Source of the DNA: Synechococcus sp. WH 7803
Lineage (GTDB): Bacteria; Cyanobacteriota; Cyanobacteriia; PCC-6307; Cyanobiaceae
DNA length: 64,000 nucleotides
Assembly (NCBI GenBank): GCA_000063505.1
Contig: CT971583.1
Coordinates: 1,333,918-1,397,917, forward strand
Reading direction: 5' to 3'
In this document: positions 1 to 64,000 of the stretch, piece after piece
Numbering within the stretch: the first letter of the stretch is position 1
Layout: the number at the start of each line of letters is the position of its first letter
Notes under the pieces: generated by a model
Databases searched by the model: none
The model's input: only the letters and a program-made list of their open reading frames with translations
What the model was told of the DNA's origin: nothing
Translations under genes and position numbers: made by a program

Positions 1-140
1 ATCTCGATCTGTTGATGGCCGAAACGGCTGAAATCCGTTCAGACCCTGAAAACAGAGCCCGAAGCCATGGACGCTGGTGCACAGCCGGCTATGTACTGGA
101 ACTCTCCCGGATCATCGATGCACGACGTCTCAATCAGTAA
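1..140 (+). CDS. C-terminal end of an unrecognised protein (5' truncated)
   Basis: An open frame enters from the left edge (codons in phase with base 3) and ends at TAA 138-140, giving 45 residues that finish in ELSRIIDARRLNQ. The other two plus frames hit stops within the first 30 bases, and this one has normal amino-acid composition, so it is probably the tail of a real gene. It ends 10 bp before the next gene, in the same direction. I do not recognise the family and too little is present to assign a function. Confidence 0.6.
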   Translation, partial: LDLLMAETAEIRSDPENRARSHGRWCTAGYVLELSRIIDARRLNQ

Positions 141-150
141 GGGTCCCCCC

Positions 151-378
151 ATGAACGCTGCACAACGACTGCTGCCCCTCACGACGCTCTTGGTTCTCTT
201 CAGTGGCACGGCCGCTCAGGCAGGGTCGGTGACCGTTGGCGGCGTCAGCGAGGCCATTGCCACCAACCGTGCCCTTGCCAAGGTTCCATCAGGCAAAACC
301 GTGACGGACACAACCTGCGAAGAGATTGGAACCGCAGGGAATTCGAGCACTTATCGCTGCACGGTCACCTGGGAGTGA
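151..378 (+). CDS. small exported protein, 75 aa
   Basis: The product begins MNAAQRLLPLTTLLVLFSGTAAQAG, a classic signal peptide with probable cleavage after AQA, leaving a mature domain of about 50 residues with two cysteines (in TTCEE and YRCTV) that could form a disulfide in the periplasm. I chose ATG 151 over an upstream ATG at 67 because the upstream option overlaps the previous gene and puts 28 unlikely residues before the signal peptide. An AAGGG lies upstream of 151. No recognised family and no function inferred beyond export. Confidence 0.6.
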   Translation: MNAAQRLLPLTTLLVLFSGTAAQAGSVTVGGVSEAIATNRALAKVPSGKTVTDTTCEEIGTAGNSSTYRCTVTWE

Positions 379-413
379 GCCCGCAACGCTGAGGTCCGGC
401 GTTGTGTTCACGG

Positions 414-554
414 TCAGCCCCCACCGCGGAGCTGGGCAAACCAGAATCCCGCGAGCTGCCAACTGGACCACAGGAAGATTCCAAGGAAGAGCCAATTCAC
501 CCACGCGGGGCGGTTCTTGTTCTCAAACATCGACAAGCTGATCAGCTCCCCCAT
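414..554 (-). CDS. small single-span membrane protein, 46 aa
   Basis: A short minus-strand frame between two larger genes encodes about 46 residues (38 if the internal ATG at 530 is used). The core NRPAWVNWLFLGIFLWSSW is a tryptophan-rich hydrophobic span, followed by LAGFWFAQLRGGG. The composition (N-terminal polar residues, one span, short tail) is that of a real small membrane protein rather than a random frame. No clear Shine-Dalgarno sequence is seen before either start. Function unknown; it could be an accessory subunit of a membrane complex, but nothing in the sequence shows which. Confidence 0.45.
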   Translation of the reverse strand: MGELISLSMFENKNRPAWVNWLFLGIFLWSSWQLAGFWFAQLRGGG

Positions 555-574
555 TCTGTGCAAACACCGCCGGT

Positions 575-826
575 TCAGACGGGGGAGTGAAGGGGTTGTT
601 TGCGCTTGAGATCGTGCATCCCCTCGAGCTGCTGATGCACGGCTTTGAGCTGACGCTGAATGTGATCGCTTTGTGGCAGCGAACTCAGGGATGCCAAGGC
701 ATGCTCCACGTGGTGCTTGGCATCAATCAGCAAACGGCAGTCGAGGCTTCCAGGCTCGTAACTCATGGCACTCGCGAAACTCCTTTTATTCAGGCGCAGC
801 CTGTTGAGATCGACTGTGTCAACCAC
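575..826 (-). CDS. conserved-looking hypothetical protein, 83 aa
   Basis: GTG start at 826, 16 bp downstream of the SNase-like gene and in the same direction, so probably cotranscribed. The product (MVDTVDLNRLRLNKRSFASA...) has no signal peptide or membrane span. Its second half (residues about 30-75) is rich in His, Leu, Gln and Glu and predicted helical, including HHVEHALASLSSLP and a possible short coiled coil. A later in-frame ATG (MSYEPGSL) is an alternative start. No family recognised. Confidence 0.5.
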   Translation of the reverse strand: MVDTVDLNRLRLNKRSFASAMSYEPGSLDCRLLIDAKHHVEHALASLSSLPQSDHIQRQLKAVHQQLEGMHDLKRKQPLHSPV

Positions 827-842
827 AACGCTTTCGACCTGA

Positions 843-1388
843 TCAAGGCTCCAGTCGCCCTCCAGATGCCTCGATCAGATTCCATGGGCGTTCAAGGCCT
901 CCCTCAACACTCCAAACCCCAAGCTGGGCTGCTTTGGCTTCACGCTCAAAACGGGGGTAATCGAGGTCATTGCACTGCCCCAGATAACCGTCGTAGGCAA
1001 AGACAGCACCTTGCGTGAGAAGAGGTGTGGCGACATCGGCGCCAGCCTTGATCAATCGAGCCACAACCCTGCCGTACACATCCCTGGCACGCAGTTCCAG
1101 AACAACGCGGTTTCCAGGCTGAAGGGAGCGACGAAGCTGATCCGTGGCGTTTTGCGCCCAAGGTCTCTGCTCGGCGAGCGGTGCCTGAATGCAGGCCAGC
1201 CTGACAGCACGACCCTCACCGTCAAGCTCAACAAGCACTTCCTGGCCGTTGTTCACCGTTAGAACCGTGACCTCCTGACGGGGATGCGGGTCTGCGGCAA
1301 CCGTCGTGGTGGGGAGCAGCGAACAGAGCGTCGCTGCAGCACCAAGAAGAATGGAATCCCGGATGCGCCCTCGTCGCGAACGTGCCAT
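843..1388 (-). CDS. exported staphylococcal-nuclease-like protein, catalytic site degenerate
   Basis: 181 residues with an N-terminal signal peptide (about 1-32) and an SNase/thermonuclease-type fold read from RLACIQAP (63-70), DVYGR (103-107) and AKAAQLGVW (151-159). In active SNases the first block is normally R-L-x-x-I-D-T-P-E. Here Asp is Gln, Thr is Ala and the Glu is Leu, so two calcium/catalytic carboxylates are missing, although both arginines (R63, R107) remain. It may be a weak or non-catalytic nucleic-acid-binding domain in the periplasm. The start overlaps the upstream gene's stop by one base (TGATG), implying coupling. Nuclease activity is not assured. Confidence 0.75.
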   Translation of the reverse strand: MARSRRGRIRDSILLGAAATLCSLLPTTTVAADPHPRQEVTVLTVNNGQEVLVELDGEGRAVRLACIQAPLAEQRPWAQNATDQLRRSLQPGNRVVLELRARDVYGRVVARLIKAGADVATPLLTQGAVFAYDGYLGQCNDLDYPRFEREAKAAQLGVWSVEGGLERPWNLIEASGGRLEP

Positions 1389-2041
1389 CAGCTCGGTACC
1401 GCCTCAACGTCAATGAACTCTCCCGACTCCATGGCCTGTGCTGTGAGGTATCGGAGTGTTCGGTTACGGATCAACTGAACCTCAATCGCATTCCAGGTGC
1501 CACCGATCACGCACCCCACCAGCGGAACCGTTTTGGTGACCAAAGCACGTTGACTCACCCTGCGCCCGAAGACTCGCGTCATCACCCCATTGATCAAGGC
1601 GAGACTGCGCTTGTTGATCAGCTTCAACACCATCTCACGGGTGGCCGTGTGAGCGGCCTTCAACCCAAGCTCCACACCCACTTGGCTGATCACACTGGAG
1701 CCGAAAATCGGGAACAGCAACTCATGGCGGGCGTTCTCACTCTCGAGGAAACCAGGAATTAAAAGCTCGGCAGCGCAGGCTGCAGCAAACAACTGGGTCC
1801 GCGTTGTGACCGACAGGTCTGCGAGGGCCCCAGCCACACTGAGCACTGGATTCGCGGCCAATCCCATCGCCGCTCCTGCTGAAATCACACGCAAGCGTGC
1901 GTCGCTGAACGCGCGTTCAGCGAGTTCGTAGGTCGTGGCATTCGGATAACGGCGACGCAGGTGATCCACTTCGCAACGAACTTTCTGGGCATCAAAACTG
2001 ATGACCCAGTCGAGCAAGTCAGCAACTGAATTCAGCGCCAA
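1388..2041 (-). CDS. conserved hypothetical protein with hydrophobic glycine/alanine-rich segments (EcsC-like by resemblance)
   Basis: 217 residues. The N-terminal ~55 residues are soluble and charged. A long Ala/Gly-rich hydrophobic stretch follows (about 55-105), then a basic region with VMTRVFGRRVSQRA and a C-terminal PLVGCVIGGTWN (about 175-190). That layout resembles EcsC-family or vesicle-associated bacterial proteins, but no decisive motif is visible, so the resemblance is an inference. It is the first gene of a probable three-gene minus-strand unit with the SNase-like gene (1-bp overlap) and the 83-aa protein. Function unknown. Confidence 0.6.
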   Translation of the reverse strand: MALNSVADLLDWVISFDAQKVRCEVDHLRRRYPNATTYELAERAFSDARLRVISAGAAMGLAANPVLSVAGALADLSVTTRTQLFAAACAAELLIPGFLESENARHELLFPIFGSSVISQVGVELGLKAAHTATREMVLKLINKRSLALINGVMTRVFGRRVSQRALVTKTVPLVGCVIGGTWNAIEVQLIRNRTLRYLTAQAMESGEFIDVEAVPS

Positions 2042-2092
2042 AGAGACAGGCCCCCCGTCTCACAACCGATCGGGATCGACAAGGTTCAATCC

Positions 2093-4264
2093 TCAACGAA
2101 CGAAGAGCATTTCCCGGTACGAGGGCAGGGGCCAGCGATCGTCGTCAACAAGATTCTCGAGGGCATCCACGGTCTCGCGAATCTGCTGCAGGCGGGGCAG
2201 CAGAACATCCGCACAGTGCGTCATGGCGGCGGCGGTGTCGCCGTTGTGCAACTGGTGTAACTCTCCGGCCAGCGCCGTTGCATGGTCATCCATACGCCCG
2301 TGCAGCTCAGCGATCTGATGGAGTACGCGGGTTTCGGGTTGAAGTCCGATCGACTGCTGCTGTTGCAGGCTGGATGCCAGAGCGCTCAGATGGTTTTGAA
2401 CAGCGGGGCTGATCTGCGTGCGCACCATGGAGAGCGCCACCTTGGCCTCCACTTCAATCGCAAGGGTGTACTGCTCTCCATACACCTCGTAGCGGCTTTC
2501 CATCTCCACCGGCGAGATCACGCCATGCCGCTGGAACAGGCTTCGCACCTCTTCACGGCGCAGCACCGGCAGAGCTTCGGCGGTGTTGCGGAGATTTTCG
2601 AGACCACGGTCGTCGGTGGCTTCGCGATGCCAGGCGTCGGAGTAGCCATCACCGCCGAACACGGCGGCGCCATGCTGATTCATGATCTGCCGAATCACGG
2701 ACGCCGCTGACTGCTCGAGACTCTGGCCCGTGCCCATCTCCGCTTCAAGGCGATCGCTGATCCATTCGAGGGAATCAGCCATCACGGTATTCATGGCCAC
2801 GAGGGGCCCTGCGACTGACTGACCAGAGCCAACAGCACGGAATTCAAACCTGTTTCCGGTGAAGGCGAAGGGAGACGTGCGGTTGCGATCTCCGGCATCT
2901 TTGGGGAATTCCGGAAGGGTATCCACGCCCAAGCGCATCACCCCGCCGTTGGAACTTCCTGTGGCCTCTCCGCGCTGGATCTGTTGGAAGACCTGCTCCA
3001 GCTGCTGTCCGAGGTAAACGGAAATAATCGCCGGGGGAGCTTCGTTCGCGCCGAGGCGATGGTCATTGCCTGCCGTAGCCACAACAGCACGCAACAGAGG
3101 GCCATGACAGTGCACACCGCGGATCACGGCAGCACAGAACAACAGGAACTGAAGGTTGTCGTGAGGTGTACGGCCGGGATCCAGAAGATTCCCCTGGGTG
3201 CTGTTCCCAACGGACCAGTTCACATGCTTTCCGGAGCCGTTGATTCCGGCGAACGGCTTTTCATGAAGCAGGCAGGTGAAGCCATGGCGCTTGGCGGTGC
3301 TGCGCAGCGTTGTCATGATCAGCTGCTGATGGTCCGTCGCCACATTGGCGGCTTCGTGAACCGGCGCGATCTCGAACTGGCCGGGAGCGACTTCGTTGTG
3401 ACGCGTCTTGGCTGGAATCCTCAGTCTGTAGAGCTGACTCTCCACGTCTTGCATGAACACCTGCACGCGTTCCGGAATCGCTCCGAAATAGTGGTCGTCA
3501 AATTGCTGACCCTTGGGTGATGCCGCACCGAACAAGGTGCGACCGGCAAGAAGTAGGTCGGGCCTGAGGGTGGCGAACTGGGTGTCAACGAGGAAGTATT
3601 CCTGCTCAGCCCCGCAGGAGCTGTTCACCGGTGCCACCTCATCATTGCCAAGCAGGTGAAGCAACCGCTTCGCCTGGCGATTCATGGCGGCATTCGAGCG
3701 CAACAGCGGCGTTTTCTTGTCGAGCGCCTCGCCGGTCCAGCTCACAAACACGGTGGGGATGCAGAGCGTCACGCCATTGGGGGTGCGCATCAAATAAGCC
3801 GGACTGGTGATGTCCCAGGCCGTGTAACCCCGGGCTTCGAAGGTGGAGCGGATGCCTCCATTGGGAAAGGAGCTGCCGTCAGGCTCCCCCTGCACAAGAA
3901 GCTTCCCTGAGAACTCATGGATCGCCTGCCCATCACCCTGCGGACTGATGAAGCCGTCATGCTTCTCCGCGGTGGAGTTGGTGAGCGGATAGAAAACGTG
4001 GGCGTAGTAATGGGCACCCTGGGACACAGCCCAGTCCTTCATCGACTGGGCCACCACATCGGCAACAGCAAGATCGAGACGCCCACCGTCACGAATCACG
4101 CGTCGAACCGCTTTGTAGGACTCCTTCGGAAGAGCACTTTTCATGCGCGCAAGCGTGAACACGTCGCTGGCCCAGATCTCTTCAAGAGGTTGCGCAGGTG
4201 CACAGTCCACGGGCGTGCGCTGCTGGATGGCCTGAAGAGCAGCCAGACGGGCGGGATGGGGCAT
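2093..4264 (-). CDS. glnN: glutamine synthetase type III (GlnN)
   Basis: Makes glutamine from glutamate, ammonia and ATP in the cytoplasm. At 723 residues it has the length of type III enzymes (types I and II are roughly 350-470). Metal and substrate blocks are readable: [10 protein letters not shown] (218-227), NEVAPGQFE (290-298) and [11 protein letters not shown] (341-351), with the type III block [12 protein letters not shown] further on. In cyanobacteria GlnN commonly supplements or replaces GlnA and is nitrogen-regulated through NtcA. I see no GTA-N8-TAC box in the 47 bp separating it from the upstream arsJ gene, so it may be transcribed from within or before arsJ. Confidence 0.95.
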
Positions 4265-4311
4265 GGTGCAAGAAACCGCAGGGCAGCGGGATGAAGCTCG
4301 TTAACCCGACG

Positions 4312-5565
4312 CTAAGCCGCCGTCAGCCGAACGGCAGGAAGCCGCAGGCTGGTGAGCCAAGAGAGCAACACCAACACTGATGACGTCCAGAGGCAGGCCT
4401 GCATTCCCGAGCTGGGCGTCCCGCCGATCAGAAACACCGCTCCGGACAGCAGCGTTCCAACCAGACGACCGGCCGCATTCGCCATGTAATAGAAGCCCAC
4501 GTTGAGGCTCACACTCTCCGCATCCGTGTAAGCCAACACCATGTAGGAGTGGATGGAGGAGTTCATGGCAAACACGACTCCGAAGGCGGCCAGACCACCC
4601 ACGATTGCCACAGTCACATCGACCTCACGCAACAGAGCGATGGCAATCAATGCAGGAATCGCGGTGAGCACCGCGCTCCAAAACTGCACAGCCGATGCCC
4701 CAGGACTTTCACGCTGTCCCCAGAGGCGACGCAGTCCTGGCGCCGTGCCCTGCACGATGCCGTAACCGATCACCCAGAGGCCGAGAAAGCCGCCGATTTC
4801 CCAGAATCCCCAGCCAAGGGAAGCTTCGAGAAACACAGGCAGTGCCACCACAAACCACACATCGCGGGCACCGAACAGGAAGAACCGAGCGGCAGAAAGC
4901 ACATTGATGCCCTCACTCTTGGAAAACAGAGAGGAAAACGCCGGTTTGGCCTTCATCTTGCCGATCTCGCCCGGCAACACCAGGGTGACGAGAAAAGCCA
5001 AGGCAAGACCTGCAGCCATCCAGGCCACAGCAGCATTGAAGCTCAAGGCTGTCAGCAACACACCCCCGAGGAAAAATCCAACACCCTTCAGGGCATTTTT
5101 CGAGCCGGTGAGAATGGCCACCCATTTGAACAGTTGCTTTTCACCCTTCTGAGCATCATCCGGCGTTTCCGGAACCACCGTTTTGATTGCGCTCTTCGCG
5201 CTCATCTTGTTGAGATCTTTGGCAATCCCACTGATCGCCTGAGCGACCATCACGTACACCACGCTCAGCAGCTTCGGCCAGGATTCCGCGACGGGAACCA
5301 GCATCAACAACGCCAAAATTTGCAGAAGCGTGCCCACCCAGAGGGTGAGCCGCAATCCATAACGCGCTCCGATCCAACCTCCATAGAGATTGGTGAGAAC
5401 CCCGAAGAACTCGTAGAAGAGAAACAGGAAGGCGATCTCAAGAGTGGAGTATCCGAGCTCGTGGAAATGGAACACAACCAACATGCGCAAGGCGCCGTCG
5501 GTGAGCGTGAACGCCCAGTAGTTGGCGGTCACGATTCCGTACTGCTGCAGAGCGGAGAGCTTCAC
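4312..5565 (-). CDS. arsJ: ArsJ, MFS efflux permease for 1-arseno-3-phosphoglycerate
   Basis: 417-residue multi-span permease beginning [20 protein letters not shown]. The start is the GTG in a GTGA overlap with the gap stop (5562-5565); this excludes the 19 N-terminal residues of a longer frame. Established knowledge: ArsJ exports the unstable arsenylated 3-phosphoglycerate made by GAPDH when arsenate replaces phosphate, giving a detoxification cycle. The overlapping gap gene upstream and the divergent arsR gene are the standard context, and they raise confidence well above what sequence alone would give. The protein has about a dozen hydrophobic segments with a charged central loop near residues 145-160 ([11 protein letters not shown]). 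Confidence 0.9.
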
Positions 5566-6584
5566 GCGTCCAGCCCCACCACGTGACAGGTGAGGTCTGC
5601 CATCCGGCAGCTGTAGCCCCACTCATTGTCGTACCAGGCGAACACCTTCAACTGGTTGTCGTCGACCACCATCGTCGACAGGGCATCGATGATCGAACTG
5701 CGGTTGTCGTTGGTGTAATCGCACGACACCAAGGGGCGCTCCTCGTAGCCCAGGATTCCCTTCAACGCGCCCTCTGAGGCGGCCTTGAACGCGGCATTCA
5801 CCTGCTCGACGGTGACGGTCTGCTTGAGCTCGAACACCGCATCGGTGAGCGATCCATTCAGAAGTGGCACCCGCACGGCATGGCCGTTGAGCTTGCCCTT
5901 GAGTTCGGGGAAGATCATGGCAATCGCCTTGGCGGAGCCCGTGGTGGTGGGGATCAGGGATGTGAGGCCGGAGCGGGCCCGGCGCAGATCGCTCTTGAAC
6001 GCATCGATCGGCACCTGGGTGTTGGTGATGTCGTGAATGGTGGTGATCATTCCGTGCTCGATGCCGAAGCTCTCGTGCACCACCTTCACCACGGGAGCGA
6101 GGCAGTTGGTGGTGCACGAGGCAGCCGTCACCAACTTGTGCCGCTCAGGCTCATAAAGGTCGTGATTGATGCCGTAAACGATGTTGAGTGCCTCCTCGCC
6201 GGCCACTTCACCCTTCACCGGACAGGCCACCACCACCCGTTTCAGCCCCACCTGCTCGAAATAGGGCGTGAGGGTCTCTGGCGTTTTGATTTTGCCGCTG
6301 GCCTCGAGCACCATCTCCACCCCGCGCTCCGTCCAGGGCACGGCTGTGGGGTCTTTCTCGCTCGACCAGGTCAGTGGTGATCCCTCCACGGAAAAACCAT
6401 TTGCATCGCTGGTGATGTTGCGATCCCAGCGTCCATGCACTGAGTCGAACTCCAGGAGGTGAGCGGCGGTCGCAGCATCACCGGCGGGGTCATTCACATG
6501 CACCAGCTCGATGCCGGGGCGTCCCCACAGCGCTCTGAACACGAGGCGACCGATTCGCCCGAAGCCATTGATGCCGATCCGCAT
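5562..6584 (-). CDS. gap: glyceraldehyde-3-phosphate dehydrogenase of the arsenate-resistance operon
   Basis: 340 residues. The Rossmann start [13 protein letters not shown] (1-13) with Asn31-Asp32 after the second strand points to NAD-type cofactor use, and ASCTTNC carries the catalytic Cys157. I chose ATG 6584 because the GAPDH family begins exactly there; a longer frame adds 61 non-homologous residues. In ars operons this isozyme forms 1-arseno-3-phosphoglycerate from glyceraldehyde-3-phosphate and arsenate, which ArsJ then exports. It overlaps arsJ by 4 bp and faces arsR across 121 bp, so it is almost certainly ArsR-controlled rather than the main Calvin-cycle or glycolytic GAPDH, which is expected elsewhere in the genome. 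Confidence 0.93.
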
Positions 6585-6610
6585 GGAGGTCTGCCGTGCA
6601 TTCACCAAAT

Positions 6611-6626
6611 AAACTTGATCAATCAC
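6611..6626. promoter_or_regulatory. candidate ArsR operator between gap and arsR
   Basis: The 121-bp divergent intergenic region contains the palindrome TTGATCAA (6615-6622). ArsR/SmtB operators are typically ATCAA/TTGAT half-sites, usually with a spacer, so this compact form is only suggestive. It lies about 30 bp upstream of gap and 83 bp upstream of arsR, where one repressor could act on both. Confidence 0.3.
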
Positions 6627-6705
6627 GTGCCATCCCGCAAGTGCCTGGATCACACGAGGCGTTGTGCAAGCACCGCTAACGTTTTTCCAATAGCACGCCT
6701 CGCCG

Positions 6706-7038
6706 ATGCCATCCATCGAGGCCAAGCACCGCTCTCTCGATGCAGCGCAGGCCTGCAGCCTCCTCAAGGCCTTGTCGGATCCCCTCCGCCTTCAGGTTCT
6801 TGAGCAGCTCTCCACAGGAGAACGCTGCGTCTGCGATCTCACCAGTTCCCTCGCGCTCTCCCAGTCGCGCCTGTCCTTCCACCTCAAGGTGATGAAGGAG
6901 GCGGGTCTCCTCAGCGACCGCCAAAGCGGGCGGTGGGTGTATTACCGGATCAGGCCGGAGTCACTGAATGCCTTGCAGGGCTGGCTCCAAGACCTCACCC
7001 ACTCCTGCCAAACCCCGGCCAGCAGCTGCGCTGAATAA
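6706..7038 (+). CDS. arsR: ArsR/SmtB-family metalloregulatory repressor
   Basis: 110-residue winged-helix regulator: [15 protein letters not shown] (21-35), then the metal loop ERCVCDL with Cys41 and Cys43, then the recognition helix [13 protein letters not shown]. The third cysteine of the E. coli-type site (CVCDLC) is Thr46 here, but two further cysteines lie in the C-terminal tail (Cys101, Cys108) and could complete an As(III) site, as in ArsR variants with relocated sites. Divergent from gap-arsJ, so it probably represses that operon and itself, with release by arsenite. The sensing chemistry is inferred, not shown. Confidence 0.92.
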
Positions 7039-7043
7039 CTGCG

Positions 7044-7667
7044 ATGGAGCACTCCACTCACGATGCACGGCTGTTTTTCCCGGCTACGCAACGCAATGTG
7101 CAAGCGATCGGAGACGTGCTGGCCGACTCCCTCCCTTCCGCAGGACTCATTCTCGAACTGGCCAGCGGGTCGGGGGAGCACGGCGTTGCCTTCCAACAAC
7201 GATTCCCCAGAATCACCTGGCAGTGCAGCGACCCAGAGCCCGACCACTGCCGCAGCATCAGCGCCTGGATTGCCCACGCGGGACTGACCTCTTCCATGCC
7301 ACAACCTCTGGCTTTGGATGTGTGTGCACCCAACTGGGTGCAGGATCTGCCAACAGCACCAGCGATGGTTGTGGCGGTGAACCTTTTGCATATCTCGCCA
7401 TGGGAGTGCACGCGGGCCCTGATGCAGGGCTCAGCGCGTCAGCTGTTACCCGGCGGTCGACTCTTGATCTACGGGCCATTTCGCCTTGAAGGGAAGCATG
7501 TGAGCGCAAGCAACCAACTGTTCGACACATCGCTGCAGGAACGCAATTCCAGCTGGGGGGTGCGCGATCAAGAGGCCGTGATCGAGGAAGCCCAAGGGGC
7601 AGGACTGTCGCTTCAAGACATCCGCTTGATGCCGTCAAACAACAGAATCATCCTTTTCGAGCGCTGA
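7044..7667 (+). CDS. DUF938 family class I SAM-dependent methyltransferase
   Basis: 207 residues. The SAM-binding motif LELASGSGEHGVAF (37-50) near the N-terminus and the opening RLFFPATQRNVQAI are characteristic of DUF938 proteins (METTL26-like). It starts 5 bp after arsR, so it is likely read from the same transcript and may share its arsenic control. Substrate unknown. It is not ArsM: the conserved ArsM cysteines are absent. The C-terminal block MPSNNRIILFER is also family-typical. Confidence 0.75.
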   Translation: MEHSTHDARLFFPATQRNVQAIGDVLADSLPSAGLILELASGSGEHGVAFQQRFPRITWQCSDPEPDHCRSISAWIAHAGLTSSMPQPLALDVCAPNWVQDLPTAPAMVVAVNLLHISPWECTRALMQGSARQLLPGGRLLIYGPFRLEGKHVSASNQLFDTSLQERNSSWGVRDQEAVIEEAQGAGLSLQDIRLMPSNNRIILFER

Positions 7668-7682
7668 AAACCGAGGCTTTGG

Positions 7683-8645
7683 ATGGAAAGCACACTGATA
7701 CAGGGCTTGGGCTTTGTGCTCGTCGTGCTGGCCTGCACGGCCAATGATTCCCTGCAGACCCTCGGAACATTCCTGGTCAGCAACCGGGGACGAACACCAC
7801 TCTGGCTGCAAGTGCTCTGGATCTGCTTGGCAACGGCAGCAATCCTGATGTTCGGATGGATCCGCTATCACGGCGATCCGGCCTGGGATCGCTTGGGATC
7901 ATTCCCTCCCCCGGAGGCATTCAGCTGGTTTTATCTGATCCCACCGCTCACGATTGCAGCATTGACCTGGTGGGGAGCTCCGATCGGAACTTCGATTCTG
8001 GTGCTGTCTGCATTTGCACCGATGCAGACCACTGCGCTGGTGAAGACATCAGCACTGGGGTATCTGCTCGCCCTGGTGATCAGCTTGCTTCTCTATGGCC
8101 TGGGGCTCTGGCTGCTGGAGAAACGGTTCAGCCGCAGCACTGAGCCCTCTTCAACTGCGCTGCCGAAACGCTGGCTGATCCTGCAGTGGTTCAGCACAGC
8201 TTGGCTGTGGTGTCAGTGGATGATTCAAAACGCCGCCAGCCTGTATGTGTATCTGCCGAGGCGACTGAGCCTCGAGGAACTGTTGTTAAGCATTGCCGTG
8301 ATCTGCGCGGCCCTCGCCCTGATCTTTGCCTGGGGAGGTGGACCGATCCAATCCATCATTCGCCGCAAGATCAACATCCACGACATCCGATCCGCAACAT
8401 TGATCGACCTTGTATTCGGAATGATTTTGTTCACCAGGGCGCTCAGCATGTCGATGATTCCCCTCAGCACCACCTGGGTGTTCCTTGGCTTATTGGCCGG
8501 TCGAGAGTTGGCCCTGGTGGCACGCCTGCATCAAGCGTCGCCTGGGCAAGCCATCAAGCAGCTGGTGAGAGATCTGTTCAAAGCCAGCGTCGGCGTTGGC
8601 GTGAGTATCGCTGTGGCGTCGTCTCTGCAACTGGTCTTGATGTGA
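7683..8645 (+). CDS. multi-span membrane protein, divergent PiT (phosphate transporter)-like
   Basis: 320 residues with about eight hydrophobic segments, starting 15 bp after the DUF938 gene. Two motif pairs recall the internal duplication of PiT phosphate permeases: ANDSLQTLGT (20-29) with APIGTSILVLSA (99-110) in the first half, and QNAASLYVYL (182-191) with IPLSTTWVFLGLLAG (259-273) in the second. PiT proteins have GANDVANA-type and P(V/I)STTH-type motifs at the equivalent places. Here Asn-Asp is kept in repeat one and ST-T in repeat two, but each repeat is degenerate. Position in the ars cluster suggests phosphate or arsenate handling. Homology is inferred; it could be an unrelated membrane family. 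Confidence 0.6.
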   Translation: MESTLIQGLGFVLVVLACTANDSLQTLGTFLVSNRGRTPLWLQVLWICLATAAILMFGWIRYHGDPAWDRLGSFPPPEAFSWFYLIPPLTIAALTWWGAPIGTSILVLSAFAPMQTTALVKTSALGYLLALVISLLLYGLGLWLLEKRFSRSTEPSSTALPKRWLILQWFSTAWLWCQWMIQNAASLYVYLPRRLSLEELLLSIAVICAALALIFAWGGGPIQSIIRRKINIHDIRSATLIDLVFGMILFTRALSMSMIPLSTTWVFLGLLAGRELALVARLHQASPGQAIKQLVRDLFKASVGVGVSIAVASSLQLVLM

Positions 8646-8680
8646 GGCCTGCGTTACTCCGGTCCCCGGAGCACGCATCA

Positions 8681-8743
8681 AGTCACCCCGCAGATACCCC
8701 AGAGTCACCCACAAGTTGCTCTGCAGTCACTCTGAGCTAAGAT
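8681..8743 (+). promoter_or_regulatory. phased AGTCAC repeats and candidate promoter before the RHH gene
   Basis: AGTCAC(C/T)C occurs at 8681, 8703 and 8725, exactly 22 bp apart (two helical turns). A -10-like TAAGAT lies at 8738-8743, with a weak -35-like TTGCTC at 8717, so the third repeat falls between them. The downstream gene encodes a ribbon-helix-helix protein, a class that binds short direct repeats, so autoregulation is a reasonable inference. Confidence 0.4.
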
Positions 8744-8767
8744 CCAAGCATTCAGCCGTCCCGCTCC

Positions 8768-9004
8768 ATGGCCGTCCCCCGGGAAAACCAGGTGAAGCTG
8801 ACGGTCTCCGTTCCGCCGAGCCTGCACGTCTTATTGCGCAGCTGGGCTCTCTGCGAGGGGCGAGAGCTCACCAGCGTTGTTTTGCAGTGCGTTGAGTTGT
8901 CGGTGCGCCAACTGAAAAGCAACGGGTCCATTCCTGCGGGTGCGATCCGCAATTACGAGATGGCTTGCGAAGAGCGCCTCACCGCTGGCGGAGCACTGTC
9001 ATGA
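8768..9004 (+). CDS. ribbon-helix-helix (CopG/Arc-like) small protein
   Basis: 78 residues. Predicted layout: one beta strand QVKLTVSVP (about 8-16), helix A PSLHVLLRSWALCEG, a turn at RELTS, then helix B VVLQCVELSVRQL. This is the RHH order, in which strands of a dimer contact DNA. The ~25-residue tail is polar. It overlaps the next gene by 4 bp (ATGA at 9001-9004), so the two are translationally coupled. Repressor plus coupled partner is also the arrangement of RHH-antitoxin operons, but the partner shows no toxin motif I recognise. RHH is a fold-level reading without a family hit. Confidence 0.6.
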   Translation: MAVPRENQVKLTVSVPPSLHVLLRSWALCEGRELTSVVLQCVELSVRQLKSNGSIPAGAIRNYEMACEERLTAGGALS

Positions 9005-9402
9005 CCTTGATGCAAGCCACCCTTGAGCAGGCCTTGTTGGCCCCGTGCATGGAGGCGGTGATCGCCGTGACCGAGCGGTATCAGTTTCTGGAGGATCACC
9101 AGGGTGCACGCGTGTTCACCGCCTACCGGGAGATCGACCACGTGATCCAGCTGGGCTTCAGTGAAGACCTTGGGGGACAGACCCTCGACCTGGAAAATCG
9201 CGGATTTCAACTCCTGGAAGCGCGGGAGGGAACCCGACGGGAACATCGCCTGCTGATGCTCACATTGAAAGAAATCGGTTACGCGCCCCACTACAACCCT
9301 GAGTTCTTCCAGGCTTCAAAAGGCCTGCTACGCCATCTCAGAAATCTGGGATGGCCGCTCGGCGAGCTTGCTCAGCTGCTCAAAAGCCAACGCACGCACT
9401 AA
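9001..9402 (+). CDS. unrecognised 133-aa partner of the RHH protein
   Basis: Start ATG 9001 overlaps the RHH gene's TGA. The product is soluble, acidic-to-neutral and mostly helical: MTLMQATLEQALLAPCMEA..., with a central IDHVIQLGFSEDLGGQTLDL and ENRGFQLLEAREGTRREHRL, then a basic C-terminal LLRHLRNLGWPLGELAQLLK. No catalytic motif, signal peptide or membrane span. It may be a regulator partner, an RHH cofactor or, less likely, a toxin. Its end overlaps the next convergent gene by 4 bp. Confidence 0.6.
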   Translation: MTLMQATLEQALLAPCMEAVIAVTERYQFLEDHQGARVFTAYREIDHVIQLGFSEDLGGQTLDLENRGFQLLEAREGTRREHRLLMLTLKEIGYAPHYNPEFFQASKGLLRHLRNLGWPLGELAQLLKSQRTH

Positions 9403-9674
9403 TCACGCCGACGGCGGCGGATTCCGCGACCGATGAAATCACAATCCAAGGGGGACAGTTCCCCGATTCGGCAAGCTTGATCCAGCACGGCTTGCCGCTG
9501 CGATGGAGTCTGGGCATCGTGCTTTTCGAGAACATCCCTCACCGCGGGTGTGATCAGGCGCTGGCGCTGAAGCTCATCCAAGCTTTGGGCCCACGCAGTC
9601 GCGCTCCATCCTTGGCCATCAGTGCTGATCAGCACCCCCACCATCAGCAGCAGCCAGCGCAAGCGCATCAGCAT
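9399..9674 (-). CDS. small exported protein, about 91 aa
   Basis: From ATG 9674 the product starts MLMRLRWLLLMVGVLIS and has a signal peptide ending near ATAWAQS. The mature part (SLDELQRQRLITPAVRDVLE...) is helical, with two cysteines (QACRIGELSPLDCDF) and an Arg-rich end. ATG 9668 is an equally possible start, and a longer frame to 9719 adds residues before the signal. GGCGAG precedes ATG 9674. It is followed in the same direction by nothing close; the next gene is convergent. Function unknown. Confidence 0.55.
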   Translation of the reverse strand: MLMRLRWLLLMVGVLISTDGQGWSATAWAQSLDELQRQRLITPAVRDVLEKHDAQTPSQRQAVLDQACRIGELSPLDCDFIGRGIRRRRRD

Positions 9675-9685
9675 CTCGCCACGGG

Positions 9686-9931
9686 TCAGAAGGTCTCTCC
9701 GATGCCTGGGCCATACCAACCGTCAGGCCAGAAATCATCGTCGTAATCCACACTCCACTGATTTTTGGGAATCGGTCCCGATGTCGGTTGGGTGCCATCC
9801 AGACAGCCATCCGCCGTGGTGAAGCCACTGGAAAACGCTTCACAGGTCACAGGGTCCTGCTGCGCCAGGGCTGGCAACACATGAAGAACCGCGGCCAAAG
9901 CCACAACGACAATGCGCATGCCCGATCTCAT
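9686..9931 (-). CDS. small exported protein, about 81 aa
   Basis: Start taken as ATG 9931 (MRSGMRIVVVALAAVLHVL) or 9919. Signal peptide ends near PALAQQD. The mature ~50 residues include two cysteines (VTCEAF, DGCLDG) and an acidic aromatic tail SVDYDDDFWPDGWYG. It lies 23 bp downstream of the GDSL hydrolase gene and 11 bp upstream of another small exported protein, in the same direction, so the three probably form one transcript. No family recognised. Confidence 0.5.
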   Translation of the reverse strand: MRSGMRIVVVALAAVLHVLPALAQQDPVTCEAFSSGFTTADGCLDGTQPTSGPIPKNQWSVDYDDDFWPDGWYGPGIGETF

Positions 9932-9954
9932 CACTGCTGGGATTCTGATGGGCG

Positions 9955-10623
9955 TCAGGTCCAAGTGAGCTGTGTCTGCAACTCCAGACCTGCCCAACGC
10001 TGGAGGGCACCCCACGAGCGAACCCGCTGCTCGATCCAGTGGTGACCGGCACTGTTGAGGTGAATCCCATCGGGCTCAATCCAGCCAAGCCAACCCGGCT
10101 CTGCCTGCATGGCTGCGTGGAGAGGCAAAAAAGGAACATCCACCTCAAGACAGGCCTCTTCAATCTGAGCTTCATGCACAGCGATGTCGTGGTTGCTGTA
10201 CCAGAGGCAGTCGGCAAACGGCATCACCTGTTCATCCACTGCCGAGAGGCCAAGTACAAACACCTGGGTACGCGCTGTCATGGCGTGCAGCAACTGTTCG
10301 TACCCGAAGCGCAAGGCCTGAGCCTCGAGCGGCTGCCGGCCGTCGGCACGACCAACCCTGGCTGAATCGTTAAGCCCCACGGCCAGCAGCAAAGCCTTCG
10401 GCTGTTGGCGTCGAAGCTCACCACGACAGGCCCACTCCGCTTCCCATCGTTGCGACACCGACTCCAGACCGTCACCACGAATCCCCAGTGGATAGATCAC
10501 CGGTGCATCGGGCAGCGCCATCCAGGCACGCCGTAAGCGCTCGCACCAGCCACCCCCCTCGGTGTCTCCCCAACCGACCACGCCGCTGTCACCAATCACC
10601 ACCAGTTGACGGGGATGGCGCAT
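9955..10623 (-). CDS. GDSL/SGNH-family hydrolase
   Basis: 222 residues. Block I is VVIGDSGVVGWGD with nucleophile Ser13, block III is GLND (83-86), and block V is DGIHLNSAGH with Asp185 and His188, so the Ser-Asp-His triad and oxyanion residues are complete. No signal peptide, so probably cytoplasmic. Family members act as esterases, lipases or thioesterases; the substrate cannot be read from sequence. It lies 25 bp upstream (gene order) of phnE's end in the opposite-neighbour sense: both are minus-strand with 25 bp between them, so it may belong to the end of the phn transcript. Confidence 0.85.
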   Translation of the reverse strand: MRHPRQLVVIGDSGVVGWGDTEGGGWCERLRRAWMALPDAPVIYPLGIRGDGLESVSQRWEAEWACRGELRRQQPKALLLAVGLNDSARVGRADGRQPLEAQALRFGYEQLLHAMTARTQVFVLGLSAVDEQVMPFADCLWYSNHDIAVHEAQIEEACLEVDVPFLPLHAAMQAEPGWLGWIEPDGIHLNSAGHHWIEQRVRSWGALQRWAGLELQTQLTWT

Positions 10624-10648
10624 GGATTCCGTCGCTCACATCGGGTGA

Positions 10649-12178
10649 TCAGCTTTGCAGCCAGCGGGTCCGGCATTGATCGCTGAGCCACTCCCCGAGC
10701 AGGGTGATCAGGGCATAGGCCCCAATCAACACCACAACAGCATCCCAGTGAAAGGAGCTGAGCGATTCCAGTAATTGCCAACCCAGTCCACTGCCACCGA
10801 TCAGGCCCACCACAACCGTCTCCCGCAGAATCACATCCGTGCGATAGGCCCCGTAAGCCAGATACCCAGGGCTGCGCGGCGTGAACAGGCCATAGAGCCA
10901 GCCGAGCCGTGCTGACGCTCCAGAGGTGGCCATGGCCTGTTGTTGATCAACAGACTGCTGCTCCAGTTCTTCGCGCAACAGACGTCCCATCACCCCGCCG
11001 TTGTGCAATCCAAGCGCCAGCGCACCGATCGCAAGGGTTGGACGGTTGCTGAGCAGCAGAAGCAACACGGTCAGCGGTGGGGGGATGAGACGCAGCAGCG
11101 CCCAGGCAGGATTGAGAGCCACCTGCCAAAACCGCGAGGGGGCCAGCAACATCGCCAGTGGGGGGAGGCCAATCGCAATCCCAGCAGCCAGCACGGTGAG
11201 CAGGAGCGTCTCAACGATCAGCGGCAACCAGGGAAGCTCTGCAGCTGCTTGCGTAAGACCGCGCCAGTCCGGCAGCGCCAGTCCTTGCCAAACGACAATT
11301 CCTGAATCCGGCAGCAGCACCTGCAGCCAGAGGCCTCCTGCCATCCCCGCCACAATCACCCCCGCAAGGAAGAGACACAGGCGTCGCTGGCCAGCCTGGG
11401 CCTTGCGGGTTTGACGTCGCCAAAGCGTGAGCAGCAGCTCGAGAGCAACACTGAGGAGTCCCAGCATCCACAGCCCACTCCAGAGCTCTCTGAACTGAAG
11501 CGACTGCAGGCTGAGCTGCAGATCAGTGCCCAGGCCTCCCAAGCCAAAAACGCCCAAAAGCGTGGCACTGCGCAGAGCACACTCCAGGCGGTAGCCGCCA
11601 TAACTCATCAACACGGTGCCCATTGCGGGAGACAGTGCCGTGAAACAGGCGGCCAGGGGGGGTGCACCACCCTGCAACAGAGCCTGAAGCCTGGTTGGAT
11701 CGAGCGCCTCCAGCTGATCACGCCACACCCGAGCCACCAGGGCCGCATAGGGAATCGTGATCGCTGCGACCGCCACCGCAGGATGCAAGCCAAGAACCTG
11801 AAGGAGCAGCAGTCCCCAGATCAGTTCGTGCACCGATCGAGGCAGTGCCAGGGAGCGACGCAGAATCAATGCTGGCCAGGTTGGCCAATTCCACGTTTGC
11901 AACAGCCGTTCTGAGGCACAACAGCCAAGCAGCACCCCAAGAACCAAGCTGAGGCTCCAGCCAGCCAGAGCCATCGCCAGCGTGACCTGCAGCGCACTGA
12001 ACAGAGCTGTGAGCAGCGCTGGGTCCAGGGATGGATGCACTGCTGCCGCGAGACATGTCAACAAGATCTCCACGCCGCCGGCATGAAGTCCGGCAACAAC
12101 GGTGATCAACACCGGCAGCAAGGCCAGAGCTGGCAGCAGGGCAAGCGCGGGTGCACTGGGCCGGGGCAACGCCATCAC
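10649..12178 (-). CDS. phnE: PhnE-type ABC permease, two permease domains fused
   Basis: 509 residues, about twice a single PhnE permease (roughly 260-290). Two copies of the binding-protein-dependent permease signature are visible: GYRLECALRSATLLGVFG then GGLGTDL in the first half, and GAYRTDVILRETVVVGLIG then GSGLGWQL in the second. The transporter could therefore be built from one fused permease chain instead of two subunits. It overlaps phnC by 4 bp. Substrate class is phosphonate, phosphite or phosphate; no phn lyase genes are in this window to decide. Confidence 0.88.
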   Translation of the reverse strand: MMALPRPSAPALALLPALALLPVLITVVAGLHAGGVEILLTCLAAAVHPSLDPALLTALFSALQVTLAMALAGWSLSLVLGVLLGCCASERLLQTWNWPTWPALILRRSLALPRSVHELIWGLLLLQVLGLHPAVAVAAITIPYAALVARVWRDQLEALDPTRLQALLQGGAPPLAACFTALSPAMGTVLMSYGGYRLECALRSATLLGVFGLGGLGTDLQLSLQSLQFRELWSGLWMLGLLSVALELLLTLWRRQTRKAQAGQRRLCLFLAGVIVAGMAGGLWLQVLLPDSGIVVWQGLALPDWRGLTQAAAELPWLPLIVETLLLTVLAAGIAIGLPPLAMLLAPSRFWQVALNPAWALLRLIPPPLTVLLLLLSNRPTLAIGALALGLHNGGVMGRLLREELEQQSVDQQQAMATSGASARLGWLYGLFTPRSPGYLAYGAYRTDVILRETVVVGLIGGSGLGWQLLESLSSFHWDAVVVLIGAYALITLLGEWLSDQCRTRWLQS

Positions 12179-12933
12179 AGTGCGTAGAGATCCTCAAGGT
12201 CTGCAGGCATCACAGCGGTCGCCGGAGCGTCGATGCGCAAACGTCCTTCGCGCAGGGCGAGAACTCGATCAAAACGATGGATCAAATCCGGGCGATGCAG
12301 CGACACCACCACCGCTTGCGCACCATGGATCAGGGAGCCATCGGCGTTCTTCTCCAGAAGGCGATCGAGCACTTCAGCGGCAATGGCTGGATCCAGGCTG
12401 GCCAGGGGCTCATCAGCCAAAAGCAGAGACGGTTGTTGCCGGAACAATCGGGCCAGAGCAACCCGTTGCCGTTGACCACCCGATAGCTGCTGGACGGGGC
12501 GATCCAGACCTTCGGGAGCCAGAACCTGAGGATCCAATCCAGCCTGACGCAAGCACTGCAAACAAGGCGCTGCACCGATGGTGAACAGAAGATTCGCCAG
12601 CGCCCAGGGCAGTCCACGCCGGCCCAGCACGCCGGCATTGATGTTCTGGCCAACACTGAGCTCCTCAATCAAGCGCAGGTCCTGCCAAAGGGTGCCGATT
12701 TCACAGCGCTGACGGCGCGTGCGCTGCCGAAGACTCTTGCCGCGCCAGAGGACCGTTCCCTGGTGCGGAGTCAGGCTGCCATTGATCACGGAAATCAGTG
12801 AGCTCTTTCCGGCACCGCTGGGCCCCAGAAGGGCCACGCGCTCACCGCGATGGATGCGCAACGACAGGTTGAAGAGCCGGTCTCTCCGAGAGCCGGCCAA
12901 CCGCACCTGTTCAAGCTGGAGCAGAGAACTCAA
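12175..12933 (-). CDS. phnC: PhnC-type ABC transporter ATP-binding protein
   Basis: 252 residues with Walker A GPSGAGKSS (37-45), ABC signature LSGGQ (150-154), Walker B LLLADEP (170-176) and a D-loop ASLD. Residues 57-120 include the Arg-rich TRRQRCEIGTLWQDL block typical of PhnC. It overlaps both phnD (4 bp) and phnE (4 bp), giving a tightly coupled phnD-phnC-phnE order, which is the order seen in picocyanobacteria. Energises uptake of phosphonates or phosphite at the inner membrane. Confidence 0.9.
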   Translation of the reverse strand: MSSLLQLEQVRLAGSRRDRLFNLSLRIHRGERVALLGPSGAGKSSLISVINGSLTPHQGTVLWRGKSLRQRTRRQRCEIGTLWQDLRLIEELSVGQNINAGVLGRRGLPWALANLLFTIGAAPCLQCLRQAGLDPQVLAPEGLDRPVQQLSGGQRQRVALARLFRQQPSLLLADEPLASLDPAIAAEVLDRLLEKNADGSLIHGAQAVVVSLHRPDLIHRFDRVLALREGRLRIDAPATAVMPADLEDLYAL

Positions 12934-13829
12934 CGAATCTTGCCGAGCTGGCGACCCACCGTCTCGATCGGCTTGTACTGGCTGGCCTCGGCGGGAATGA
13001 AGCGCTTGGCAGCAAACAGTTCAAGAATCGTGGCCTGGCGAGGGGTGGATGGCTGAATGGCCAGAATCGCCTTCTGCAGGCGCGTTGTGAATCCCGAACC
13101 AAAGCGTTGATCCAGATCAGGGCGTGCCACCCAGTGGTAATCCACATACTCAGGGGTTCGCCAGATCACGCGCACCTTGTCGGTGTTCACCCGCCCCTGC
13201 TTGAGCGCCGACGTCCACACCTGCTCGTTCAGGGCACCTGCCTGGTAGGCCCCGCTTTGCACCAAGGCGATGGTGGCGTCATGACTGCCACTGAAGCCGG
13301 CCCGTCCCCCACTGAACTGACTGGGTGAGACGCCGGCTTTCGCCAGGAAATGCTGAGGCATCAACCGTCCAGACGTTGAACTCTCCGAGCCAAAGGTGAA
13401 TCGCTTTCCGCGCAGACTGGTGAGACCGTTAATCGACTGAATCGGCTGAAGATCCGCTGAGGTATTGGCAATGAACACACTGCGGAAGCGGGCGTCAATA
13501 TCCCTCTGCGCCAAAACCTTGGCCCCAGACGTCTGAAGCCGCGCCTGAACACCGGTCAAACCTCCAAACCACACCAGATCGAGGCCTCCGGTCCGAAAGG
13601 CACTCACAGCGGCCGGGTAGTTGCTGACGGGTACGTAGCGAACGGTCACCTTCAGACGATCGCTGAGCTCATCGGCAAGCTGTCCGTAGAGACGATTCAA
13701 ACGCTCGGGGTTCTGATCAGGGATGGCGCCGACGCGCAGCGCCGGTTTGGCAATCGACGGCAGAACCGACACTCCCTGGCAGAGAAGCAATGCCAATAAG
13801 GCGACGGCCCCACGTTCTCGGCTGGGCAT
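12930..13829 (-). CDS. phnD: PhnD-type periplasmic phosphonate/phosphite-binding protein
   Basis: 299 residues from ATG 13829, which begins a clear signal peptide (MPSRERGAVALLALLLCQG, cleavage near residue 27); a longer frame adds 60 unlikely residues. Family landmarks are LVWFGGLTGV (85-94), the phosphorus-oxyanion loop SSTSGRLMP (150-158) and GSHDATIALVQSG. Ser/Thr residues of the SSTSG loop contact the phosph(on)ate group in PhnD structures. Its start is 43 bp after the aspC stop, so it may be read through from aspC as well as from a local promoter. Prochlorococcus PhnD1 relatives bind phosphite, so phosphite is a live alternative to phosphonate. Confidence 0.9.
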   Translation of the reverse strand: MPSRERGAVALLALLLCQGVSVLPSIAKPALRVGAIPDQNPERLNRLYGQLADELSDRLKVTVRYVPVSNYPAAVSAFRTGGLDLVWFGGLTGVQARLQTSGAKVLAQRDIDARFRSVFIANTSADLQPIQSINGLTSLRGKRFTFGSESSTSGRLMPQHFLAKAGVSPSQFSGGRAGFSGSHDATIALVQSGAYQAGALNEQVWTSALKQGRVNTDKVRVIWRTPEYVDYHWVARPDLDQRFGSGFTTRLQKAILAIQPSTPRQATILELFAAKRFIPAEASQYKPIETVGRQLGKIR

Positions 13830-13872
13830 GGGTGAGCTGGAATGAAAAGGGAAGAGCAGCAAGCTGCAGGCG

Positions 13873-15051
13873 TTAACCAGCCTTGAGCAAGCGATTGAGG
13901 CGATGCAAGCCATCAGTGATCGTCTCACGCGACACCGCACAAGACAGTCGAATGCAGCGGTCATCACCGAAGGCCGCGCCAGGAACGATCGCCAACCCTT
14001 CCTCTTCAAGGGCCCTGCGGCAGAAGTTCATGGAATCGCCACAACCGTCAGGCAGCTGAGGGAATGCATAGAACGCGCCTTGGGGCGGCACCAAGGTGAT
14101 TCCGTCCATCGCCTGCAGGCCTGACACGAGAAAGGATCGGCGGCGGTTGTAGCTCTCAGCCATCGTCTGAACGCAGTCCCGAGGACCCGTTAGCGCAGCA
14201 ACAGCCCCCTGTTGGGCAAAACTGCAGACATTGCTGGTGCTCTGGCTCTGGAGTGCCGAAGCCGCTTTAATCACGGATTCGGGCCCGCTGAGATACCCCA
14301 AGCGCCAGCCGGTCATCGCCCACCCCTTGGCGAAGCCGTTCACCATGAAGCAGCGGTCTTGCAGATCAGGAGCAAGGGAGGCAAAGCTGTGGTGGGTGAC
14401 GCCGTCTTCGAGGAGGTACTCATAGATCTCGTCGCTCATGACCACGAGCCGCGGGTGACGACGCATTAACTCCGCAATCGACAGAAGTTCATCGCGGCTG
14501 AGCACCCGGCCTGTGGGATTGCCAGGAGAATTGATGACCAGCACCCGCGAGGCCGGCGTGATCGCGGCGTCAAGCGCATTGAGATCAAGGCGGAAGCCGT
14601 CGGCGGCCGACGACGGAACCGCAACCGGACGGGCACCAGCGAGGCGGGCGATCTCCGGATAACTGAGCCAGTACGGCGCAGGAATCAACACCTCGTCGCC
14701 TGGGTTCAGCAGAACCTGGAACAGGTTGTAGATCGCCTGCTTCCCGCCGTTGGTGACCAGAACCTCGGCCGCTGACGTTGGAATTCCGTTCTCGCTGGTG
14801 ATCTTGTTGGCGATCAGCTCACGCAGATGGGGATCCCCGGCGGCAGGACCGTAACGGGTCATGCCGTTTCTCAAGGCCTCAACGGAAGCCTCCACGATGA
14901 AATCGGGAGTATCGAAATCAGGCTCACCGGCGCTGAGGCTGCAGATGTCGCGACCCTCCTTCTGCAGGGCCTTGGCCCGAGCGCTGATCGCCAGCGTGAG
15001 CGAAGGCTGCAGGGCTTCGGCCCGGCTGGATAGAGAGAGCGGGCGTGACAT
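13873..15051 (-). CDS. aspC: aspartate aminotransferase (class I PLP aminotransferase)
   Basis: 392 residues. Substrate region AGEPDFDTP (41-49), the NSPGNPTG block (174-181), SDEIYEYL (206-213) and the Schiff-base lysine Lys242 in NGFAKGWAMTGWR match the class I gamma (thermophile/cyanobacterial) aspartate aminotransferases. Interconverts aspartate and 2-oxoglutarate with oxaloacetate and glutamate; some relatives also use prephenate. It is the first gene of the minus-strand run into phnDCE. Confidence 0.92.
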   Translation of the reverse strand: MSRPLSLSSRAEALQPSLTLAISARAKALQKEGRDICSLSAGEPDFDTPDFIVEASVEALRNGMTRYGPAAGDPHLRELIANKITSENGIPTSAAEVLVTNGGKQAIYNLFQVLLNPGDEVLIPAPYWLSYPEIARLAGARPVAVPSSAADGFRLDLNALDAAITPASRVLVINSPGNPTGRVLSRDELLSIAELMRRHPRLVVMSDEIYEYLLEDGVTHHSFASLAPDLQDRCFMVNGFAKGWAMTGWRLGYLSGPESVIKAASALQSQSTSNVCSFAQQGAVAALTGPRDCVQTMAESYNRRRSFLVSGLQAMDGITLVPPQGAFYAFPQLPDGCGDSMNFCRRALEEEGLAIVPGAAFGDDRCIRLSCAVSRETITDGLHRLNRLLKAG

Positions 15052-15172
15052 CGGCGCGGCACCCCTCCAGTGGATGCGCAGGTACGAAAGTCCTCATCCT
15101 GCCTGATGTGGTGTCACAGACAACCAAGCACGGATGCAAAAGGGCCGTCCTCCCAGGGAGCAGCATGGAGAG

Positions 15173-15586
15173 ATGCACAGCTCAAAGCCCTCTGTCAGCT
15201 GGGTCCTGGCCGCGCGGGACCCTCACAAGCTGGCGAATTTTTATGCAGGACTTCTTCAGACCGAAGCCCAAACGGGACTGGCGGACCACCACTGGATCGT
15301 TCCCTTGCCGTCGGGAGGGTCGCTGCAGATCTACACGCCCTCGAGGCATCGGCCCTGGCCGGCCTCAGGCGCTGTGCTGGCACCTTGTCTGCAGCGGGTC
15401 ACCTGCCACAACCCCCTTGAAGACCTTCGCTGCTGGAGAGCTGAGGTCCTCGCCATGGGCGGATCCAGCCCGGAGGAACCCCGCCAGGAATCCTTCGGCG
15501 CAGAGTGCTGGTTAACGGATCCCGAGGGGCAGCGCTTTTTGCTTCTGGTCACGCAAGCAAAGGAACCAACCGAGGAGGCGATGTGA
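15173..15586 (+). CDS. glyoxalase/VOC-family protein
   Basis: 137 residues from ATG 15173 (MHSSKPSVSWVLAARDPHKL); an upstream ATG at 15134 is less likely. The opening SWVLAARDPHKLANFYAGLL followed by a central strand set and ECWLTDPEGQRFLLL at the end is the one-module VOC layout. Metal-binding residues are not obvious, so it may be a binding protein or need dimerisation for a full site. Its stop overlaps the uracil-DNA glycosylase start (GTGA), so the two are coupled. Confidence 0.7.
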   Translation: MHSSKPSVSWVLAARDPHKLANFYAGLLQTEAQTGLADHHWIVPLPSGGSLQIYTPSRHRPWPASGAVLAPCLQRVTCHNPLEDLRCWRAEVLAMGGSSPEEPRQESFGAECWLTDPEGQRFLLLVTQAKEPTEEAM

Positions 15587-16158
15587 ACGCGCTCGACGCC
15601 TTGAAAAGCCAATGTGCAGCTTGCCAGTGCTGTGATCTCGCGTATCACCGGAATCAGGTTGTGGTCGGTAGAGGGAATCCAGGGGCCGATCTGATGCTGA
15701 TCGGCGAAGCACCCGGAGCCGACGAGGACAGCCAAGGGCTTCCCTTCGTTGGCCGCTCAGGCCGCCTTCTCAGTGAACTCCTCGAGGCAGCAGAACTGGA
15801 TGAAGAGCAAGACCTCCACATCTGCAATGTGATCAAGTGCAGGCCACCCAACAATCGAAAGCCCACGTCCAACGAAATCAAGCAGTGCAGACCCTGGCTG
15901 GAGGAACAGATTGCCTTGGTGAATCCTTCCTTGGTGCTCTTGGCAGGGGCGACGGCCCTGCAGGCTTTGCTGGGGATCAAAAGTGGAATCAGCAAGCTGA
16001 GAGGCCAATGGCATGAGCAGGAGGGCAAGGCCTTCATGCCGGTGTTCCATCCCTCCTATCTCCTGCGATTTGGATCGCGGGAAGAGGGTTCTCCCCGTGC
16101 CCTCACCCTCCAGGATTTTCAGGAGGCGAAACGCAGGCTCAGCGCACTGAGGGGATAG
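15583..16158 (+). CDS. family 4-type uracil-DNA glycosylase with [4Fe-4S] cluster
   Basis: 191 residues from GTG 15583. Motif [10 protein letters not shown] (41-49) followed by GLPFVGRSG, motif B HPSYLLR near residue 160, and a cysteine set fitting the cluster (CxxC at 11-14 or 14-17, then Cys86 and Cys102, with the 15-residue gap typical of the family). Removes uracil from DNA to start base-excision repair. Start chosen because the frame's earlier part runs over the VOC gene without homology. Sometimes annotated as phage SPO1 DNA-polymerase-related. Confidence 0.88.
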
Positions 16159-16194
16159 TTATGCGATGGTTTGGCCAAGGTCCCTGAACGATCC

Positions 16195-17430
16195 ATGACC
16201 GGCACCCTGGCCACCGCTTCTCAGACCGGCAACGACACCGCTCGGAATCAGCGCTACGACACGGTGATCCATCGACGCCGGACCCGCACCGTGATGGTGG
16301 GTGACGTGCCGATTGGCAGTGAGCATCCGGTCGCCGTTCAGTCGATGATCAATGAAGACACCCTCGATATTGAGGGTGCTGTTGCCGGCATCCGCCGACT
16401 TGCTGATGCCGGCTGCGAGATTGTTCGCGTCACCACACCCTCCATGGCGCACGCCAAGGCCATGGGAGACATCCGCGCCGCTTTGAGAGCGCAAGGCTGT
16501 GGTGTTCCCCTCGTTGCCGACGTGCACCACAACGGCATCCGCATTGCCCTCGAAGTCGCGAAGCACGTTGACAAGGTGCGCATCAATCCAGGGCTGTTTG
16601 TGTTCGACAAACCCGACCCGGGTCGGCAGGACTTCAGCCGTGAGGAATTCGAAGCCATCGGTCGACGCATCAAAGATGACTTCGCTCCTCTTGTGGAGGT
16701 GCTCAAGACGCAGAACAAGGCCCTGCGCATTGGCGTGAACCATGGATCCCTAGCCGAACGCATGTTGTTCACCTACGGCGACACGCCCGAGGGAATGGTG
16801 GAATCCGCCATGGAATTCGTGCGTCTCTGCGATGAACTCGACTTCCACAACATCGTGATTTCGATGAAAGCCTCCCGCGCTCCGGTGATGTTGGCGGCAT
16901 ACCGCCTGATGGCCGACACTCTGGATCGCGAGGGCTTCCACTACCCCCTTCACCTTGGCGTGACCGAAGCGGGTGACGGCGACTACGGACGCATCAAGAG
17001 CACCGCCGGGATCGCCACGCTTCTGGCAGAGGGCCTCGGGGACACAATCCGGGTGTCACTCACCGAAGCACCCGAAAAAGAAATTCCTGTCTGCTTCTCA
17101 ATCCTGCAAGCCCTGGGATTGCGCAAAACGATGGTGGAATACGTGGCGTGCCCAAGCTGCGGTCGCACTTTGTTTAATCTTGAGGAGGTGCTTAATCAGG
17201 TGCGGGATGCCACATCCCACCTCACCGGTCTCGACATCGCCGTGATGGGTTGCATTGTGAACGGCCCAGGCGAGATGGCAGATGCTGACTACGGTTATGT
17301 GGGAAAAACCCCTGGAATCATCTCCCTGTACAGGGGGCGTGAAGAGATCCGCAAGGTGCCGGAAACCGAAGGGGTTGAAGCACTGATCCAGCTCATCAAG
17401 GACGATGGACGCTGGGTGGATCCCGCCTGA
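16195..17430 (+). CDS. ispG: 4-hydroxy-3-methylbut-2-enyl diphosphate synthase (IspG/GcpE)
   Basis: 411 residues. Penultimate step of the MEP isoprenoid pathway, feeding chlorophyll phytyl, carotenoid and quinone synthesis; in cyanobacteria electrons come from ferredoxin. Cluster ligands Cys319 and Cys322 (ACPSCGRTL) and Cys353 with Glu360 (GCIVNGPGE) are all present; the N-terminal barrel carries [24 protein letters not shown] in parts. I prefer ATG 16195 ([10 protein letters not shown]) over an upstream TTG 16171. It is followed by ctpA 36 bp later. Confidence 0.95.
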
Positions 17431-17440
17431 TGTCGTTACT

Positions 17441-17460
17441 CTGAAGAATCAGTCCTTCAG
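17441..17460 (+). other. small inverted repeat between ispG and ctpA
   Basis: CTGAAG (17441-17446) pairs with CTTCAG (17455-17460) around an 8-base loop, ending 6 bp before the ctpA ATG. No T-run follows, so it is not a convincing terminator; a weak mRNA hairpin before the ctpA start is the alternative. Confidence 0.25.
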
Positions 17461-17466
17461 GACGTT

Positions 17467-18819
17467 ATGCCCACTCCCCGCATGAGCACTGAGCCGTCCA
17501 ATCGCAAAGGCTTGCTGCTGATTCTTGGTGCCGGAGGCATTGCAGCCGCCGTGGCAATCGCGGCACCGGGTCTGGGCCTACCCAGTACAACCTCGTCGTC
17601 GATCACCGACAGCCCGAAAGAGGTCATCGACCAGGTTTGGCAAATTGTTTACCGCGATTATCTGGATTCCACGGGTCAGTATTCACCGGAACGCTGGACA
17701 AGTCTGCGCCGCGACTTGCTGAACAAGAGTTATGCAGGCACCGACGAATCGTATGAAGCGATTCGGGGGATGCTGGCCAGCCTTGACGATCCCTACACGC
17801 GCTTTTTGGACCCGAAAGAGTTCAAACAGATGCAGATCGACACCTCCGGTGAACTCACCGGGGTTGGCATTCAGATCACGCTCGACAAAGACACCAAAGA
17901 AATCGTAGTGGTGTCTCCGATCGAAGGAACCCCAGCATCGAAAGCCGGTGTTCAACCCAAGGACGTGATCGTTTCGATCGATGGCGAATCCACCAAGGGG
18001 ATGACCACCGAGGACGCGGTGAAGCTGATCCGCGGCCAGGAAGGGAGTGAAGTTACCCTCGGACTGCGCCGCAAGGGGGAAGTGGTCACGGTTCCCCTGA
18101 AGCGAGCACGCATTGAAATCAACGCTGTCGAGAGTCGGCTGAACACAGGGTCCGATGGCACCAAGGTCGGGTATATCCGTCTGAAACAGTTCAATGCCAA
18201 AGCCTCCCGGGAGATGAGAACTGCCATCCGGGAGCTTGAGAAACAGGGTGCCCAAGGATTTGTTCTCGATCTGCGCAGCAATCCCGGCGGCCTCTTGGAG
18301 GCGAGTGTGGACATCGCTCGCCAATGGTTGGACGAAGGCACGATCGTCAGCACCAAAACACGCGACGGCATTCAGGACGTGCGTCGCGCCACAGGCAGTG
18401 CGGTCACCGACCGCCCCGTCGTGGTGCTTGTGAACGAGGGATCCGCCAGTGCCAGTGAAATTCTCTCGGGTGCCCTGCAGGACAACAACCGTGCTGTGCT
18501 GGTCGGTCAGAAAACCTTCGGCAAGGGTCTTGTGCAGTCGGTCCGGGGACTCTCCGATGGTTCAGGACTCACTGTCACGATTGCCAAATACCTCACCCCG
18601 AAAGGCACAGACATCCATAAAAACGGGATCCGCCCCGATGTTCCCGTCGAACTGAGCGAAGAGGAAATTCAATCGCTCACTGTTGAACAGCTGGGGACGG
18701 GGAAAGACAGTCAGTACAGAACGGCAGAGACCACGCTGATCAAGGCCCTGCGCTCTCCGGAGAGGGGCCAGGCCTACCGGCCTGGCAGCGCCAATCTGCA
18801 ATCAGCTCTTCGGCGGTAG
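17467..18819 (+). CDS. ctpA: carboxyl-terminal processing protease, S41 family (CtpA-like)
   Basis: 450 residues: N-terminal membrane/signal segment (about 15-38), a PDZ domain (about 130-195, opening GVGIQI), and the S41 catalytic core. The catalytic serine is Ser328 in GSASASE and the general-base lysine is Lys353 in TFGKGLVQ; their 25-residue spacing equals that of plant/algal D1 protease. CtpA trims the D1 precursor of photosystem II in the lumen; cyanobacteria carry paralogues (CtpB, CtpC), so the exact paralogue is uncertain. Its 3' end overlaps the convergent next gene by 46 bp. Confidence 0.9.
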   Translation: MPTPRMSTEPSNRKGLLLILGAGGIAAAVAIAAPGLGLPSTTSSSITDSPKEVIDQVWQIVYRDYLDSTGQYSPERWTSLRRDLLNKSYAGTDESYEAIRGMLASLDDPYTRFLDPKEFKQMQIDTSGELTGVGIQITLDKDTKEIVVVSPIEGTPASKAGVQPKDVIVSIDGESTKGMTTEDAVKLIRGQEGSEVTLGLRRKGEVVTVPLKRARIEINAVESRLNTGSDGTKVGYIRLKQFNAKASREMRTAIRELEKQGAQGFVLDLRSNPGGLLEASVDIARQWLDEGTIVSTKTRDGIQDVRRATGSAVTDRPVVVLVNEGSASASEILSGALQDNNRAVLVGQKTFGKGLVQSVRGLSDGSGLTVTIAKYLTPKGTDIHKNGIRPDVPVELSEEEIQSLTVEQLGTGKDSQYRTAETTLIKALRSPERGQAYRPGSANLQSALRR

Positions 18820-19304
18820 GGATAGAGACCGAAACCCTCCTGCTCACTGCGACTGCCGCCGAAACGCGGTCGCTCACTGGCGGGAACAACGGCTGAATAA
18901 GGAGAGGTGGGCCTTGTTTCTCGAATCCGGCTCACCATCGTTTTGCAGCCACCAGCGGCACGAATGGCTTGATCAACCCGGCTGAGAGGAATGCGCTGTC
19001 CCCACTGAGAATCCCAACCCCAGGCATCACCCTGACGACTCAGCATGGTGAGCGCCTGATGACGGCTGAGCTGTCCCTCACGCAAAAGGCAAGTCACCGT
19101 GGCCAAAGAGGCCAGTTGCAAAGAGGAGGTCTGGCCAGCGGGGGACAGCACGGGGCGTGAACGGCGAGGTACCAGCACCGGTGCCGTTGGCACACCGATG
19201 CCGGCCGGAAAACCGCCAGCGGGCATGGCCACGGGCAGGCCGCTTCCGCCACCGGCGAACTGGCCGAGCGCGGCCATGGCAAGTTGCATGAGAACTGAAT
19301 TCAT
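18774..19304 (-). CDS. conserved-looking hypothetical protein, 176 aa
   Basis: Start taken at ATG 19304 (MNSVLMQLAMAALGQF). The first ~50 residues are Gly/Ala/Pro rich and hydrophobic (GGGSGLPVAMPAGGFP), possibly a secretion or membrane element. The middle LATVTCLLREGQLSRHQALTM and SRVDQAIRAAGGC appear to be a compact helical domain; the tail is Arg-rich. The last 46 bp are also the end of ctpA on the other strand. Family not recognised, function unknown. Confidence 0.5.
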   Translation of the reverse strand: MNSVLMQLAMAALGQFAGGGSGLPVAMPAGGFPAGIGVPTAPVLVPRRSRPVLSPAGQTSSLQLASLATVTCLLREGQLSRHQALTMLSRQGDAWGWDSQWGQRIPLSRVDQAIRAAGGCKTMVSRIRETRPTSPYSAVVPASERPRFGGSRSEQEGFGLYPYRRRADCRLALPGR

Positions 19305-19354
19305 TCGATCAAGAGGACAAAAGAACAGGGTGAGCAGGTAGGCAGTGCAAACGC

Positions 19355-19840
19355 CTAAACACGAATCTGCGATCCGCAATACCGGTCAAACAGCCGGAGA
19401 ACCTGCTGGGGAGGAAGCTTTGCCGTGTACCTGGCTTCCAGCTCCGCCAGTTGCTGATTCCGGGGGTAGGCACGCATGGAACGAAATTCGGAGGGGTGAT
19501 TGCGCATCAGAGCGGCCGCCATCGAACGGTGATGCCGCTGGTCGGTGATCGGTCCACCAGCGCACGTCTGCATGCGATGGGTGGCTTCATGGGCCAGGGT
19601 GTCCCACACCTGAGAGGGTGTCTGATGCGATCGGCAGACCACGAGGGTGTCACTTCTGGGGTGGTACAGGCCCTGCAAACCGCGACGGGAACAGTCCTGC
19701 TGAACAACACGCACCCCGGCGCGGGTCAGCCTTCCCCGCAGGGCATCAATGGCTTCCCAGGATGTCGCGTGAGCGGGCAGAACACCCAGAACAACTACAG
19801 AAACACCGCCGAACCAAAGGGCCAGACACCTTGAAGGCAT
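19355..19840 (-). CDS. exported protein with HExxH zinc-protease signature
   Basis: 161 residues from ATG 19840: signal peptide MPSRCLALWFGGVSVVVLGV to about ALPAHA, then a compact domain with LAHEATHRMQTC, where His84-Glu85-x-x-His88 is a zincin motif. Four cysteines (at about 50, 69, 93 and near the C-terminus) suggest disulfides in the periplasm. A third zinc ligand is not obvious; His residues at QRHHRS are candidates. Predicted metallopeptidase-like; activity unproven. It lies 50 bp upstream of the 176-aa gene in the same direction. Confidence 0.6.
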   Translation of the reverse strand: MPSRCLALWFGGVSVVVLGVLPAHATSWEAIDALRGRLTRAGVRVVQQDCSRRGLQGLYHPRSDTLVVCRSHQTPSQVWDTLAHEATHRMQTCAGGPITDQRHHRSMAAALMRNHPSEFRSMRAYPRNQQLAELEARYTAKLPPQQVLRLFDRYCGSQIRV

Positions 19841-19886
19841 GGTGAGGGACCGCAACAAGGGACCCATCCACCCTCGGACGATGCAT

Positions 19887-19920
19887 TAAAAAAACCATCA
19901 CCCAACTGGGTGATGGTTCT
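19887..19920 (-). terminator. rho-independent terminator after the 54-aa membrane protein gene
   Basis: Perfect stem AACCATCACCC (19893-19903) with GGGTGATGGTT (19908-19918) and a 4-base loop. Reading the minus strand, it is followed by a run of seven T (19892-19886). It sits 36 bp after the stop of the small gene at 19956-20120, separating it from the HExxH gene. Confidence 0.8.
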
Positions 19921-19955
19921 GACGGAATATGACTGACCCGTGAAAAGCGAACGGT

Positions 19956-20120
19956 TCAGGCGATCGGTTGCATCAAGCCACCGCCAGGGCTCGAATCATC
20001 ATCGTCGTTTTGGGAATCGTCTTGCCACAAGGCATAAACACCAAGGGCGGCAGCTCCAACAAGGCTCGACAGCAGGCCAAGGGAGCCCGCGGAACTGATC
20101 GGATCGATGAATTCGCCCAT
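19956..20120 (-). CDS. small single-span membrane protein, 54 aa
   Basis: From ATG 20120 the product is MGEFIDPISSAGSLGLLSSL... with one hydrophobic span (LGLLSSLVGAAALGVYALW) and an acidic tail (DDSQNDDDDSS). AAAGGGAA precedes the start as a Shine-Dalgarno sequence and a strong terminator follows, which together support a real, independently transcribed gene. A longer frame from 20195 lacks this support. Function unknown; small membrane proteins of this kind are frequent in picocyanobacteria. Confidence 0.65.
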   Translation of the reverse strand: MGEFIDPISSAGSLGLLSSLVGAAALGVYALWQDDSQNDDDDSSPGGGLMQPIA

Positions 20121-20185
20121 GGTTCCCTTTATCTGAGAACCACTGTAACGAAGAATTGCGCAATGTGTCGGGACTTTCTCATGTT

Positions 20186-20209
20186 CCTGGGGCACAGCGA
20201 CGCCCCAGG
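20186..20209. terminator. GC-rich hairpin just after mfd
   Basis: CCTGGGGC (20186-20193) pairs with GCCCCAGG (20202-20209) around an 8-base loop, 3 bp beyond the mfd stop. No T-run follows on the minus strand, so it may be an mRNA 3'-end stabiliser or an inefficient terminator. Confidence 0.45.
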
Positions 20210-20211
20210 GT

Positions 20212-23200
20212 TCAAACGCTGAGAACAGCCTCGTTGCGTTCCTTCTGCTGTTGCTCGCGCTGTTCGGTGGTCAAACCATCAACTCCCGGGATCTGAGCCG
20301 CCATCTGCTCCAGCCAACCCTTGAGCTCGTCGAGCTGTTTGTCCATCGGCAAAACCCCAAGCCCGCGGGCCAGCACCTTGGCCGACGCGCCTGTTCCGGT
20401 CTGGTACACCAAGCGGCCGTGGAGATGCTGAGGCAAGCCCTGGCGAAGAAGCCTGAAGGCAGGCTCTTCCATGGGCGTCTCCAGAGCGATGTTGGGCTTC
20501 TCCGGACGGATGCGGGAAAAACCGCAGCGCTTGGCCAGAAGCTTCAGATTCATGAGCTGCAGCAAGGACTGAACCGGTCCTGGCAGCGCGCCATAACGGT
20601 CGGCCCAGAGCGCAGCCAGTTCCACGAGTTCATCACCGCTGAGGCATTCCGCTGCAGCCCGATACGCAGCCATCTTCTCGTCAGCATCGGTGATCCAGTC
20701 CGCAGGAATGAAGGCTGTGACCTGGAGATCCACCTGGGTGTCATCCACAGAAGGAATGTCTTGCCCTTGGATCTCCGCCAAAGACTCCTGCAACATCTCC
20801 ATGTAGAGATCGAAGCCGATCGCTTCCATCTGTCCGCTCTGCTCCACACCCAGCAGGTTGCCGACGCCGCGAATCTCCATATCGCGCATGGCCAATTGAT
20901 AACCACTTCCCAACTGAGCGAATTCCTGAATCGCCCGCAGTCGCTGACGCGCTGCCTCACTCAACGAGGCATTGCCGGGATAGAACAACCAGGCATGCGC
21001 CTGAATGCCACTGCGACCCACCCGTCCGCGCAACTGATACAGCTGGGCGAGTCCGAAGCGATGGGCATCCTCGATGAGAATCGTGTTGACCCGAGGAATG
21101 TCGAGACCGCTTTCCACGATCGTGGTGCAAAGCATCACATCGGCTTCACCTCCGTTGAAGGCCACCATGGCGCTCTCCAGTTCACCCTCAGCCATCTGGC
21201 CGTGGGCCACCAAGAGCTTCAGTCCAGGCAGCATCTGACGCAGCTGAGCGGCCACATCCTCAATGCCTTCCACGCGAGGCACCACGTAGAACACCTGCCC
21301 GCCCCGATCCAGTTCCTGACGAATCGCACTGCGGATCGCCTCTTCATCGAGAGCAGCGAGATGGGTTTTGATCGGACGCCGCAACGGAGGTGGTGTGGTG
21401 ATCAGGCTCATCTCCCTCACACCGGACAGACTCATGTAGAGCGTGCGCGGAATCGGTGTTGCTGACAGCGTGAGCACGTCAACGTCCTTGCGCAGAGCTT
21501 TGATCTTCTCCTTCTGGTTCACGCCGAAGCGCTGCTCTTCATCCACCACAAGAAGACCAAGCTTGTCGAATGCTGTGCTTTTGCTGAGCAACTGATGGGT
21601 GCCCACCACAGCATCGATGGTGCCTTTCTTCAATCCCTCGAGAATGGACTTGCGTTCGCCGGCCGTACGGAACCGGTTCAGCAGAGCCACCTTGATCGGA
21701 TACGGAGCGAACCGTTCGGAGAGGGTGCGCCAGTGCTGCTGGGCCAGCACCGTGGTGGGGGCGAGCATGGCCACCTGACGTCCTGCGGTGATGGCTTTGA
21801 AGATCGCCCGAATCGCCACCTCGGTCTTGCCAAAGCCCACATCACCACACACCAGCCGGTCCATCGGTTGAGACTTCTCCATGTCTTTCTTGACCTCGGC
21901 CGTGGCCTTGAGCTGGTCGGGCGTTGGTTCATAGGGGAATGACTCCTCAAGCTCGCTCTGCCAAGGACCATCCACCGGAAAGGCGAACCCAGGGGCCTGA
22001 TGGCGCTCGGCATAGAGCTTCACCAGATCAAGCGCCACTTTGCGCAGAGCCTTACTGGCCCGTTCCTTGGCTTTCACCCAGGCCGAACCGCCCATCTTGC
22101 TGAGTTGAGGGGGAGCATCGCTGTTGGCCCGGTACCGGCCCAGACTTCCCAACTGGTCGGCTGCCACCCGCAAAATGCCGTCGGCGTACTGCACGACGAG
22201 GTAGTCGCGCACCTCGCCACTGATGGCGAGCTTTTCGAGTTTCTGAAAGCGACCGATGCCGTGGTTGCGATGCACCACAAAATCGCCGGGGCGCATTTTG
22301 TTGGGATCCACGGTGCGACTGGCCGCCTTGCGCCGCCGCCGCACATATCCCGTGCTGGTGAGTGTCTGCTGGCCGAAGAATTCGCGGTCGGTGATCAGAA
22401 CAACACGCCAGGCGGGCAACTGCAGTCCCTCGAGATCAGCGGTGCCGCGGGTTTTCAGGGCCACCGGTGTGCTCTGCTCAACCAAGCGTTCAATCGCCCC
22501 GGCATCGGCCGCATTGGGAACGAAACGACTGATGCAGTCGTGTTCTTCGAGCAGGGCAACGGCACGACTGGGCTGGGCCGACAGCAGCCAGACCGCTTGC
22601 TTCTGCTGCTGATAGCCCTTGATCAGCTCGCCAAGCTTGCCGAACTGATTGGGATACGCCGGCACCGGCCGGCTGTTGAGATCAAAGGCATTGGGATGGT
22701 CGTCCTGCTCCTGGAGCTCCGCCAAATCGAACCCATGGAAGGCAGAGGCCAGAGCCATGGCCTGATCGATGGAACGGTGGAGTCTTGGCAACGGCAGGCC
22801 GAGATCGCCGCGATGCTCCTCGGCGTGATCAAACCATTGCTCACCATGGGAGCGTCCATGGCGGCGCTCATCAATGGCAACGCAACACGCTGCAGGCAAA
22901 TAATCGAGAAGTGACGCGGGTTCCTGCCAGGCCAGCCCGAGCAACCGGCGCATGCCTTCCGGGGTGCCGCCTTCGAGAAGCTCATTGAGAGCCTGATCAC
23001 TGAGAAGCTGATCCAGTCCATCGGGCATCGACTCGCGCAGGGCTTCAGCGATGAGGGGGCTGAAGCCAGTCGGGGTCAACCGCAGGCTGTCGATCGGATC
23101 CAGGGATCGCTGGCTGGCGGGGTCGAACTCCCTGAGTTTGTCGAGTTCATCGCCGAAGAACTCAAGCCGCACCGGGAGCTCACTGCTCACCGGAAATACA

Positions 23201-23754
23201 TCAACGATGTCCCCGCGCCGACTCCAGGTTCCTTCCTGGTCGATTGTCGACACCCGCTCATATCCCAGTTGGCTAAGAGACACGGCCAACGCCTCCAGGT
23301 CGATGCTGTCGCCTTTGCGCAGGGTGCGGCAGCGGTCAGCGAGAACCTGCGGCGGCGGGAGGTGGGGCTGAAGGCAACGCTCTGTGGCCACGATCGCCAG
23401 GTCGCGGCTTTGCCCCTCCACCTGCAATTCGCTGAGCACCTGCAGCTGTCCCCAGGTGATCTCACTGGTGGGATCGAAGGGTTCGTAGGGGGAGCCTTCG
23501 CTGGTGGGATACAGCTGGGCACTGCGCCACCCCATCAGCTCAAGCAGCGCAGTCCAGCGACCGGCCTCCTCCAGGGTGGGCACCACCACCAGCAGGGGCC
23601 GGTCTTGATGGCGGGCCATGGCACTGGCCACCAAAGCGCGGGCAGCGCGACCAGCGCCACGCAGCAACAAGCGATCAGAGCGCTCGATCCGCTCACACAG
23701 TTCACCGCTCAGCGCCGAGGTCTGAAGCAGACGCACCAGGGAGCTGAGGGGCAT
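20212..23754 (-). CDS. mfd: transcription-repair coupling factor Mfd
   Basis: 1180 residues from ATG 23754 ([19 protein letters not shown]); a longer frame to 24291 was rejected because it runs antisense through two other genes and exceeds family length. Layout: UvrB-like N-terminal modules, RNA-polymerase-interacting domain opening [16 protein letters not shown] (about 488-503), then RecG-like translocase with Walker A GDVGFGKT (about 640), DEEQRFG (about 736) and QLRGRVGRS motif VI, and the C-terminal TRCF domain. Removes stalled RNA polymerase at lesions and recruits UvrA to the transcribed strand. Confidence 0.96.
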
Positions 23755-23832
23755 GGCGTGACCACGAGCGGCAACGCATGATTGTCGCAATCCACTGCAC
23801 GGTTTCGTGCGCTGCACCAGGCTCTGCGTCCT

Positions 23833-24072
23833 ATGCCCCGCTACCGCTGCCCCGAATGCTGTTGCGGTCCTGCGATCGTTCTCCATCCCCCGAAAGGGTC
23901 CGTGCCGGTGTGTGCCCGCTGCAACACCGTGATGGAGCGCCAACCGCTGGTGCGCCCAGGACCTCTGCTGGTGTTGCTCACGGTTGGTTCGGCTTTGATC
24001 GCCATCTCCATCCCCGCCCTGCTCACCCCGCCCCCGCCACCCCGACCGGCGGCGTCCCAAACCACAACCTGA
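23833..24072 (+). CDS. small zinc-ribbon membrane protein, 79 aa
   Basis: From ATG 23833 (MPRYRCPECCCGPAI). Two cysteine pairs, CPECCC near the N-terminus and VCARC about 20 residues later, make a plausible zinc ribbon. A hydrophobic span follows (LLVLLTVGSALIAISIPALL), then a Pro-rich tail. Divergent from mfd with 78 bp between starts. The ribbon probably faces the cytoplasm; function unknown. Confidence 0.6.
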   Translation: MPRYRCPECCCGPAIVLHPPKGSVPVCARCNTVMERQPLVRPGPLLVLLTVGSALIAISIPALLTPPPPPRPAASQTTT

Positions 24073-24114
24073 CGGCCGATGGGCTGCTAAGGAAGACCGA
24101 GAGATCGAGAGACC

Positions 24115-24654
24115 ATGGGCGACAACCGCACACCGCTCCGCAAAGCGCGGTTGGAGCGTCGTTTCGAGACTGCAATCTGGAGGTTTCGCCTGATCACGCT
24201 CATTCCTGTGGTGATGAGCCTGATCGGCAGCGTCAGTTGCTTCGTGCTTGGCACCTACGAGGAACTCACAGTGCTCGGGAAGGTGGTGCAAGGGCAGTTC
24301 ACTTACGCCAACAGCACGCTGTTAATCGGCAAGGTGGTGGGTGGAATTGATTTCTACCTGATCGGAATAGCCCTGCTGATTTTCGGCTATGGCATCTACG
24401 AGCTGATTATTTCCGACATCGATGTTCGCCAGCAGGACAACTCCCAAGAACGGCGCAATCTGCTCAACATCGAATCCCTTGATGGGCTGAAGCAGAAACT
24501 CACCAAGGTGATCATCGTGGCCCTGATCGTGACCGCCTTCAAGCTGATGGTGAGCTTCGAGGTGAAAACCATCACCGAACTCCTGCAGTACTGCGCAGGG
24601 GTGCTGATGCTGGCCTTCAGTGCCTATTTGATCGGTCGCACGGGCAAGCACTGA
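24115..24654 (+). CDS. UPF0114/YqhA-family membrane protein
   Basis: 179 residues. Begins with a basic cytoplasmic stretch and ERRFETAIWRFRLITLIPVV, which is characteristic of the family, then three to four membrane spans including IDFYLIGIALLIFGYGIYELII and a C-terminal pair. The family has no firmly established biochemical role. AGAGAcc before ATG 24115 is a weak ribosome site. It is followed by a 114-bp gap containing no recognised gene. Confidence 0.8.
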   Translation: MGDNRTPLRKARLERRFETAIWRFRLITLIPVVMSLIGSVSCFVLGTYEELTVLGKVVQGQFTYANSTLLIGKVVGGIDFYLIGIALLIFGYGIYELIISDIDVRQQDNSQERRNLLNIESLDGLKQKLTKVIIVALIVTAFKLMVSFEVKTITELLQYCAGVLMLAFSAYLIGRTGKH

Positions 24655-24768
24655 AACGGGATCTGGGTTTGCATCCCCCGCAAGAGTGAAGCGCGTTCAT
24701 CCCTAGGGGGGAGGCATCCAAAGGCACAGGCAGCGGACGGTGAAGGGGTTCCAACGCCTTGCCAGCAA

Positions 24769-25629
24769 ATGAGCTCCACCACAGCACCAACCCCACCCTG
24801 CCGCCGGCTCGAACGCCTCCAGCGCCGGGAGCAGCACCGCCCAATTCCTGCATCCATCCAAAAGCGCAATGGCCTGGTGTTGCAACACCTGGGGCTGGCT
24901 CACCATGCCGCCAATCAACAGTTGCCCAGGGGCGGTGGCGAGTACGACGACCTCTGCCAGGAAGCTCGTCTTGGACTCGTGAAGAGTTTGGACCGCTTCG
25001 AGCCCTCCCGAGGCCATCAGGTGAGCAGCTACGCGATTCCAAAAGCCACAGGACAGATTCTTCATTACAGGCGCGATCGCTTGCACACCTTGAGGATTCC
25101 TTGGCGGATCAAGGATCTGCACACCCGCGGCATGCGCTTGCAGGAGCAGCGTCTGCAGGCAGGCCAGGCACCCTTCAGCGATGCAGATCTGGCCGCCGCT
25201 CTGGGGGTAGCCCCTCAACGCTGGCAGCTGGCGAAAAGCACCCATCAAGGGCAACGCCTGCTGTCGCTGAACGCACCAGTTCCCAGGGGAGGCCGAACGG
25301 ATGCCACAGAAGCAAGCGAACGGATCGATCTGCTTCCCAGCCCTGAGAGCGAGGCGCAAGACGACCCCCAACACCATTGGTTGCACGAGGCTCTGCAGAG
25401 CCTTGATCCAACCCATCGCCGCTGGCTCTGGTCGCACTGGATCGATGGGATCCCCCTCGGCAAGCTGGCTGAGAGGGAGGGCATGGATCGACGAACCCTC
25501 TCGACAATCATGCGCAACACCCTGCAGCACCTGCGCCGCAGGGCTGCAGCAGCCTTCAGTGCAGCATCCCCAGAAGTGCTACCGCTGCCATCGCCAGCAG
25601 CGCAGCCCAGGCCGTCTGCAACCCATTAA
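24769..25629 (+). CDS. sigma-70 family RNA polymerase sigma factor (alternative, group 3-like)
   Basis: 286 residues. Region 2 is readable as YDDLCQEARLGLVKSLDRF then SSYAIPKATGQILHYRRDR (about 58-103), region 3 as IPWRIKDLHTRG and the segment after it, and region 4 as WIDGIPLGKLAEREGMDRR (about 220-250). No group 1/2 NCR or long N-terminal region is present, so it is an alternative factor. The regulon cannot be read from sequence. Its last 74 bp overlap the convergent DUF92 gene, so its Pro/Ala-rich C-terminus (SAASPEVLPLPSPAA) may be dispensable. Confidence 0.88.
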   Translation: MSSTTAPTPPCRRLERLQRREQHRPIPASIQKRNGLVLQHLGLAHHAANQQLPRGGGEYDDLCQEARLGLVKSLDRFEPSRGHQVSSYAIPKATGQILHYRRDRLHTLRIPWRIKDLHTRGMRLQEQRLQAGQAPFSDADLAAALGVAPQRWQLAKSTHQGQRLLSLNAPVPRGGRTDATEASERIDLLPSPESEAQDDPQHHWLHEALQSLDPTHRRWLWSHWIDGIPLGKLAEREGMDRRTLSTIMRNTLQHLRRRAAAAFSAASPEVLPLPSPAAQPRPSATH

Positions 25630-26323
25630 CCAGTTCGTTGCTGAGCCAGGGCCATCGGCCCTGGCCAGTGGCCCCCAGCAAACTCTCAAGCAGCGTGGAG
25701 AGCAGTCCAACAACCGACACCAGCACGATGGCGGATGCCGAAGTGAGCAGCCCCAGCAGTGCCATCACCAGGGTCATCAACAAACTTCCCGCCGCACTGG
25801 CAAGGGTTCCCTCCACGCTCACAGCCCCCTCAGTACCGGCCGGCACAGGCCGCAACGTGGTGATCAGCAGGGTGGTGCGCCCCCAACGCTTACCGATTTC
25901 ACTGCCGAACGTATCGGCAAGCTTGGCCGCGAAACTGGCAGCAAAACCGATCAGCAGCAGACGCTCTGATCCAAGCCCGGCGGCAATGAGCATCGCCAGC
26001 ACCAAACCGGTGAAGGCTGAACCCCAGACATTTTCAGGGCCGCGTCGCCCCCCTCTGGCCTCGGCGAGACCCAGATCAAGCTTGCGGGCAAATCCAAGCT
26101 TGGTGACCAGCGAGCCCAAAACCAGGTAGGCCACCACCGCAAGCCAACCGCGCCAACCCAAGGATCCCCAGAGCACCGTGCCCAGAATCCCCGCGTGACA
26201 CCACCCGGCACGCGTCAGCACCGGAAAGCGTTGCGCCACGCTGATCAGAACACCGTTCACCACCAACGCCGTCAGCCAGAGCATCGGCTCCTGGGTTGGA
26301 AAATCTGGCGAAGGAAAAGCCAT
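25556..26323 (-). CDS. DUF92 family membrane protein, VTE6-like phytyl-phosphate kinase
   Basis: 255 residues, about six membrane spans. Family blocks include RRGPENVWGSAFTG and FAAKLADTFGSEIGKRWGR, with the acidic/Gly pattern of CTP-type polyprenol kinases, and RPVPAGTEGAVSVEGT. Plant VTE6 and its Synechocystis homologue phosphorylate phytyl-phosphate, recycling chlorophyll phytol into tocopherol and phylloquinone synthesis; I infer the same here. The 3' 74 bp run antisense to the sigma-factor end. Confidence 0.82.
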   Translation of the reverse strand: MAFPSPDFPTQEPMLWLTALVVNGVLISVAQRFPVLTRAGWCHAGILGTVLWGSLGWRGWLAVVAYLVLGSLVTKLGFARKLDLGLAEARGGRRGPENVWGSAFTGLVLAMLIAAGLGSERLLLIGFAASFAAKLADTFGSEIGKRWGRTTLLITTLRPVPAGTEGAVSVEGTLASAAGSLLMTLVMALLGLLTSASAIVLVSVVGLLSTLLESLLGATGQGRWPWLSNELVNGLQTAWAALLAMAAVALLGMLH

Positions 26324-26406
26324 GGCTTGTGTTGCACTGCCCTAAGCATCAACGCTGGAGGCTGCGCTTGCGCGGATAATCACCAGTGGTGTCACTCCGG
26401 ATCCGC

Positions 26407-26814
26407 ATGGTGCTGCTGCGCAAGGGTTTTTATCTCGAACTCGATACGGGGAAGGCGGCTGAGACTCCAAAGCTTCAGCTCGGCACGGTCAGAACCGTGA
26501 GCGAATCCCCAGACGACGGGGACGACACAGCCGCTGTTGTATCAACGCCAGCGACTGCTGCTGCGGTGGCAGTTCCAGCCACTGGCGGGGTTCAGGCAGC
26601 GTCGACCAGCACCAATGCCAAACCCTCCCTCACCACCGCGGAGGCCATCGCCGCGGAACTGGCTGCTACCGAAGCATCCCGCCCTGCTGTTCAATACGTC
26701 ACCTTCGCTCCAGAAGCCCTCAAACCCGGCTCCAGCATTCAACCTGGCAAGCGCAAGCCCGGACGCAACCTCTCCAATTTCCGCTCCATGGCGTCTGAAA
26801 TGTTCAAGAGCTGA
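26407..26814 (+). CDS. hypothetical Ala/Thr-rich protein, 135 aa
   Basis: From ATG 26407 (MVLLRKGFYLELDTG); upstream GTG starts are less likely. The middle (about 35-85) is low-complexity Ala/Thr/Pro, probably disordered. The end is better defined: QYVTFAPEALKPGSS, then GRNLSNFRSMASEMFKS. The family is likely restricted to picocyanobacteria, but I cannot assign a role. Same direction as the 63-aa gene 20 bp downstream. Confidence 0.55.
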   Translation: MVLLRKGFYLELDTGKAAETPKLQLGTVRTVSESPDDGDDTAAVVSTPATAAAVAVPATGGVQAASTSTNAKPSLTTAEAIAAELAATEASRPAVQYVTFAPEALKPGSSIQPGKRKPGRNLSNFRSMASEMFKS

Positions 26815-26834
26815 CGTTGACCTCACTGTCGAAG

Positions 26835-27026
26835 ATGACCTTGAAATCCAAGCGATCAAATGGCTTTCTGAGCTGGATCGGAGGTGGTGATCGTGCCAAT
26901 CCCGAGGAGACCAAGCCCAGCTCGTCCCGCGAACAACCCCTCACGAGCGCGCGCATCGCCCGTCTGCGCCGGATGGGGGTCAAGGGACGTCAGCTGATGG
27001 ATGCGTACAAGCGTCAGGTGCGCTGA
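26835..27026 (+). CDS. small basic hypothetical protein, 63 aa
   Basis: ATG 26835 (MTLKSKRSNGFLSWIGGGD) preferred over TTG 26817. The end ARIARLRRMGVKGRQLMDAYKRQVR is a strongly basic helix, so RNA or membrane-surface binding is conceivable. It overlaps the convergent rsmE gene by 13 bp. Family not recognised. Confidence 0.45.
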   Translation: MTLKSKRSNGFLSWIGGGDRANPEETKPSSSREQPLTSARIARLRRMGVKGRQLMDAYKRQVR

Positions 27027-27769
27027 ACGGCTCGCCTCCAACTGCAGAGGGCCGTGGCAGCAGCCACTGCAGCCGTGGAGCTGCGCAGGATTGTGTCGCC
27101 AAGACCAACGCCACACCAGCCGGCCTCGGCCGCGGATCGCAGCTCGTCGCTCGTCCAACCACCCTCAGGCCCGATGGCGATCCAACAGCAACCAGCCCCG
27201 GCCCCATGCGCCGCCAACAGCGTTGACAGATCCGTAGAGGCTTGATCACGGGTCACCGCAATCAGGCGCAGGCTCTGCCCAGAAGGACCGTTCCACCAGT
27301 CGTCTGAGGACAGCACGGGCAGGAGCTCAGGGGCCCAGAGACGTTCACATTGCTCCACCGCTTCGCGCAGGATCACCCCCCAGCGATCCGGCCTGCATTC
27401 CGCCTGCGGGACAGACCGTTGGGCCTGAAGAGGTTGCAAGTGATCCACCCCCAGCTCGCAGGCCATGCGCATCACCTCATCCATCCCGCGGCGCATCAAC
27501 GCCACGGCCAATCCCAAGCGTGGTTGGGGGGCTGCAAGGGTTTGAAGACGTGCATCAGCGCCACGATCGAGCGAAAGCTCACCCTCTGGGGTGAGGCGGG
27601 TACCGAACAACTGGCCGCAACCATCCACCACGTGCACCTCGGCACCAGGACGCAGGCGGAGCACCCGCTTCAGGTAGCGCGCCTCCGCAGCGGTGAGACC
27701 AAGACGGCCCAGCGCCTGGGCGTCACGAAGCCTGGCCGGTTCGATCAGCAGCCGCCGTCGCTCAGCCAC
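27014..27769 (-). CDS. rsmE: 16S rRNA (uracil(1498)-N3)-methyltransferase RsmE
   Basis: 251 residues with an N-terminal PUA-like part (AARYLKRVLRLRPGAEVHVV) and a SPOUT knot: MRRGMDEVMRMACELGV, the SAM loop IGPEGGWTSDEL (about 197-208) and LGDTILRSSTA (about 224-234). Methylates U1498 of 16S rRNA in the assembled 30S subunit. It lies 6 bp downstream of the DUF3531 gene in the same direction, so the two are probably cotranscribed. Confidence 0.92.
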   Translation of the reverse strand: MAERRRLLIEPARLRDAQALGRLGLTAAEARYLKRVLRLRPGAEVHVVDGCGQLFGTRLTPEGELSLDRGADARLQTLAAPQPRLGLAVALMRRGMDEVMRMACELGVDHLQPLQAQRSVPQAECRPDRWGVILREAVEQCERLWAPELLPVLSSDDWWNGPSGQSLRLIAVTRDQASTDLSTLLAAHGAGAGCCWIAIGPEGGWTSDELRSAAEAGWCGVGLGDTILRSSTAAVAAATALCSWRRAVQRT

Positions 27770-27775
27770 AGCCGC

Positions 27776-28225
27776 TCAACTCATGCCAGGAAAGATGCTG
27801 TCCGGATGGTCTTCAACCGGCCAATCGTCGTTCACGCCACCGATCAGCAATTCCTCAATCTGCACAAGATCGGAATCGAGTTGACGCAGGGCGTTAATCA
27901 ACACATCCAGGCACACCCCGTCGCTTGTTCCGAGATCAACCCAACAACGCGCCCAGTCTTGCTCGTACTCGAGCTGCCCCATGTTGTGCATCAAGGCCGG
28001 CATCACTGAGGTGGACTCGTCGTTGTCGTAACTCATCCAACTGAGCTCATCTCCCTCCTCGTGCACCTGCATGGACTCGGCATTGAATCCTCCGAGCCTC
28101 CCCAGCACATACCAGCTGTCGAAGATGCCATCGACGTAGTTGCGCTCCCCCTGACTGGGAACTTCGCTGAATCGCAGCCAGAGCCAGCAATTGAAGGGGT
28201 CGACCTCTCGGAAGCGAACGTGCAT
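27776..28225 (-). CDS. DUF3531 family protein
   Basis: 149 residues beginning MHVRFREVDPFNCWLWLRF, the signature opening of this cyanobacterial/plastid family, with IFDSWYVLGRLGGFNAE following. Strongly acidic overall, no signal peptide or span. Function not established. Its partner downstream is rsmE. Confidence 0.8.
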   Translation of the reverse strand: MHVRFREVDPFNCWLWLRFSEVPSQGERNYVDGIFDSWYVLGRLGGFNAESMQVHEEGDELSWMSYDNDESTSVMPALMHNMGQLEYEQDWARCWVDLGTSDGVCLDVLINALRQLDSDLVQIEELLIGGVNDDWPVEDHPDSIFPGMS

Positions 28226-28314
28226 GACCTTCAGGAGACTCCTGCATCATCGCTGGCTTCTGGCGGATCGACCATGCTGGGTTTCCTTGTGAAGGGATGC
28301 AGCGCGTTCAGAAC

Positions 28315-28947
28315 ATGCTGGAACTCACGGATCTCCACTACAAACCAGCGACTTCAGAGCGCGCCATTCTCCAGGGAGCGTCTCTCAGAGCTCAGGAGGG
28401 CAGCCCTCTGCTGATTTCAGGGGAAAGCGGCAGCGGCAAAACCAGCCTGCTGGAGGTCATCAGCGGCATGGCCGGCGCCCAATCCGGCTCCATCACCTGG
28501 AAGGGGGCGAGCCTGAATCAACGCCAGCGACGCTGGCTTTGTGGTGTCGTCTTCCAATTTCCTGAACGTCACTTTCTGGGACTGAGCGTGAGCCAGGAAC
28601 TGAAACTGGGTCACCGCAGGCTGTCGGGTAGCGAGCAGATCGAGGTCCTCAGCCAGGTAGGACTGCATGGGGTGGACAATCGACAGGCTCCAGAGCGGCT
28701 CAGTGGTGGTCAACAACGCCGGCTGGCTCTGGCGGTGCAACTGCTGAGGAAACCGGAGGTGTTGCTTCTTGATGAGCCCACCGCGGGCCTGGACTGGTCG
28801 GTGCGTGGTGAGGTGCTGGATTTGCTCTACAACCTCTCGCGACAACGGGTTCTGATCGTGGTCACCCATGAACCCGAACTGTTCTTGAACTGGAACTGCG
28901 AGCACCGGCAGCTGCGCGACGGCCAACTGCGCCCTCTGTCACCATGA
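28315..28947 (+). CDS. ABC transporter ATP-binding protein (ABCI11/NAP14-like)
   Basis: 210 residues with Walker A GESGSGKT (36-43), Q-loop VVFQFPERHFLG, signature LSGGQ (about 129-133) and Walker B LLLDEPTAGLD (about 150-160). The FQFPERHFLG block resembles ECF-type ATPases (CbiO/EcfA) and the plastid ABCI11 protein linked to metal homeostasis. No permease or substrate component lies beside it, so partners must be elsewhere. An upstream ATG at 28297 is possible. hslO follows 21 bp later. Confidence 0.85.
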   Translation: MLELTDLHYKPATSERAILQGASLRAQEGSPLLISGESGSGKTSLLEVISGMAGAQSGSITWKGASLNQRQRRWLCGVVFQFPERHFLGLSVSQELKLGHRRLSGSEQIEVLSQVGLHGVDNRQAPERLSGGQQRRLALAVQLLRKPEVLLLDEPTAGLDWSVRGEVLDLLYNLSRQRVLIVVTHEPELFLNWNCEHRQLRDGQLRPLSP

Positions 28948-28968
28948 CCGCTGCGATGCAGTGAGCCC

Positions 28969-29877
28969 ATGGCTGATCGGCTGGTGCGGGCAACCGCAGC
29001 CGGAGGAGGAATCCGGATTGTCGCCGTGACCACCGGCGAGACAACCCGCTATGCCCAGTCACGCCATGGGCTGTCGTACCTGACCACCGTGATGTTGGGT
29101 CGGGCCATGAGTGCGGGGCTTCTGTTGGCCAGTTCCATGAAAGTGAGCCACGGCCGGGTGAATCTCAGGCTGGGCTCGGATGGTCCGATCCGAGGGCTTT
29201 CGGTGGATGCCGGCCGGGATGGACGGGTGCGTGGCTACGTGGGGAATCCAGGTTTGGAACTCGATCCTGTGCGGACAGCCAACGGCCAGGCCGGATTCGA
29301 CTTCACATCGGCCGCGGGAACGGGTTATCTGCACGTTGTGCGTGACGAAGGCAAAGGGGAACCCTTCAGCAGCACAGTGGAGCTGGTGAGCGGTTGCATC
29401 GGTGATGATGTGGCGTCGTACCTGCTGCACTCCGAACAAACGCCATCCGCTGTGTTCGTGGGTGAAACCATCAACAGTGATGGCCTGCAGAGCAGCGGTG
29501 GATTGCTGGTGCAGGTTCTCCCGAAAGCAGCCGAAGAGCCCGCTTTGGTGGCCTTGCTCGAGGAACGCTGCCGTGAGATTCAGGATTTCAGCGACCAGCT
29601 GAACCGTTGTGGTGATCACCCGGAGCAGCTCATCCAACAGGTGTTCCCCGACCTGGATCCGCAACCGATTCCAAGCGGCGAACCGATGCAACCGGTGGAA
29701 TTTCACTGCCCCTGCAGCCGAGAACGCAGCCTGGGAGCCCTCACCCTGCTGGGTTCAGAAGAGCTCAACGACATGCTCGAAAACGATCGAGGCGCCGAAC
29801 TCACCTGTCACTTCTGCAGCGAGGTCTACAAAGTGAATGAAGACGAGCTTGCAGCACTGATCAAAAGCCTGGCTTGA
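28969..29877 (+). CDS. hslO: Hsp33 redox-regulated chaperone
   Basis: 302 residues. The N-terminal chaperone core opens [19 protein letters not shown]; the C-terminal zinc switch is Cys247-x-Cys249 and Cys280-x-x-Cys283 (CPCS ... CHFC), with the ~30-residue spacing of the family. Under oxidative stress zinc loss and disulfides unfold this domain and turn on holdase activity. The last codons fall inside a 17-bp tandem repeat that also supplies the stop (see 29858-29908). Confidence 0.95.
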
Positions 29878-29908
29878 TCAAAACTCTGGCTTGATCAAAA
29901 CCCTGACT
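29858..29908 (+). repeat. three tandem 17-bp repeats at the hslO 3' end
   Basis: Units TGATCAAAAGCCTGGCT (29858), TGATCAAAACTCTGGCT (29875) and TGATCAAAACCCTGACT (29892) differ at two to three positions. Unit 1 codes the hslO C-terminus, unit 2 begins with its stop codon, and unit 3 runs into the stop of the convergent CPP1-like gene. Each unit starts with the palindrome TGATCA. Confidence 0.9.
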
Positions 29909-30597
29909 CAAGCCAGAAGCAGCGTTCCTGCAAGCAGAAGGAGCAGGGCGGGCAGTGATTGCCACTGTTCCACGGTGAATGGCAGACCCGATCCAGCGAC
30001 GGCAACACTGAGCAATGCCCCAACCACCAAGCCCAAAATCAGCAGCAGAACGCTCCAACCCAAGGAACCGAGGGGGCGGCGTCCACGCCGAATCTGACTC
30101 ATGAACAAACCGATTGTTCCCAGCGCGAGAAGCAGCTCGATCGTTTGCGGAGCAAACAGCAACAGCAGCAGCGCCAGGGCACCAAGGGAGAGGCGCACCA
30201 CCAGCCCCTGACCTTGCACCAACGTGAGGTCAGGGACCACCGCCGATCCCTTCAACGATGGAGCTGGAAGCGAAAAATTGCGGAAACGGGTGAGAAGAGC
30301 TGCTGGTCCGTTGCTGGTTTGCGAAGCCGCTCCTTCGCCCTGCTCACGCTCCATCCGCGATGCCGTAGCCGCTTCGGCACTGAGGCGGCCCGATTGACGG
30401 TCGCGGAGACGATCCATCAAAACGGCGTCGTATGCGGCTTCAACCTTCGCTCGGGCAACAGCGTCCTCGCCGCAGGTCTTAAGGACGCGATCACGGGCCC
30501 GCTGAACCTCATCAAAACTGGCGTCGGATCGGATCTGCAACTGTTGATAAGGATCCTGTCCGTCGGTGTCATCACCGGGATTCAGCCCTGCTGCCAT
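29908..30597 (-). CDS. CPP1-like family protein (J-like domain, membrane)
   Basis: 229 residues. N-terminal J-like domain (about 16-70: DPYQQLQIRSDASFDEVQRA) lacking the HPD tripeptide of true DnaJ proteins, then a linker, then three or four hydrophobic spans (about 133-229). Plastid CPP1/CDF1 relatives assist protochlorophyllide oxidoreductase and chloroplast biogenesis; a chaperone-like role in pigment-enzyme biogenesis is inferred here. It meets hslO tail to tail across the 17-bp repeats. Confidence 0.8.
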   Translation of the reverse strand: MAAGLNPGDDTDGQDPYQQLQIRSDASFDEVQRARDRVLKTCGEDAVARAKVEAAYDAVLMDRLRDRQSGRLSAEAATASRMEREQGEGAASQTSNGPAALLTRFRNFSLPAPSLKGSAVVPDLTLVQGQGLVVRLSLGALALLLLLFAPQTIELLLALGTIGLFMSQIRRGRRPLGSLGWSVLLLILGLVVGALLSVAVAGSGLPFTVEQWQSLPALLLLLAGTLLLA

Positions 30598-30673
30598 CGG
30601 AGCTCTCTTCTCTAACGCAAGGCTATCGAGGAAGACGACCAGACGAGTTGGTCATCCGAGATCAGCAGAGGAA

Positions 30674-30895
30674 TCAGAACAGAGGTGGACCGTGGCGAAA
30701 GCCCTGCTGACGCTCGAAACGGTGGCGGCAACCAGGAACTTCTGCGCTGAGGAGAAACTGGCGGTGCTTAATCAGGGGCATCTGCGGCGGCAGGTGGTAC
30801 CCCTCGAGCACTTCCACACGATCGCTGCAATCACGGAAGCAGACGTAGTCCGTTCCTCCGTCATCACAGGGCCGAAGTAGCCAAAGGGTGTCCAA
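30674..30895 (-). CDS. small hypothetical protein, up to 73 aa
   Basis: Product (M)DTLWLLRPCDDGGTDYVCF... opens with a plausible folded segment rich in Cys and aromatic residues, then EVLEGYHLPPQM, and a His/Arg-rich tail. The only start near the in-frame upstream stop is TTG 30895, immediately after TGAGGT, so the start is uncertain. A competing plus-strand frame (30566-30880) looks less protein-like. No family recognised. Confidence 0.4.
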   Translation of the reverse strand: MDTLWLLRPCDDGGTDYVCFRDCSDRVEVLEGYHLPPQMPLIKHRQFLLSAEVPGCRHRFERQQGFRHGPPLF

Positions 30896-31027
30896 ACCTC
30901 ACCACACAAGGGATTGCAGTCTGGCGATTTCGCTCTGCGGCCGTGAGGGTCGTAGGGGGATGCGGACAGCCGCACCTGACATTGGTAAAGGCTGGGTTAA
31001 GACTGAATGCAGATGAATGAGGACACC

Positions 31028-31165
31028 ATGCAAACCCTCACCCACACCCAAGCCACCCGTCAGCACCAGCCCTTGACGTTTGCTCCGGGCACGTGGCCCG
31101 AAGCTGCTGCCCACGACGTCAGAACCTGGATCCGAGCTCTGATCCATGTTTGGTTCAGAGGCTGA
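31028..31165 (+). CDS. small hypothetical protein, 45 aa
   Basis: ATG 31028 is preceded by GAGG at a normal distance. The 45 residues end in [16 protein letters not shown], an amphipathic Trp/Arg helix; the start is Thr/His/Gln rich ([14 protein letters not shown]). Its final 11 bp overlap the convergent prfC end. It may be a small membrane-surface protein; function unknown. Confidence 0.45.
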
Positions 31166-32792
31166 TCGGCTCCACGCCACTCACCACAGGAGCAACCGCG
31201 CTGAGCTCGAGGGCCGGGTGCTCCTCGTTTAACTGATTGAGATTCCACTGATTCTTGAATAACAACACCGGGCGGTTCCAGGCGTCACGCACCGTTTTGC
31301 AGTTGAAGATTCGACCCACTTTCTCCAGCGCTGGCCATCCACCATTGACCCAGCGAGCCACTTGATAGCCCAGCGGTTCCAGCCTGGTCTCCACGCCGTA
31401 TTCATTCTCTAAACGGTGCTGCACCACCTCAAGTTGCAGCTGACCGACAGCAGCGAGGATCGGATCGCGCTTGCTCTCGTCGGTGTCGTAGAGAATCTGC
31501 ACAGCGCCCTCTTCACGCAGCTCATTGACCCCTTTGCGGAAGTTTTTGAAGGCTGAAGGATTGGGATTACGCAGCCAGCTGAAAATCTCCGGACTGAAAC
31601 AGGGAATGCCTTCGTACTCAACCTTGGGTCCGACATACAAGGTGTCTCCGATCGAAAACATGCCCGGATTATTGAGGCCGATCACATCCCCCGGATAGGC
31701 GTCCTCCACCACAGCCCGGTCCTGACCGAAGAGTTTCTGAGGTCGGGAGAGGCGGATGGCACGCCCTGTTCGCGCGTGGCGAACGGTCATGTCCTTCTCA
31801 AACCTGCCGCTGCACACCCGCACAAACGCCACACGGTCGCGATGGCGTGGATCCATGTTGGCCTGAAGCTTGAACACGAAGCCACTGAAATCCGGGTTCA
31901 AGGGATCGACAGGGCCGTCATGACCGAGACGGGCCACCGGTTTCTGCGCCATCTCCAGAAAGGCATTGAGGAACGGACGCACTCCGAAATTGGTCATTGC
32001 AGATCCGAAGAACACCGGCGTGAGCTCACCGGCATGCACCAGCTCCAGGTCGAGCTCAGCCCCGGCAGCATCCAGAAGTTCCATCTCCTCAATCGCCTGC
32101 TCCAGGAGATCGGACTCCACCAGATCGAGAAGCTCTGGATCGTTGAGAGACAAATGCCGCTCTTCCGACTGCTTGCCGCGTTCAGCGCGGCTGAACAACA
32201 CCACCTCCTTGGTCCGTCGATCGATCACACCTCGAAACTGCTCGCCACTGCCGATTGGCCAATTCACAGCCCAGGGAGTGAGTTCCAGTTCGGCTTCGAT
32301 TTCATCGAGAAGTGCCAGAGGCTCACGCCCCGGACGATCCATCTTGTTGATGAACGTGAAAATCGGAATCTGCCGCATCCGGCACACCTCAAACAGCTTG
32401 CGCGTCTGAGGTTCCAGTCCCTTCGCTGCATCTTCCAGCATCACGGCATTGTCTGCCGCCGCCAGCGTCCGGTAGGTGTCTTCGGAAAAATCCTGGTGTC
32501 CAGGTGTATCGAGCAGGTTGATGATGTTGCCCGTGTAATCGAACTGCAACACCGTTGAGGTGATCGAGATTCCCCGCTGCTTCTCCAACTCCATCCAGTC
32601 GGAGGTCACCTTGCGCTGCTCACCCCGGGCCTTCACAGCTCCCGCCTGCTGAATGGCACCGCCATACAGAAGAAGCTTTTCCGTCAGGGTGGTTTTACCG
32701 GCGTCCGGGTGGGAAATGATCGCGAAATTTCGGCGGCGGGCCACCGCCTCCAGAAGTTCCTGGCCGTCTTGTGTACCTGCTTCCGTGCTCAT
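31155..32792 (-). CDS. prfC: peptide chain release factor 3
   Basis: 545-residue translational GTPase: G1 SHPDAGKTT (27-35), G3 DTPGHQDF (95-102), G4 NKMD (149-152). RF3 recycles RF1/RF2 after peptide release. The stop of the upstream methyltransferase gene overlaps its start by 4 bp, so it is the last gene of the MscS-methyltransferase-prfC run. Confidence 0.96.
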
Positions 32793-33502
32793 GCGCTGGA
32801 CTGATCCAGACCAGCCTGACAGCCCGTGATCCAGCCATGGATCTCGAGATAGCGATCCTCCAGTTCGCGAACCTGCAGATGAGCGAGTTGGGCGTCCCGC
32901 AGTTGCGCTCTCACCTCCTCCAGCGTGAAGGCAGCCTGCAGCGACGCCCTGTAGTCCCTTTGCAGCACTTCAGGCGCATCAGCCACGTAACGCTCGCAAA
33001 GCTGGTCCAGCGCCAGCGCCGAGGGAGGCCGCCTTAAGTCGCGATGCATAACCAGACAGCGACTGCCGGCAAGCAGACGCAGGCCACTCCAGAGCTTCTG
33101 CGGATCATGGAGATGGTGAAGAAGACTGTTGCTCACGATCAGGGAGGCCCTGGATTGAAGCCCATGCCAGGGCAAGGGAGACAGCACATAACGGAGCCGT
33201 TCGCGCGCGATGCCGGCCCGACGACGGTTGGACTCCGCCGCCGCAATCATCTGCGGGGCAGCATCCACCGCCACGACTTGGCAGGTCGGCCAGTGCCTGG
33301 CCAGACGCTCGCTGATGTTGCCCGGGCCGCAACCCAGATCAACCAAGCAGTCCCCAGCCCCCAGTCGCTCACCGGACTGCTGCAGCAACTGCTCGATGCA
33401 CTCCACCAGGGCCTGGTCGCTGGCTGCAAAGTCTGCAGCTGCATAGGCCTGCACCTGGAGCGGATCGTTCATGAGCTCCGGCTCGGGCGTGCGCGGGATC
33501 AT
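32789..33502 (-). CDS. class I SAM-dependent methyltransferase
   Basis: 237 residues with SAM motif [10 protein letters not shown] (54-62), an acidic ribose contact in [10 protein letters not shown] and motif IV-type [14 protein letters not shown]. Substrate unknown; a general Methyltransf_11/25-type enzyme. It overlaps prfC by 4 bp downstream and the MscS gene by 4 bp upstream, so all three should be cotranslated, though no functional link between them is evident. Confidence 0.85.
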
Positions 33503-35712
33503 GGGGTCGCATCGGTGGAGTGCACTTCGAGAGTCTGGGTAGGAAAGGGAATCTCGATGCCGTTCTCGCCCAGGATCGCGAGGATACGGCGGTTCAAACG
33601 GTGCATGCTGTCTTCGAAATCGTCGTGGCGATCGTGCGTCGACGAGATTTCGAGCTCATGGTCATAACTGAAGGCAGAAATGCGCACAAGCCGGCAGGCT
33701 TCGTAGTTGAGCTGGGGGTCTTCAGCGACCACCGAATGCAGGAGCTCAGGAATGCGCTGCAGCTGCTCGGCGGTGGTGCTGTAAGCGACACCCACCACGA
33801 TTTCCGAGAGATCAACCCGCTCAAGCAGCTCCTCCAAGGCAACCATCAAGGTCTCGCGCACGCGCAGAAAGGCTTCCCACCCATGCAGTTCCACCATCAC
33901 GAACACGATCAGTTCGTTCCCTCCAGCGTCCGAAGGCCCCAAGCTCACCACCGGCTGGTGCGATCCAGCCAACTGACTTTGAAATGACGCTCCTTCGAGC
34001 AGCCTGCGCATCTGCCGCAAAAGCTCCTCCAATTGGTAAGGAGACAGGGGGTCACGGATGGGCAGACGCACCTCCAGCCCCTGGGTCGGCGAGCGATGCC
34101 GGCTTAGACCACGGCGCGAGAAATTAACGATGGTGGCTTCATCAGCCACGGAATTGGGGATCGTGACGCGACTCTCGAGGGTCTGCAGCTCCATGGAGCG
34201 CAGACCGATTTTGGTCACGAATCCGAGCTTGCCTCCCACCTCACAAAATTCACCAACGCGCAGCGGTCGGTCCGTTTGGATCGACAATCCAGCGAACAAA
34301 TTGCCCAGCAGCTTGGAGGCACCCAAACCGATCGCCAAACCGGGCACCGCCGAGAAGGCGAGCACCGTGCTCGAGGGAAGCCCGAGCAGGAGCAGGAGGC
34401 GGTAGATCAGCACCACCGAAACCAACATGCCAATGGCACGGCTGATCGGCATCACCAGGCTGTTGATCCTGCGAAGCCGCATCGGTGAATCACTCCCTCG
34501 CCAGCGGGACAAGGATTCTGCTCCGCTCCGGCCGAAGGCCTCAAAGAGAAAAAACACCAGAACACTGGCAGCCACATACCAGATCACATAAAAGGAATAG
34601 ATGACCACCACGAGTGGAAAACCGGTGAAATTGAGGATGTTGTCGATCAGGTCCTCGATGAAATAGGTGAGAGGCAAGAGCGGAAAAATGATGAACACCC
34701 GTTTCCACGCCAACGCATCCCTGCTGTAAAGCTCGAGATCCTCATTCGCAGGCAACGACTCACCCCGATAGGTGTTGATCAGCAGGCGCATGAGCCACAA
34801 CGCCAGCACGCCATACAAACCAATGAACACGGCAGCACTCACCACCTGAAACAGGGTCTGGTCACCGATGGGCCACTCGAGCACGCGGCGCCATTGCAGA
34901 GGCAATGCCAGATACCAGTCAGGGGGAATGAGGTAGCCGGGGGTGTAGATGAAATCCGCGTAGAACCTTGGTGTGGCGAAGGGTTGTGCGATCACGGGAA
35001 TGTCGCGAATCTCGTCGTACATCGCGCGCGCCGATGCCACGGTTCCAGCGGAAAAATAGAAACTTTCGTTTTCAGGATCCCCCTCAAGGTCTGACGTCAA
35101 AGTGATGGCCGTGCCAGGAATGCGCCAAGAGTCCGTCGGTGTGGATCGCAAGTCGTTGCGCTGTTTCATTCCTTCCACATCAGGAATGTCAATGGGCTGA
35201 CGGCTGTGAGTTAACACGTAATCCAGCACATGCTTGAGCTGAATGGCAGCCTCATCAGCCATATCGGAGCGCACGCTCTCAGCAAAGGCACTGGCATCCA
35301 GCGCTTTCACCGCCAAGTTGAACAAAAGAGTCGTGTCGTCGATCTGCTCCTGCCTCGACACCCCTCCACGTCGCCCTGCGTCAGGGGTCTGCCCGAGACG
35401 GTCAGCACGATGCCCCACATCGGCCATCACGGCGTAGAAATTCAACAGGGTGGAGCGGGGGCTATCGCCCACCACCTGGTCCAACACCACATCGCTCCAG
35501 TTGTCGGCATCCCGCTGAAGCTGGGGGTAAAAGGGCTGCTGTTCGATCGGGATCAGCTGATTCCCACCTGGCGCGGGCCTGGACGCCACACCTGGGGGTT
35601 GCGTGCGCCCCAGAGCCGGAGCAAAACCCAGCAGACAAGACAGGCAGAGCACCAACAGAAAGCGCCCTGGTTTTGAAGAAAAGCAAGCAAGAAAGCGCTT
35701 TTGCTTCGGCAT
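33499..35712 (-). CDS. MscS-family mechanosensitive channel with large N-terminal periplasmic domain
   Basis: 737 residues. Signal peptide (about 1-36), a ~230-residue extracytoplasmic region, several membrane spans (about 270-440), then the pore helix rich in Gly/Ala (SAVPGLAIGLGASKLLGNLFAG, about 445-467, cited in part) and the MscS beta domain with PNSVADEATIVNFSRRG. Such large MscS relatives buffer osmotic downshock at the inner membrane; some carry ion selectivity or signalling roles. Divergent from nrdJ with 132 bp between the starts. Confidence 0.88.
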   Translation of the reverse strand: MPKQKRFLACFSSKPGRFLLVLCLSCLLGFAPALGRTQPPGVASRPAPGGNQLIPIEQQPFYPQLQRDADNWSDVVLDQVVGDSPRSTLLNFYAVMADVGHRADRLGQTPDAGRRGGVSRQEQIDDTTLLFNLAVKALDASAFAESVRSDMADEAAIQLKHVLDYVLTHSRQPIDIPDVEGMKQRNDLRSTPTDSWRIPGTAITLTSDLEGDPENESFYFSAGTVASARAMYDEIRDIPVIAQPFATPRFYADFIYTPGYLIPPDWYLALPLQWRRVLEWPIGDQTLFQVVSAAVFIGLYGVLALWLMRLLINTYRGESLPANEDLELYSRDALAWKRVFIIFPLLPLTYFIEDLIDNILNFTGFPLVVVIYSFYVIWYVAASVLVFFLFEAFGRSGAESLSRWRGSDSPMRLRRINSLVMPISRAIGMLVSVVLIYRLLLLLGLPSSTVLAFSAVPGLAIGLGASKLLGNLFAGLSIQTDRPLRVGEFCEVGGKLGFVTKIGLRSMELQTLESRVTIPNSVADEATIVNFSRRGLSRHRSPTQGLEVRLPIRDPLSPYQLEELLRQMRRLLEGASFQSQLAGSHQPVVSLGPSDAGGNELIVFVMVELHGWEAFLRVRETLMVALEELLERVDLSEIVVGVAYSTTAEQLQRIPELLHSVVAEDPQLNYEACRLVRISAFSYDHELEISSTHDRHDDFEDSMHRLNRRILAILGENGIEIPFPTQTLEVHSTDATP

Positions 35713-35778
35713 CGACCTGGAGCAGCAGTGGCATCAATGCTGCCAAGGCCTGGGACAGACAACGCTGAACACTGCGGG

Positions 35779-35795
35779 TGGTGCCAGCACCCCCT
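35779..35795 (+). other. short hairpin in the mscS-nrdJ intergenic region
   Basis: GGGTG (35779-35783) can pair with CACCC (35791-35795) around a 7-base loop, about 50 bp before the preferred nrdJ start. I looked for a cobalamin-riboswitch B12 box here because NrdJ uses B12 and did not see one. Confidence 0.2.
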
Positions 35796-35844
35796 TGCTG
35801 CCCCCATCGCTGGCGTTAGGGTGCCGGTACTGACCCAATCTCCC

Positions 35845-38175
35845 GTGACCCTGACTCCAAGCCGCAGCGTCGGCCCGGACTCCAAAACATCGCTGTCTGG
35901 CAATGGCGATTTCCCAGCCACTGCCCCTGCCGCCAACCCCGTCTTTTATCGGACGTACAGCCGCCGCAACAGCGAAGGGCGGGAAAGCTGGACTGAGGTT
36001 GGCGCACGCAACCTTGCTGGATTGAAGACGCTCGGCAGCCTCACCGCCGAAGAGATCGAGTTGATGGCGCGGATGCAGGCCGAGAAGAAAGCGCTCCCCT
36101 CCGGACGGTGGCTGTGGATCGGCGGCACGCCCTGGATCGAACAACAGGTGAACTTTTCAGGTGCTTACAACTGCACCTCCACCAACCTGGTGGACTGGGA
36201 AGCCTTTGGTCTGATGATGGACCTGGCCATGATGGGCTGCGGCACTGGCGCCATCATTGAGCCCCATTTGATCGAACGTTTGCCGGTCGTCGGCAACCCG
36301 ATCGAGGTTCTCAGCGTTTCCGACATCGGCATCACTCCCGCTGGTGAGCGCCAGGAACACACCAGCCACACCATCCACGGAGAAGTTGTCTCCATCAAGG
36401 TCGGTGACACGCGCCGGGGTTGGGTCGACAGTTACCAGCTGCTTCTGGAGCTCAGCAGTGATCCCCGGTTCGCAGGCCGAACCGTCAAGGTTGAGGTGGA
36501 TCTCTCCGATGTCCGTCCTGTTGGCGAGACCCTCAAGGGCTTTGGCGGGATGGCCAACCCCGTGAAGCTCAAGGATTTGTATGCGCGGGTTGCCCGGCTT
36601 CTGGGCAAAGCGATCGGCCGCAAGCTCACCTCCGTGGAGTGCTGCCTGCTCATCGACGAAGCCGCTGTCACCATCGTGGCGGGCAACATCCGGCGCAGTG
36701 CTGGCATGCGCCAGTTCGCCTCCGATGATTCCAGCGCCGCTGGTGCCAAGGACAACCTCTGGCAACAGGATGCAGAGGGCAACTGGCGCATCGATCCTGA
36801 GCGCGATGCCTTGCGCATGGCCAACCACACGCGCGTGTATCACACCCGTCCCAGCCGAGAGGTGCTGCTCGACGCCGTCACCCGTCAGTTCCACAGCGGT
36901 GAAGGAGCGATCCAGTTCGCCCCCGAGGCCATCGCCCGTTCCAACGCTGATCTGCTCAGCACTCCCGAGCTGCGTCGGGAATTCATTGAGATCTACTGCG
37001 ATCAAGGCAGGGAGGAGGCCGGCCGTTGGCTGAGCCTCAACCACGGTCCCATTGCTGAAGACGAGCTTGAGCATCGCCTCGGCCGCTACGGCCTCAACCC
37101 CTGCGGCGAAATCCTCGGTGCCGATTTTCACTGCAACCTGGCGGAGATCCACCTCAACCAAATCGACCCCAGCGATGACGAGGGCCAACGCGATGCCTTC
37201 CGCGCAGGTGCTCTGTCGGTGGCCTGTCTTCTGAACCACCAGTTCGAAGTGGAGCGCTACCGCCAGAGCCGGGCCTGGGATCCGATCGTTGGTGTGAGCT
37301 TCACCGGTCTGTTCGACTTCTTCGTGCACGCTTTCGGCACTCCCTGGCTGCAGTGGTGGGAGGCAGGTCGTCCCAACAGCGAAGAAGGTCAGGAGTTCAA
37401 ACGGCGCGAGGCGGAGTACCTCAGTCGCTGGAAAGCCACCGTCAACGAGGCTGTCTGGGAGTACTGCGATCGTCACGGCCTACGTCGCCCCAACCGCTGC
37501 ACCACGGTTCAGCCCGCAGGAACCAAGAGCCTGCTCACCGGCGCTGCTCCCGGCTGGCATCCCCCCAAAGCTCAGCGTTTCATCCGCCGGATCACCTTCC
37601 GCAAAAACGACCCCGTGGCCATGGCCTGCATGGACTATGGCTACACGGTGGTGCCGTCCCAGTCGGATAAAGACGACCAGGGCCGCCTTCTGGATGACCC
37701 ATTTGATCCTCGCTGCACCGAATGGCTGGTGGAAATCCCCACTGAAGTGAGCTGGGCCAATCTGCCCGGTGCCGATGCCGTGGATATCAACGCCTTCTCA
37801 GCGATGGCCCAGTTCGACTTCTACATGCAGGTGCAGACGCACTACACCGCGCACAACACCTCAGCCACGATCGAGTTCCGCGAGAACGAGATCGAGGCAC
37901 TCACTGATGCACTGCACGGAACCATTGAACGGGGCGAGGGCTACATCTCGGCCGCACTGCTGGCCCGCTTCGATGCCAACGCCACCTTCCCGCGTTTGCC
38001 CTTCGAACCGATCGATGCCGACACCTATGAACGGATGCAATCCGACGTGATCCAACGCCGCGTGAGTTCCGATTTCTTCGAAGCGCTTCAGCGCTACGAC
38101 ATGGGTGAGATCAGTGAGGCGGGTCCTGCCGGCTGCGACTCCGACAAGTGCCTGCTGCCATTATCGAAGCCGTAA
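35845..38175 (+). CDS. nrdJ: adenosylcobalamin-dependent ribonucleoside-triphosphate reductase (class II)
   Basis: 776 residues from GTG 35845 (VTLTPSRSVGPDSK); GTG 35821 is an alternative, and the frame beginning at 35701 overlaps the divergent mscS gene. Redox and radical residues: Cys110 (YNCTSTN), thiyl-forming Cys420 with Glu422 in NPCGEI, Cys430 (FHCNL), and the C-terminal shuttle pair Cys764/Cys769 with the five-residue spacing known from the Lactobacillus enzyme. The PAGTKSLLTGAAPG loop is also present. Supplies dNTPs for DNA synthesis and works with or without oxygen, requiring B12. The last gene before the AT-rich accessory segment. Confidence 0.95.
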   Translation: MTLTPSRSVGPDSKTSLSGNGDFPATAPAANPVFYRTYSRRNSEGRESWTEVGARNLAGLKTLGSLTAEEIELMARMQAEKKALPSGRWLWIGGTPWIEQQVNFSGAYNCTSTNLVDWEAFGLMMDLAMMGCGTGAIIEPHLIERLPVVGNPIEVLSVSDIGITPAGERQEHTSHTIHGEVVSIKVGDTRRGWVDSYQLLLELSSDPRFAGRTVKVEVDLSDVRPVGETLKGFGGMANPVKLKDLYARVARLLGKAIGRKLTSVECCLLIDEAAVTIVAGNIRRSAGMRQFASDDSSAAGAKDNLWQQDAEGNWRIDPERDALRMANHTRVYHTRPSREVLLDAVTRQFHSGEGAIQFAPEAIARSNADLLSTPELRREFIEIYCDQGREEAGRWLSLNHGPIAEDELEHRLGRYGLNPCGEILGADFHCNLAEIHLNQIDPSDDEGQRDAFRAGALSVACLLNHQFEVERYRQSRAWDPIVGVSFTGLFDFFVHAFGTPWLQWWEAGRPNSEEGQEFKRREAEYLSRWKATVNEAVWEYCDRHGLRRPNRCTTVQPAGTKSLLTGAAPGWHPPKAQRFIRRITFRKNDPVAMACMDYGYTVVPSQSDKDDQGRLLDDPFDPRCTEWLVEIPTEVSWANLPGADAVDINAFSAMAQFDFYMQVQTHYTAHNTSATIEFRENEIEALTDALHGTIERGEGYISAALLARFDANATFPRLPFEPIDADTYERMQSDVIQRRVSSDFFEALQRYDMGEISEAGPAGCDSDKCLLPLSKP

Positions 38176-38250
38176 ATCATCCACTTGCTTAGGCTGAGAC
38201 CAAGTATTATCATCCAAAAAACGAAACTCTTAGTCAATACAAAATTTGTC

Positions 38251-38562
38251 ATGATTTGGAAAACTATCATCAGCAAGGCTTTCGGTCTACTTGACGAAAG
38301 CCTTCCCCAATCCGAGTCAATAATTCAGACTTCCGAGAACACATCACCGACTTCAACGCCTACTAAAGTTATCATATTTGATGGCAAAAAATACGACATT
38401 GAGCAATTAGACGATGAAACTAAGGTCATATCGAAAAATCTACAGTCAGCTGATCGCTGCATAAATACACATCTGCAGAAAGCAAAGCTATCCAAAGCTG
38501 CGATATCGCATTACGTAGAACAATTGAGACCCCATCTTGATCAAATCAACTCGATTAACTAA
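38251..38562 (+). CDS. small DUF6447-like hypothetical protein, 103 aa
   Basis: ATG 38251 (MIWKTIISKAFGLLDESL) preferred over 38185, whose first residues are antisense to nothing but lack a ribosome site. The C-terminal half reads KVIIFDGKKYDIEQLDDETK, then a helical pair with QSADRCINTHLQKAKLS, the pattern of DUF6447 proteins (short strand pair plus coiled helices). The N-terminal part has a Ser/Thr/Pro linker. Codon use is AT-rich, unlike the nrdJ side. Function unknown; many copies occur in marine picocyanobacteria. Confidence 0.5.
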   Translation: MIWKTIISKAFGLLDESLPQSESIIQTSENTSPTSTPTKVIIFDGKKYDIEQLDDETKVISKNLQSADRCINTHLQKAKLSKAAISHYVEQLRPHLDQINSIN

Positions 38563-38574
38563 AGCCTATTAATT

Positions 38575-38886
38575 TCAACTCTCTATCTTTAGTCTCTTGA
38601 AGATCATCAAAGGGAGTCCAACAACGTTTTCAACCTGGATAAGCTCCCATCCTTCATCTCCAACTTTATTAAGAAACCTATCAATCTGCTTTCTGCCATC
38701 TTTCTCAGCATAAATACTTGGAAACTGTTCTTTTAAGGTTTCCGCACTCAAGGTACCTCCTAGCTTCTTGCTTGCATTCTCAGGGCTAGAAGATTGTGAA
38801 TTGAATAATTGAACAACTTTGTACTCCCACTTTTGAATTGCAGCGATTTGCTCAGGCCTTTTTTGAAAGAACTTTTTTAACATCAT
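38575..38886 (-). CDS. DUF4177-like small protein, 103 aa
   Basis: From ATG 38886 (MMLKKFFQKRPEQIAAIQ). WEYKVVQLF early and LNKVGDEGWELIQVENVVG late form the two conserved blocks of DUF4177 proteins (WEYK...V and GWEL..V). A ~30-residue insertion with SPENASKKLGG lies between. Convergent with the DUF6447-like gene, 12 bp apart. Composition AT-rich like the rest of the segment. No function known for the family. Confidence 0.6.
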   Translation of the reverse strand: MMLKKFFQKRPEQIAAIQKWEYKVVQLFNSQSSSPENASKKLGGTLSAETLKEQFPSIYAEKDGRKQIDRFLNKVGDEGWELIQVENVVGLPLMIFKRLKIES

Positions 38887-38977
38887 TGAATTCACATCAA
38901 ATTACTACAGAATCCCACAAAGCTCAATAGGCTTAACATCCATAAACCAGATCGTCCTAAACCACATGGTATTGACA

Positions 38978-38986
38978 TGCTAGAAT
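38978..38986 (+). promoter_or_regulatory. extended -10 promoter element for tRNA-Ser
   Basis: TGCTAGAAT (TGn plus TAGAAT, 38978-38986) ends 14 bp before the tRNA, at a normal distance for a short tRNA leader. No convincing -35 box is seen 17 bp upstream, consistent with an extended -10 promoter. Confidence 0.5.
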
Positions 38987-38999
38987 ACAAACGATCACT

Positions 39000-39084
39000 G
39001 GAGAGGTGGTCGAGTGGTTTATGGCTCTGGTCTTGAAAACCAGCGATGTGAAAGCATCCGTGGGTTCGAATCCCACCCTCTCCG
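39000..39084 (+). tRNA. tRNA-Ser, anticodon TGA (UGA)
   Basis: Acceptor arms GGAGAGG (39000-39006) and CCTCTCC (39077-39083) pair perfectly, with discriminator G at 39084. The anticodon stem CTGGT/ACCAG encloses loop CTTGAAA, giving anticodon TGA at 39034-39036. The long variable arm (GCGATGTGAAAGCATCCGT region) is that of a class II serine tRNA, and the T arm has GGGTTCGAATCCC. The 3' CCA is not encoded. Confidence 0.97.
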
Positions 39085-39085
39085 T
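39072..39085 (+). repeat. tRNA-Ser 3' end with a near copy at 40824-40837 (candidate att pair)
   Basis: CCCACCCTCTCCGT here and CCCATCCTCTCCGT at 40824-40837 match at 13 of 14 bases, in direct orientation. The 3' ends of tRNA genes are common integration targets, and the copy is where an island's far att site would be. No integrase is seen between them. Confidence 0.4.
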
Positions 39086-39095
39086 TAGCCAAAGA

Positions 39096-39118
39096 AAATC
39101 CCACATTTTGTGGGATTT
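39096..39118 (+). terminator. perfect hairpin 12 bp after tRNA-Ser
   Basis: AAATCCCACA (39096-39105) pairs with TGTGGGATTT (39109-39118) around a TTT loop. The T-run after it is weak (ATTTAC), but the stem and location fit a terminator or processing hairpin for the tRNA transcript. Confidence 0.6.
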
Positions 39119-39244
39119 ACAAAAGCTTTAATAGGCGTTGCCCATACCTGTTGGCGAAACTACTACGGGTTTCAGATTTCCCTCTTGGTCACTATTGTGA
39201 CTTATGCTCCACGCCATACAGGTCATTGGGCCTTGCCAGTTAAT

Positions 39245-39568
39245 ATGATTATAGTCATTATGAACGCCACCACTCTCTATAGTTTTTGTGCAAAAAACAT
39301 TATCCATCCTCATCAACCCCATGCACCACACCATTCCGCTGACTTTATTACTGGTCAATACGCACAGGGTCAAGGGTTGATTTATGGCTTTGCTCAATCG
39401 CTTGTAACTGCTCATTGTCTTCAGCGTAAGTTGAATTTTTCAGATCTAACTTGTCAAATCACTGATCTTCAATCGCACTTGGACCATGTTTTATCGTCCT
39501 CGATCTGGAAATATTTTACTCCTTTAAGACAGTTGTTTGACACTTTTAAGAGTGCCTTCAATCGCTAG
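39245..39568 (+). pseudogene. probable remnant of a surface-glycan gene
   Basis: About 107 residues from ATG 39245; the open frame extends back to 39110 but only through the tRNA-proximal hairpin. The end, DHVLSSSIWKYFTPLRQLFD then TFKSAFNR, is the tail seen in many picocyanobacterial glycosyltransferase-type proteins (coiled helix, then S-x-x-W-x-x-T-x-P-L-R). The first half has no domain I recognise. I read it as the 3' piece of a larger gene whose front has been lost. The GT-D gene follows 5 bp later. An intact small gene is the alternative. Confidence 0.35.
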
Positions 39569-39573
39569 TTTCC

Positions 39574-40467
39574 ATGCATAAAACACTCGAGAGTCGGCGT
39601 CAAGCTTACAGTCTTATTCGTACTTCCCTTTTTGCTGCCTTTAAACGGCATCGACCATTCTCACTACTTCGAATTGGTGACGGAGAATCCGTAATCTTAG
39701 CCCATAACTCATCGTCGCCTCAAATTGATTTAGAAGCTCACTTGAATCTTTGGTTTGGCAAATGCTTGCCGTCAGCAAATCAGCTGCTCCGCCTTCAACA
39801 ACGTCTTAAGCTTGCATGCCGAACATCAACGATTCTCGGAATCCCCACCTTGCGCCAATGTGGCCTGAATCCTCGTTACTTAACTTCTTACAACTCGCTT
39901 GTATCATTATTGTCCGGTCGGCGACGTGTACTTTTAACTGATGCCGCTATTCATCGTTTTTTGCATCTATCGGGAGATCTTTTAGCGCTGCTAAGGGGAT
40001 CTCCATATTTGGGAGTGGTGACATCTAAGCCTATTGCTAACGAGGTTTTACGTTTCTTTAGACCATCTCAGCTATTTGTTCAAACTGTCCCGCCTGAATC
40101 TCCCTTGCTTCATCAAGAAATCACTGAACATTCGCGGTCCTGGTACGATCATTCAGGTAAACCTTTGATGATTTCGATCAAGCCACCGTATCGCGGTGCC
40201 CCCTATCTCGTTGGTGCTGGCTTGATGGGAAAGCTAATTTGTGACCAAATACGCTCAGCCGGGGGATTTGCCATCGATATTGGCAGTCTTTGTGATGGTT
40301 GGTCGTCAGTTCCGTCACGCAGTTATTTTGATAACTATCCTCCTGGCTTTTACAGTCTTGAACATGCTTATAAGCTTAGCCTCTTGTCTGATCAAACCCG
40401 CATGGAAAAATTTCTTTCCTATATCCAACTCTACGAAGCCGCGCCTAAATCTTTCTGTCTTTCTTGA
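39574..40467 (+). CDS. GT-D-fold glycosyltransferase-like protein, 297 aa
   Basis: FSLLRIGDGES (29-39) matches the G-D-G-E nucleotide-sugar motif of GT-D (DUF1792-type) transferases. Other blocks are VVTSKPIANEVLRFF and the metal/substrate-side KPPYRGAPYLVGAGLMGK. No signal peptide or span, so a cytoplasmic enzyme of surface polysaccharide or glycoprotein synthesis is likely; donor and acceptor are unknown. Base composition is lower in GC than flanking housekeeping genes. Only the probable remnant lies beside it, so it may be an isolated leftover of a larger glycan locus. Confidence 0.65.
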   Translation: MHKTLESRRQAYSLIRTSLFAAFKRHRPFSLLRIGDGESVILAHNSSSPQIDLEAHLNLWFGKCLPSANQLLRLQQRLKLACRTSTILGIPTLRQCGLNPRYLTSYNSLVSLLSGRRRVLLTDAAIHRFLHLSGDLLALLRGSPYLGVVTSKPIANEVLRFFRPSQLFVQTVPPESPLLHQEITEHSRSWYDHSGKPLMISIKPPYRGAPYLVGAGLMGKLICDQIRSAGGFAIDIGSLCDGWSSVPSRSYFDNYPPGFYSLEHAYKLSLLSDQTRMEKFLSYIQLYEAAPKSFCLS

Positions 40468-40528
40468 ATAGCGGTGATGAGTTGAATTCAGATTAAAACT
40501 GATATTTTATCTAATTGTGACGGATGGT

Positions 40529-40654
40529 ATGACAATCAAAAACCTATATAAGTTATCAACTAAACAAGGGGCAGCTCTTACAGCAAAAGGTCGTGCATCA
40601 ATTTACAGACGCAGTGGCTCAAAGCACCAGAGCAACCAATCCAAAGACAAATAG
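40529..40654 (+). CDS. possible small basic peptide, 41 aa
   Basis: ATG 40529 opens MTIKNLYKLSTKQGAALTAK..., with 12 Lys/Arg and an end rich in Ser, Gln and Asn. No ribosome site of note. It is the only reading frame with protein-like sense in the 394-bp gap 40468-40861; the rest of that gap shows nothing beyond the tRNA-like repeat at 40824. Confidence 0.25.
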   Translation: MTIKNLYKLSTKQGAALTAKGRASIYRRSGSKHQSNQSKDK

Positions 40655-40823
40655 GGTATGGGTGCTAATACCTCCTAAATGCCTGAAGGCTTACGTAAGT
40701 ACTTTGAAAAGAATTAAGAAAACTCAAAATTTAAGCGGTAATTAGCTGGCAAGTCAAGCCTATTGCCAAAGAACCTTTAGTGTGTAAATAAGAAATCTGA
40801 TAAGACCCGGCAAGAGACCTAAG

Positions 40824-40837
40824 CCCATCCTCTCCGT
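40824..40837 (+). repeat. copy of the tRNA-Ser 3' end (candidate att site)
   Basis: CCCATCCTCTCCGT, direct near-copy of 39072-39085. No other tRNA arms surround it, so it is a fragment, not a second tRNA gene. Followed by TACTTTTTTACAGG. Confidence 0.4.
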
Positions 40838-40861
40838 ACTTTTTTACAGGACAATCAAGCC

Positions 40862-41005
40862 ATGACCGTGAACCGACTGGTACTGACTTTGGGATCAATC
40901 ATTGGGCTGATCGCGATCGTGGCCTGGATTGGTGAACTCGATGTGGTGTTGCACGACTCAGTACCGAAAGAACAGCCAACCAAAACTCAACAACAAGACC
41001 AATAA
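40862..41005 (+). CDS. small single-span membrane protein, 47 aa
   Basis: ATG 40862 opens MTVNRLVLTLGSIIGLIAIV, a clear hydrophobic span, followed by AWIGELDVVLHDSVP and a Gln/Lys-rich polar tail. ACAGGAC lies upstream as a weak ribosome site. Good codon composition and a clean stop support a real gene, too short for routine calling. Function unknown. Confidence 0.5.
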   Translation: MTVNRLVLTLGSIIGLIAIVAWIGELDVVLHDSVPKEQPTKTQQQDQ

Positions 41006-41061
41006 TTTTCTCCAAACCACGCAATCAAATTCCTTCGACCAGTGGAGTTTCGACGTCGCAA

Positions 41062-41209
41062 TTAAACGAAATTGGGTGGATTGAATTCCATGACTCTATC
41101 TTTATAGGCAACTTGATTGGCCTTGAGAGTCACGATATCGACAACCTCGAGTCTGCCTGGCCTGATCGATCGCCATCGCCACCGAGTCGGCCGGCAGATT
41201 GACCAACAA
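41062..41209 (-). pseudogene. possible frameshifted small gene
   Basis: GAGGAGG (plus 41214-41220, read on the minus strand) sits at ribosome-site distance from TTG 41209, which opens LLVNLPADSVAMAIDQARQ. The frame then ends at 41102. Shifting by one base after ARQ gives LEVVDIVTLKANQVAYKDRV and MEFNPPNFV to the stop at 41062, which reads equally well. A single-base change in a ~48-residue gene would explain both halves. The unshifted 35-residue product is the alternative. Confidence 0.35.
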
Positions 41210-41230
41210 AAGCCCCTCCTCGCTAGCGTA

Positions 41231-41244
41231 AGTACATCTGTACT
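41231..41244 (+). promoter_or_regulatory. LexA-type box (AGTACATCTGTACT)
   Basis: A perfect 5-bp inverted repeat AGTAC-N4-GTACT that fits the cyanobacterial LexA consensus RGTACNNNDGTWCB at every position. It ends 6 bp before the DUF3104 ATG and is 22 bp upstream of the minus-strand TTG 41209, so it could control either. GTA-N6-TAC spacing excludes a normal NtcA box (GTA-N8-TAC). Confidence 0.5.
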
Positions 41245-41250
41245 AGAAAA

Positions 41251-41553
41251 ATGTCCGAAGAGCGCTCCCCGCTCCCAAAGCTGCCTGACCCCGAGCACCG
41301 TCCAATCTTCCTTGGTTTAAAGCCAGGCATGACCGTGATCGTCAGACATGATTCCCTGCTAGGAGAAGCGCAAGAGAAAGACTGGTGGATGGGACTTGTG
41401 CTCCACTGCAACGGAGGAGCGAGGGATCCAAGCATTTATACGCTGTTCCAAATCGCTGATGTGGACACGGGTGTTGTCCGTTGGGTCAACGCTGACCTGG
41501 TCACCCACGTGTTGCCGAAAGACCTGAATAGACAAAGGGGGGCTGCTGCCTGA
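41251..41553 (+). CDS. DUF3104 family protein, 100 aa
   Basis: MSEERSPLPKLPDPEHRP..., then the family core FLGLKPGMTVIVRHDSL, DWWMGLVLHCNGGARDP and LFQIADVDTGVVRWVNADLV, a small beta-rich domain confined to picocyanobacteria as far as I know. No signal peptide. The LexA-type palindrome immediately before the ATG suggests DNA-damage-linked expression, which would be the first functional hint for this gene here. Biochemical role unknown. Confidence 0.7.
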   Translation: MSEERSPLPKLPDPEHRPIFLGLKPGMTVIVRHDSLLGEAQEKDWWMGLVLHCNGGARDPSIYTLFQIADVDTGVVRWVNADLVTHVLPKDLNRQRGAAA

Positions 41554-41584
41554 GTACTGTTGGAGCTTGCTTTAGGAGGGCAGG

Positions 41585-41845
41585 ACGGATAAGACCCCAC
41601 AGCCCCTACTCGACGCCTTGGATCACCTATGCCTGCAAGTTGAAGACGACCCGGAAGTTCAGAGGAATTTCTACATTGCTAACACTCCAGAACAAATTGT
41701 TCGACTATCGGTTGAGCTGGGCATTCTGATTGAGGCTGAAGACTTCCGGGCCTTACTAAGAAGCGGCAGTACGGAACGTTGGATTTTGCGTGGGGGTGAC
41801 CAAACCAATCCCATCACCCATTTAAAACGAGTGTTTCACGTTTGA
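41585..41845 (+). CDS. Nif11-like domain protein with damaged start codon
   Basis: The product ALDHLCLQVEDDPEVQRNFY..., then SVELGILIEAEDFRALLRSG, has the Nif11-like leader-domain pattern of alternating helices with a hydrophobic mid helix. AGGAGGG (41574-41580) fits a ribosome site for codon 41585, but that codon is ACG, not ATG; an in-frame TAG at 41573 blocks any earlier start, and the next usable start is TTG 41618 with no ribosome site. The gene may be inactivated or weakly translated. No RiPP-maturation enzyme is nearby, and many Nif11-like proteins in picocyanobacteria are not leader peptides. Confidence 0.5.
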   Translation, partial: TDKTPQPLLDALDHLCLQVEDDPEVQRNFYIANTPEQIVRLSVELGILIEAEDFRALLRSGSTERWILRGGDQTNPITHLKRVFHV

Positions 41846-41894
41846 ATCCTCAAGAAAAGAGTCTTTCGATTCGCTGATCTAGCCGTGGCATCCT

Positions 41895-42152
41895 TCAGGA
41901 GCGCTCGATCTCCCGAGAAATCTCCTCCTCGCTGAACTCCCGATCAGGGTGACTGATACTCCATCCCTGGATCAGCAAAGAAATACCCCAAAAGGCGATC
42001 GGATAAATCGGCCAGAAGGATCCGCGACCACTGCCCAACCAAACGAGAACAAGGATGGCATTAACAATGAAATAAAGACGCAACTGCTGATTCAGACCGC
42101 GCTTTCGTCGCAGCGCCTGCAAAGCGCGCTGGCGAACCAACTCATCAACCAT
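41895..42152 (-). CDS. 2TM-domain membrane protein, 85 aa
   Basis: From ATG 42152 (MVDELVRQRALQALRRKRGL). Two spans, YFIVNAILVLVWLGSG and FWPIYPIAFWGISLLIQGW, after an Arg-rich N-terminus, match the 2TM domain pattern (basic start, Y..vN, FWP.yp..fWg). The acidic C-terminus is REFSEEEISREI. A longer frame from 42263 was rejected. Function unknown. Confidence 0.6.
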   Translation of the reverse strand: MVDELVRQRALQALRRKRGLNQQLRLYFIVNAILVLVWLGSGRGSFWPIYPIAFWGISLLIQGWSISHPDREFSEEEISREIERS

Positions 42153-42171
42153 CGAGACTCCATAGCCATCT

Positions 42172-42384
42172 ATGCATAGTGGTAGCAATACAAAGCAAAA
42201 TCGACCGACGAGCGCACCAGCAAGGCTGAACCGTCTCCTCGACACCATTGTTTGGAGCATCACCAGCCCAACGCCTGATCCAACCGGCTGGAGTCACGCC
42301 CTGCAACCCAGATGGGGGTGTTGCATCCTTGCGATGATGGGGACGCCTTTAGGGATGGCCTTCATGCACGCAAATCTCACATGA
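42172..42384 (+). CDS. doubtful hypothetical ORF, 70 aa
   Basis: MHSGSNTKQNRPTSAPARLN..., with hydrophobic CCILAMMGTPLGMAFMHANLT near the end. It overlaps the following pseudogene's ATG by 4 bp (ATGA at 42381-42384), a coupling-type arrangement, and that is the only argument for reality. No ribosome site is clear and composition is unremarkable. Confidence 0.25.
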   Translation: MHSGSNTKQNRPTSAPARLNRLLDTIVWSITSPTPDPTGWSHALQPRWGCCILAMMGTPLGMAFMHANLT

Positions 42385-42742
42385 AACTCTTCAACTTCAT
42401 ACCTGCTGCTGCTGTTATTGGCGCAGCACTTGTCACTTCGAATCCAGCCGAAGCAAGAGCACATCACCTCTCTTCTCTACACAGGTGTTTTTGGCTATAG
42501 CGGAAACGTGGAAGAGTGCATAAGAGGGGCAAAGGCCTTGCTCAATGCGAATGGATTCAACAAATCACTTGAGATTGACAAAAAAGAGAATAGCATACGT
42601 AACGGCTTGCCATAACGACGATTACATGGTGGTAGAAATTGGATGTGACCAAAAACCAGGCGTAACCTATCTCGCCATCTCAGGACTAGATAATGAAACG
42701 ACGTACAAAACCTATTCTAAGCTTTACACGTCTGAATGGTAG
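42381..42742 (+). pseudogene. exported protein gene broken by two frameshifts
   Basis: ATG 42381 opens a signal peptide MKLFNFIPAAAVIGAALVTS ... AEA, but the frame stops early. Sense continues in the next frame (SLLYTGVFGYSGNVEECIRG, KALLNANGFNKSLEIDKK) and, after a run of six A near 42580, in the third (AYVTACHNDDYMVVEIGCDQ, then TTYKTYSKLYTSEW). Both shifts are in the same direction (+1). The reassembled protein would be about 120 residues, exported and with four cysteines. It cannot be translated as one chain without two corrections. Confidence 0.6.
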
Positions 42743-43184
42743 TCGCCACTGTTCAGGAAGCCGGAAGCCTTAGAGCCAAAAACGATACAAGATCTGCAAG
42801 ACAAATCAGAGGGCGCTGTTGTCGTCATCCATCTCCTTGCAAGCATTTAAATCCCATCCAATTAGCGGGGTTCTCTATTCGTTAGCTGACAAAGCAGCAA
42901 GCTGCCGTCAGAAGCAGGGTTGAGATCCAACTCACTCCCTGATCACCCCACAAGAGAAACGTAATGCTTCCGAAAACTTTACGAACAACGCGTGATTGAT
43001 TCAGCACTCGAGCAATAGTGATCCGAAAACCCAGAAAACACCTGGATCAAACAAAGCAAGATAACGGTAAGTCCCAATATTAACTCAAAATAATTGTCTA
43101 GATTAAATCATTGGCAGCAAAAGTGGCTCACATGGGAGAGTACTGTGCTTTTTGCGACAGGCTTCCACTACCCATTAGTTGATT
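42743..43184. other. 442-bp stretch without a convincing gene
   Basis: The first 108 bp (42743-42850) stay open in the same frame as the pseudogene end and read protein-like (RKPEALEPKTIQDLQDKSEG), perhaps more of the same broken gene or another fragment. From 42851 to 43184 I see only short frames, including a 16-codon piece with CAFCDR, and no RNA or repeat. Confidence 0.4.
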
Positions 43185-43388
43185 TCAAAAGCCTTTCTTG
43201 GCATTTGAAAGCGTGCCATCTTCAGCATCATTAATCGATTTATAGCCCTCATCCTGGGGTACTGATGCCTGCAAGGGCATGGCACCCAAAGCTGGACTGA
43301 AGGGGTCAAGTTCCAAAACCCAGCGAAAAGAAAGGAGATGATTCGCGCCAAAGAAAATCCCCTTTACCACCCCCCGAAACTTAGACAC
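43185..43388 (-). CDS. small hypothetical protein, 67 aa
   Basis: GTG 43388 is preceded on the minus strand by TTGAGGAATT, an acceptable ribosome site. Product (M)SKFRGVVKGIFFGANHLLSF... then RWVLELDPFSPALGAMPLQ, followed by an acidic-to-basic tail. It may end at an island edge or be a degenerate piece. Family not recognised. It is in the same direction as the Nif11-like gene 18 bp upstream. Confidence 0.4.
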   Translation of the reverse strand: MSKFRGVVKGIFFGANHLLSFRWVLELDPFSPALGAMPLQASVPQDEGYKSINDAEDGTLSNAKKGF

Positions 43389-43406
43389 AATTCCTCAACA
43401 CGTCTT

Positions 43407-43652
43407 TTAACGCCCAATCGTGATCGGCGCTTCCTTGTTTTTCCACCACACCCAATCGCGAATGGGTGGGGTGTTGCTCAACTGCTCACGCGTTAACCCG
43501 AGCCCGAGCTTCTGGGACGCCCCCAAAAGAACGTCGAGCATCTCCTCACCGTTGCTGCAGCGTGCCAGCGCCTCGTTTGTTTTTTTCGCTCCATCCAGAG
43601 CTTGAACCAACAGGGCGACCCGACGGGCCACAGGAAGCGAACGAGGATCCAT
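43407..43652 (-). CDS. Nif11-like domain protein, 81 aa
   Basis: ATG 43652 (MDPRSLPVARRVALLVQALD). NEALARCSNGEEMLDVLLGA, then LGLGLTREQLSNTPPIRDWV and WWKNKEAP, has the Nif11-like helix pattern followed by a distinctive RDWVWWKNKEA tail that I associate with a conserved picocyanobacterial subgroup. It marks the return to GC-rich backbone. No modification enzymes are nearby, so a natural-product precursor role is not supported. Confidence 0.65.
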   Translation of the reverse strand: MDPRSLPVARRVALLVQALDGAKKTNEALARCSNGEEMLDVLLGASQKLGLGLTREQLSNTPPIRDWVWWKNKEAPITIGR

Positions 43653-43732
43653 AGGGGTTACGAAAGCTGGTAACAGTAACCATCTCCGCAGACAGGAACA
43701 GCCGAAGCCTTCAGAATCAACGAAAATTGTTC

Positions 43733-44395
43733 ATGGCAATGGCGGCCGCACAGGCAAAGCACTGGGTCATCGGTGATGTTCACGGGTGCCATGAAGCCCT
43801 GGTCAGGCTGCTGGCGGTTCTCCCCCATCACGACCACTTGGTGTTCTGCGGTGATGTGATCAACCGAGGGCCTGCCATTGCCAACTGCATGAATCAGGTT
43901 TGGGATCTGGTTTGCGCAGGGCGGGCCACATGGCTGCGCGGCAACCATGAGCAGGCCTTACTCCAGGGTCTTGAGCAATCCCCCGCCAGCGGCCATGACG
44001 ACCTCTTGACGATCGACACCTATCGCCAGCTCGGGGATTCTCTCTCTCGCCAGTGGCTGCAGCGTCTGCGGCAGCTCCCTGAGGTGTTCCAAGGCGAAGG
44101 GTGGGTCGCCACCCACGCAGGATTTGACAACTCCGGTCGCCCCGACCTGCACATCCGTGAACCCTTCTGGGATCACTACGACGGGCGCTACGGCCGGGTC
44201 GTTGTGGGCCATACCCCGCGACCCACTGTGGAGTGCCAAGGCCACATCGTGATGATCGACACTGGCGCCGTCTACGGCGGCCTGCTGTCGGCTTTTTGCC
44301 CTGAAACCGATGCGGTGGTTCAGGTGCAGGGCCCCAGAGCTGTCTCGACGACTGAGACGCACTCACGGGAACTGGCCACAGGGCTGCCTTGCTGA
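43733..44395 (+). CDS. PPP-family metallophosphoesterase (Ser/Thr phosphatase-like)
   Basis: 220 residues from ATG 43733 (43739 also possible). Metal-site motifs GDVHG (14-18), GDVINRG (40-46), RGNHE (69-73), a late HAGFD and VVGHTPRP give the full PPP set. Compact length resembles bacterial PrpA/ApaH-type enzymes: a protein phosphatase or a diadenosine tetraphosphatase cannot be told apart. It overlaps recC by 7 bp, suggesting coexpression with recCBD. Confidence 0.85.
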   Translation: MAMAAAQAKHWVIGDVHGCHEALVRLLAVLPHHDHLVFCGDVINRGPAIANCMNQVWDLVCAGRATWLRGNHEQALLQGLEQSPASGHDDLLTIDTYRQLGDSLSRQWLQRLRQLPEVFQGEGWVATHAGFDNSGRPDLHIREPFWDHYDGRYGRVVVGHTPRPTVECQGHIVMIDTGAVYGGLLSAFCPETDAVVQVQGPRAVSTTETHSRELATGLPC

Positions 44396-47300
44396 GGATT
44401 TATCGCAGCAACCGAGCCGAGCTTCTGGCTCAGCTGCTCGCTCAGGAGCTCAATCTCAACCCACCAGGGCCTTTCGAACAGGTTGAAGTGGTGGTGAACA
44501 CCTGGCCCACGAGCCGTTGGCTTGGGGAACGCCTGGCCAGCTTCAACGGAATCAGCGCCCTCGTTCGCTTCCCTTTTCCCGGGAGCCGCCTGCGCCAACT
44601 GGCGCAAGCCGTGCTGAGCAAGGAGCCCCCCCTGGAGGATCCCTGGCGTGCCGAACGCTTGGTGTGGACGGTGATCGCTGTGCTTCCGCAACTGATGCAG
44701 TGTGAGGAAGCCAAGCCGCTCAGGCAGTGGTGGAACAATCAGCGCACGACAAGCGACGCGCTGACGCGGGAGCAGTGGTTGCTTGCTCGCCAGCTGGCGG
44801 ATGCGGTGGATGATTACGCGCTCTACCGCCCCCAAGACCTGGCTGGCTGGCTGGCTGGCGATGACGGAGACCATCTCCCAGCCGTTCTGCGTTGGCAGCC
44901 CCTGCTTGTGCGTGCGCTTGCTGAGCGCCTTCCCTGCGAACCCTTCGGCCTGCAGGTTCAACAGGCCGTGGATCAGCTGCGCTCGGGGCAGGCGCCGGCC
45001 ACACCACTGCCGAAGCGCCTGAGGCTGTTCGGTCTCAGCAATCTCGCCCCAGTGCAGATCGATCTGCTGCAGGCACTGGCTGCCGTGATGCAGGTGGAGC
45101 TCTACTTGCTAACGCCCTGCCCAGACCTGTGGGAGCGATCAGCGCAACGACGGCGCCGACTGGGCGAGAACTGGACCGCATCCCCTGATGGAACCTGGCT
45201 GATCGAGGCTCCGAAACTGGAGGCCATCCTCGGTCGCATGGGAGGGGAATTCCAGCTGCTGCTGGAGGGCAGTGGCGACTGCTTACTCAGCAGCACGGAC
45301 CAGGCTGATCTGTTCGCCGACCCGGTGGCGATGGCAGCGTCTGAAGGCAGGCAGGGGTCCTTACTGGAGCAACTGCAACGACAGCTCGCAAGCAGCGAAC
45401 ACTTTCCCTTGCAGCACACGAGCGCTGATCGCTCGCTGCTGTTCATGGGCTGTGCAGGCCCCTGGCGGGAAGTGCAGCTGGTGCGGGACCAGATTCTTCA
45501 CTGGATGGCCGACGATTCCACGCTTCAACCCCGGGACATCCTCGTGATGACTCCCGATGTTGAGCGTTATGCCCCGCTGCTGGCCTCCGTGCTCTCTGAC
45601 CAGGACGCCACTGGAGTGGATCTGCCCTGGCGCCTGACGGACCGCAGTCAGCAGAACAGCCCTGGATTGCAGCAGGCCTTCATGACCCTGCTGCAGCTCA
45701 GTGCGGAGCGTCTCACCGCCACAGGACTGGAAGCACTGATGAGCAATCCGGCGTTTCTCGATCTTCAGGGTCTTGAGGCCCAGGAGGCGATGGACATCAC
45801 CGCTGCCTTGCAACGCAGCGGCTTCCGTTGGGGACTCGATCGAGAGGAGCGCCATGGCGATGACACCCACAGCCTGCGCTGGTGCCTGGATCGCTGGCTC
45901 ATCGGCCTGATCCTCCCCGATGAGCCTGGCCTGGCACTCGGCAGCTGTGCACCCGCCGTCGCGGATCTCAGCCTTCAGCAGCTCGAGCGCTGGTGGCCAC
46001 TCCTGGACCAGATCGCCCAGTGGATCGCGCAGTTGCGCCAAAGCGGAAGCTGCACGGTGTGGGTGGAACGCTTGCGGCGGCTGCTCTCCGATCTCTTCGG
46101 CGACGGCGGTGCCTGGGATTGGGAACTGCAGGCCATCCAGCAAGGCCTAGAGACCTGGCTGATCCAGGCAGGCCACTGCGAGCTCAACCTGGAAACCACT
46201 GTGGTGATCGCAGTTCTCGAGGAAGCACTGTCGGCCGACAGTGGCCGCTTCGGGCACCGCAGCGGTGCCATGACCGTGAGCGCCCTCGAACCGATGCGTG
46301 CCATCCCCCATCGGGTGATCGTGCTGATGGGGCTGGATGCCGCCTCCTTTCCGCGCACGCGCGAACGCCCGGGATTTCATCTGCTGGAGCGGCAGCGGCG
46401 GCTTGGGGACCCAAGCAGTACGGATCAGGATCGCTATGTGCTGCTCGAGGCGCTGCTCTCCTCCCGTCAGCACCTCTTAATCAGCTGGAGCAGCCGTGAC
46501 GAACGACGGGGCGACGCACTGCCACCCTGCCCGCCCGTGCAGCAGTGGCTCAACCTGCTGCGCCAGGAGCTCAGCGAGGAGGCGATGGCACAGGTGCTGA
46601 TCGAACCACCGGCCAACCCTTTGGATGCAGCCAACTTCATCCCTGCCAAAACGCACGCTTTGAGCTGCGACCGTCGCCTGCTTCAGGCCCGGCAGTGCCT
46701 GGATGATCCGCAAGGCCGGGCCCCAGGCCACGCCCCCCTCGGTCTCGCCCTGCCCATTCACTGGCCCCCGGAGGCGCCTCCCCCGCCAGCGCACGCCACC
46801 ACGCTGAACAGCGACCAAGTGGAACAGCTGGAACGCTGGCTGCAGGCTCCCCAAAGAGCCTGGCTGCGGGAGCGGGGCATCGAAGCCGGGGAATGGTGCG
46901 ATGCCGTTGAAGATCGTGCACCGCTGGCCCTGCCCGAACGCACCCTCCGCGCCTTGATCACCGAGCGCCTGCGTGATGAACTCGATCGGCTCAAGACCCA
47001 CCCTGAAGCCCGGTGGGACGTCACCAGATCTGGAGAGTGGATCCGCTGGAGTCAGGGCCGGGGACTGCTGCCGCCCGGGGCTGGGGGGGCCTTGGACGAC
47101 ATCCGCCTGGAACAACGCTGGAAAAACCTGCAAACCACTCTGTTCAGCCTCGGATCCCTCCAGCAGCCTCCGCGATGGGAAAGGCTTGCCACTCCTCCCC
47201 TGCCCATGGCGGGAGAGACCGCGGTGTTGATCAGTGCCTCCAAGCTTCAGGCCCGCAGCGTGCTCGAGGGCTGGCTGAAGCATCTGCTCAACCAACGGGC

Positions 47301-47706
47301 CGGCCGAGCCGCTCCGACGGTGGTGATCTGCCGCGGTGAGAGCAGCAGCAAAGCTGAAACCTTCAGCATCGCCATGCGCTGGCTGCCGATGGAGTCGCAG
47401 CAGGCTGATGGCTTACTCAGCGACCTGTTCGCGCTGGCTGAGGAAGGACGCCGGATCTGCTGGCCGATCCCCCCGGAAAGCGGACTGGCCCGGGCCGTTG
47501 CTCTGGCCAAAGGCAGAGACGTTGCCGACCGCGCCTTCAGCGCGTGCTGGCATGGCGGCATCAAACGCTGGGCGGAACGGGAACGCAGTGATCTCCAGGC
47601 CTGTTTCGGTAACGGTTGCGATGCGGAACGACTGCTCAGCAGCCCGGGGTTCGACAGTGCGTTCGACAGCTTGTATGCCCCGCTGCTCGAGGCCAGACGT
47701 CCATGA
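44389..47706 (+). CDS. recC: exodeoxyribonuclease V subunit gamma (RecC)
   Basis: 1105 residues, the length expected for RecC. Start appears to be TTG 44389 inside the phosphatase end, giving LRIYRSNRAELLAQLLAQEL, the typical opening (E. coli begins in the same way). The helicase-like fold lacks Walker residues, as RecC should; WRLTDRSQQNSP and VIVLMGLDAASFPR are family blocks. RecC splits strands and scans for Chi. ATGA overlap with recB. Confidence 0.93.
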   Translation: MLRIYRSNRAELLAQLLAQELNLNPPGPFEQVEVVVNTWPTSRWLGERLASFNGISALVRFPFPGSRLRQLAQAVLSKEPPLEDPWRAERLVWTVIAVLPQLMQCEEAKPLRQWWNNQRTTSDALTREQWLLARQLADAVDDYALYRPQDLAGWLAGDDGDHLPAVLRWQPLLVRALAERLPCEPFGLQVQQAVDQLRSGQAPATPLPKRLRLFGLSNLAPVQIDLLQALAAVMQVELYLLTPCPDLWERSAQRRRRLGENWTASPDGTWLIEAPKLEAILGRMGGEFQLLLEGSGDCLLSSTDQADLFADPVAMAASEGRQGSLLEQLQRQLASSEHFPLQHTSADRSLLFMGCAGPWREVQLVRDQILHWMADDSTLQPRDILVMTPDVERYAPLLASVLSDQDATGVDLPWRLTDRSQQNSPGLQQAFMTLLQLSAERLTATGLEALMSNPAFLDLQGLEAQEAMDITAALQRSGFRWGLDREERHGDDTHSLRWCLDRWLIGLILPDEPGLALGSCAPAVADLSLQQLERWWPLLDQIAQWIAQLRQSGSCTVWVERLRRLLSDLFGDGGAWDWELQAIQQGLETWLIQAGHCELNLETTVVIAVLEEALSADSGRFGHRSGAMTVSALEPMRAIPHRVIVLMGLDAASFPRTRERPGFHLLERQRRLGDPSSTDQDRYVLLEALLSSRQHLLISWSSRDERRGDALPPCPPVQQWLNLLRQELSEEAMAQVLIEPPANPLDAANFIPAKTHALSCDRRLLQARQCLDDPQGRAPGHAPLGLALPIHWPPEAPPPPAHATTLNSDQVEQLERWLQAPQRAWLRERGIEAGEWCDAVEDRAPLALPERTLRALITERLRDELDRLKTHPEARWDVTRSGEWIRWSQGRGLLPPGAGGALDDIRLEQRWKNLQTTLFSLGSLQQPPRWERLATPPLPMAGETAVLISASKLQARSVLEGWLKHLLNQRAGRAAPTVVICRGESSSKAETFSIAMRWLPMESQQADGLLSDLFALAEEGRRICWPIPPESGLARAVALAKGRDVADRAFSACWHGGIKRWAERERSDLQACFGNGCDAERLLSSPGFDSAFDSLYAPLLEARRP

Positions 47707-50700
47707 CAGGCCCAGGGGACGCCCGCACCATCCGGTTCGAACCGAACCGTTACCCGCTCAACCCAGGGCTGAGATTGTTGGAGGCCAGTGCAGGCACCGG
47801 CAAAACCTTTGCCCTGGCCCATCTGGTGATGCGACTCGTGGTGGAACGGGAGCTCAAACTCGATGCGCTGCTGGTGGTGACGTTCACAGAAGCCGCGGCC
47901 GACGAACTGCGCGACCGGATCGGCAAGCGACTCGACGGAGCGCTTCAAGGCCTTCTATGTCTTGAACAGGGAGGCGATGGCGAGGCCATGGCGACCGATG
48001 CGGTTCTTCAGGAATGGCTGGCGGAGCACGGCCGCGATCCAACAGGGCGTAAAAGCAAGGCGAGCCTGCTTCTTGAAGCTCTCGAAGCACTGGAGCGAGC
48101 CGACATCACCACCATCCATGGCTTCTGCCGGCGCACCCTCCGCCGCCAAGCCCTGGACAGTGGCCGAAGCATGGACCTCTCCGTTGATGATGACCCTCAG
48201 ACCCTGGTGGAAGAGGTCGCCCATGACCTCTGGCGCGAACAGGTCCTCACCCTTGATCCCGATGATGTCGCTGGGCTCTTGCAGTCAGGGCTGCGGGAAG
48301 ACACCCTGACGGCCGAACTCCTGCGTCTTGATGGTGATTGCGGTGTGCGGATCGCCGAAGACGCCGAGGTCATTGATACTGAAACCGCTCTGCGGGATGT
48401 CTTTCCCATCTGGCTCGAGCAGCGCTGGTTGCAGGTTGGCGAGCTCTGGAGCCAGGACGGCGACGCCCTCGAGCGTTGCCTGCGCGATTGCGCGCAGGAC
48501 TGGCACAGCCTCGGCTGCAAGGACACGAAGCCGTACAGCCGCAACCCCAGAAAGAATCGCGCCGCTCTGCTGAGCACCTGGCTTCAGACAAAGAACGACA
48601 CGCAATCGTTACCGATTCGTTACGCAAACGTGCGCAATCAGGACTTACTGGGCACTTATTACCACCCGGGCGTCTTTGCCAAAACAGCCCGGAAATGCGG
48701 CGAAGACGCACCGAGTCTGCCCAGACCGGAGCTGATGCGAGCCATCGCTGAACTCTGGGATGGACCTGGGGAGCAAACCTGGCGCTATCTGCTCATACGC
48801 GGCTTGCAGGAGATTGACCAACGACGCCAACGGCGCGGGGTGGTGGGTTTCTCCGGCCTGCTCGATGCACTGAACCCAACCGATCCATCCCGATCCCAAG
48901 CGTGGATCACAGCCCTGCGCGAGCGTTACAAGGTTGCGTTGATCGATGAATTTCAAGACACCGATCCCCTGCAGTGGAACCTCCTGCACCAGTGCTTTGC
49001 CTCCAGTGACCACCTGCTGTTGATGGTGGGTGACCCCAAACAGGCGATTTATCGCTTTCGCGGTGGTGATCTCCAGACCTACAAAACTGCTCGTGCTCAG
49101 GTCGATCGCATCGACGACCTGCTCGATAACCGGCGCACCACACCTCCACTGATGGAGGCCATGAATCACTTGATGTCCCCAGGACTCAAGCACTCCGAAC
49201 TCAGCGTTCCAGCGGTATCGGCGAAGGCCAGCTGCACCCCTCTGACGCTCCCGCCAGAGACGGCCCCCCTGCAAATCCTCGCGTTCAATCCCGATGATGC
49301 CGATGGGAGCAGGAGCCGAACCGATCTGGAGGCGACCATCCCTTGCTTCGCTGCGGATCTGCTGCTCCAGATCCTCGGCAACGACGCCTCGCTCACGCCT
49401 GCCGACTTCTGCATCCTTGTGAGTCGCCACCGACAGGCTGAAGCGATCCGTGACCAGCTTTCAAAGGTTGGCCTGCCCAGCCGCCTGATCAGCCCAGGGG
49501 ATGTGCTCAGCAGCCAGGGGGCCGGTGAGTTGCAGTGGTTTCTCGATGGCCTGGCCCGACCAGCGGACAATGAACGACTGCGTCGACTGGCGGCAGGAGC
49601 CCTGATGCAATGGCCTGCTCACACCCTCGAGGCCTGCGAACAAACCGGACAGCTCGACCTGTTCGCCGCCAAGCTGCAGACCCTGGCCGAAGCCTTGCCA
49701 CGGCTGGGACTGATGGGCTGCCTGGCCCAGTTGCTGGAAGGGGAAACCCTGGCGGACCTCTCCATCCGCGGACGGCTCCTTGGGGATCTGCTGCAGTGCG
49801 CACGCCTGGTGCAGGACGCCATGCACCGACAAGGGCTCAATGCTGCAGGAGGGGCCGACTGGCTACGCCGCCAACGCCTGCATCCACCGGACAACGTGCC
49901 GGATCAGCGTCAGCCCTACAGCGATCTGGCGGCCAGCGCCGTGGCCGTGGTGACGGTGCACCGCAGCAAGGGCTTGCAATATCCCGTGGTGATTTGCCCT
50001 TACCTCTGGGAGGCGCCATCCCCTGGGAAAGGGCCGCTATGGCGTCTTCCCGCAGGCGATCCCACAGGGAGCTGGAGGGTGGCCCTGAATCCGCACTGGG
50101 GCAGCGGCCAGGCCGCTGCCTGCGCCGACGCACTGGACTGCATGGCGGAGGCCGAACGCCTGGCCTACGTGGCGCTCACCCGCGCTGAACGCCATTTGGT
50201 GCTGTTCAGCGCTGGAGAAGCCAACCCCAGTGGCAACCCTCTGGATCCCTGGCTGAGTGCACTGGCCGATGGAAACCATCCGCACATCAGCCTGCATCAT
50301 CCGCGTTCTCCAGCGGCCCATCAGCGCTGGACCCCACCCAGACAGAACCAGACACTGCAGTGTGCACCAGTCCCGAAGGGAGCCCTGGATCGCTCCTGGG
50401 GACGCAGCAGCTACTCGGCATGGATCGCCAGTGCCTCGAACCACCACCCAAGCAAGCGCAGCAACCCCCACGAACTCGAAGAAGGCCGGGATGTGGATGC
50501 GGGCACCGACACCTCTTCGCTGCGCGAACCAGCCGTAGGGCTTAGCAGTGACGTTGAACGGGAGTTAGGCGACGCCTTGCCACCACGCAATGGCGCTCTC
50601 AGAACATTCCCCCGCGGCGCGTCAGCAGGGGATTGCCTGCACCGGATTCTGGAGCAGCTTCCCTTCGATCAGCCGGTCGAACAACCCGCCAACCAGGAGC

Positions 50701-51392
50701 TCGTTGCCCGAGAGCTGAGCCGTTCAGGCCTAGACCTCTCCTTGCAGGATGACGTTTTGAGCGCCATCAGCACCCTGCTCCGTTCACCGTTTGGCGGACC
50801 TCTCGGCCAGCTGCGCCTGGCTGATCTCCACAGCGGCCGGCGCCTGCATGAACTCAGCTTCGATCTTCCAGTCGCCCATGCAGGCAGCGCTGTGCGGGCC
50901 TCGACGCTCGCCAGAGCCTTCCGCTGCGATCCCAAGCAGCGGTTCGGTTCGGACTACGCCGCGCAGCTGGAGACGCTCGACATTCACAGCCGGGGCTTTC
51001 TCACCGGCTCGATCGATCTGGTGTTCACCGATGGGGATGATCTGAGCACGGCCCGATGGTGGGTCGCCGATTGGAAAAGCAACTGGATCGGCGAGCGGGA
51101 TGGTGAAGGTCAGCCCCTGCACTGCGGCCCGCGGCACTACACCCAAGCCGCGATGGAGGAGCAGATGCTTCAGCACCACTACCCGCTTCAAGCCCACCTC
51201 TACCTGGTTGCCCTGCACCGCTTCCTGCAGTGGCGCCTGATCGACTATTCCCCTGAGCGCCATCTCGGCGGCTATGCCTACGTCTTTCTGCGCGGCGTCA
51301 GTGAGCAGGGAGGAAGCGGGGTCATCATCGAGCCAGCCCCATTGCAACGGCTCGAGCATCTGAACACGCTTCTCCAGGGAACCCAGCCATGA
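47703..51392 (+). CDS. recB: exodeoxyribonuclease V subunit beta (RecB)
   Basis: 1229 residues from ATG 47703 (4-bp overlap with recC). UvrD-type helicase: Walker A ASAGTGKT (28-35), VDEFQDTD-like LIDEFQDTDPLQW, GDPKQAIYRFRGGDL, TVHRSKGLQYPVV. The C-terminal nuclease has Asp1123-x-Lys1125 in ADWKSNW, equivalent to the E. coli active-site DYK. With RecC and RecD it processes double-strand ends and loads RecA. Confidence 0.95.
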   Translation: MTGPGDARTIRFEPNRYPLNPGLRLLEASAGTGKTFALAHLVMRLVVERELKLDALLVVTFTEAAADELRDRIGKRLDGALQGLLCLEQGGDGEAMATDAVLQEWLAEHGRDPTGRKSKASLLLEALEALERADITTIHGFCRRTLRRQALDSGRSMDLSVDDDPQTLVEEVAHDLWREQVLTLDPDDVAGLLQSGLREDTLTAELLRLDGDCGVRIAEDAEVIDTETALRDVFPIWLEQRWLQVGELWSQDGDALERCLRDCAQDWHSLGCKDTKPYSRNPRKNRAALLSTWLQTKNDTQSLPIRYANVRNQDLLGTYYHPGVFAKTARKCGEDAPSLPRPELMRAIAELWDGPGEQTWRYLLIRGLQEIDQRRQRRGVVGFSGLLDALNPTDPSRSQAWITALRERYKVALIDEFQDTDPLQWNLLHQCFASSDHLLLMVGDPKQAIYRFRGGDLQTYKTARAQVDRIDDLLDNRRTTPPLMEAMNHLMSPGLKHSELSVPAVSAKASCTPLTLPPETAPLQILAFNPDDADGSRSRTDLEATIPCFAADLLLQILGNDASLTPADFCILVSRHRQAEAIRDQLSKVGLPSRLISPGDVLSSQGAGELQWFLDGLARPADNERLRRLAAGALMQWPAHTLEACEQTGQLDLFAAKLQTLAEALPRLGLMGCLAQLLEGETLADLSIRGRLLGDLLQCARLVQDAMHRQGLNAAGGADWLRRQRLHPPDNVPDQRQPYSDLAASAVAVVTVHRSKGLQYPVVICPYLWEAPSPGKGPLWRLPAGDPTGSWRVALNPHWGSGQAAACADALDCMAEAERLAYVALTRAERHLVLFSAGEANPSGNPLDPWLSALADGNHPHISLHHPRSPAAHQRWTPPRQNQTLQCAPVPKGALDRSWGRSSYSAWIASASNHHPSKRSNPHELEEGRDVDAGTDTSSLREPAVGLSSDVERELGDALPPRNGALRTFPRGASAGDCLHRILEQLPFDQPVEQPANQELVARELSRSGLDLSLQDDVLSAISTLLRSPFGGPLGQLRLADLHSGRRLHELSFDLPVAHAGSAVRASTLARAFRCDPKQRFGSDYAAQLETLDIHSRGFLTGSIDLVFTDGDDLSTARWWVADWKSNWIGERDGEGQPLHCGPRHYTQAAMEEQMLQHHYPLQAHLYLVALHRFLQWRLIDYSPERHLGGYAYVFLRGVSEQGGSGVIIEPAPLQRLEHLNTLLQGTQP

Positions 51393-53002
51393 TCCGCAGC
51401 GAAGGGGCACAACGCAGCCTGCAACTCGGCGACGGCGTGATGGCCATGCTGCGCCGCCGCCGCCCTCCTGCGGCAGACCTGTCAGCGACGGATCAGCAGG
51501 CGCTCGAGGAACTCGTTCAGGCACTCACTGCCGCACTGAGCGCGGGAGACACCAGCTTGCGCATCGAGGAGAACCAGCGCGAGCTGCTCGAGCGCAGCGG
51601 CTGGCTCACGGATCCTCCTCAGGTGATGGTTCTCGATGGCGATCAACTGCACTGGACGCGCTGGCATCAGGCCATGCAGCGCCTGGAGCTGGAGCTCATT
51701 GATCGCAGTCACGCACAACCCAGCGGCAGCCTTAAAACGGACAGCCTTCCCACGGACAGCCTTCCCCCTGACCTCGGGAGGCTCAATACGGAACAACGGG
51801 CTGCTGTTCAAGCGATCAGACGCCATCGCCTGGTGATGGTGAGCGGCGGCCCAGGAACGGGAAAGACCAGCACCGTGCAAGCGATGCTGCTGCAAGCCAT
51901 GGCTGAACGCGGAGCCCTGCGCATCCATCTGGCGGCTCCTACCGGCAAGGCGGCCCGGCGCCTGGAGGAAGCGCTGCAAAGCGACGCTCGGACCCGGAGC
52001 TTGCCCTGCACCACCCTGCATCGTCTTCTAGAAGCGCGCCCCAGTGGCTTCGCGCGCAATGGCAGGCATCCCCTGAATCTCGATCTGCTCGTGGTCGATG
52101 AGGCCTCCATGGTGGATCTCAACCTCGCGCAGGCTTTGCTCAGCGCCCTGCCTCGCGAAGCACAGCTGGTGCTCGTGGGAGATGCCGATCAGCTTCCGCC
52201 CATCGGCGTTGGAGCGGTCTGGCGCCATCTTCAGCATCCGGAGCGCCGGCACTGTTTCGGTGATGCCGCCATCAGCCTCCACCGGGTCTATCGCAACAGA
52301 GGTGAGCTGGCACGGCTGGGGAGCCTGCTCCGCGACGCTGGCGAAGAGGCGTTCTGGAACGCCTGCAACGGGCTGAACGACGGGGCGAATGTCACCCTCC
52401 AAATCTGCCGCGACCGTCGCATCCCCGACGCGGTGACCCAAACCTTGCGCCATCGCCTCGCCGAGCTCGGCCGCGCGACGGCCGACTTGAGCACCGACGC
52501 CGAGGGCCAACCCAATCCCACAACCAGCGCAGAACTGCTGGGGCGGCTCGACGATCTCATCGTTCTTTGTCCTCGTCGCCGGGGATCCTGGGGTGTTGAG
52601 GCCCTGCATCGCGAACTGGTGCAGGGCGATGATCCGGCGGGATGGCCTGAAGGGTTGCCGGTGCTGTGCAGCGAAAATCAGATGGATCTCGGACTCGCCA
52701 ATGGCGACCTGGGCCTGGCGATCGGTCGCGGTGCGTCGCGACGGTTGCTGTTCCGTTGCAACGACGGCCATGCAGGCAGCCTGTACCGACTGATTCATCC
52801 GGCGCGCATCCGCCAGCTGGAACCGGCTCTAGCCCTCACCATTCATAAGGCGCAGGGAAGTGAGGTCGACAACGTGATCGTGCTCTGGCCTCCACAGGAG
52901 GCACAGGAGTCTTCAGCCCTTCTCTACACAGCGATGACCCGGGCACGCCAACAGCTCATCCTGTATCGCCTGGCGCCAGACGTGATCGACGGCATGCTGT
53001 GA
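51389..53002 (+). CDS. recD: exodeoxyribonuclease V subunit alpha (RecD)
   Basis: 537 residues, 4-bp overlap with recB. Walker A GGPGTGKT (153-160), Walker B VDEASMVDL, GDADQLPPIG, and C-terminal TIHKAQGSEVDNV with ALLYTAMTRARQQ are the SF1B helicase motifs. A linker at 117-126 holds a perfect duplication of TDSLP, coded by two identical 15-bp units (51737-51751, 51752-51766), probably recent replication slippage in a tolerant loop. 5'-3' motor of RecBCD. Confidence 0.94.
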   Translation: MIRSEGAQRSLQLGDGVMAMLRRRRPPAADLSATDQQALEELVQALTAALSAGDTSLRIEENQRELLERSGWLTDPPQVMVLDGDQLHWTRWHQAMQRLELELIDRSHAQPSGSLKTDSLPTDSLPPDLGRLNTEQRAAVQAIRRHRLVMVSGGPGTGKTSTVQAMLLQAMAERGALRIHLAAPTGKAARRLEEALQSDARTRSLPCTTLHRLLEARPSGFARNGRHPLNLDLLVVDEASMVDLNLAQALLSALPREAQLVLVGDADQLPPIGVGAVWRHLQHPERRHCFGDAAISLHRVYRNRGELARLGSLLRDAGEEAFWNACNGLNDGANVTLQICRDRRIPDAVTQTLRHRLAELGRATADLSTDAEGQPNPTTSAELLGRLDDLIVLCPRRRGSWGVEALHRELVQGDDPAGWPEGLPVLCSENQMDLGLANGDLGLAIGRGASRRLLFRCNDGHAGSLYRLIHPARIRQLEPALALTIHKAQGSEVDNVIVLWPPQEAQESSALLYTAMTRARQQLILYRLAPDVIDGML

Positions 53003-53023
53003 GGGAGCGGCGACGGTTCAAAC

Positions 53024-53371
53024 GTGTCAACACGGGTGGAACGCCCCTGGGGTTGGTATGAGGATCTGCTTTCAGGACCTGGCTACAAACTCAAACGATT
53101 GCTGGTGCGCCAGGGCTGCAGACTGAGCCTGCAGCGCCACCGCCATCGCAGCGAGAACTGGACCGTGGTGGCTGGTTCGGGACAGCTGCTTTGTGACGGC
53201 CACGCGGTGGACGCGAAGGCTGGAAGCACGTTTCACATTCCCCGCGGATCGATTCACCGCGCCGTGGGTGGGCCGGGCGATCTCCTGATCATCGAAGTTC
53301 AACACGGAAGCACACTCGAAGAGAGTGATATCGAACGCCTCGAAGATGACTTTGGTCGGGTGATAAATTAA
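53024..53371 (+). CDS. mannose-6-phosphate isomerase-like cupin protein
   Basis: 115 residues from GTG 53024. RPWGWYEDL, then SLQRHRHRSENWTVVAGSG and FHIPRGSIHRAVG, form the cupin motifs of the type II phosphomannose isomerase domain (C-terminal part of ManC-type bifunctional enzymes), here as a stand-alone unit with no pyrophosphorylase domain. Could isomerise mannose-6-phosphate for GDP-mannose, or be a related sugar-phosphate cupin. It starts 21 bp after recD. Confidence 0.8.
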   Translation: MSTRVERPWGWYEDLLSGPGYKLKRLLVRQGCRLSLQRHRHRSENWTVVAGSGQLLCDGHAVDAKAGSTFHIPRGSIHRAVGGPGDLLIIEVQHGSTLEESDIERLEDDFGRVIN

Positions 53372-53432
53372 GCATTCACCTTTGAACAGACGGCAAGCAA
53401 TACTGCGCGGCATTTGCCGATGGGACGTTGCA

Positions 53433-53459
53433 AGCCTGATTTGAAGGATCAATCAGGCT
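53433..53459 (+). promoter_or_regulatory. leader hairpin before the DEAD-box helicase gene
   Basis: Perfect 9-bp stem AGCCTGATT (53433-53441) with AATCAGGCT (53451-53459); the 9-base loop contains GAAGGA, which resembles a ribosome site. The ATG at 53474 is 15 bp downstream. There is no T-run, so a terminator is unlikely; a structured 5' leader, common in cold-responsive RNA-helicase mRNAs, is an inference. Confidence 0.5.
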
Positions 53460-53473
53460 GAGTGCCGTTTTCT

Positions 53474-55294
53474 ATGACCCAGACACACCCGCAGGCCGCA
53501 GTGCCTTGCGCAGTGGATCTCACTGTTTCTGAACTTCCCTCCGAATCCCTGCCCAACGAGGAGGTCTTCACCACCGTGATCGCGCCTTGCAGCGACGCCG
53601 ATTCCGAAGCGACGAGCGAGGGCGAATCCGCTGAGAGCGCATCCGGCTTCGCCGGGTTTGGCTTCAGCGAAGCTCTCCTTAAAACCCTCGATGCCAAGGG
53701 TTACAAAGAACCGTCTCCGATCCAGAAAGCAGCCTTCCCGGAGCTGATGCTGGGTCGTGACCTTGTCGGTCAAGCCCAGACAGGCACCGGTAAAACAGCG
53801 GCTTTTGCTCTGCCCCTGCTTGAGCGCCTCGACGGTCGCAGCAACACACCGCGCGTGCTGGTGCTGGCCCCAACCCGGGAACTGGCCATGCAAGTGGCTG
53901 ACTCCTTCAAGGCTTATGCCGCTGGCCATCCCCACCTGAATGTGCTCGCGATTTACGGAGGATCGGATTTCCGCTCCCAGATCCATGCCCTCAAGCGCGG
54001 GGTCGATGTGGTGGTCGGCACTCCAGGGAGGGTGATGGATCACATGCGACAGGGCACGCTCGACACCACCGGGCTGCGCAGCCTGGTGCTCGATGAAGCC
54101 GATGAAATGCTGCGCATGGGCTTCATCGATGACGTGGAGTGGATCCTCGACCAGCTTCCCGAGGAACGCCAGGTGGTGCTCTTTTCGGCAACGATGCCGA
54201 ATGAGATCCGCCGCCTCTCGAAGCGTTACCTGCGTGAACCGGCCGAAATCACCATCAAAACCAAGGATCGTGAGGCCAAGCGCATTCGCCAGCGCTCGAT
54301 CACGTTGCAGAACGCCCACAAGATCGAGGCGCTCAACCGGGTCCTGGAAGCAGTGACCGGTGAAGGCGTGATCATCTTTGCCCGCACCAAAGCGATCACC
54401 CTCACGGTGGCTGAATCCCTCGAAGCGGCGGGACACGATGTGGCTGTGCTCAATGGAGACGTTCCTCAGAACCAGAGAGAGCGCACCGTGGATCGGCTGC
54501 GCAAAGGCACCGTGAACATCCTCGTGGCGACTGACGTTGCTGCGCGAGGGCTCGATGTGGACCGCATCGGCTTGGTGATCAACTACGACATGCCGTTCGA
54601 CAGCGAGGCCTATGTGCACCGCATCGGTCGCACCGGACGCGCCGGTCGAACCGGCGAGGCAATTTTGTTCGTCACACCCCGGGAACGCCGCTTCGTGGGC
54701 AACCTCGAGCGCGCTGTGAACCAGTCGATCGAGCCGATGGACATTCCCAGCAACGCGGAGATCAATCAGAGCCGGCTCGACCGACTCAGGGATCGCCTGA
54801 GTCAGGCCGCCGCCTGTGAAGCCAACGACGAAACCTCCCTTTTGCAGGAACTGATTCAACGCGTGGGCCAGGAGCATGAGCTCACGGCGGATCAACTGGC
54901 TCTGGCGGCGATGAAACTGGCCGTTGGCGATCAACCGCTTCTGGTGAGTGGTGATGAAAGCTGGCTGCAGACACCGTTGCGCAACGATCGCCGTGATGAT
55001 CGCCGTGGGGACCGAGGCCGGGATCGCCGTCGTCCCGACCGTGAGGCCCGCCCCCCGGAAGACAACATGACGCGCTACCGGGTGGAGGTTGGCCACCGCG
55101 ACCGGGTCAAGCCTGGAAACCTCGTGGGTGCCATCGCCAATGAATCAGGGCTTCAGGGCCGCATGATTGGTCGGATTCAAATTTTTGAGTCCCATAGCTT
55201 TGTCGACCTTCCTAAGGGGATGCCTGAGGATGTGTTCAATGCACTCAGGCGCCTCAAGGTGCTGAACCGCGAACTGCAGATCACCCAAGCCTGA
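53474..55294 (+). CDS. DEAD-box ATP-dependent RNA helicase with DbpA-type RNA-binding domain
   Basis: 606 residues from ATG 53474 (GTG 53462 would overlap the leader hairpin). Acidic N-terminal ~55 residues, then Q-motif, Walker A AQTGTGKT (101-108), PTRELAMQ, DEAD (207-210), SATMP, HRIGRTGRAGR. A basic Asp/Arg linker (DRRDDRRGDRGRDRRR) joins the C-terminal DbpA/CsdA-like domain (RYRVEVGHRDRVKPGNLVGA). Acts in ribosome assembly or mRNA turnover, in cyanobacteria often cold- or redox-regulated. TGATG overlap with the next gene. Confidence 0.92.
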   Translation: MTQTHPQAAVPCAVDLTVSELPSESLPNEEVFTTVIAPCSDADSEATSEGESAESASGFAGFGFSEALLKTLDAKGYKEPSPIQKAAFPELMLGRDLVGQAQTGTGKTAAFALPLLERLDGRSNTPRVLVLAPTRELAMQVADSFKAYAAGHPHLNVLAIYGGSDFRSQIHALKRGVDVVVGTPGRVMDHMRQGTLDTTGLRSLVLDEADEMLRMGFIDDVEWILDQLPEERQVVLFSATMPNEIRRLSKRYLREPAEITIKTKDREAKRIRQRSITLQNAHKIEALNRVLEAVTGEGVIIFARTKAITLTVAESLEAAGHDVAVLNGDVPQNQRERTVDRLRKGTVNILVATDVAARGLDVDRIGLVINYDMPFDSEAYVHRIGRTGRAGRTGEAILFVTPRERRFVGNLERAVNQSIEPMDIPSNAEINQSRLDRLRDRLSQAAACEANDETSLLQELIQRVGQEHELTADQLALAAMKLAVGDQPLLVSGDESWLQTPLRNDRRDDRRGDRGRDRRRPDREARPPEDNMTRYRVEVGHRDRVKPGNLVGAIANESGLQGRMIGRIQIFESHSFVDLPKGMPEDVFNALRRLKVLNRELQITQA

Positions 55295-55572
55295 TGACCT
55301 TGATGAACGCACCGCTTCCGGCTTTCGGCTTGGCTTTGAGCCTGGTGGTTGCCCCGATCGCACCCGCCATGGCATCAGGAGAGAACGACACGATCACCCG
55401 GTTGTGCCTGGCTGGCTTCAACGCCGCCATGGCCCACGCGGGCAAGACCCCTCCGGCGGGGATGGGTGACTACACCTGCAAATGCTTTCTCGATGCGGTG
55501 AATGCAGGGGGGTCGATCCAGTCCGCCCAGGCCACCTGCAAGCAGAAAGCAGCCGAGCGCTACAAGCTCTAG
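55294..55572 (+). CDS. small exported protein, 92 aa
   Basis: Start overlaps the helicase stop by one base (TGATG). Signal peptide to about APAMASG; the mature ~65 residues contain four cysteines (RLCLAG, YTCKCF, ATCKQ) in a helical layout, likely a disulfide-bonded periplasmic protein. Translation is coupled to an RNA-helicase gene, with no obvious functional tie. Family not recognised. Confidence 0.6.
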   Translation: MTLMNAPLPAFGLALSLVVAPIAPAMASGENDTITRLCLAGFNAAMAHAGKTPPAGMGDYTCKCFLDAVNAGGSIQSAQATCKQKAAERYKL

Positions 55573-55766
55573 TAGCTCGGTGTTGGCGTGATCTCGAGGC
55601 TGGCGCAGGGCTGGCGTAGCGCGGTGGCCTCGATCAAATGGATGTATTCGAGCTGCACATCGGCCTGAGAGCTTGTCATCAGCGATTGCAGCAGCTCGAA
55701 CTGATCCGCTGCCATGAGTTCTCCATCGGCTGTCCATCCGAGACAACGAAGGCTGAGTCCGGACAT
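55569..55766 (-). CDS. small hypothetical protein, 65 aa
   Basis: MSGLSLRCLGWTADGELMAA, then QLEYIHLIEATALRQP and a Pro-rich end SLEITPTPSY. The product reads as a small folded protein and ends in a 4-bp convergent overlap with the exported-protein gene. No family recognised. Probably restricted to picocyanobacteria. Confidence 0.5.
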   Translation of the reverse strand: MSGLSLRCLGWTADGELMAADQFELLQSLMTSSQADVQLEYIHLIEATALRQPCASLEITPTPSY

Positions 55767-56012
55767 CGGCCACTCCGTCAGGGTCTCCTGACAATGGAGG
55801 GAGCCGGACGCAAAAGCAGAGCAACTTCCGATTTCCTTCCAATTGTTGTGACGGAGCTACAGGCCAGGCTGTAACTTGGAGTTGCATCAGATTCAGCGTT
55901 CGGCTCTGAACGGCTCGCTCCCCCAGGCTTCAGCTTTCCGGCTTCAGCATCAAGGACTTTCCAATTCGGACCACGGCTTCACTGATCACATGTCCATCGG
56001 TCCAACTAGGAA

Positions 56013-56363
56013 ATGACCATCTACATCGGCAACCTCTCCTTTCAGGCCGAGCAGGAAGATCTGCTCGATCTGTTCAGCCAGTACGGCGAGGTGAAGAGCG
56101 CCAGTCTTCCCCTTGATCGCGAAACCGGCCGCAAGCGCGGATTCGGCTTTGTGGAAATGAACAGCGACGAAGACGAGCAGAAGGCCATCGATGACCTTCA
56201 AAACGTTGAGTGGATGGGTCGCATGATCCGTGTGAACAAGGCCACTCCTCGCGAACGCACCGGTGGCGGTGGCGGCGGCCGCGGTGGCTACGGCGGTGGC
56301 GGTGGCTACGGCGGTGGCGGCGGTGGCGGTGGCGGTTACGACGGTGGTGGAAACCGCTGGTGA
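56013..56363 (+). CDS. glycine-rich RRM RNA-binding protein
   Basis: 116 residues. One RRM with RNP2 IYIGNL (3-8) and RNP1 KRGFGFVEM (41-49), followed by a C-terminal Gly/Tyr tail (83-116) of GGG-GYGG repeats, the cyanobacterial Rbp layout. These bind mRNA, are often cold-induced and help localise thylakoid-protein mRNAs. A 246-bp region upstream (55767-56012) has no gene and may be a long leader; no specific element was seen in it. Confidence 0.9.
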   Translation: MTIYIGNLSFQAEQEDLLDLFSQYGEVKSASLPLDRETGRKRGFGFVEMNSDEDEQKAIDDLQNVEWMGRMIRVNKATPRERTGGGGGGRGGYGGGGGYGGGGGGGGGYDGGGNRW

Positions 56364-56380
56364 TCGTTGCCTGAGCCGGC

Positions 56381-56587
56381 TCAGCGAGCCGGCTCTTCCT
56401 CCAGAAGCAAATCCAGAGACTGATCCCTGCTGATGGCACGATCCATCAGCCGATCGCTGTGGTCAATCACAGGAACGGTATGGGCAGCGTCGTTGTCGCG
56501 CTGTGAGCGAATCTGTCCCCGCAGCACCTGACGATGCTTCTTCGCCAAATAACGATTGAATCGCGTGGTCTCGCGTGAACGGGCCAT
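56381..56587 (-). CDS. small hypothetical protein, 68 aa
   Basis: From ATG 56587 (MARSRETTRFNRYLAKKHRQ); a longer frame from 56725 adds non-coding-looking sequence. The basic N-terminal half (RQVLRGQIRSQRDND) and acidic end (SLDLLLEEEPAR) suggest a small, possibly RNA-associated, helical protein. GAGG-type ribosome site (GAGGACC) just before the ATG. It is convergent with the RRM gene, 17 bp away. Confidence 0.5.
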   Translation of the reverse strand: MARSRETTRFNRYLAKKHRQVLRGQIRSQRDNDAAHTVPVIDHSDRLMDRAISRDQSLDLLLEEEPAR

Positions 56588-56685
56588 AGGTCCTCCTCGT
56601 TCTCCTTCCGGTCTACAGCGCCTGTGACCCTGTGGATGTTCAGGTGAAACACAACGCTTGAATACAGAGACTGCAGGTTTCGCAG

Positions 56686-58494
56686 ATGCCGTCTTCTGTT
56701 GCTCCAGCCCGACCTCCAGCCGCACTGAGCCGGCTGATTCTCCACCTGAGGCCCTACCGGCGCAGGGTCTGGCTGGCAGCCAGCTGCTCAGTGATCAACA
56801 AGATCTTCGACCTTGCCCCCCCTGTGCTGATTGGCCTTGCGGTGGATGTGGTCGTTCAACAAGACACGTCCTGGCTCGCCCAGTTAGGGGCCACCACGGT
56901 GCCAACCCAGCTCACCGTGCTGGCAGGCCTGTCCTTCATCGTCTGGACAGCTGAATCCCTGTTCGAATATCTCTACGGGGTGTTATGGCGCAATTTGGCC
57001 CAATCCACGCAGCACAGCCTGCGCCTTGAGGCCTACGACCATCTCCAGAAGCTGGAGATGGATTTTTTTGAGCGCGACAGCACGGGCCGTTTGCTGACCG
57101 TTCTCAACGACGACATCAACCAGCTCGAACGCTTTCTCGATCACGGTGCCAATGAAATCCTGCATCTAATCACCACCGTGTTGCTGGTCGGTGGAGCCAT
57201 GATCGTTGTGGCCCCAGCGGTGGCGCTCTTCAGCTTTCTGCCCATTCCGGTGATTCTTTGGGGGTCTCTGCGTTTTCAACGCCAACTGGCTCCGCGGTAC
57301 CGGGAGGTGCGTGAACGGGCCGGCAACTTGGCAGCGCGACTGAGCAACAACCTCGGCGGCATGCTCACAATCAAGAGCTTCGCCAACGAAGCCTGGGAGC
57401 TGGAGCAACTGCGGCAGGAGAGCAATGCCTACCGGCACTGCAACCGCAGCGCCATCCGCATTTCGGCGGCCTTCATCCCCCTGATTCGCTTCGCGATTCT
57501 GTTCGCGTTCCTAGCGATCCTCCTGATCGGAGGTCTCCAGGCCTGGCAGGGCGTGATCGCTGTGGGCACTTACAGCTTTCTCGTGTTTATCACCCAGCGG
57601 TTGCTCTGGCCACTCACCACCCTCGGCCGCACACTGGATGATTACCAGCGCTCCATGGCCTCCACCCACCGGGTGCTGGATCTGATCGACACGCCGATCC
57701 ACATCTCGGGGGGCACCCGGACCCTGAATCACGCCCAGATCCGGGGTGAAGTGCGGTACGAGGCCGTGAACTTTGGCTACCGGGAGCGTCCACCGCTCCT
57801 GAATCACTTCGATCTCACCATTCAGGCAGGCAGCACCCTGGGAATCGTTGGCGCGACCGGATCAGGCAAAAGCTCACTCGTGAAACTTCTGTTGCGCCTG
57901 TACCCCTTGAGCGGAGGGCAGATCCTTCTTGATGGCATTCCGATCGATCAATTGCAGCTCGGTGACCTGCGGCGGGCGATCGCCCTCGTGAGCCAAGACA
58001 TCTATCTGTTCCACGGCACTGTGCGGGACAACATCGCTTACGCCGCTCCCGAGGCCAGCGAAGCGGCGGTGCGTGAATCGGCCCGGCAGGCCGAAGCACT
58101 CGAGTTCATCGATGCCTTGCCTGATGGGTTCGACACGGTGGTGGGTGAGCGGGGACAGAGGCTCTCTGGTGGACAGCGACAACGCATCGCCCTCGCTCGA
58201 GCCATCCTCAAAGATGCTCCGATCCTGGTGCTCGATGAGGCCACAGCCGCCGTTGACAACGACACCGAAGCGGCGATTCAGCGCTCCCTGATGCACATCA
58301 CAGCGAATCGCACCACACTGGTGATTGCCCATCGCCTCAGCACGGTGCGTCATGCCGATCGAATCGTCGTCATGGATCAAGGACGCATTGTTGAGGACGG
58401 AACCCATGATCAACTCCTGCATCAGCCGGGCGCCTACGCAGACCTCTGGCGCGTGCAAGCCGGCCTGCGCAGCGACGAGGCGCTGGCGCTCTAA
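56686..58494 (+). CDS. ABC-type multidrug/lipid exporter, fused permease and ATPase (MsbA-like)
   Basis: 602 residues. Six-span membrane domain (about 20-325), then nucleotide-binding domain with Walker A GATGSGKSS (389-397), signature LSGGQRQRIALARA and Walker B ILVLDEATAAVD. Works as a homodimer or heterodimer at the inner membrane; substrate (lipid A core, drug or peptide) not determinable. Ends 12 bp before the antiporter gene. Confidence 0.9.
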   Translation: MPSSVAPARPPAALSRLILHLRPYRRRVWLAASCSVINKIFDLAPPVLIGLAVDVVVQQDTSWLAQLGATTVPTQLTVLAGLSFIVWTAESLFEYLYGVLWRNLAQSTQHSLRLEAYDHLQKLEMDFFERDSTGRLLTVLNDDINQLERFLDHGANEILHLITTVLLVGGAMIVVAPAVALFSFLPIPVILWGSLRFQRQLAPRYREVRERAGNLAARLSNNLGGMLTIKSFANEAWELEQLRQESNAYRHCNRSAIRISAAFIPLIRFAILFAFLAILLIGGLQAWQGVIAVGTYSFLVFITQRLLWPLTTLGRTLDDYQRSMASTHRVLDLIDTPIHISGGTRTLNHAQIRGEVRYEAVNFGYRERPPLLNHFDLTIQAGSTLGIVGATGSGKSSLVKLLLRLYPLSGGQILLDGIPIDQLQLGDLRRAIALVSQDIYLFHGTVRDNIAYAAPEASEAAVRESARQAEALEFIDALPDGFDTVVGERGQRLSGGQRQRIALARAILKDAPILVLDEATAAVDNDTEAAIQRSLMHITANRTTLVIAHRLSTVRHADRIVVMDQGRIVEDGTHDQLLHQPGAYADLWRVQAGLRSDEALAL

Positions 58495-58506
58495 TCGCAG
58501 GGGCTG

Positions 58507-60612
58507 ATGGCAGCATCACTGCAACACATGATGGAGCACCCCCTGGGCATCTTTGCCCTGTTGGTGGCCATCGCCGTGCTGGTGCCACCTCTCACCAGAC
58601 GCCTGCGACTGCCAGACCTCGTGGGCCTTTTGGCAGCCGGCGTGCTGGTGGGTCCCCACTGCCTGCAATGGCTTGATGCCCAGGGAGAAACCATCACCCT
58701 GCTCTCTGATATCGGCGCGATCTACCTGCTGTTCACCGTCGGACTGGAGATCGATCTTGAGGAGTTCAACCGGGTGAAAAACCGCTCGGTGGGGTTTGGC
58801 CTGTTGGTGTTTGGCTTCGGTGTGGCCACAGGGGTTGGCATCGGCCGCCTTTTCGGTTTCCCCTTGGTCCCCAGTCTGCTGCTTGGGGCCTTGATGGCCA
58901 CGCACACCCCCCTCGGCTACCCGATCGTGCGCAGCTACGGAGCCCAGCGTGATGAATCGGTGATCGTGAGCGTGGGCAGCACGATCCTCACGGATATCGC
59001 CGCCCTGCTCTTGCTTGCGGTCGCCCTGGGACTTGGAGGCGGAAACCTCACAGCGACAGGGATCACCGGGCTGTTCGCCAGCATCGCCATCTTCTCTGTC
59101 GGCGTGGTGTGGGCAATCCGATGGCTTGGACGGCGGCTTTGGATGCGCAGCATCACCGACGAAAACCGGGTTTTTCTCACGGTGTTGCTGGCTTTGTTCA
59201 TCGCCTCCCTCGGCGCTGAACTGGCAGGTGTGGAAAAAATCGTTGGCGCTTTTCTCGCCGGACTCGCCGTGAATTCGGTGCTGCCCGAGGGGAGAGTGAA
59301 GGAGCAGGTGATTTTCGTCGGCGGCGCGCTCTTCATCCCCATTTTCTTCATTCACCTTGGGCTGCTGCTCAATCTCGGCGACCTTGCCGCGAGTGTGAAC
59401 ACGCTCGACTTCACGGTGTTGATGCTGGTTGGTGCCCTGGGCTGCAAAGCCTTGGCCGCGCTCTGCGCGGGTCGCTGGTTCGGATACAACAACAACCAGA
59501 TCCTGCTGATGTGGTCCCTGGCGATGCCGAAGGTGGCCGCCACCCTGGCCACTGCCTTTGTGGGATTCCAAGCCGGCTTGCTGAATGCCACGGTGCTGAA
59601 CAGTGTGCTCGCTGTGATGGTGGTGACGGCGACCCTGGGCCCAACGCTGACCACCCGCTCCGTGGTGGCGCTGATGGAACCTGACGAAGACAGCTCCCAA
59701 CCTGGTCTTGCCAGCACAACAGCGCCTGCAAGCGCCACATCGCCCACGCGAGCCGTTGTCCGAAGGCCTTTGAATATCGTTGTGCCCATCGCCAATCCAG
59801 CCACCGAAGGGCGCCTTCTCACCATCGCCGCACGCCTGCTCAAAGGAGACGATGACCAACGCGGGCAGCTGCTGCCCCTCGCTCTCGTGAGCCCCAATCT
59901 CGAGGATGCCCGCGGTGGGCTCAACAGAGCTCTGGCTGCAGCAAGGGAGCGGCTCAAGGAAGCCTCCGCAATCGGTAACAGCCTCTCCGTCACCACTCGC
60001 TGCCTGCTGCGTCTGGATGAAGACATTCCAGGCGGCATGAGCCGCAGCGCCCTTGAGCAAAGCGCTGATTTGCTTCTCATCGGCGCAGGTCGTCCCGATC
60101 GACTGCGCAACTGGCTGTTCGGCGACTTGGTGGATGGCGTGTGCAGAACCGCTCACTGCCCTGTGGTGGTGGTGAATCTGAATAAGGAATCCAACACAGG
60201 ATTCCGAAGAATCCTTGTGCCAATCAAAGATCTCTCCTCCAACGCACGGGAGCAGTTCGAGTTGGCCTTGCGCCTTCAGGACAGCGCCAGTGAGACCAGT
60301 GACACCCACATCACCCTCCTGCACATCCACGACCCCCGCTTCAATCGCCATGACCGGTCATGGATGCGCGATGAACTCCTCAGCTGGTCATCGCGAGGCG
60401 ATGCCAAAGCACTTGACCTACGCATCGAGCTCTGCGAGGGGCCGGGAGTCGACCGCATCATCCACCGCAAAAGCCGTGATCACGATCTGGTGATCCTGCG
60501 CTCACAGCGCCGGCGTGTCGCAGGCCTTCCGATTCCCGCCAGCGACCGCACCAGCAATCTGGTGAACCAGCTGGCCTGCGGGTCCTTGGTGATCAGCGAC
60601 CCGCTGCTTTAG
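58507..60612 (+). CDS. CPA2-type cation:proton antiporter with C-terminal universal-stress domains
   Basis: 701 residues. About 390 residues of membrane domain (LPDLVGLLAAGVLVGPHCL, SDIGAIYLLFTVGLEIDL, then an SLGAELAGVEKIVGAFLAG block matching the KefB/NhaS fold) followed by two UspA-like stretches: one opening NIVVPIANPATEGRLL at about 422, one opening RRILVPIKDLSSN at about 567. The cytoplasmic domains probably bind nucleotide and regulate transport. The ion (Na+ or K+) is not resolvable. Related proteins in cyanobacteria act in salt and pH homeostasis. Confidence 0.88.
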   Translation: MAASLQHMMEHPLGIFALLVAIAVLVPPLTRRLRLPDLVGLLAAGVLVGPHCLQWLDAQGETITLLSDIGAIYLLFTVGLEIDLEEFNRVKNRSVGFGLLVFGFGVATGVGIGRLFGFPLVPSLLLGALMATHTPLGYPIVRSYGAQRDESVIVSVGSTILTDIAALLLLAVALGLGGGNLTATGITGLFASIAIFSVGVVWAIRWLGRRLWMRSITDENRVFLTVLLALFIASLGAELAGVEKIVGAFLAGLAVNSVLPEGRVKEQVIFVGGALFIPIFFIHLGLLLNLGDLAASVNTLDFTVLMLVGALGCKALAALCAGRWFGYNNNQILLMWSLAMPKVAATLATAFVGFQAGLLNATVLNSVLAVMVVTATLGPTLTTRSVVALMEPDEDSSQPGLASTTAPASATSPTRAVVRRPLNIVVPIANPATEGRLLTIAARLLKGDDDQRGQLLPLALVSPNLEDARGGLNRALAAARERLKEASAIGNSLSVTTRCLLRLDEDIPGGMSRSALEQSADLLLIGAGRPDRLRNWLFGDLVDGVCRTAHCPVVVVNLNKESNTGFRRILVPIKDLSSNAREQFELALRLQDSASETSDTHITLLHIHDPRFNRHDRSWMRDELLSWSSRGDAKALDLRIELCEGPGVDRIIHRKSRDHDLVILRSQRRRVAGLPIPASDRTSNLVNQLACGSLVISDPLL

Positions 60613-60666
60613 ACGCAACACAAAGAAAATCTTAAGAACAGGGAAACAACGGCCTAAGTTGAGGAG

Positions 60667-61572
60667 ATGAACAACCGGCAGCGCGTCGGAACCAACGTCC
60701 TTCTCCTGGCAGCCGCCGCTGGCCTGACCGGAGGGTTTCTGCTGGCGATTCCGCTGAGCCGGACGCTGATGCCGGAAGCGGAAGCTCCCGCGCTGATTCC
60801 CGTCAGCAATCCATTCTCAGCCTGGTCGGTCTTCGACAATCGCGAGGTCCTGGTCCTGGGAGTGGATGAAGGTGGCGGGAACACCGACGCCATTTTCACC
60901 ATCCGGCTCGAGGCAGGCCGGACCTCCATCACCCAGATTCCAAGAGACAGCTACATCGACTCCCGCAGCTTCGGTCCGCTCAAAGCCAATGCGCTGTTCG
61001 CTCGCGGTGGTGCGGACGCCGTGAAGAGAGAACTCTCACGGCTGATGGGACGTCCGATCGACCATCACATCCTTGTGAATCTGGAAGGAATCCGCACCCT
61101 CAGCGATCTGGTGGGAGGCGTGGAAGTGGATGTTCCAAAGCGCCTCTACTACCGCGACAACAGCCAGGGATTGCTGATCGATCTCCAGCCTGGCCTCCAG
61201 GTGCTCCGCGGCCGTGAACTGGAGGGATTCCTGCGTTGGCGCCATGATGGCGAAGGCGATCTTGGACGACTCGATCGCCAACAACTGGTGCTGAAGAGCC
61301 TGTTCAGCACCCTGACAAAGCCCCAACATGTGCTGAAGCTTCCCGCTCTGATCAATGCGGCGGGTCGCAATCTCGACACGGATCTTGGCGCGATGGAGCT
61401 GGGAGGGTTGATCACGGCGATGGGACTCACCGAACTGGAAACGCAACGCCTGCCGGCGCGCCCCTTTTACCGCAATGGCATTAGTTATCTGGAGACAGAG
61501 TGGCCGGGACAGGGGCCCAAGGGCATCGATGCCACAGAGTCCAGCAGCTGGCGCTACCGCCTGCTGTTCTGA
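60667..61572 (+). CDS. LytR-CpsA-Psr (LCP) family protein
   Basis: 301 residues. N-terminal hydrophobic anchor (about 8-27), then LCP blocks LVLGVDEGGGNTDAIF (61-76), QIPRDSYID (about 95-103) and a C-terminal GRELEGFLRWRHDGEGDLGR with the Arg/Asp residues that bind pyrophosphate. LCP enzymes attach polyprenyl-linked glycans to the cell wall. It follows a 54-bp gap after the antiporter and precedes the FUSC-type genes. Confidence 0.88.
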   Translation: MNNRQRVGTNVLLLAAAAGLTGGFLLAIPLSRTLMPEAEAPALIPVSNPFSAWSVFDNREVLVLGVDEGGGNTDAIFTIRLEAGRTSITQIPRDSYIDSRSFGPLKANALFARGGADAVKRELSRLMGRPIDHHILVNLEGIRTLSDLVGGVEVDVPKRLYYRDNSQGLLIDLQPGLQVLRGRELEGFLRWRHDGEGDLGRLDRQQLVLKSLFSTLTKPQHVLKLPALINAAGRNLDTDLGAMELGGLITAMGLTELETQRLPARPFYRNGISYLETEWPGQGPKGIDATESSSWRYRLLF

Positions 61573-61620
61573 GCCAACACCCCTTCAGCCCACCAGAATG
61601 CTGGCGACGCTGGGGGTGCA

Positions 61621-62568
61621 TTGGACGCCAATCTGCTGCGACAGAGTCTTCGACTGGGTCTCAGCATCCTGATCACCTGTGCCATCGCCCAGCACTTTCA
61701 ACGCATCACCTACCTCTGGTACCCCTTGCTGGCCGTCATCACCGTGGTTGATGACCAGGATGAAAACAGCCTGCAGGCTGCGCGCGGCAGGATTCTCGGC
61801 ACAGCCGTTGGAGGCCTTGTCACCTTTCTGGTGCATACCATTCTCTCAGGCTGGATCGGAATCCTGGTCAGCTTGCTGATCACGATCCCCGTGCTCAGAC
61901 GCATGGGTTGGTCGAGTGGACTCTCAACGGCCGTTGTGGTGACGGTGATGTTTCTCGGCATCGATGCCTACACCAAGCTCAACTGGAGCTATGTGTTCAA
62001 CCGCAGTCTCGACACGCTCGTGGGGATCGCGGTGGCATTGGTGATGGGACGGCTGCTCTGGCCAAAGAACCGTTTGGCTCGCATGCAGGAGCTGCACCAG
62101 CAACTGGAAGCCAGCCTGCAGCAACGACTGGAGGCGCACAGCGCCGCGCTCATGGGTGAAGGCCCTCCTCCTGCGGCCATCAACGCGGAAGCCATCACCC
62201 GGCAGCTTCTGGAATTGCAGCGCCTGATCAACGTTGAAAACGACCTCGGGGAGAGACAGGCCCGCACACTGAAGCGTTTGCGCTGGCCTCAACGGATGAG
62301 CCTTTGGCGGTGCCTGCAGGTGCGTTGGCTTCTGGTGGAACGCCTGATTCAGCGGGTCCATCAGGAGCTTGGCCCCAACCCGCTACCCGAGCTCAGTCAC
62401 TATCTCAGCGCTCACCTCAATGGGCCGGGAGCCCCAGCCGAAGCCCTGAGATTGGAGTCCAGCGGATCCGCGCTACCGCTCCCTCAACGCATCGCCCTCG
62501 AAGAACAGGTCACCCGATTCCAACGACTGATCCGCAGCCAACAGCTCTTGAACCGAGTCCAGCCCTGA
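61621..62568 (+). CDS. FUSC/aromatic-acid-exporter-like membrane protein (first of two)
   Basis: 315 residues from TTG 61621 (LDANLLRQSLRLGLSILI). N-terminal half has about four to six spans with YLWYPLLAVITVVDDQDENS and RGRILGTAVGGLVTFLVH, the FUSC signature, and a long cytoplasmic helical part (RMQELHQQLEASLQQRLEA). Exporters of this class move hydrophobic aromatic acids, and paired genes are common. TGATG overlap with the next gene. Confidence 0.78.
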   Translation: MDANLLRQSLRLGLSILITCAIAQHFQRITYLWYPLLAVITVVDDQDENSLQAARGRILGTAVGGLVTFLVHTILSGWIGILVSLLITIPVLRRMGWSSGLSTAVVVTVMFLGIDAYTKLNWSYVFNRSLDTLVGIAVALVMGRLLWPKNRLARMQELHQQLEASLQQRLEAHSAALMGEGPPPAAINAEAITRQLLELQRLINVENDLGERQARTLKRLRWPQRMSLWRCLQVRWLLVERLIQRVHQELGPNPLPELSHYLSAHLNGPGAPAEALRLESSGSALPLPQRIALEEQVTRFQRLIRSQQLLNRVQP

Positions 62569-63704
62569 TGAGCAAGCCACCCTCTACAGCCCGTCCATGG
62601 GTGCTGCGCTCCGATCTCCGCCTGGCGCTGGTCACTGGATTAGGCGCGGGGTTCGGTCTGCTGAGCCCGATGGGCTTTGGCTACTACATCCCGCTCACCA
62701 CCGCAGCGGTTCTCACGAGCAGCTACGGCAATTCTCTCAATCTCAGCATCCAACGGATGCTTGGCAGTGTGCTCGGGGTGATCGTGCTGATGATCTTTTC
62801 CCGCGACCTGCAGATGCCCCTGGCGCTGGCACTCGGATTGGCTCTGGCAACGGTGCGATTCCTGGGAGGAGCGCTCGGTCTACAGGTTGGCTACAAGGTG
62901 GCCGGAAACATCGTGATCATGGGCTGGCTGGTCCATGGAGCAGGGGAAACCAGCTGGGGAACGGCACGGCTGTTCTGGACCGCCATCGGCATTGTTCTGT
63001 CGCTTTGGGCCACCCGCACGATCTGGCCCAGCAAAAGCATCCCCAACCTGCATCAGGCCCTGGCCACGATGGTGAGTGCTTTGGGTGAGGAGTTTTCACT
63101 GGAAGCCGACCGTCTTGAACAAGACGCACCGGCACGGTTGTCGATGTCCCTCCGACGCCAACGTCGCCAAGCATTGCTGAAGCAGATCAACGCCATCCGC
63201 AGCCAGAGGGAGAGCGCCCAGCTGGAGCTCGGCGTCGATCCTGAACATCATCCCTTGCATGAGCTCTGGAGCGAACTGGATCTTCTCTGCTCCCAACTGC
63301 TGTCGGTGCTGGACGGGCTGCGGGGCCTACCGGCCCCGATTCAGTCCCCAGCCGTGATCAAAGCGTTGCATCGCCAAGAAGCCGAGGTGTTGCATCAGCT
63401 GATCACCCTTCTCAACACCTTGGCTGGGGAGCTGCGCAAGCTCTCTTTGGGAGACAAACAAACGCTCAATCTCGACACGCTCAGCCACCTCAACCGCAAC
63501 CTTGATGCTGCCTCAGGCCACTTGATGAGCAGTCTTGAAAAAGACACTCTCGAGGACCACGAAACCCAGGCAATCGCTGCCGCAAGGATGCGGCAAATTG
63601 TTCTTCGGGCCTCACTGATCGACCACGCAGCCTCGGCACTGCGCAATTGCAAACCGGGGATGGCCAGCTCAACGCCTGTCACTGGCTCAAGGCCTGAACC
63701 CTGA
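62568..63704 (+). CDS. FUSC-type membrane protein (second of two)
   Basis: 378 residues from ATG 62568 (TGATG overlap with the preceding stop); a longer frame to 62304 was rejected. Spans: DLRLALVTGLGAGFGLLSP, PLTTAAVLTSSYGNSLNLS, RMLGSVLGVIVLMIF, further GNIVIMGWLVHGAG. Helical cytoplasmic tail. Homologous in layout to the first FUSC gene, so the pair may form a heteromeric exporter with the downstream outer-membrane protein. Confidence 0.78.
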   Translation: MSKPPSTARPWVLRSDLRLALVTGLGAGFGLLSPMGFGYYIPLTTAAVLTSSYGNSLNLSIQRMLGSVLGVIVLMIFSRDLQMPLALALGLALATVRFLGGALGLQVGYKVAGNIVIMGWLVHGAGETSWGTARLFWTAIGIVLSLWATRTIWPSKSIPNLHQALATMVSALGEEFSLEADRLEQDAPARLSMSLRRQRRQALLKQINAIRSQRESAQLELGVDPEHHPLHELWSELDLLCSQLLSVLDGLRGLPAPIQSPAVIKALHRQEAEVLHQLITLLNTLAGELRKLSLGDKQTLNLDTLSHLNRNLDAASGHLMSSLEKDTLEDHETQAIAAARMRQIVLRASLIDHAASALRNCKPGMASSTPVTGSRPEP

Positions 63705-63718
63705 AGCTCGGCAGGATC

Positions 63719-64000
63719 GTGGTCTATCAACGTCAGGACAGTTCCTTGATCAGGATCGCCATCCGAGGAACCCTTCTGATCCCCCTGATCGGAGGTGTGC
63801 TGCCTGCCGTTGTTCGCTCCGCCCCCTTACCGGCTGGCGCAGCGGCAGCGCCGTTGAATCTGGGCGGAAGCACGCGGCAACTGGAACGCAGCTGGGAACG
63901 TCTCAATCAGCAACTCGACAGCCTCGACACCCTGCTCGGCCCCGCACCAGCGCTGGAGTCAAGCGATGACCTGCTGACACCGGAACTCCCTGCCAACCTG
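63719..64000 (+). CDS. N-terminal part of a probable TolC-type outer-membrane efflux protein (cut by window end)
   Basis: GTG 63719 opens a frame running to the edge (94 codons). A signal-like hydrophobic stretch (LIRIAIRGTLLIPLIGGVLP) is followed by STRQLERSWERLNQQLDSLD and LLTPELPANL. In picocyanobacterial TolC proteins a similar preamble (Leu-rich short helices, then L-P-x-x-L) precedes the beta-barrel repeats, but no repeat is in view, so this is inferred mainly from context after two FUSC-type genes. Confidence 0.55.
   Translation, partial: MVYQRQDSSLIRIAIRGTLLIPLIGGVLPAVVRSAPLPAGAAAAPLNLGGSTRQLERSWERLNQQLDSLDTLLGPAPALESSDDLLTPELPANL

Follow-up and report, generated by a model that had tools for sequence, protein, structure and literature searches.

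Organization of the locus

The window, a 64,000-nucleotide stretch of the 2.37-Mb genome of Synechococcus sp. WH 7803 (contig CT971583.1, positions 1,333,918 to 1,397,917; genome designated G000), contains an arsenic cluster with arsJ and its associated GAPDH gene on one strand and, on the other, arsR followed by a DUF938 gene and an ORF coding for a putative permease. The features are as follows:

4312..5622, minus strand: arsJ (NF033734, 580.9 bits, cut-off 400); longest ORF, the true start may be internal
5562..6584, minus strand: ArsJ-associated GAPDH gene, divergent (NF033735, 555.2 bits); start set at the Met of MRIGING
6706..7038, plus strand: ArsR-type regulator gene (arsR)
7044..7667, plus strand: DUF938 gene, methyltransferase-like, directly upstream of the permease ORF (PF06080, 205.9 bits)
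7683..8645, plus strand: PiT-fold permease ORF, 320 aa, with two sets of six predicted helices
7668..8677, no strand: extra stretch holding just the permease gene, missing at the equivalent site in G009

The gap between arsR and DUF938 is 5 bp and that between DUF938 and the permease ORF 15 bp, all three genes lying in line on the plus strand; the latter spacing is as stated in the initial annotation, which had also placed the ORF correctly. No promoter- or terminator-like site is found between DUF938 and the permease ORF, by a scan that yielded no more sites than did shuffled sequences. The G+C content of the permease gene, 57.5%, is unremarkable for the window (59.8%). A mobile origin was considered and rejected, there being no match among phages for the window protein and none among plasmids for one distant family member used as the query.

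The permease gene is followed by two ORFs, of 78 aa and 145 aa (window positions 8768–9402), with no Pfam match for either and no NCBIfam match for the shorter one; the 145-aa ORF (orf145) comes after DUF938 in genomes devoid of the permease. An ABC transporter is encoded on the minus strand ca. 2 kb downstream of the permease (10649–13826). It comprises a PhnE-like double permease and a PhnC-like ATPase, both scoring under the cut-off, and a binding protein scoring over it as "putative selenate" (TIGR04553, 339.7) and phosphate/phosphite/phosphonate (TIGR01098) binding protein. PhnE is likewise located downstream in G004, G021, G009, G029, and G006.

Predicted fold and relationship to PiT

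The AlphaFold2 model of the window protein, built with 80 aligned rows, has a pLDDT of 92.9 and a pTM of 0.91. Its top match in VIA-align is 6L85, the solved sodium-dependent phosphate transporter (PiT), with a Z of 20.4 and an rmsd of 4.0 (292 of 320 residues aligned), the runner-up reaching a Z of 6.1. A family member from Cerasicoccus, modelled from an alignment that excluded the window protein and most Synechococcus rows (pLDDT 90.1), likewise matches 6L85 with a Z of 20.5 and 294 residues aligned (runner-up 6.0), both matches being those of predicted models from one prediction method. In Foldseek no match in the PDB reached E ≤ 0.001 (best E 0.17), and 6L85 was absent among its best 50 rows; because this ranking missed 6L85, the fold claim leans on the VIA-align re-check of the Foldseek candidates. 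A confident fold unrelated to PiT, which the initial annotation had named as the outcome contrary to its reading, did not appear and is rejected, as 6L85 stands far above every other solved chain listed for both models. The match to 6L85 makes the term PiT-like, used in that annotation, correct at the level of the fold.

Kinship in sequence is only partly shown, through weak signals in relatives. The window protein itself has no Pfam or NCBIfam match over the cut-off and gives no row at E ≤ 10 against Pfam PHO4 (PF01384, gathering cut-off 33.7 bits). Eight of ten distant members scored singly list PHO4, with at most 25.1 bits against the cut-off of 33.7, and PF01384 is listed at E ≤ 0.01 by 22 of 80 family members (best E 2.9e-6), the next family being listed by two. 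Voltage_CLC, found at 2.5e-6 and so as strong as the best PHO4 row, was seen in one of the 80 members and taken as chance, as were polyamine aminopropyltransferase, DUF7269, and a neutral amino acid transporter, all short and either far under the cut-off or with E values of 0.012–0.33.

A profile made of nine PiT proteins of related genomes was searched against 961 neighbour proteins and the family members of loci L071–L150, a set that did not contain the window protein itself. Places 1–28 after PiT itself were all taken by family members (best E 0.00091), three of which pass the HMMER inclusion line. The family profile run by HMMER against the neighbours and PiT retrieved no significant PiT protein (best E 0.61), and none of the solved chains at E ≤ 10. 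When the two profiles were compared with each other by hhalign, as the initial annotation had proposed, the match was not significant over the whole length (P 0.019 and 0.022), and one pair of halves reached P 0.00055, the reversed controls of the half-by-half comparison giving P 0.0015 and 0.0017.

Sequence motifs and the internal repeat

The two half-molecule motif pairs on which the initial annotation was founded are present, with uneven statistical support. Repeat 1 comprises AND (residues 20–22) and GAPIGTS (98–104), and repeat 2 IQN (181–183) and IPLSTT (259–264), D22 and P100 being 78 residues apart and N183 and P260 77 residues apart. The motifs are located in the window as follows:

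7743..7769, plus strand: repeat-1 ND motif, N21–T29 (NDSLQTLGT), with D22 aligned to the Asp of PiT GAND
7974..7994, plus strand: repeat-1 PVST-type motif, G98–S104 (GAPIGTS), with Gly at residue 102, elsewhere in the family Ser or Ala
8226..8240, plus strand: repeat-2 signature position, Q182–S186 (QNAAS), family consensus QDLAN
8460..8489, plus strand: repeat-2 PVST-type motif, P260–G269 (PLSTTWVFLG)

In the family profile the PVST/PLST pair is at the top of 120 offsets (offset 160), and the ND/QN pair alone ranks 21st of 202 at offset 161. The joint two-motif score was matched by 9 of 2000 column shuffles, its best offsets being 157 and 160 and not 161 and 160. The N-half and the C-half of the family are weakly similar in hhalign (P 0.048; reversed controls 0.13 and 0.67). 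In the structure prediction the helices form two matching series of six, the first at residues 5–33, 40–61, 70–73, 82–96, 103–111, and 113–151, and the second at 162–188, 197–217, 223–227, 235–254, 263–282, and 287–319.

In each of four MAFFT runs D21 of PiT lands on D22 and the Ser of the first PVS on position 102, presumably equivalent to S113 of human PiT2; the second signature Asp of PiT, that of repeat 2, is unaligned in all four. We infer that position 183 is the equivalent of this Asp because of the 78/77 spacing and because the first long helix of repeat 2 contains it, just as that of repeat 1 contains D22. Residues D28, E55, S113, H502, D506, E575, and S593 of human PiT2 are reported in an excerpt of PMC3126765 as critical for Pi transport; D22 would correspond to D28 and position 183 to D506.

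Of the GANDVANA-type signature the N-half of the window protein (ANDSLQTLGT) retains N and D, the third motif residue being changed from N to Q. The C-half contains no such signature with Asp, the inferred site reading QNAAS in the window protein and QDLAN in the family. The statement that most signature residues are changed is true, but much of the change is common to the whole family and not specific to the window gene. The putative permease is built like PiT but not classed as PiT, because it lacks both a passing curated score and the C-half signature.

Distribution of the family

A second (core) copy of the gene, 49% identical to the window protein, is located elsewhere in the same genome (C1:663600-664547). 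At least one copy is carried by 25 of the 31 genomes of the genus, and by 21 of the 24 whose completeness is at least 90%. A wide scan of one genome per species (84,980 species), with the genus alignment A1 as the query, revealed at least 570 relatives of ca. 320 aa among 586 candidate stretches; a genome-contig scan with the window protein as the sole query returned no relative. Eighty of the at least 570 relatives were kept, annotated as Cyanobacteria, Gastranaerophilales, Bacteroidota, Pseudomonadota, Acidobacteriota, Aminicenantes, Myxococcota, Gemmatimonadota, Verrucomicrobiota, Bdellovibrionota, and others. One locus labelled Bifidobacterium breve (L100) is probably mislabelled or contaminated; it clusters with freshwater Synechococcaceae. 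The family is called unnamed in the sense that no Pfam or NCBIfam model scores over the cut-off for the proteins whose scores were inspected.

The wide-scan loci were found by the patterns STTWVFLG and WGAP[VI][SG]TS[FI], and therefore conservation at residues 262–269 and 97–105, F105 and S102 included, is favoured by the detection itself. Alignment A3 required ND...TLG, which accounts in part for the invariance of N21, D22, T26, L27, and G28; D183 and N186 played no part in the choice of rows. Of the 81 family ORFs, A3 lost L145 (late start), and L082 (X) was dropped.

A gene for a membrane protein that by eye looks TSUP-like (TauE/SafE; L038 7198–7977 and similar loci) is arranged tail to tail with the core copy in several genomes, and one uncultured bacterium (L147) carries tandem family copies at 2617–3618 and 3687–4688. 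G035, a related genome in which the present family was not found, encodes a short diverged PHO4 protein in a frame of 361 aa (G035:C37:24741-25691, L062; 145.5 bits).

The five-genome branch

The window gene belongs to a branch of five genomes, G000 together with G025, G006, G024, and G016, whose copies are 96, 94, 71, and 70% identical to it, respectively. Among 201 sampled genomes of the taxonomic family, in which the other four branch genomes do not show, the next-best match to the window protein is 53%. In the tree the branch, represented by four rows, has a support of 100/100 on a stem of 1.4 and is placed, also with 100/100, inside a picocyanobacterial group of 44 of the 100 rows, with a warning from the tree program of long branches meeting, the window's branch among them.

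The branch is distinguished by four residues. The comparison scores four of the five branch members (the broken G025 copy is excluded from A1, which holds 23 copies) against 80 other rows, i.e., the 79 rows of A3 and the G000 core copy. Position 183 is Asp in 80/80 other rows and Asn in 4/4 branch rows; position 186 is Asn in 72/80 and Ser in 4/4; position 102 is Ser in 71/80 or Ala in 9/80 and Gly in 4/4; and position 105 is Phe in 80/80 and Ile in 4/4.

The dN/dS ratio is 0.115–0.146 for the three ars-linked copies and 0.114 between G024 and G016, the core copy in the trio having 0.032–0.054. Judged by these ratios, the branch gene is constrained by purifying selection, more loosely than the core copy. 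The G025 copy (G025:C1:1442362-1443321, L003) has one in-frame TGA near residue 82.

The synonymous distance between G000 and G025 amounts to 0.46–0.66 for arsJ, GAPDH, arsR, and glutamine synthetase, to 0.29 for DUF938, and to 0.10–0.19 from the permease to PhnE. Set against G025, the window from ca. 7044 to 12178 looks like a recombined stretch including the permease.

Linkage to arsenic genes

An arsJ match is present in 18 of the 31 genomes of the genus, and the permease lies at arsJ in three of the 18, the window genome, G006, and G025, which are sister species. The cluster of arsJ–GAPDH with arsR–DUF938 occurs in 13 genomes, 12 of the genus and G034 (the window, G025, and 11 of the 20 arsJ loci examined, one being that of G006), and the permease comes after DUF938 in three of them, G000, G006, and G025. 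Nine of the ten permease-free clusters have orf145 on the DUF938 side; it was not found at the G034 cluster. The flanking sequences of G009 and G029 agree with the window as far as the DUF938 stop and once more from 8678 and 8688, respectively, and therefore ca. 1 kb with just the permease gene is extra in the window. The simplest reading is that the permease arrived by insertion, the alternative being its loss from G009 and G029.

In G024 and G016, the closest relatives beyond the trio, whose genomes give no arsJ match, the permease is situated among other genes. A further 100 family loci were examined with their flanks, 80 of them originating from the wide scan and the other 20 from the genus and family; arsJ, GAPDH, or DUF938 relatives are present only at those of G025 (L032) and G006 (L033). 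ArsR-like proteins, members of a common family, are encoded at two more loci, ca. 5 kb and ca. 1 kb away. The link with the ars cluster is genuine and recent, is confined to three sister species, and is no rule. The attachment to the cluster claimed in the initial annotation thus holds for the window but is not a conserved one: linkage to arsJ was looked for in other genomes and found in 3 of 13 clusters, all of sister species, and apart from G006 and G025 linkage to arsenic genes elsewhere is largely missing. These counts agree with the remark in the same annotation that such a gene is not a standard part of ars operons. As an ars component, DUF938 with its tie to the arsJ pathway is a stronger candidate than the permease; no literature on DUF938 together with arsenic was found.

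Phosphate genes near distant relatives

Phosphate genes were found near the family gene in at least 8 of 80 loci, which may represent four or five independent cases; these genes were sought by two BLAST queries and a scan of neighbours, which makes 8/80 a lower bound. A Na/Pi cotransporter gene is located directly downstream (90–240 bp) in L095, L108, L112, and L115, which form one Saprospiraceae group, a gene for a PstS-like protein lies directly upstream in L116 and L136, and a PhoU gene adjoins the family gene in L140. In L143 genes for PhoU, a Pst permease, and a PstS-like protein are situated 1.7 to 7 kb upstream. The remaining operon-like neighbours that were identified are mostly unrelated (cysS, dxr, SelO, EngA, FtsZ, and others).

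The scan covered 117 neighbours at 52 loci, i.e., 115 of the 153 listed and two L143 proteins added by hand, one of them PhoU; the 38 left out are mostly near-duplicates. PhoU (5) and Na_Pi_cotrans (4) are on top, HAD hydrolase also having 4, among the best 25 of 128 families, where an arsenic family with a single hit would not show. The five PhoU rows are those of L095, L108, and L112, lying inside the Na/Pi cotransporters, and of L140 and L143; L115 falls under the limit. Flanks of at least 3 kb on both sides are available in 59 of the 80 loci, and the operon list covers 74 of them, the family ORF having been lost in L078, L091, L103, L109, L116, and L144.

Comparison with known systems

The permease shares with PiT/SLC20 (PF01384; 6L85) the fold over the whole length, the two repeats, the ND and PxST motifs, and D22 at the position of the GAND Asp. 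It differs from PiT in its size (ca. 320 residues and not ca. 400), in the lack of any PHO4 score for the window protein, in the repeat-2 signature, GxNDxxN in PiT, QDLAN in the family, and QNAAS in the window protein, in the third residue of the N-half motif, Gln instead of Asn, and in Gly replacing the Ser of PVS. With members of the unnamed PiT-fold family, such as the core copy, it is 39–53% identical over most of the length in the aligned rows, and the one distant member folded has the same fold. Unlike the window protein, the other rows retain D183 and F105 (80/80 each) and mostly N186 and S102, and the contexts examined are not an arsJ cluster.

The adjoining genes correspond to the ArsJ–GAPDH arsenate pathway treated in an excerpt of PMC9601151, both arsJ and GAPDH scoring over their cut-offs. 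ArsJ, however, is an MFS protein, and the permease is of another family and not a conserved member of the cluster. Phosphate-type transport beside arsenic genes has a precedent, as the pst and phn operons for phosphate and phosphonate uptake occur in arsenic islands according to an excerpt of PMC3834237, and a pairing of the permease with ars genes would therefore have a parallel. The pst and phn systems, in contrast, are ABC systems, and the term "pit" has 0 occurrences in the text of PMC3834237.

Proposed function and alternatives

What is established for the gene is a confidently predicted fold matching solved PiT along its length, membership in a family that spans many phyla, the presence of another copy elsewhere in the genome, and purifying selection. 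We read it, with a probability of about 0.6, as coding for a PiT-fold (SLC20-like) putative oxyanion permease, a secondary transporter of an unnamed, widespread family, with altered coupling or selectivity. In such a permease the two inverted repeats would combine their ND and PxST motifs into a single binding site, which would accept a phosphate-type oxyanion moved together with a cation. The window's branch has Asn in place of the presumed repeat-2 Asp and Gly in place of a repeat-1 Ser. With the presumed acid of repeat 2 lost, coupling cations on that side are expected to be fewer or absent and the selectivity to be different; the changes may be supposed to alter function and not to abolish it. 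In the three sister species the permease gene is in line with arsR and is flanked by DUF938 and the following gene; if read from the arsR promoter, it would be expressed together with ArsJ and arsenate export and could sustain oxyanion (phosphate) traffic under arsenate. The in-frame TGA in one of the three ars-linked copies speaks against a needed role there.

A more specific version, in which an oxyanion permease, uncoupled or differently coupled through the Asp-to-Asn change in repeat 2 and the Ser-to-Gly change in repeat 1 and placed under arsR control, provides one Synechococcus lineage with a new route out of, or round, arsenate, seems improbable. The substrates that such a carrier exports or exchanges might be arsenate and phosphate, or an arsenical that the DUF938 enzyme produces. 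The stop codon in one ars-linked copy also weighs against an arsenic-specific transporter, a new ars component exporting arsenate or an organoarsenical from the arsR–DUF938 unit, which we consider unlikely even though the 15-bp gap in line with arsR and DUF938, the maintenance of arsR–DUF938 itself beside arsJ–GAPDH in 13 genomes, the altered conserved sites in the branch, and purifying selection on the permease would all suit it. The permease is missing from 10 of these 13 clusters, and the G024 and G016 copies (70–71% identity) share the residue changes in genomes without an arsJ match.

It is possible, if less than probable, that the gene is a hitch-hiking paralogue, a second PiT-fold permease that arrived by chance behind DUF938 and is unconnected to arsenic or to arsR control. 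A single gene placed between two genes that adjoin each other in other genomes, the unrelated contexts of other family copies, and the broken state of the G025 copy would be consistent with this, but the permease is kept under purifying selection in the trio, and no promoter- or terminator-like site was found in the interval after DUF938, by a scan that gave no more sites than shuffled sequences did. The word "degenerate" in the initial annotation implies in turn a decaying PiT-like pseudotransporter that is being lost. Altered residues at conserved sites and the TGA in G025 point that way, as does a dN/dS that is about two- to four-and-a-half-fold the value for the core copy (0.115–0.146 vs. 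0.032–0.054). The ratio is nevertheless far below 1 in the three species and 0.114 in the other two, and identical four changes occur in all four intact rows, whose split is deep enough for 70–71% identity; we give decay little credence.

Significance

The main interest of the permease, an oxyanion carrier on our preferred reading, lies in a hidden relative of PiT at the level of the fold more than in the ars link. Marine picocyanobacterial genomes are said in an excerpt of PMC10284923 to be without a Pit symporter, and a PF01384 search of the genus gave 0 of 31 genomes over the cut-off. A PiT-fold relative missed by the curated models scanned is nonetheless present in 25 of these 31. With its D183N change, the five-genome branch offers a natural variant at a position that may be one of the two signature Asp sites of PiT, which would make the coupling mechanism testable. 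If this relative carries phosphate, the view of how abundant ocean phototrophs take up phosphorus changes, and a function is suggested for a family found across many bacterial phyla.
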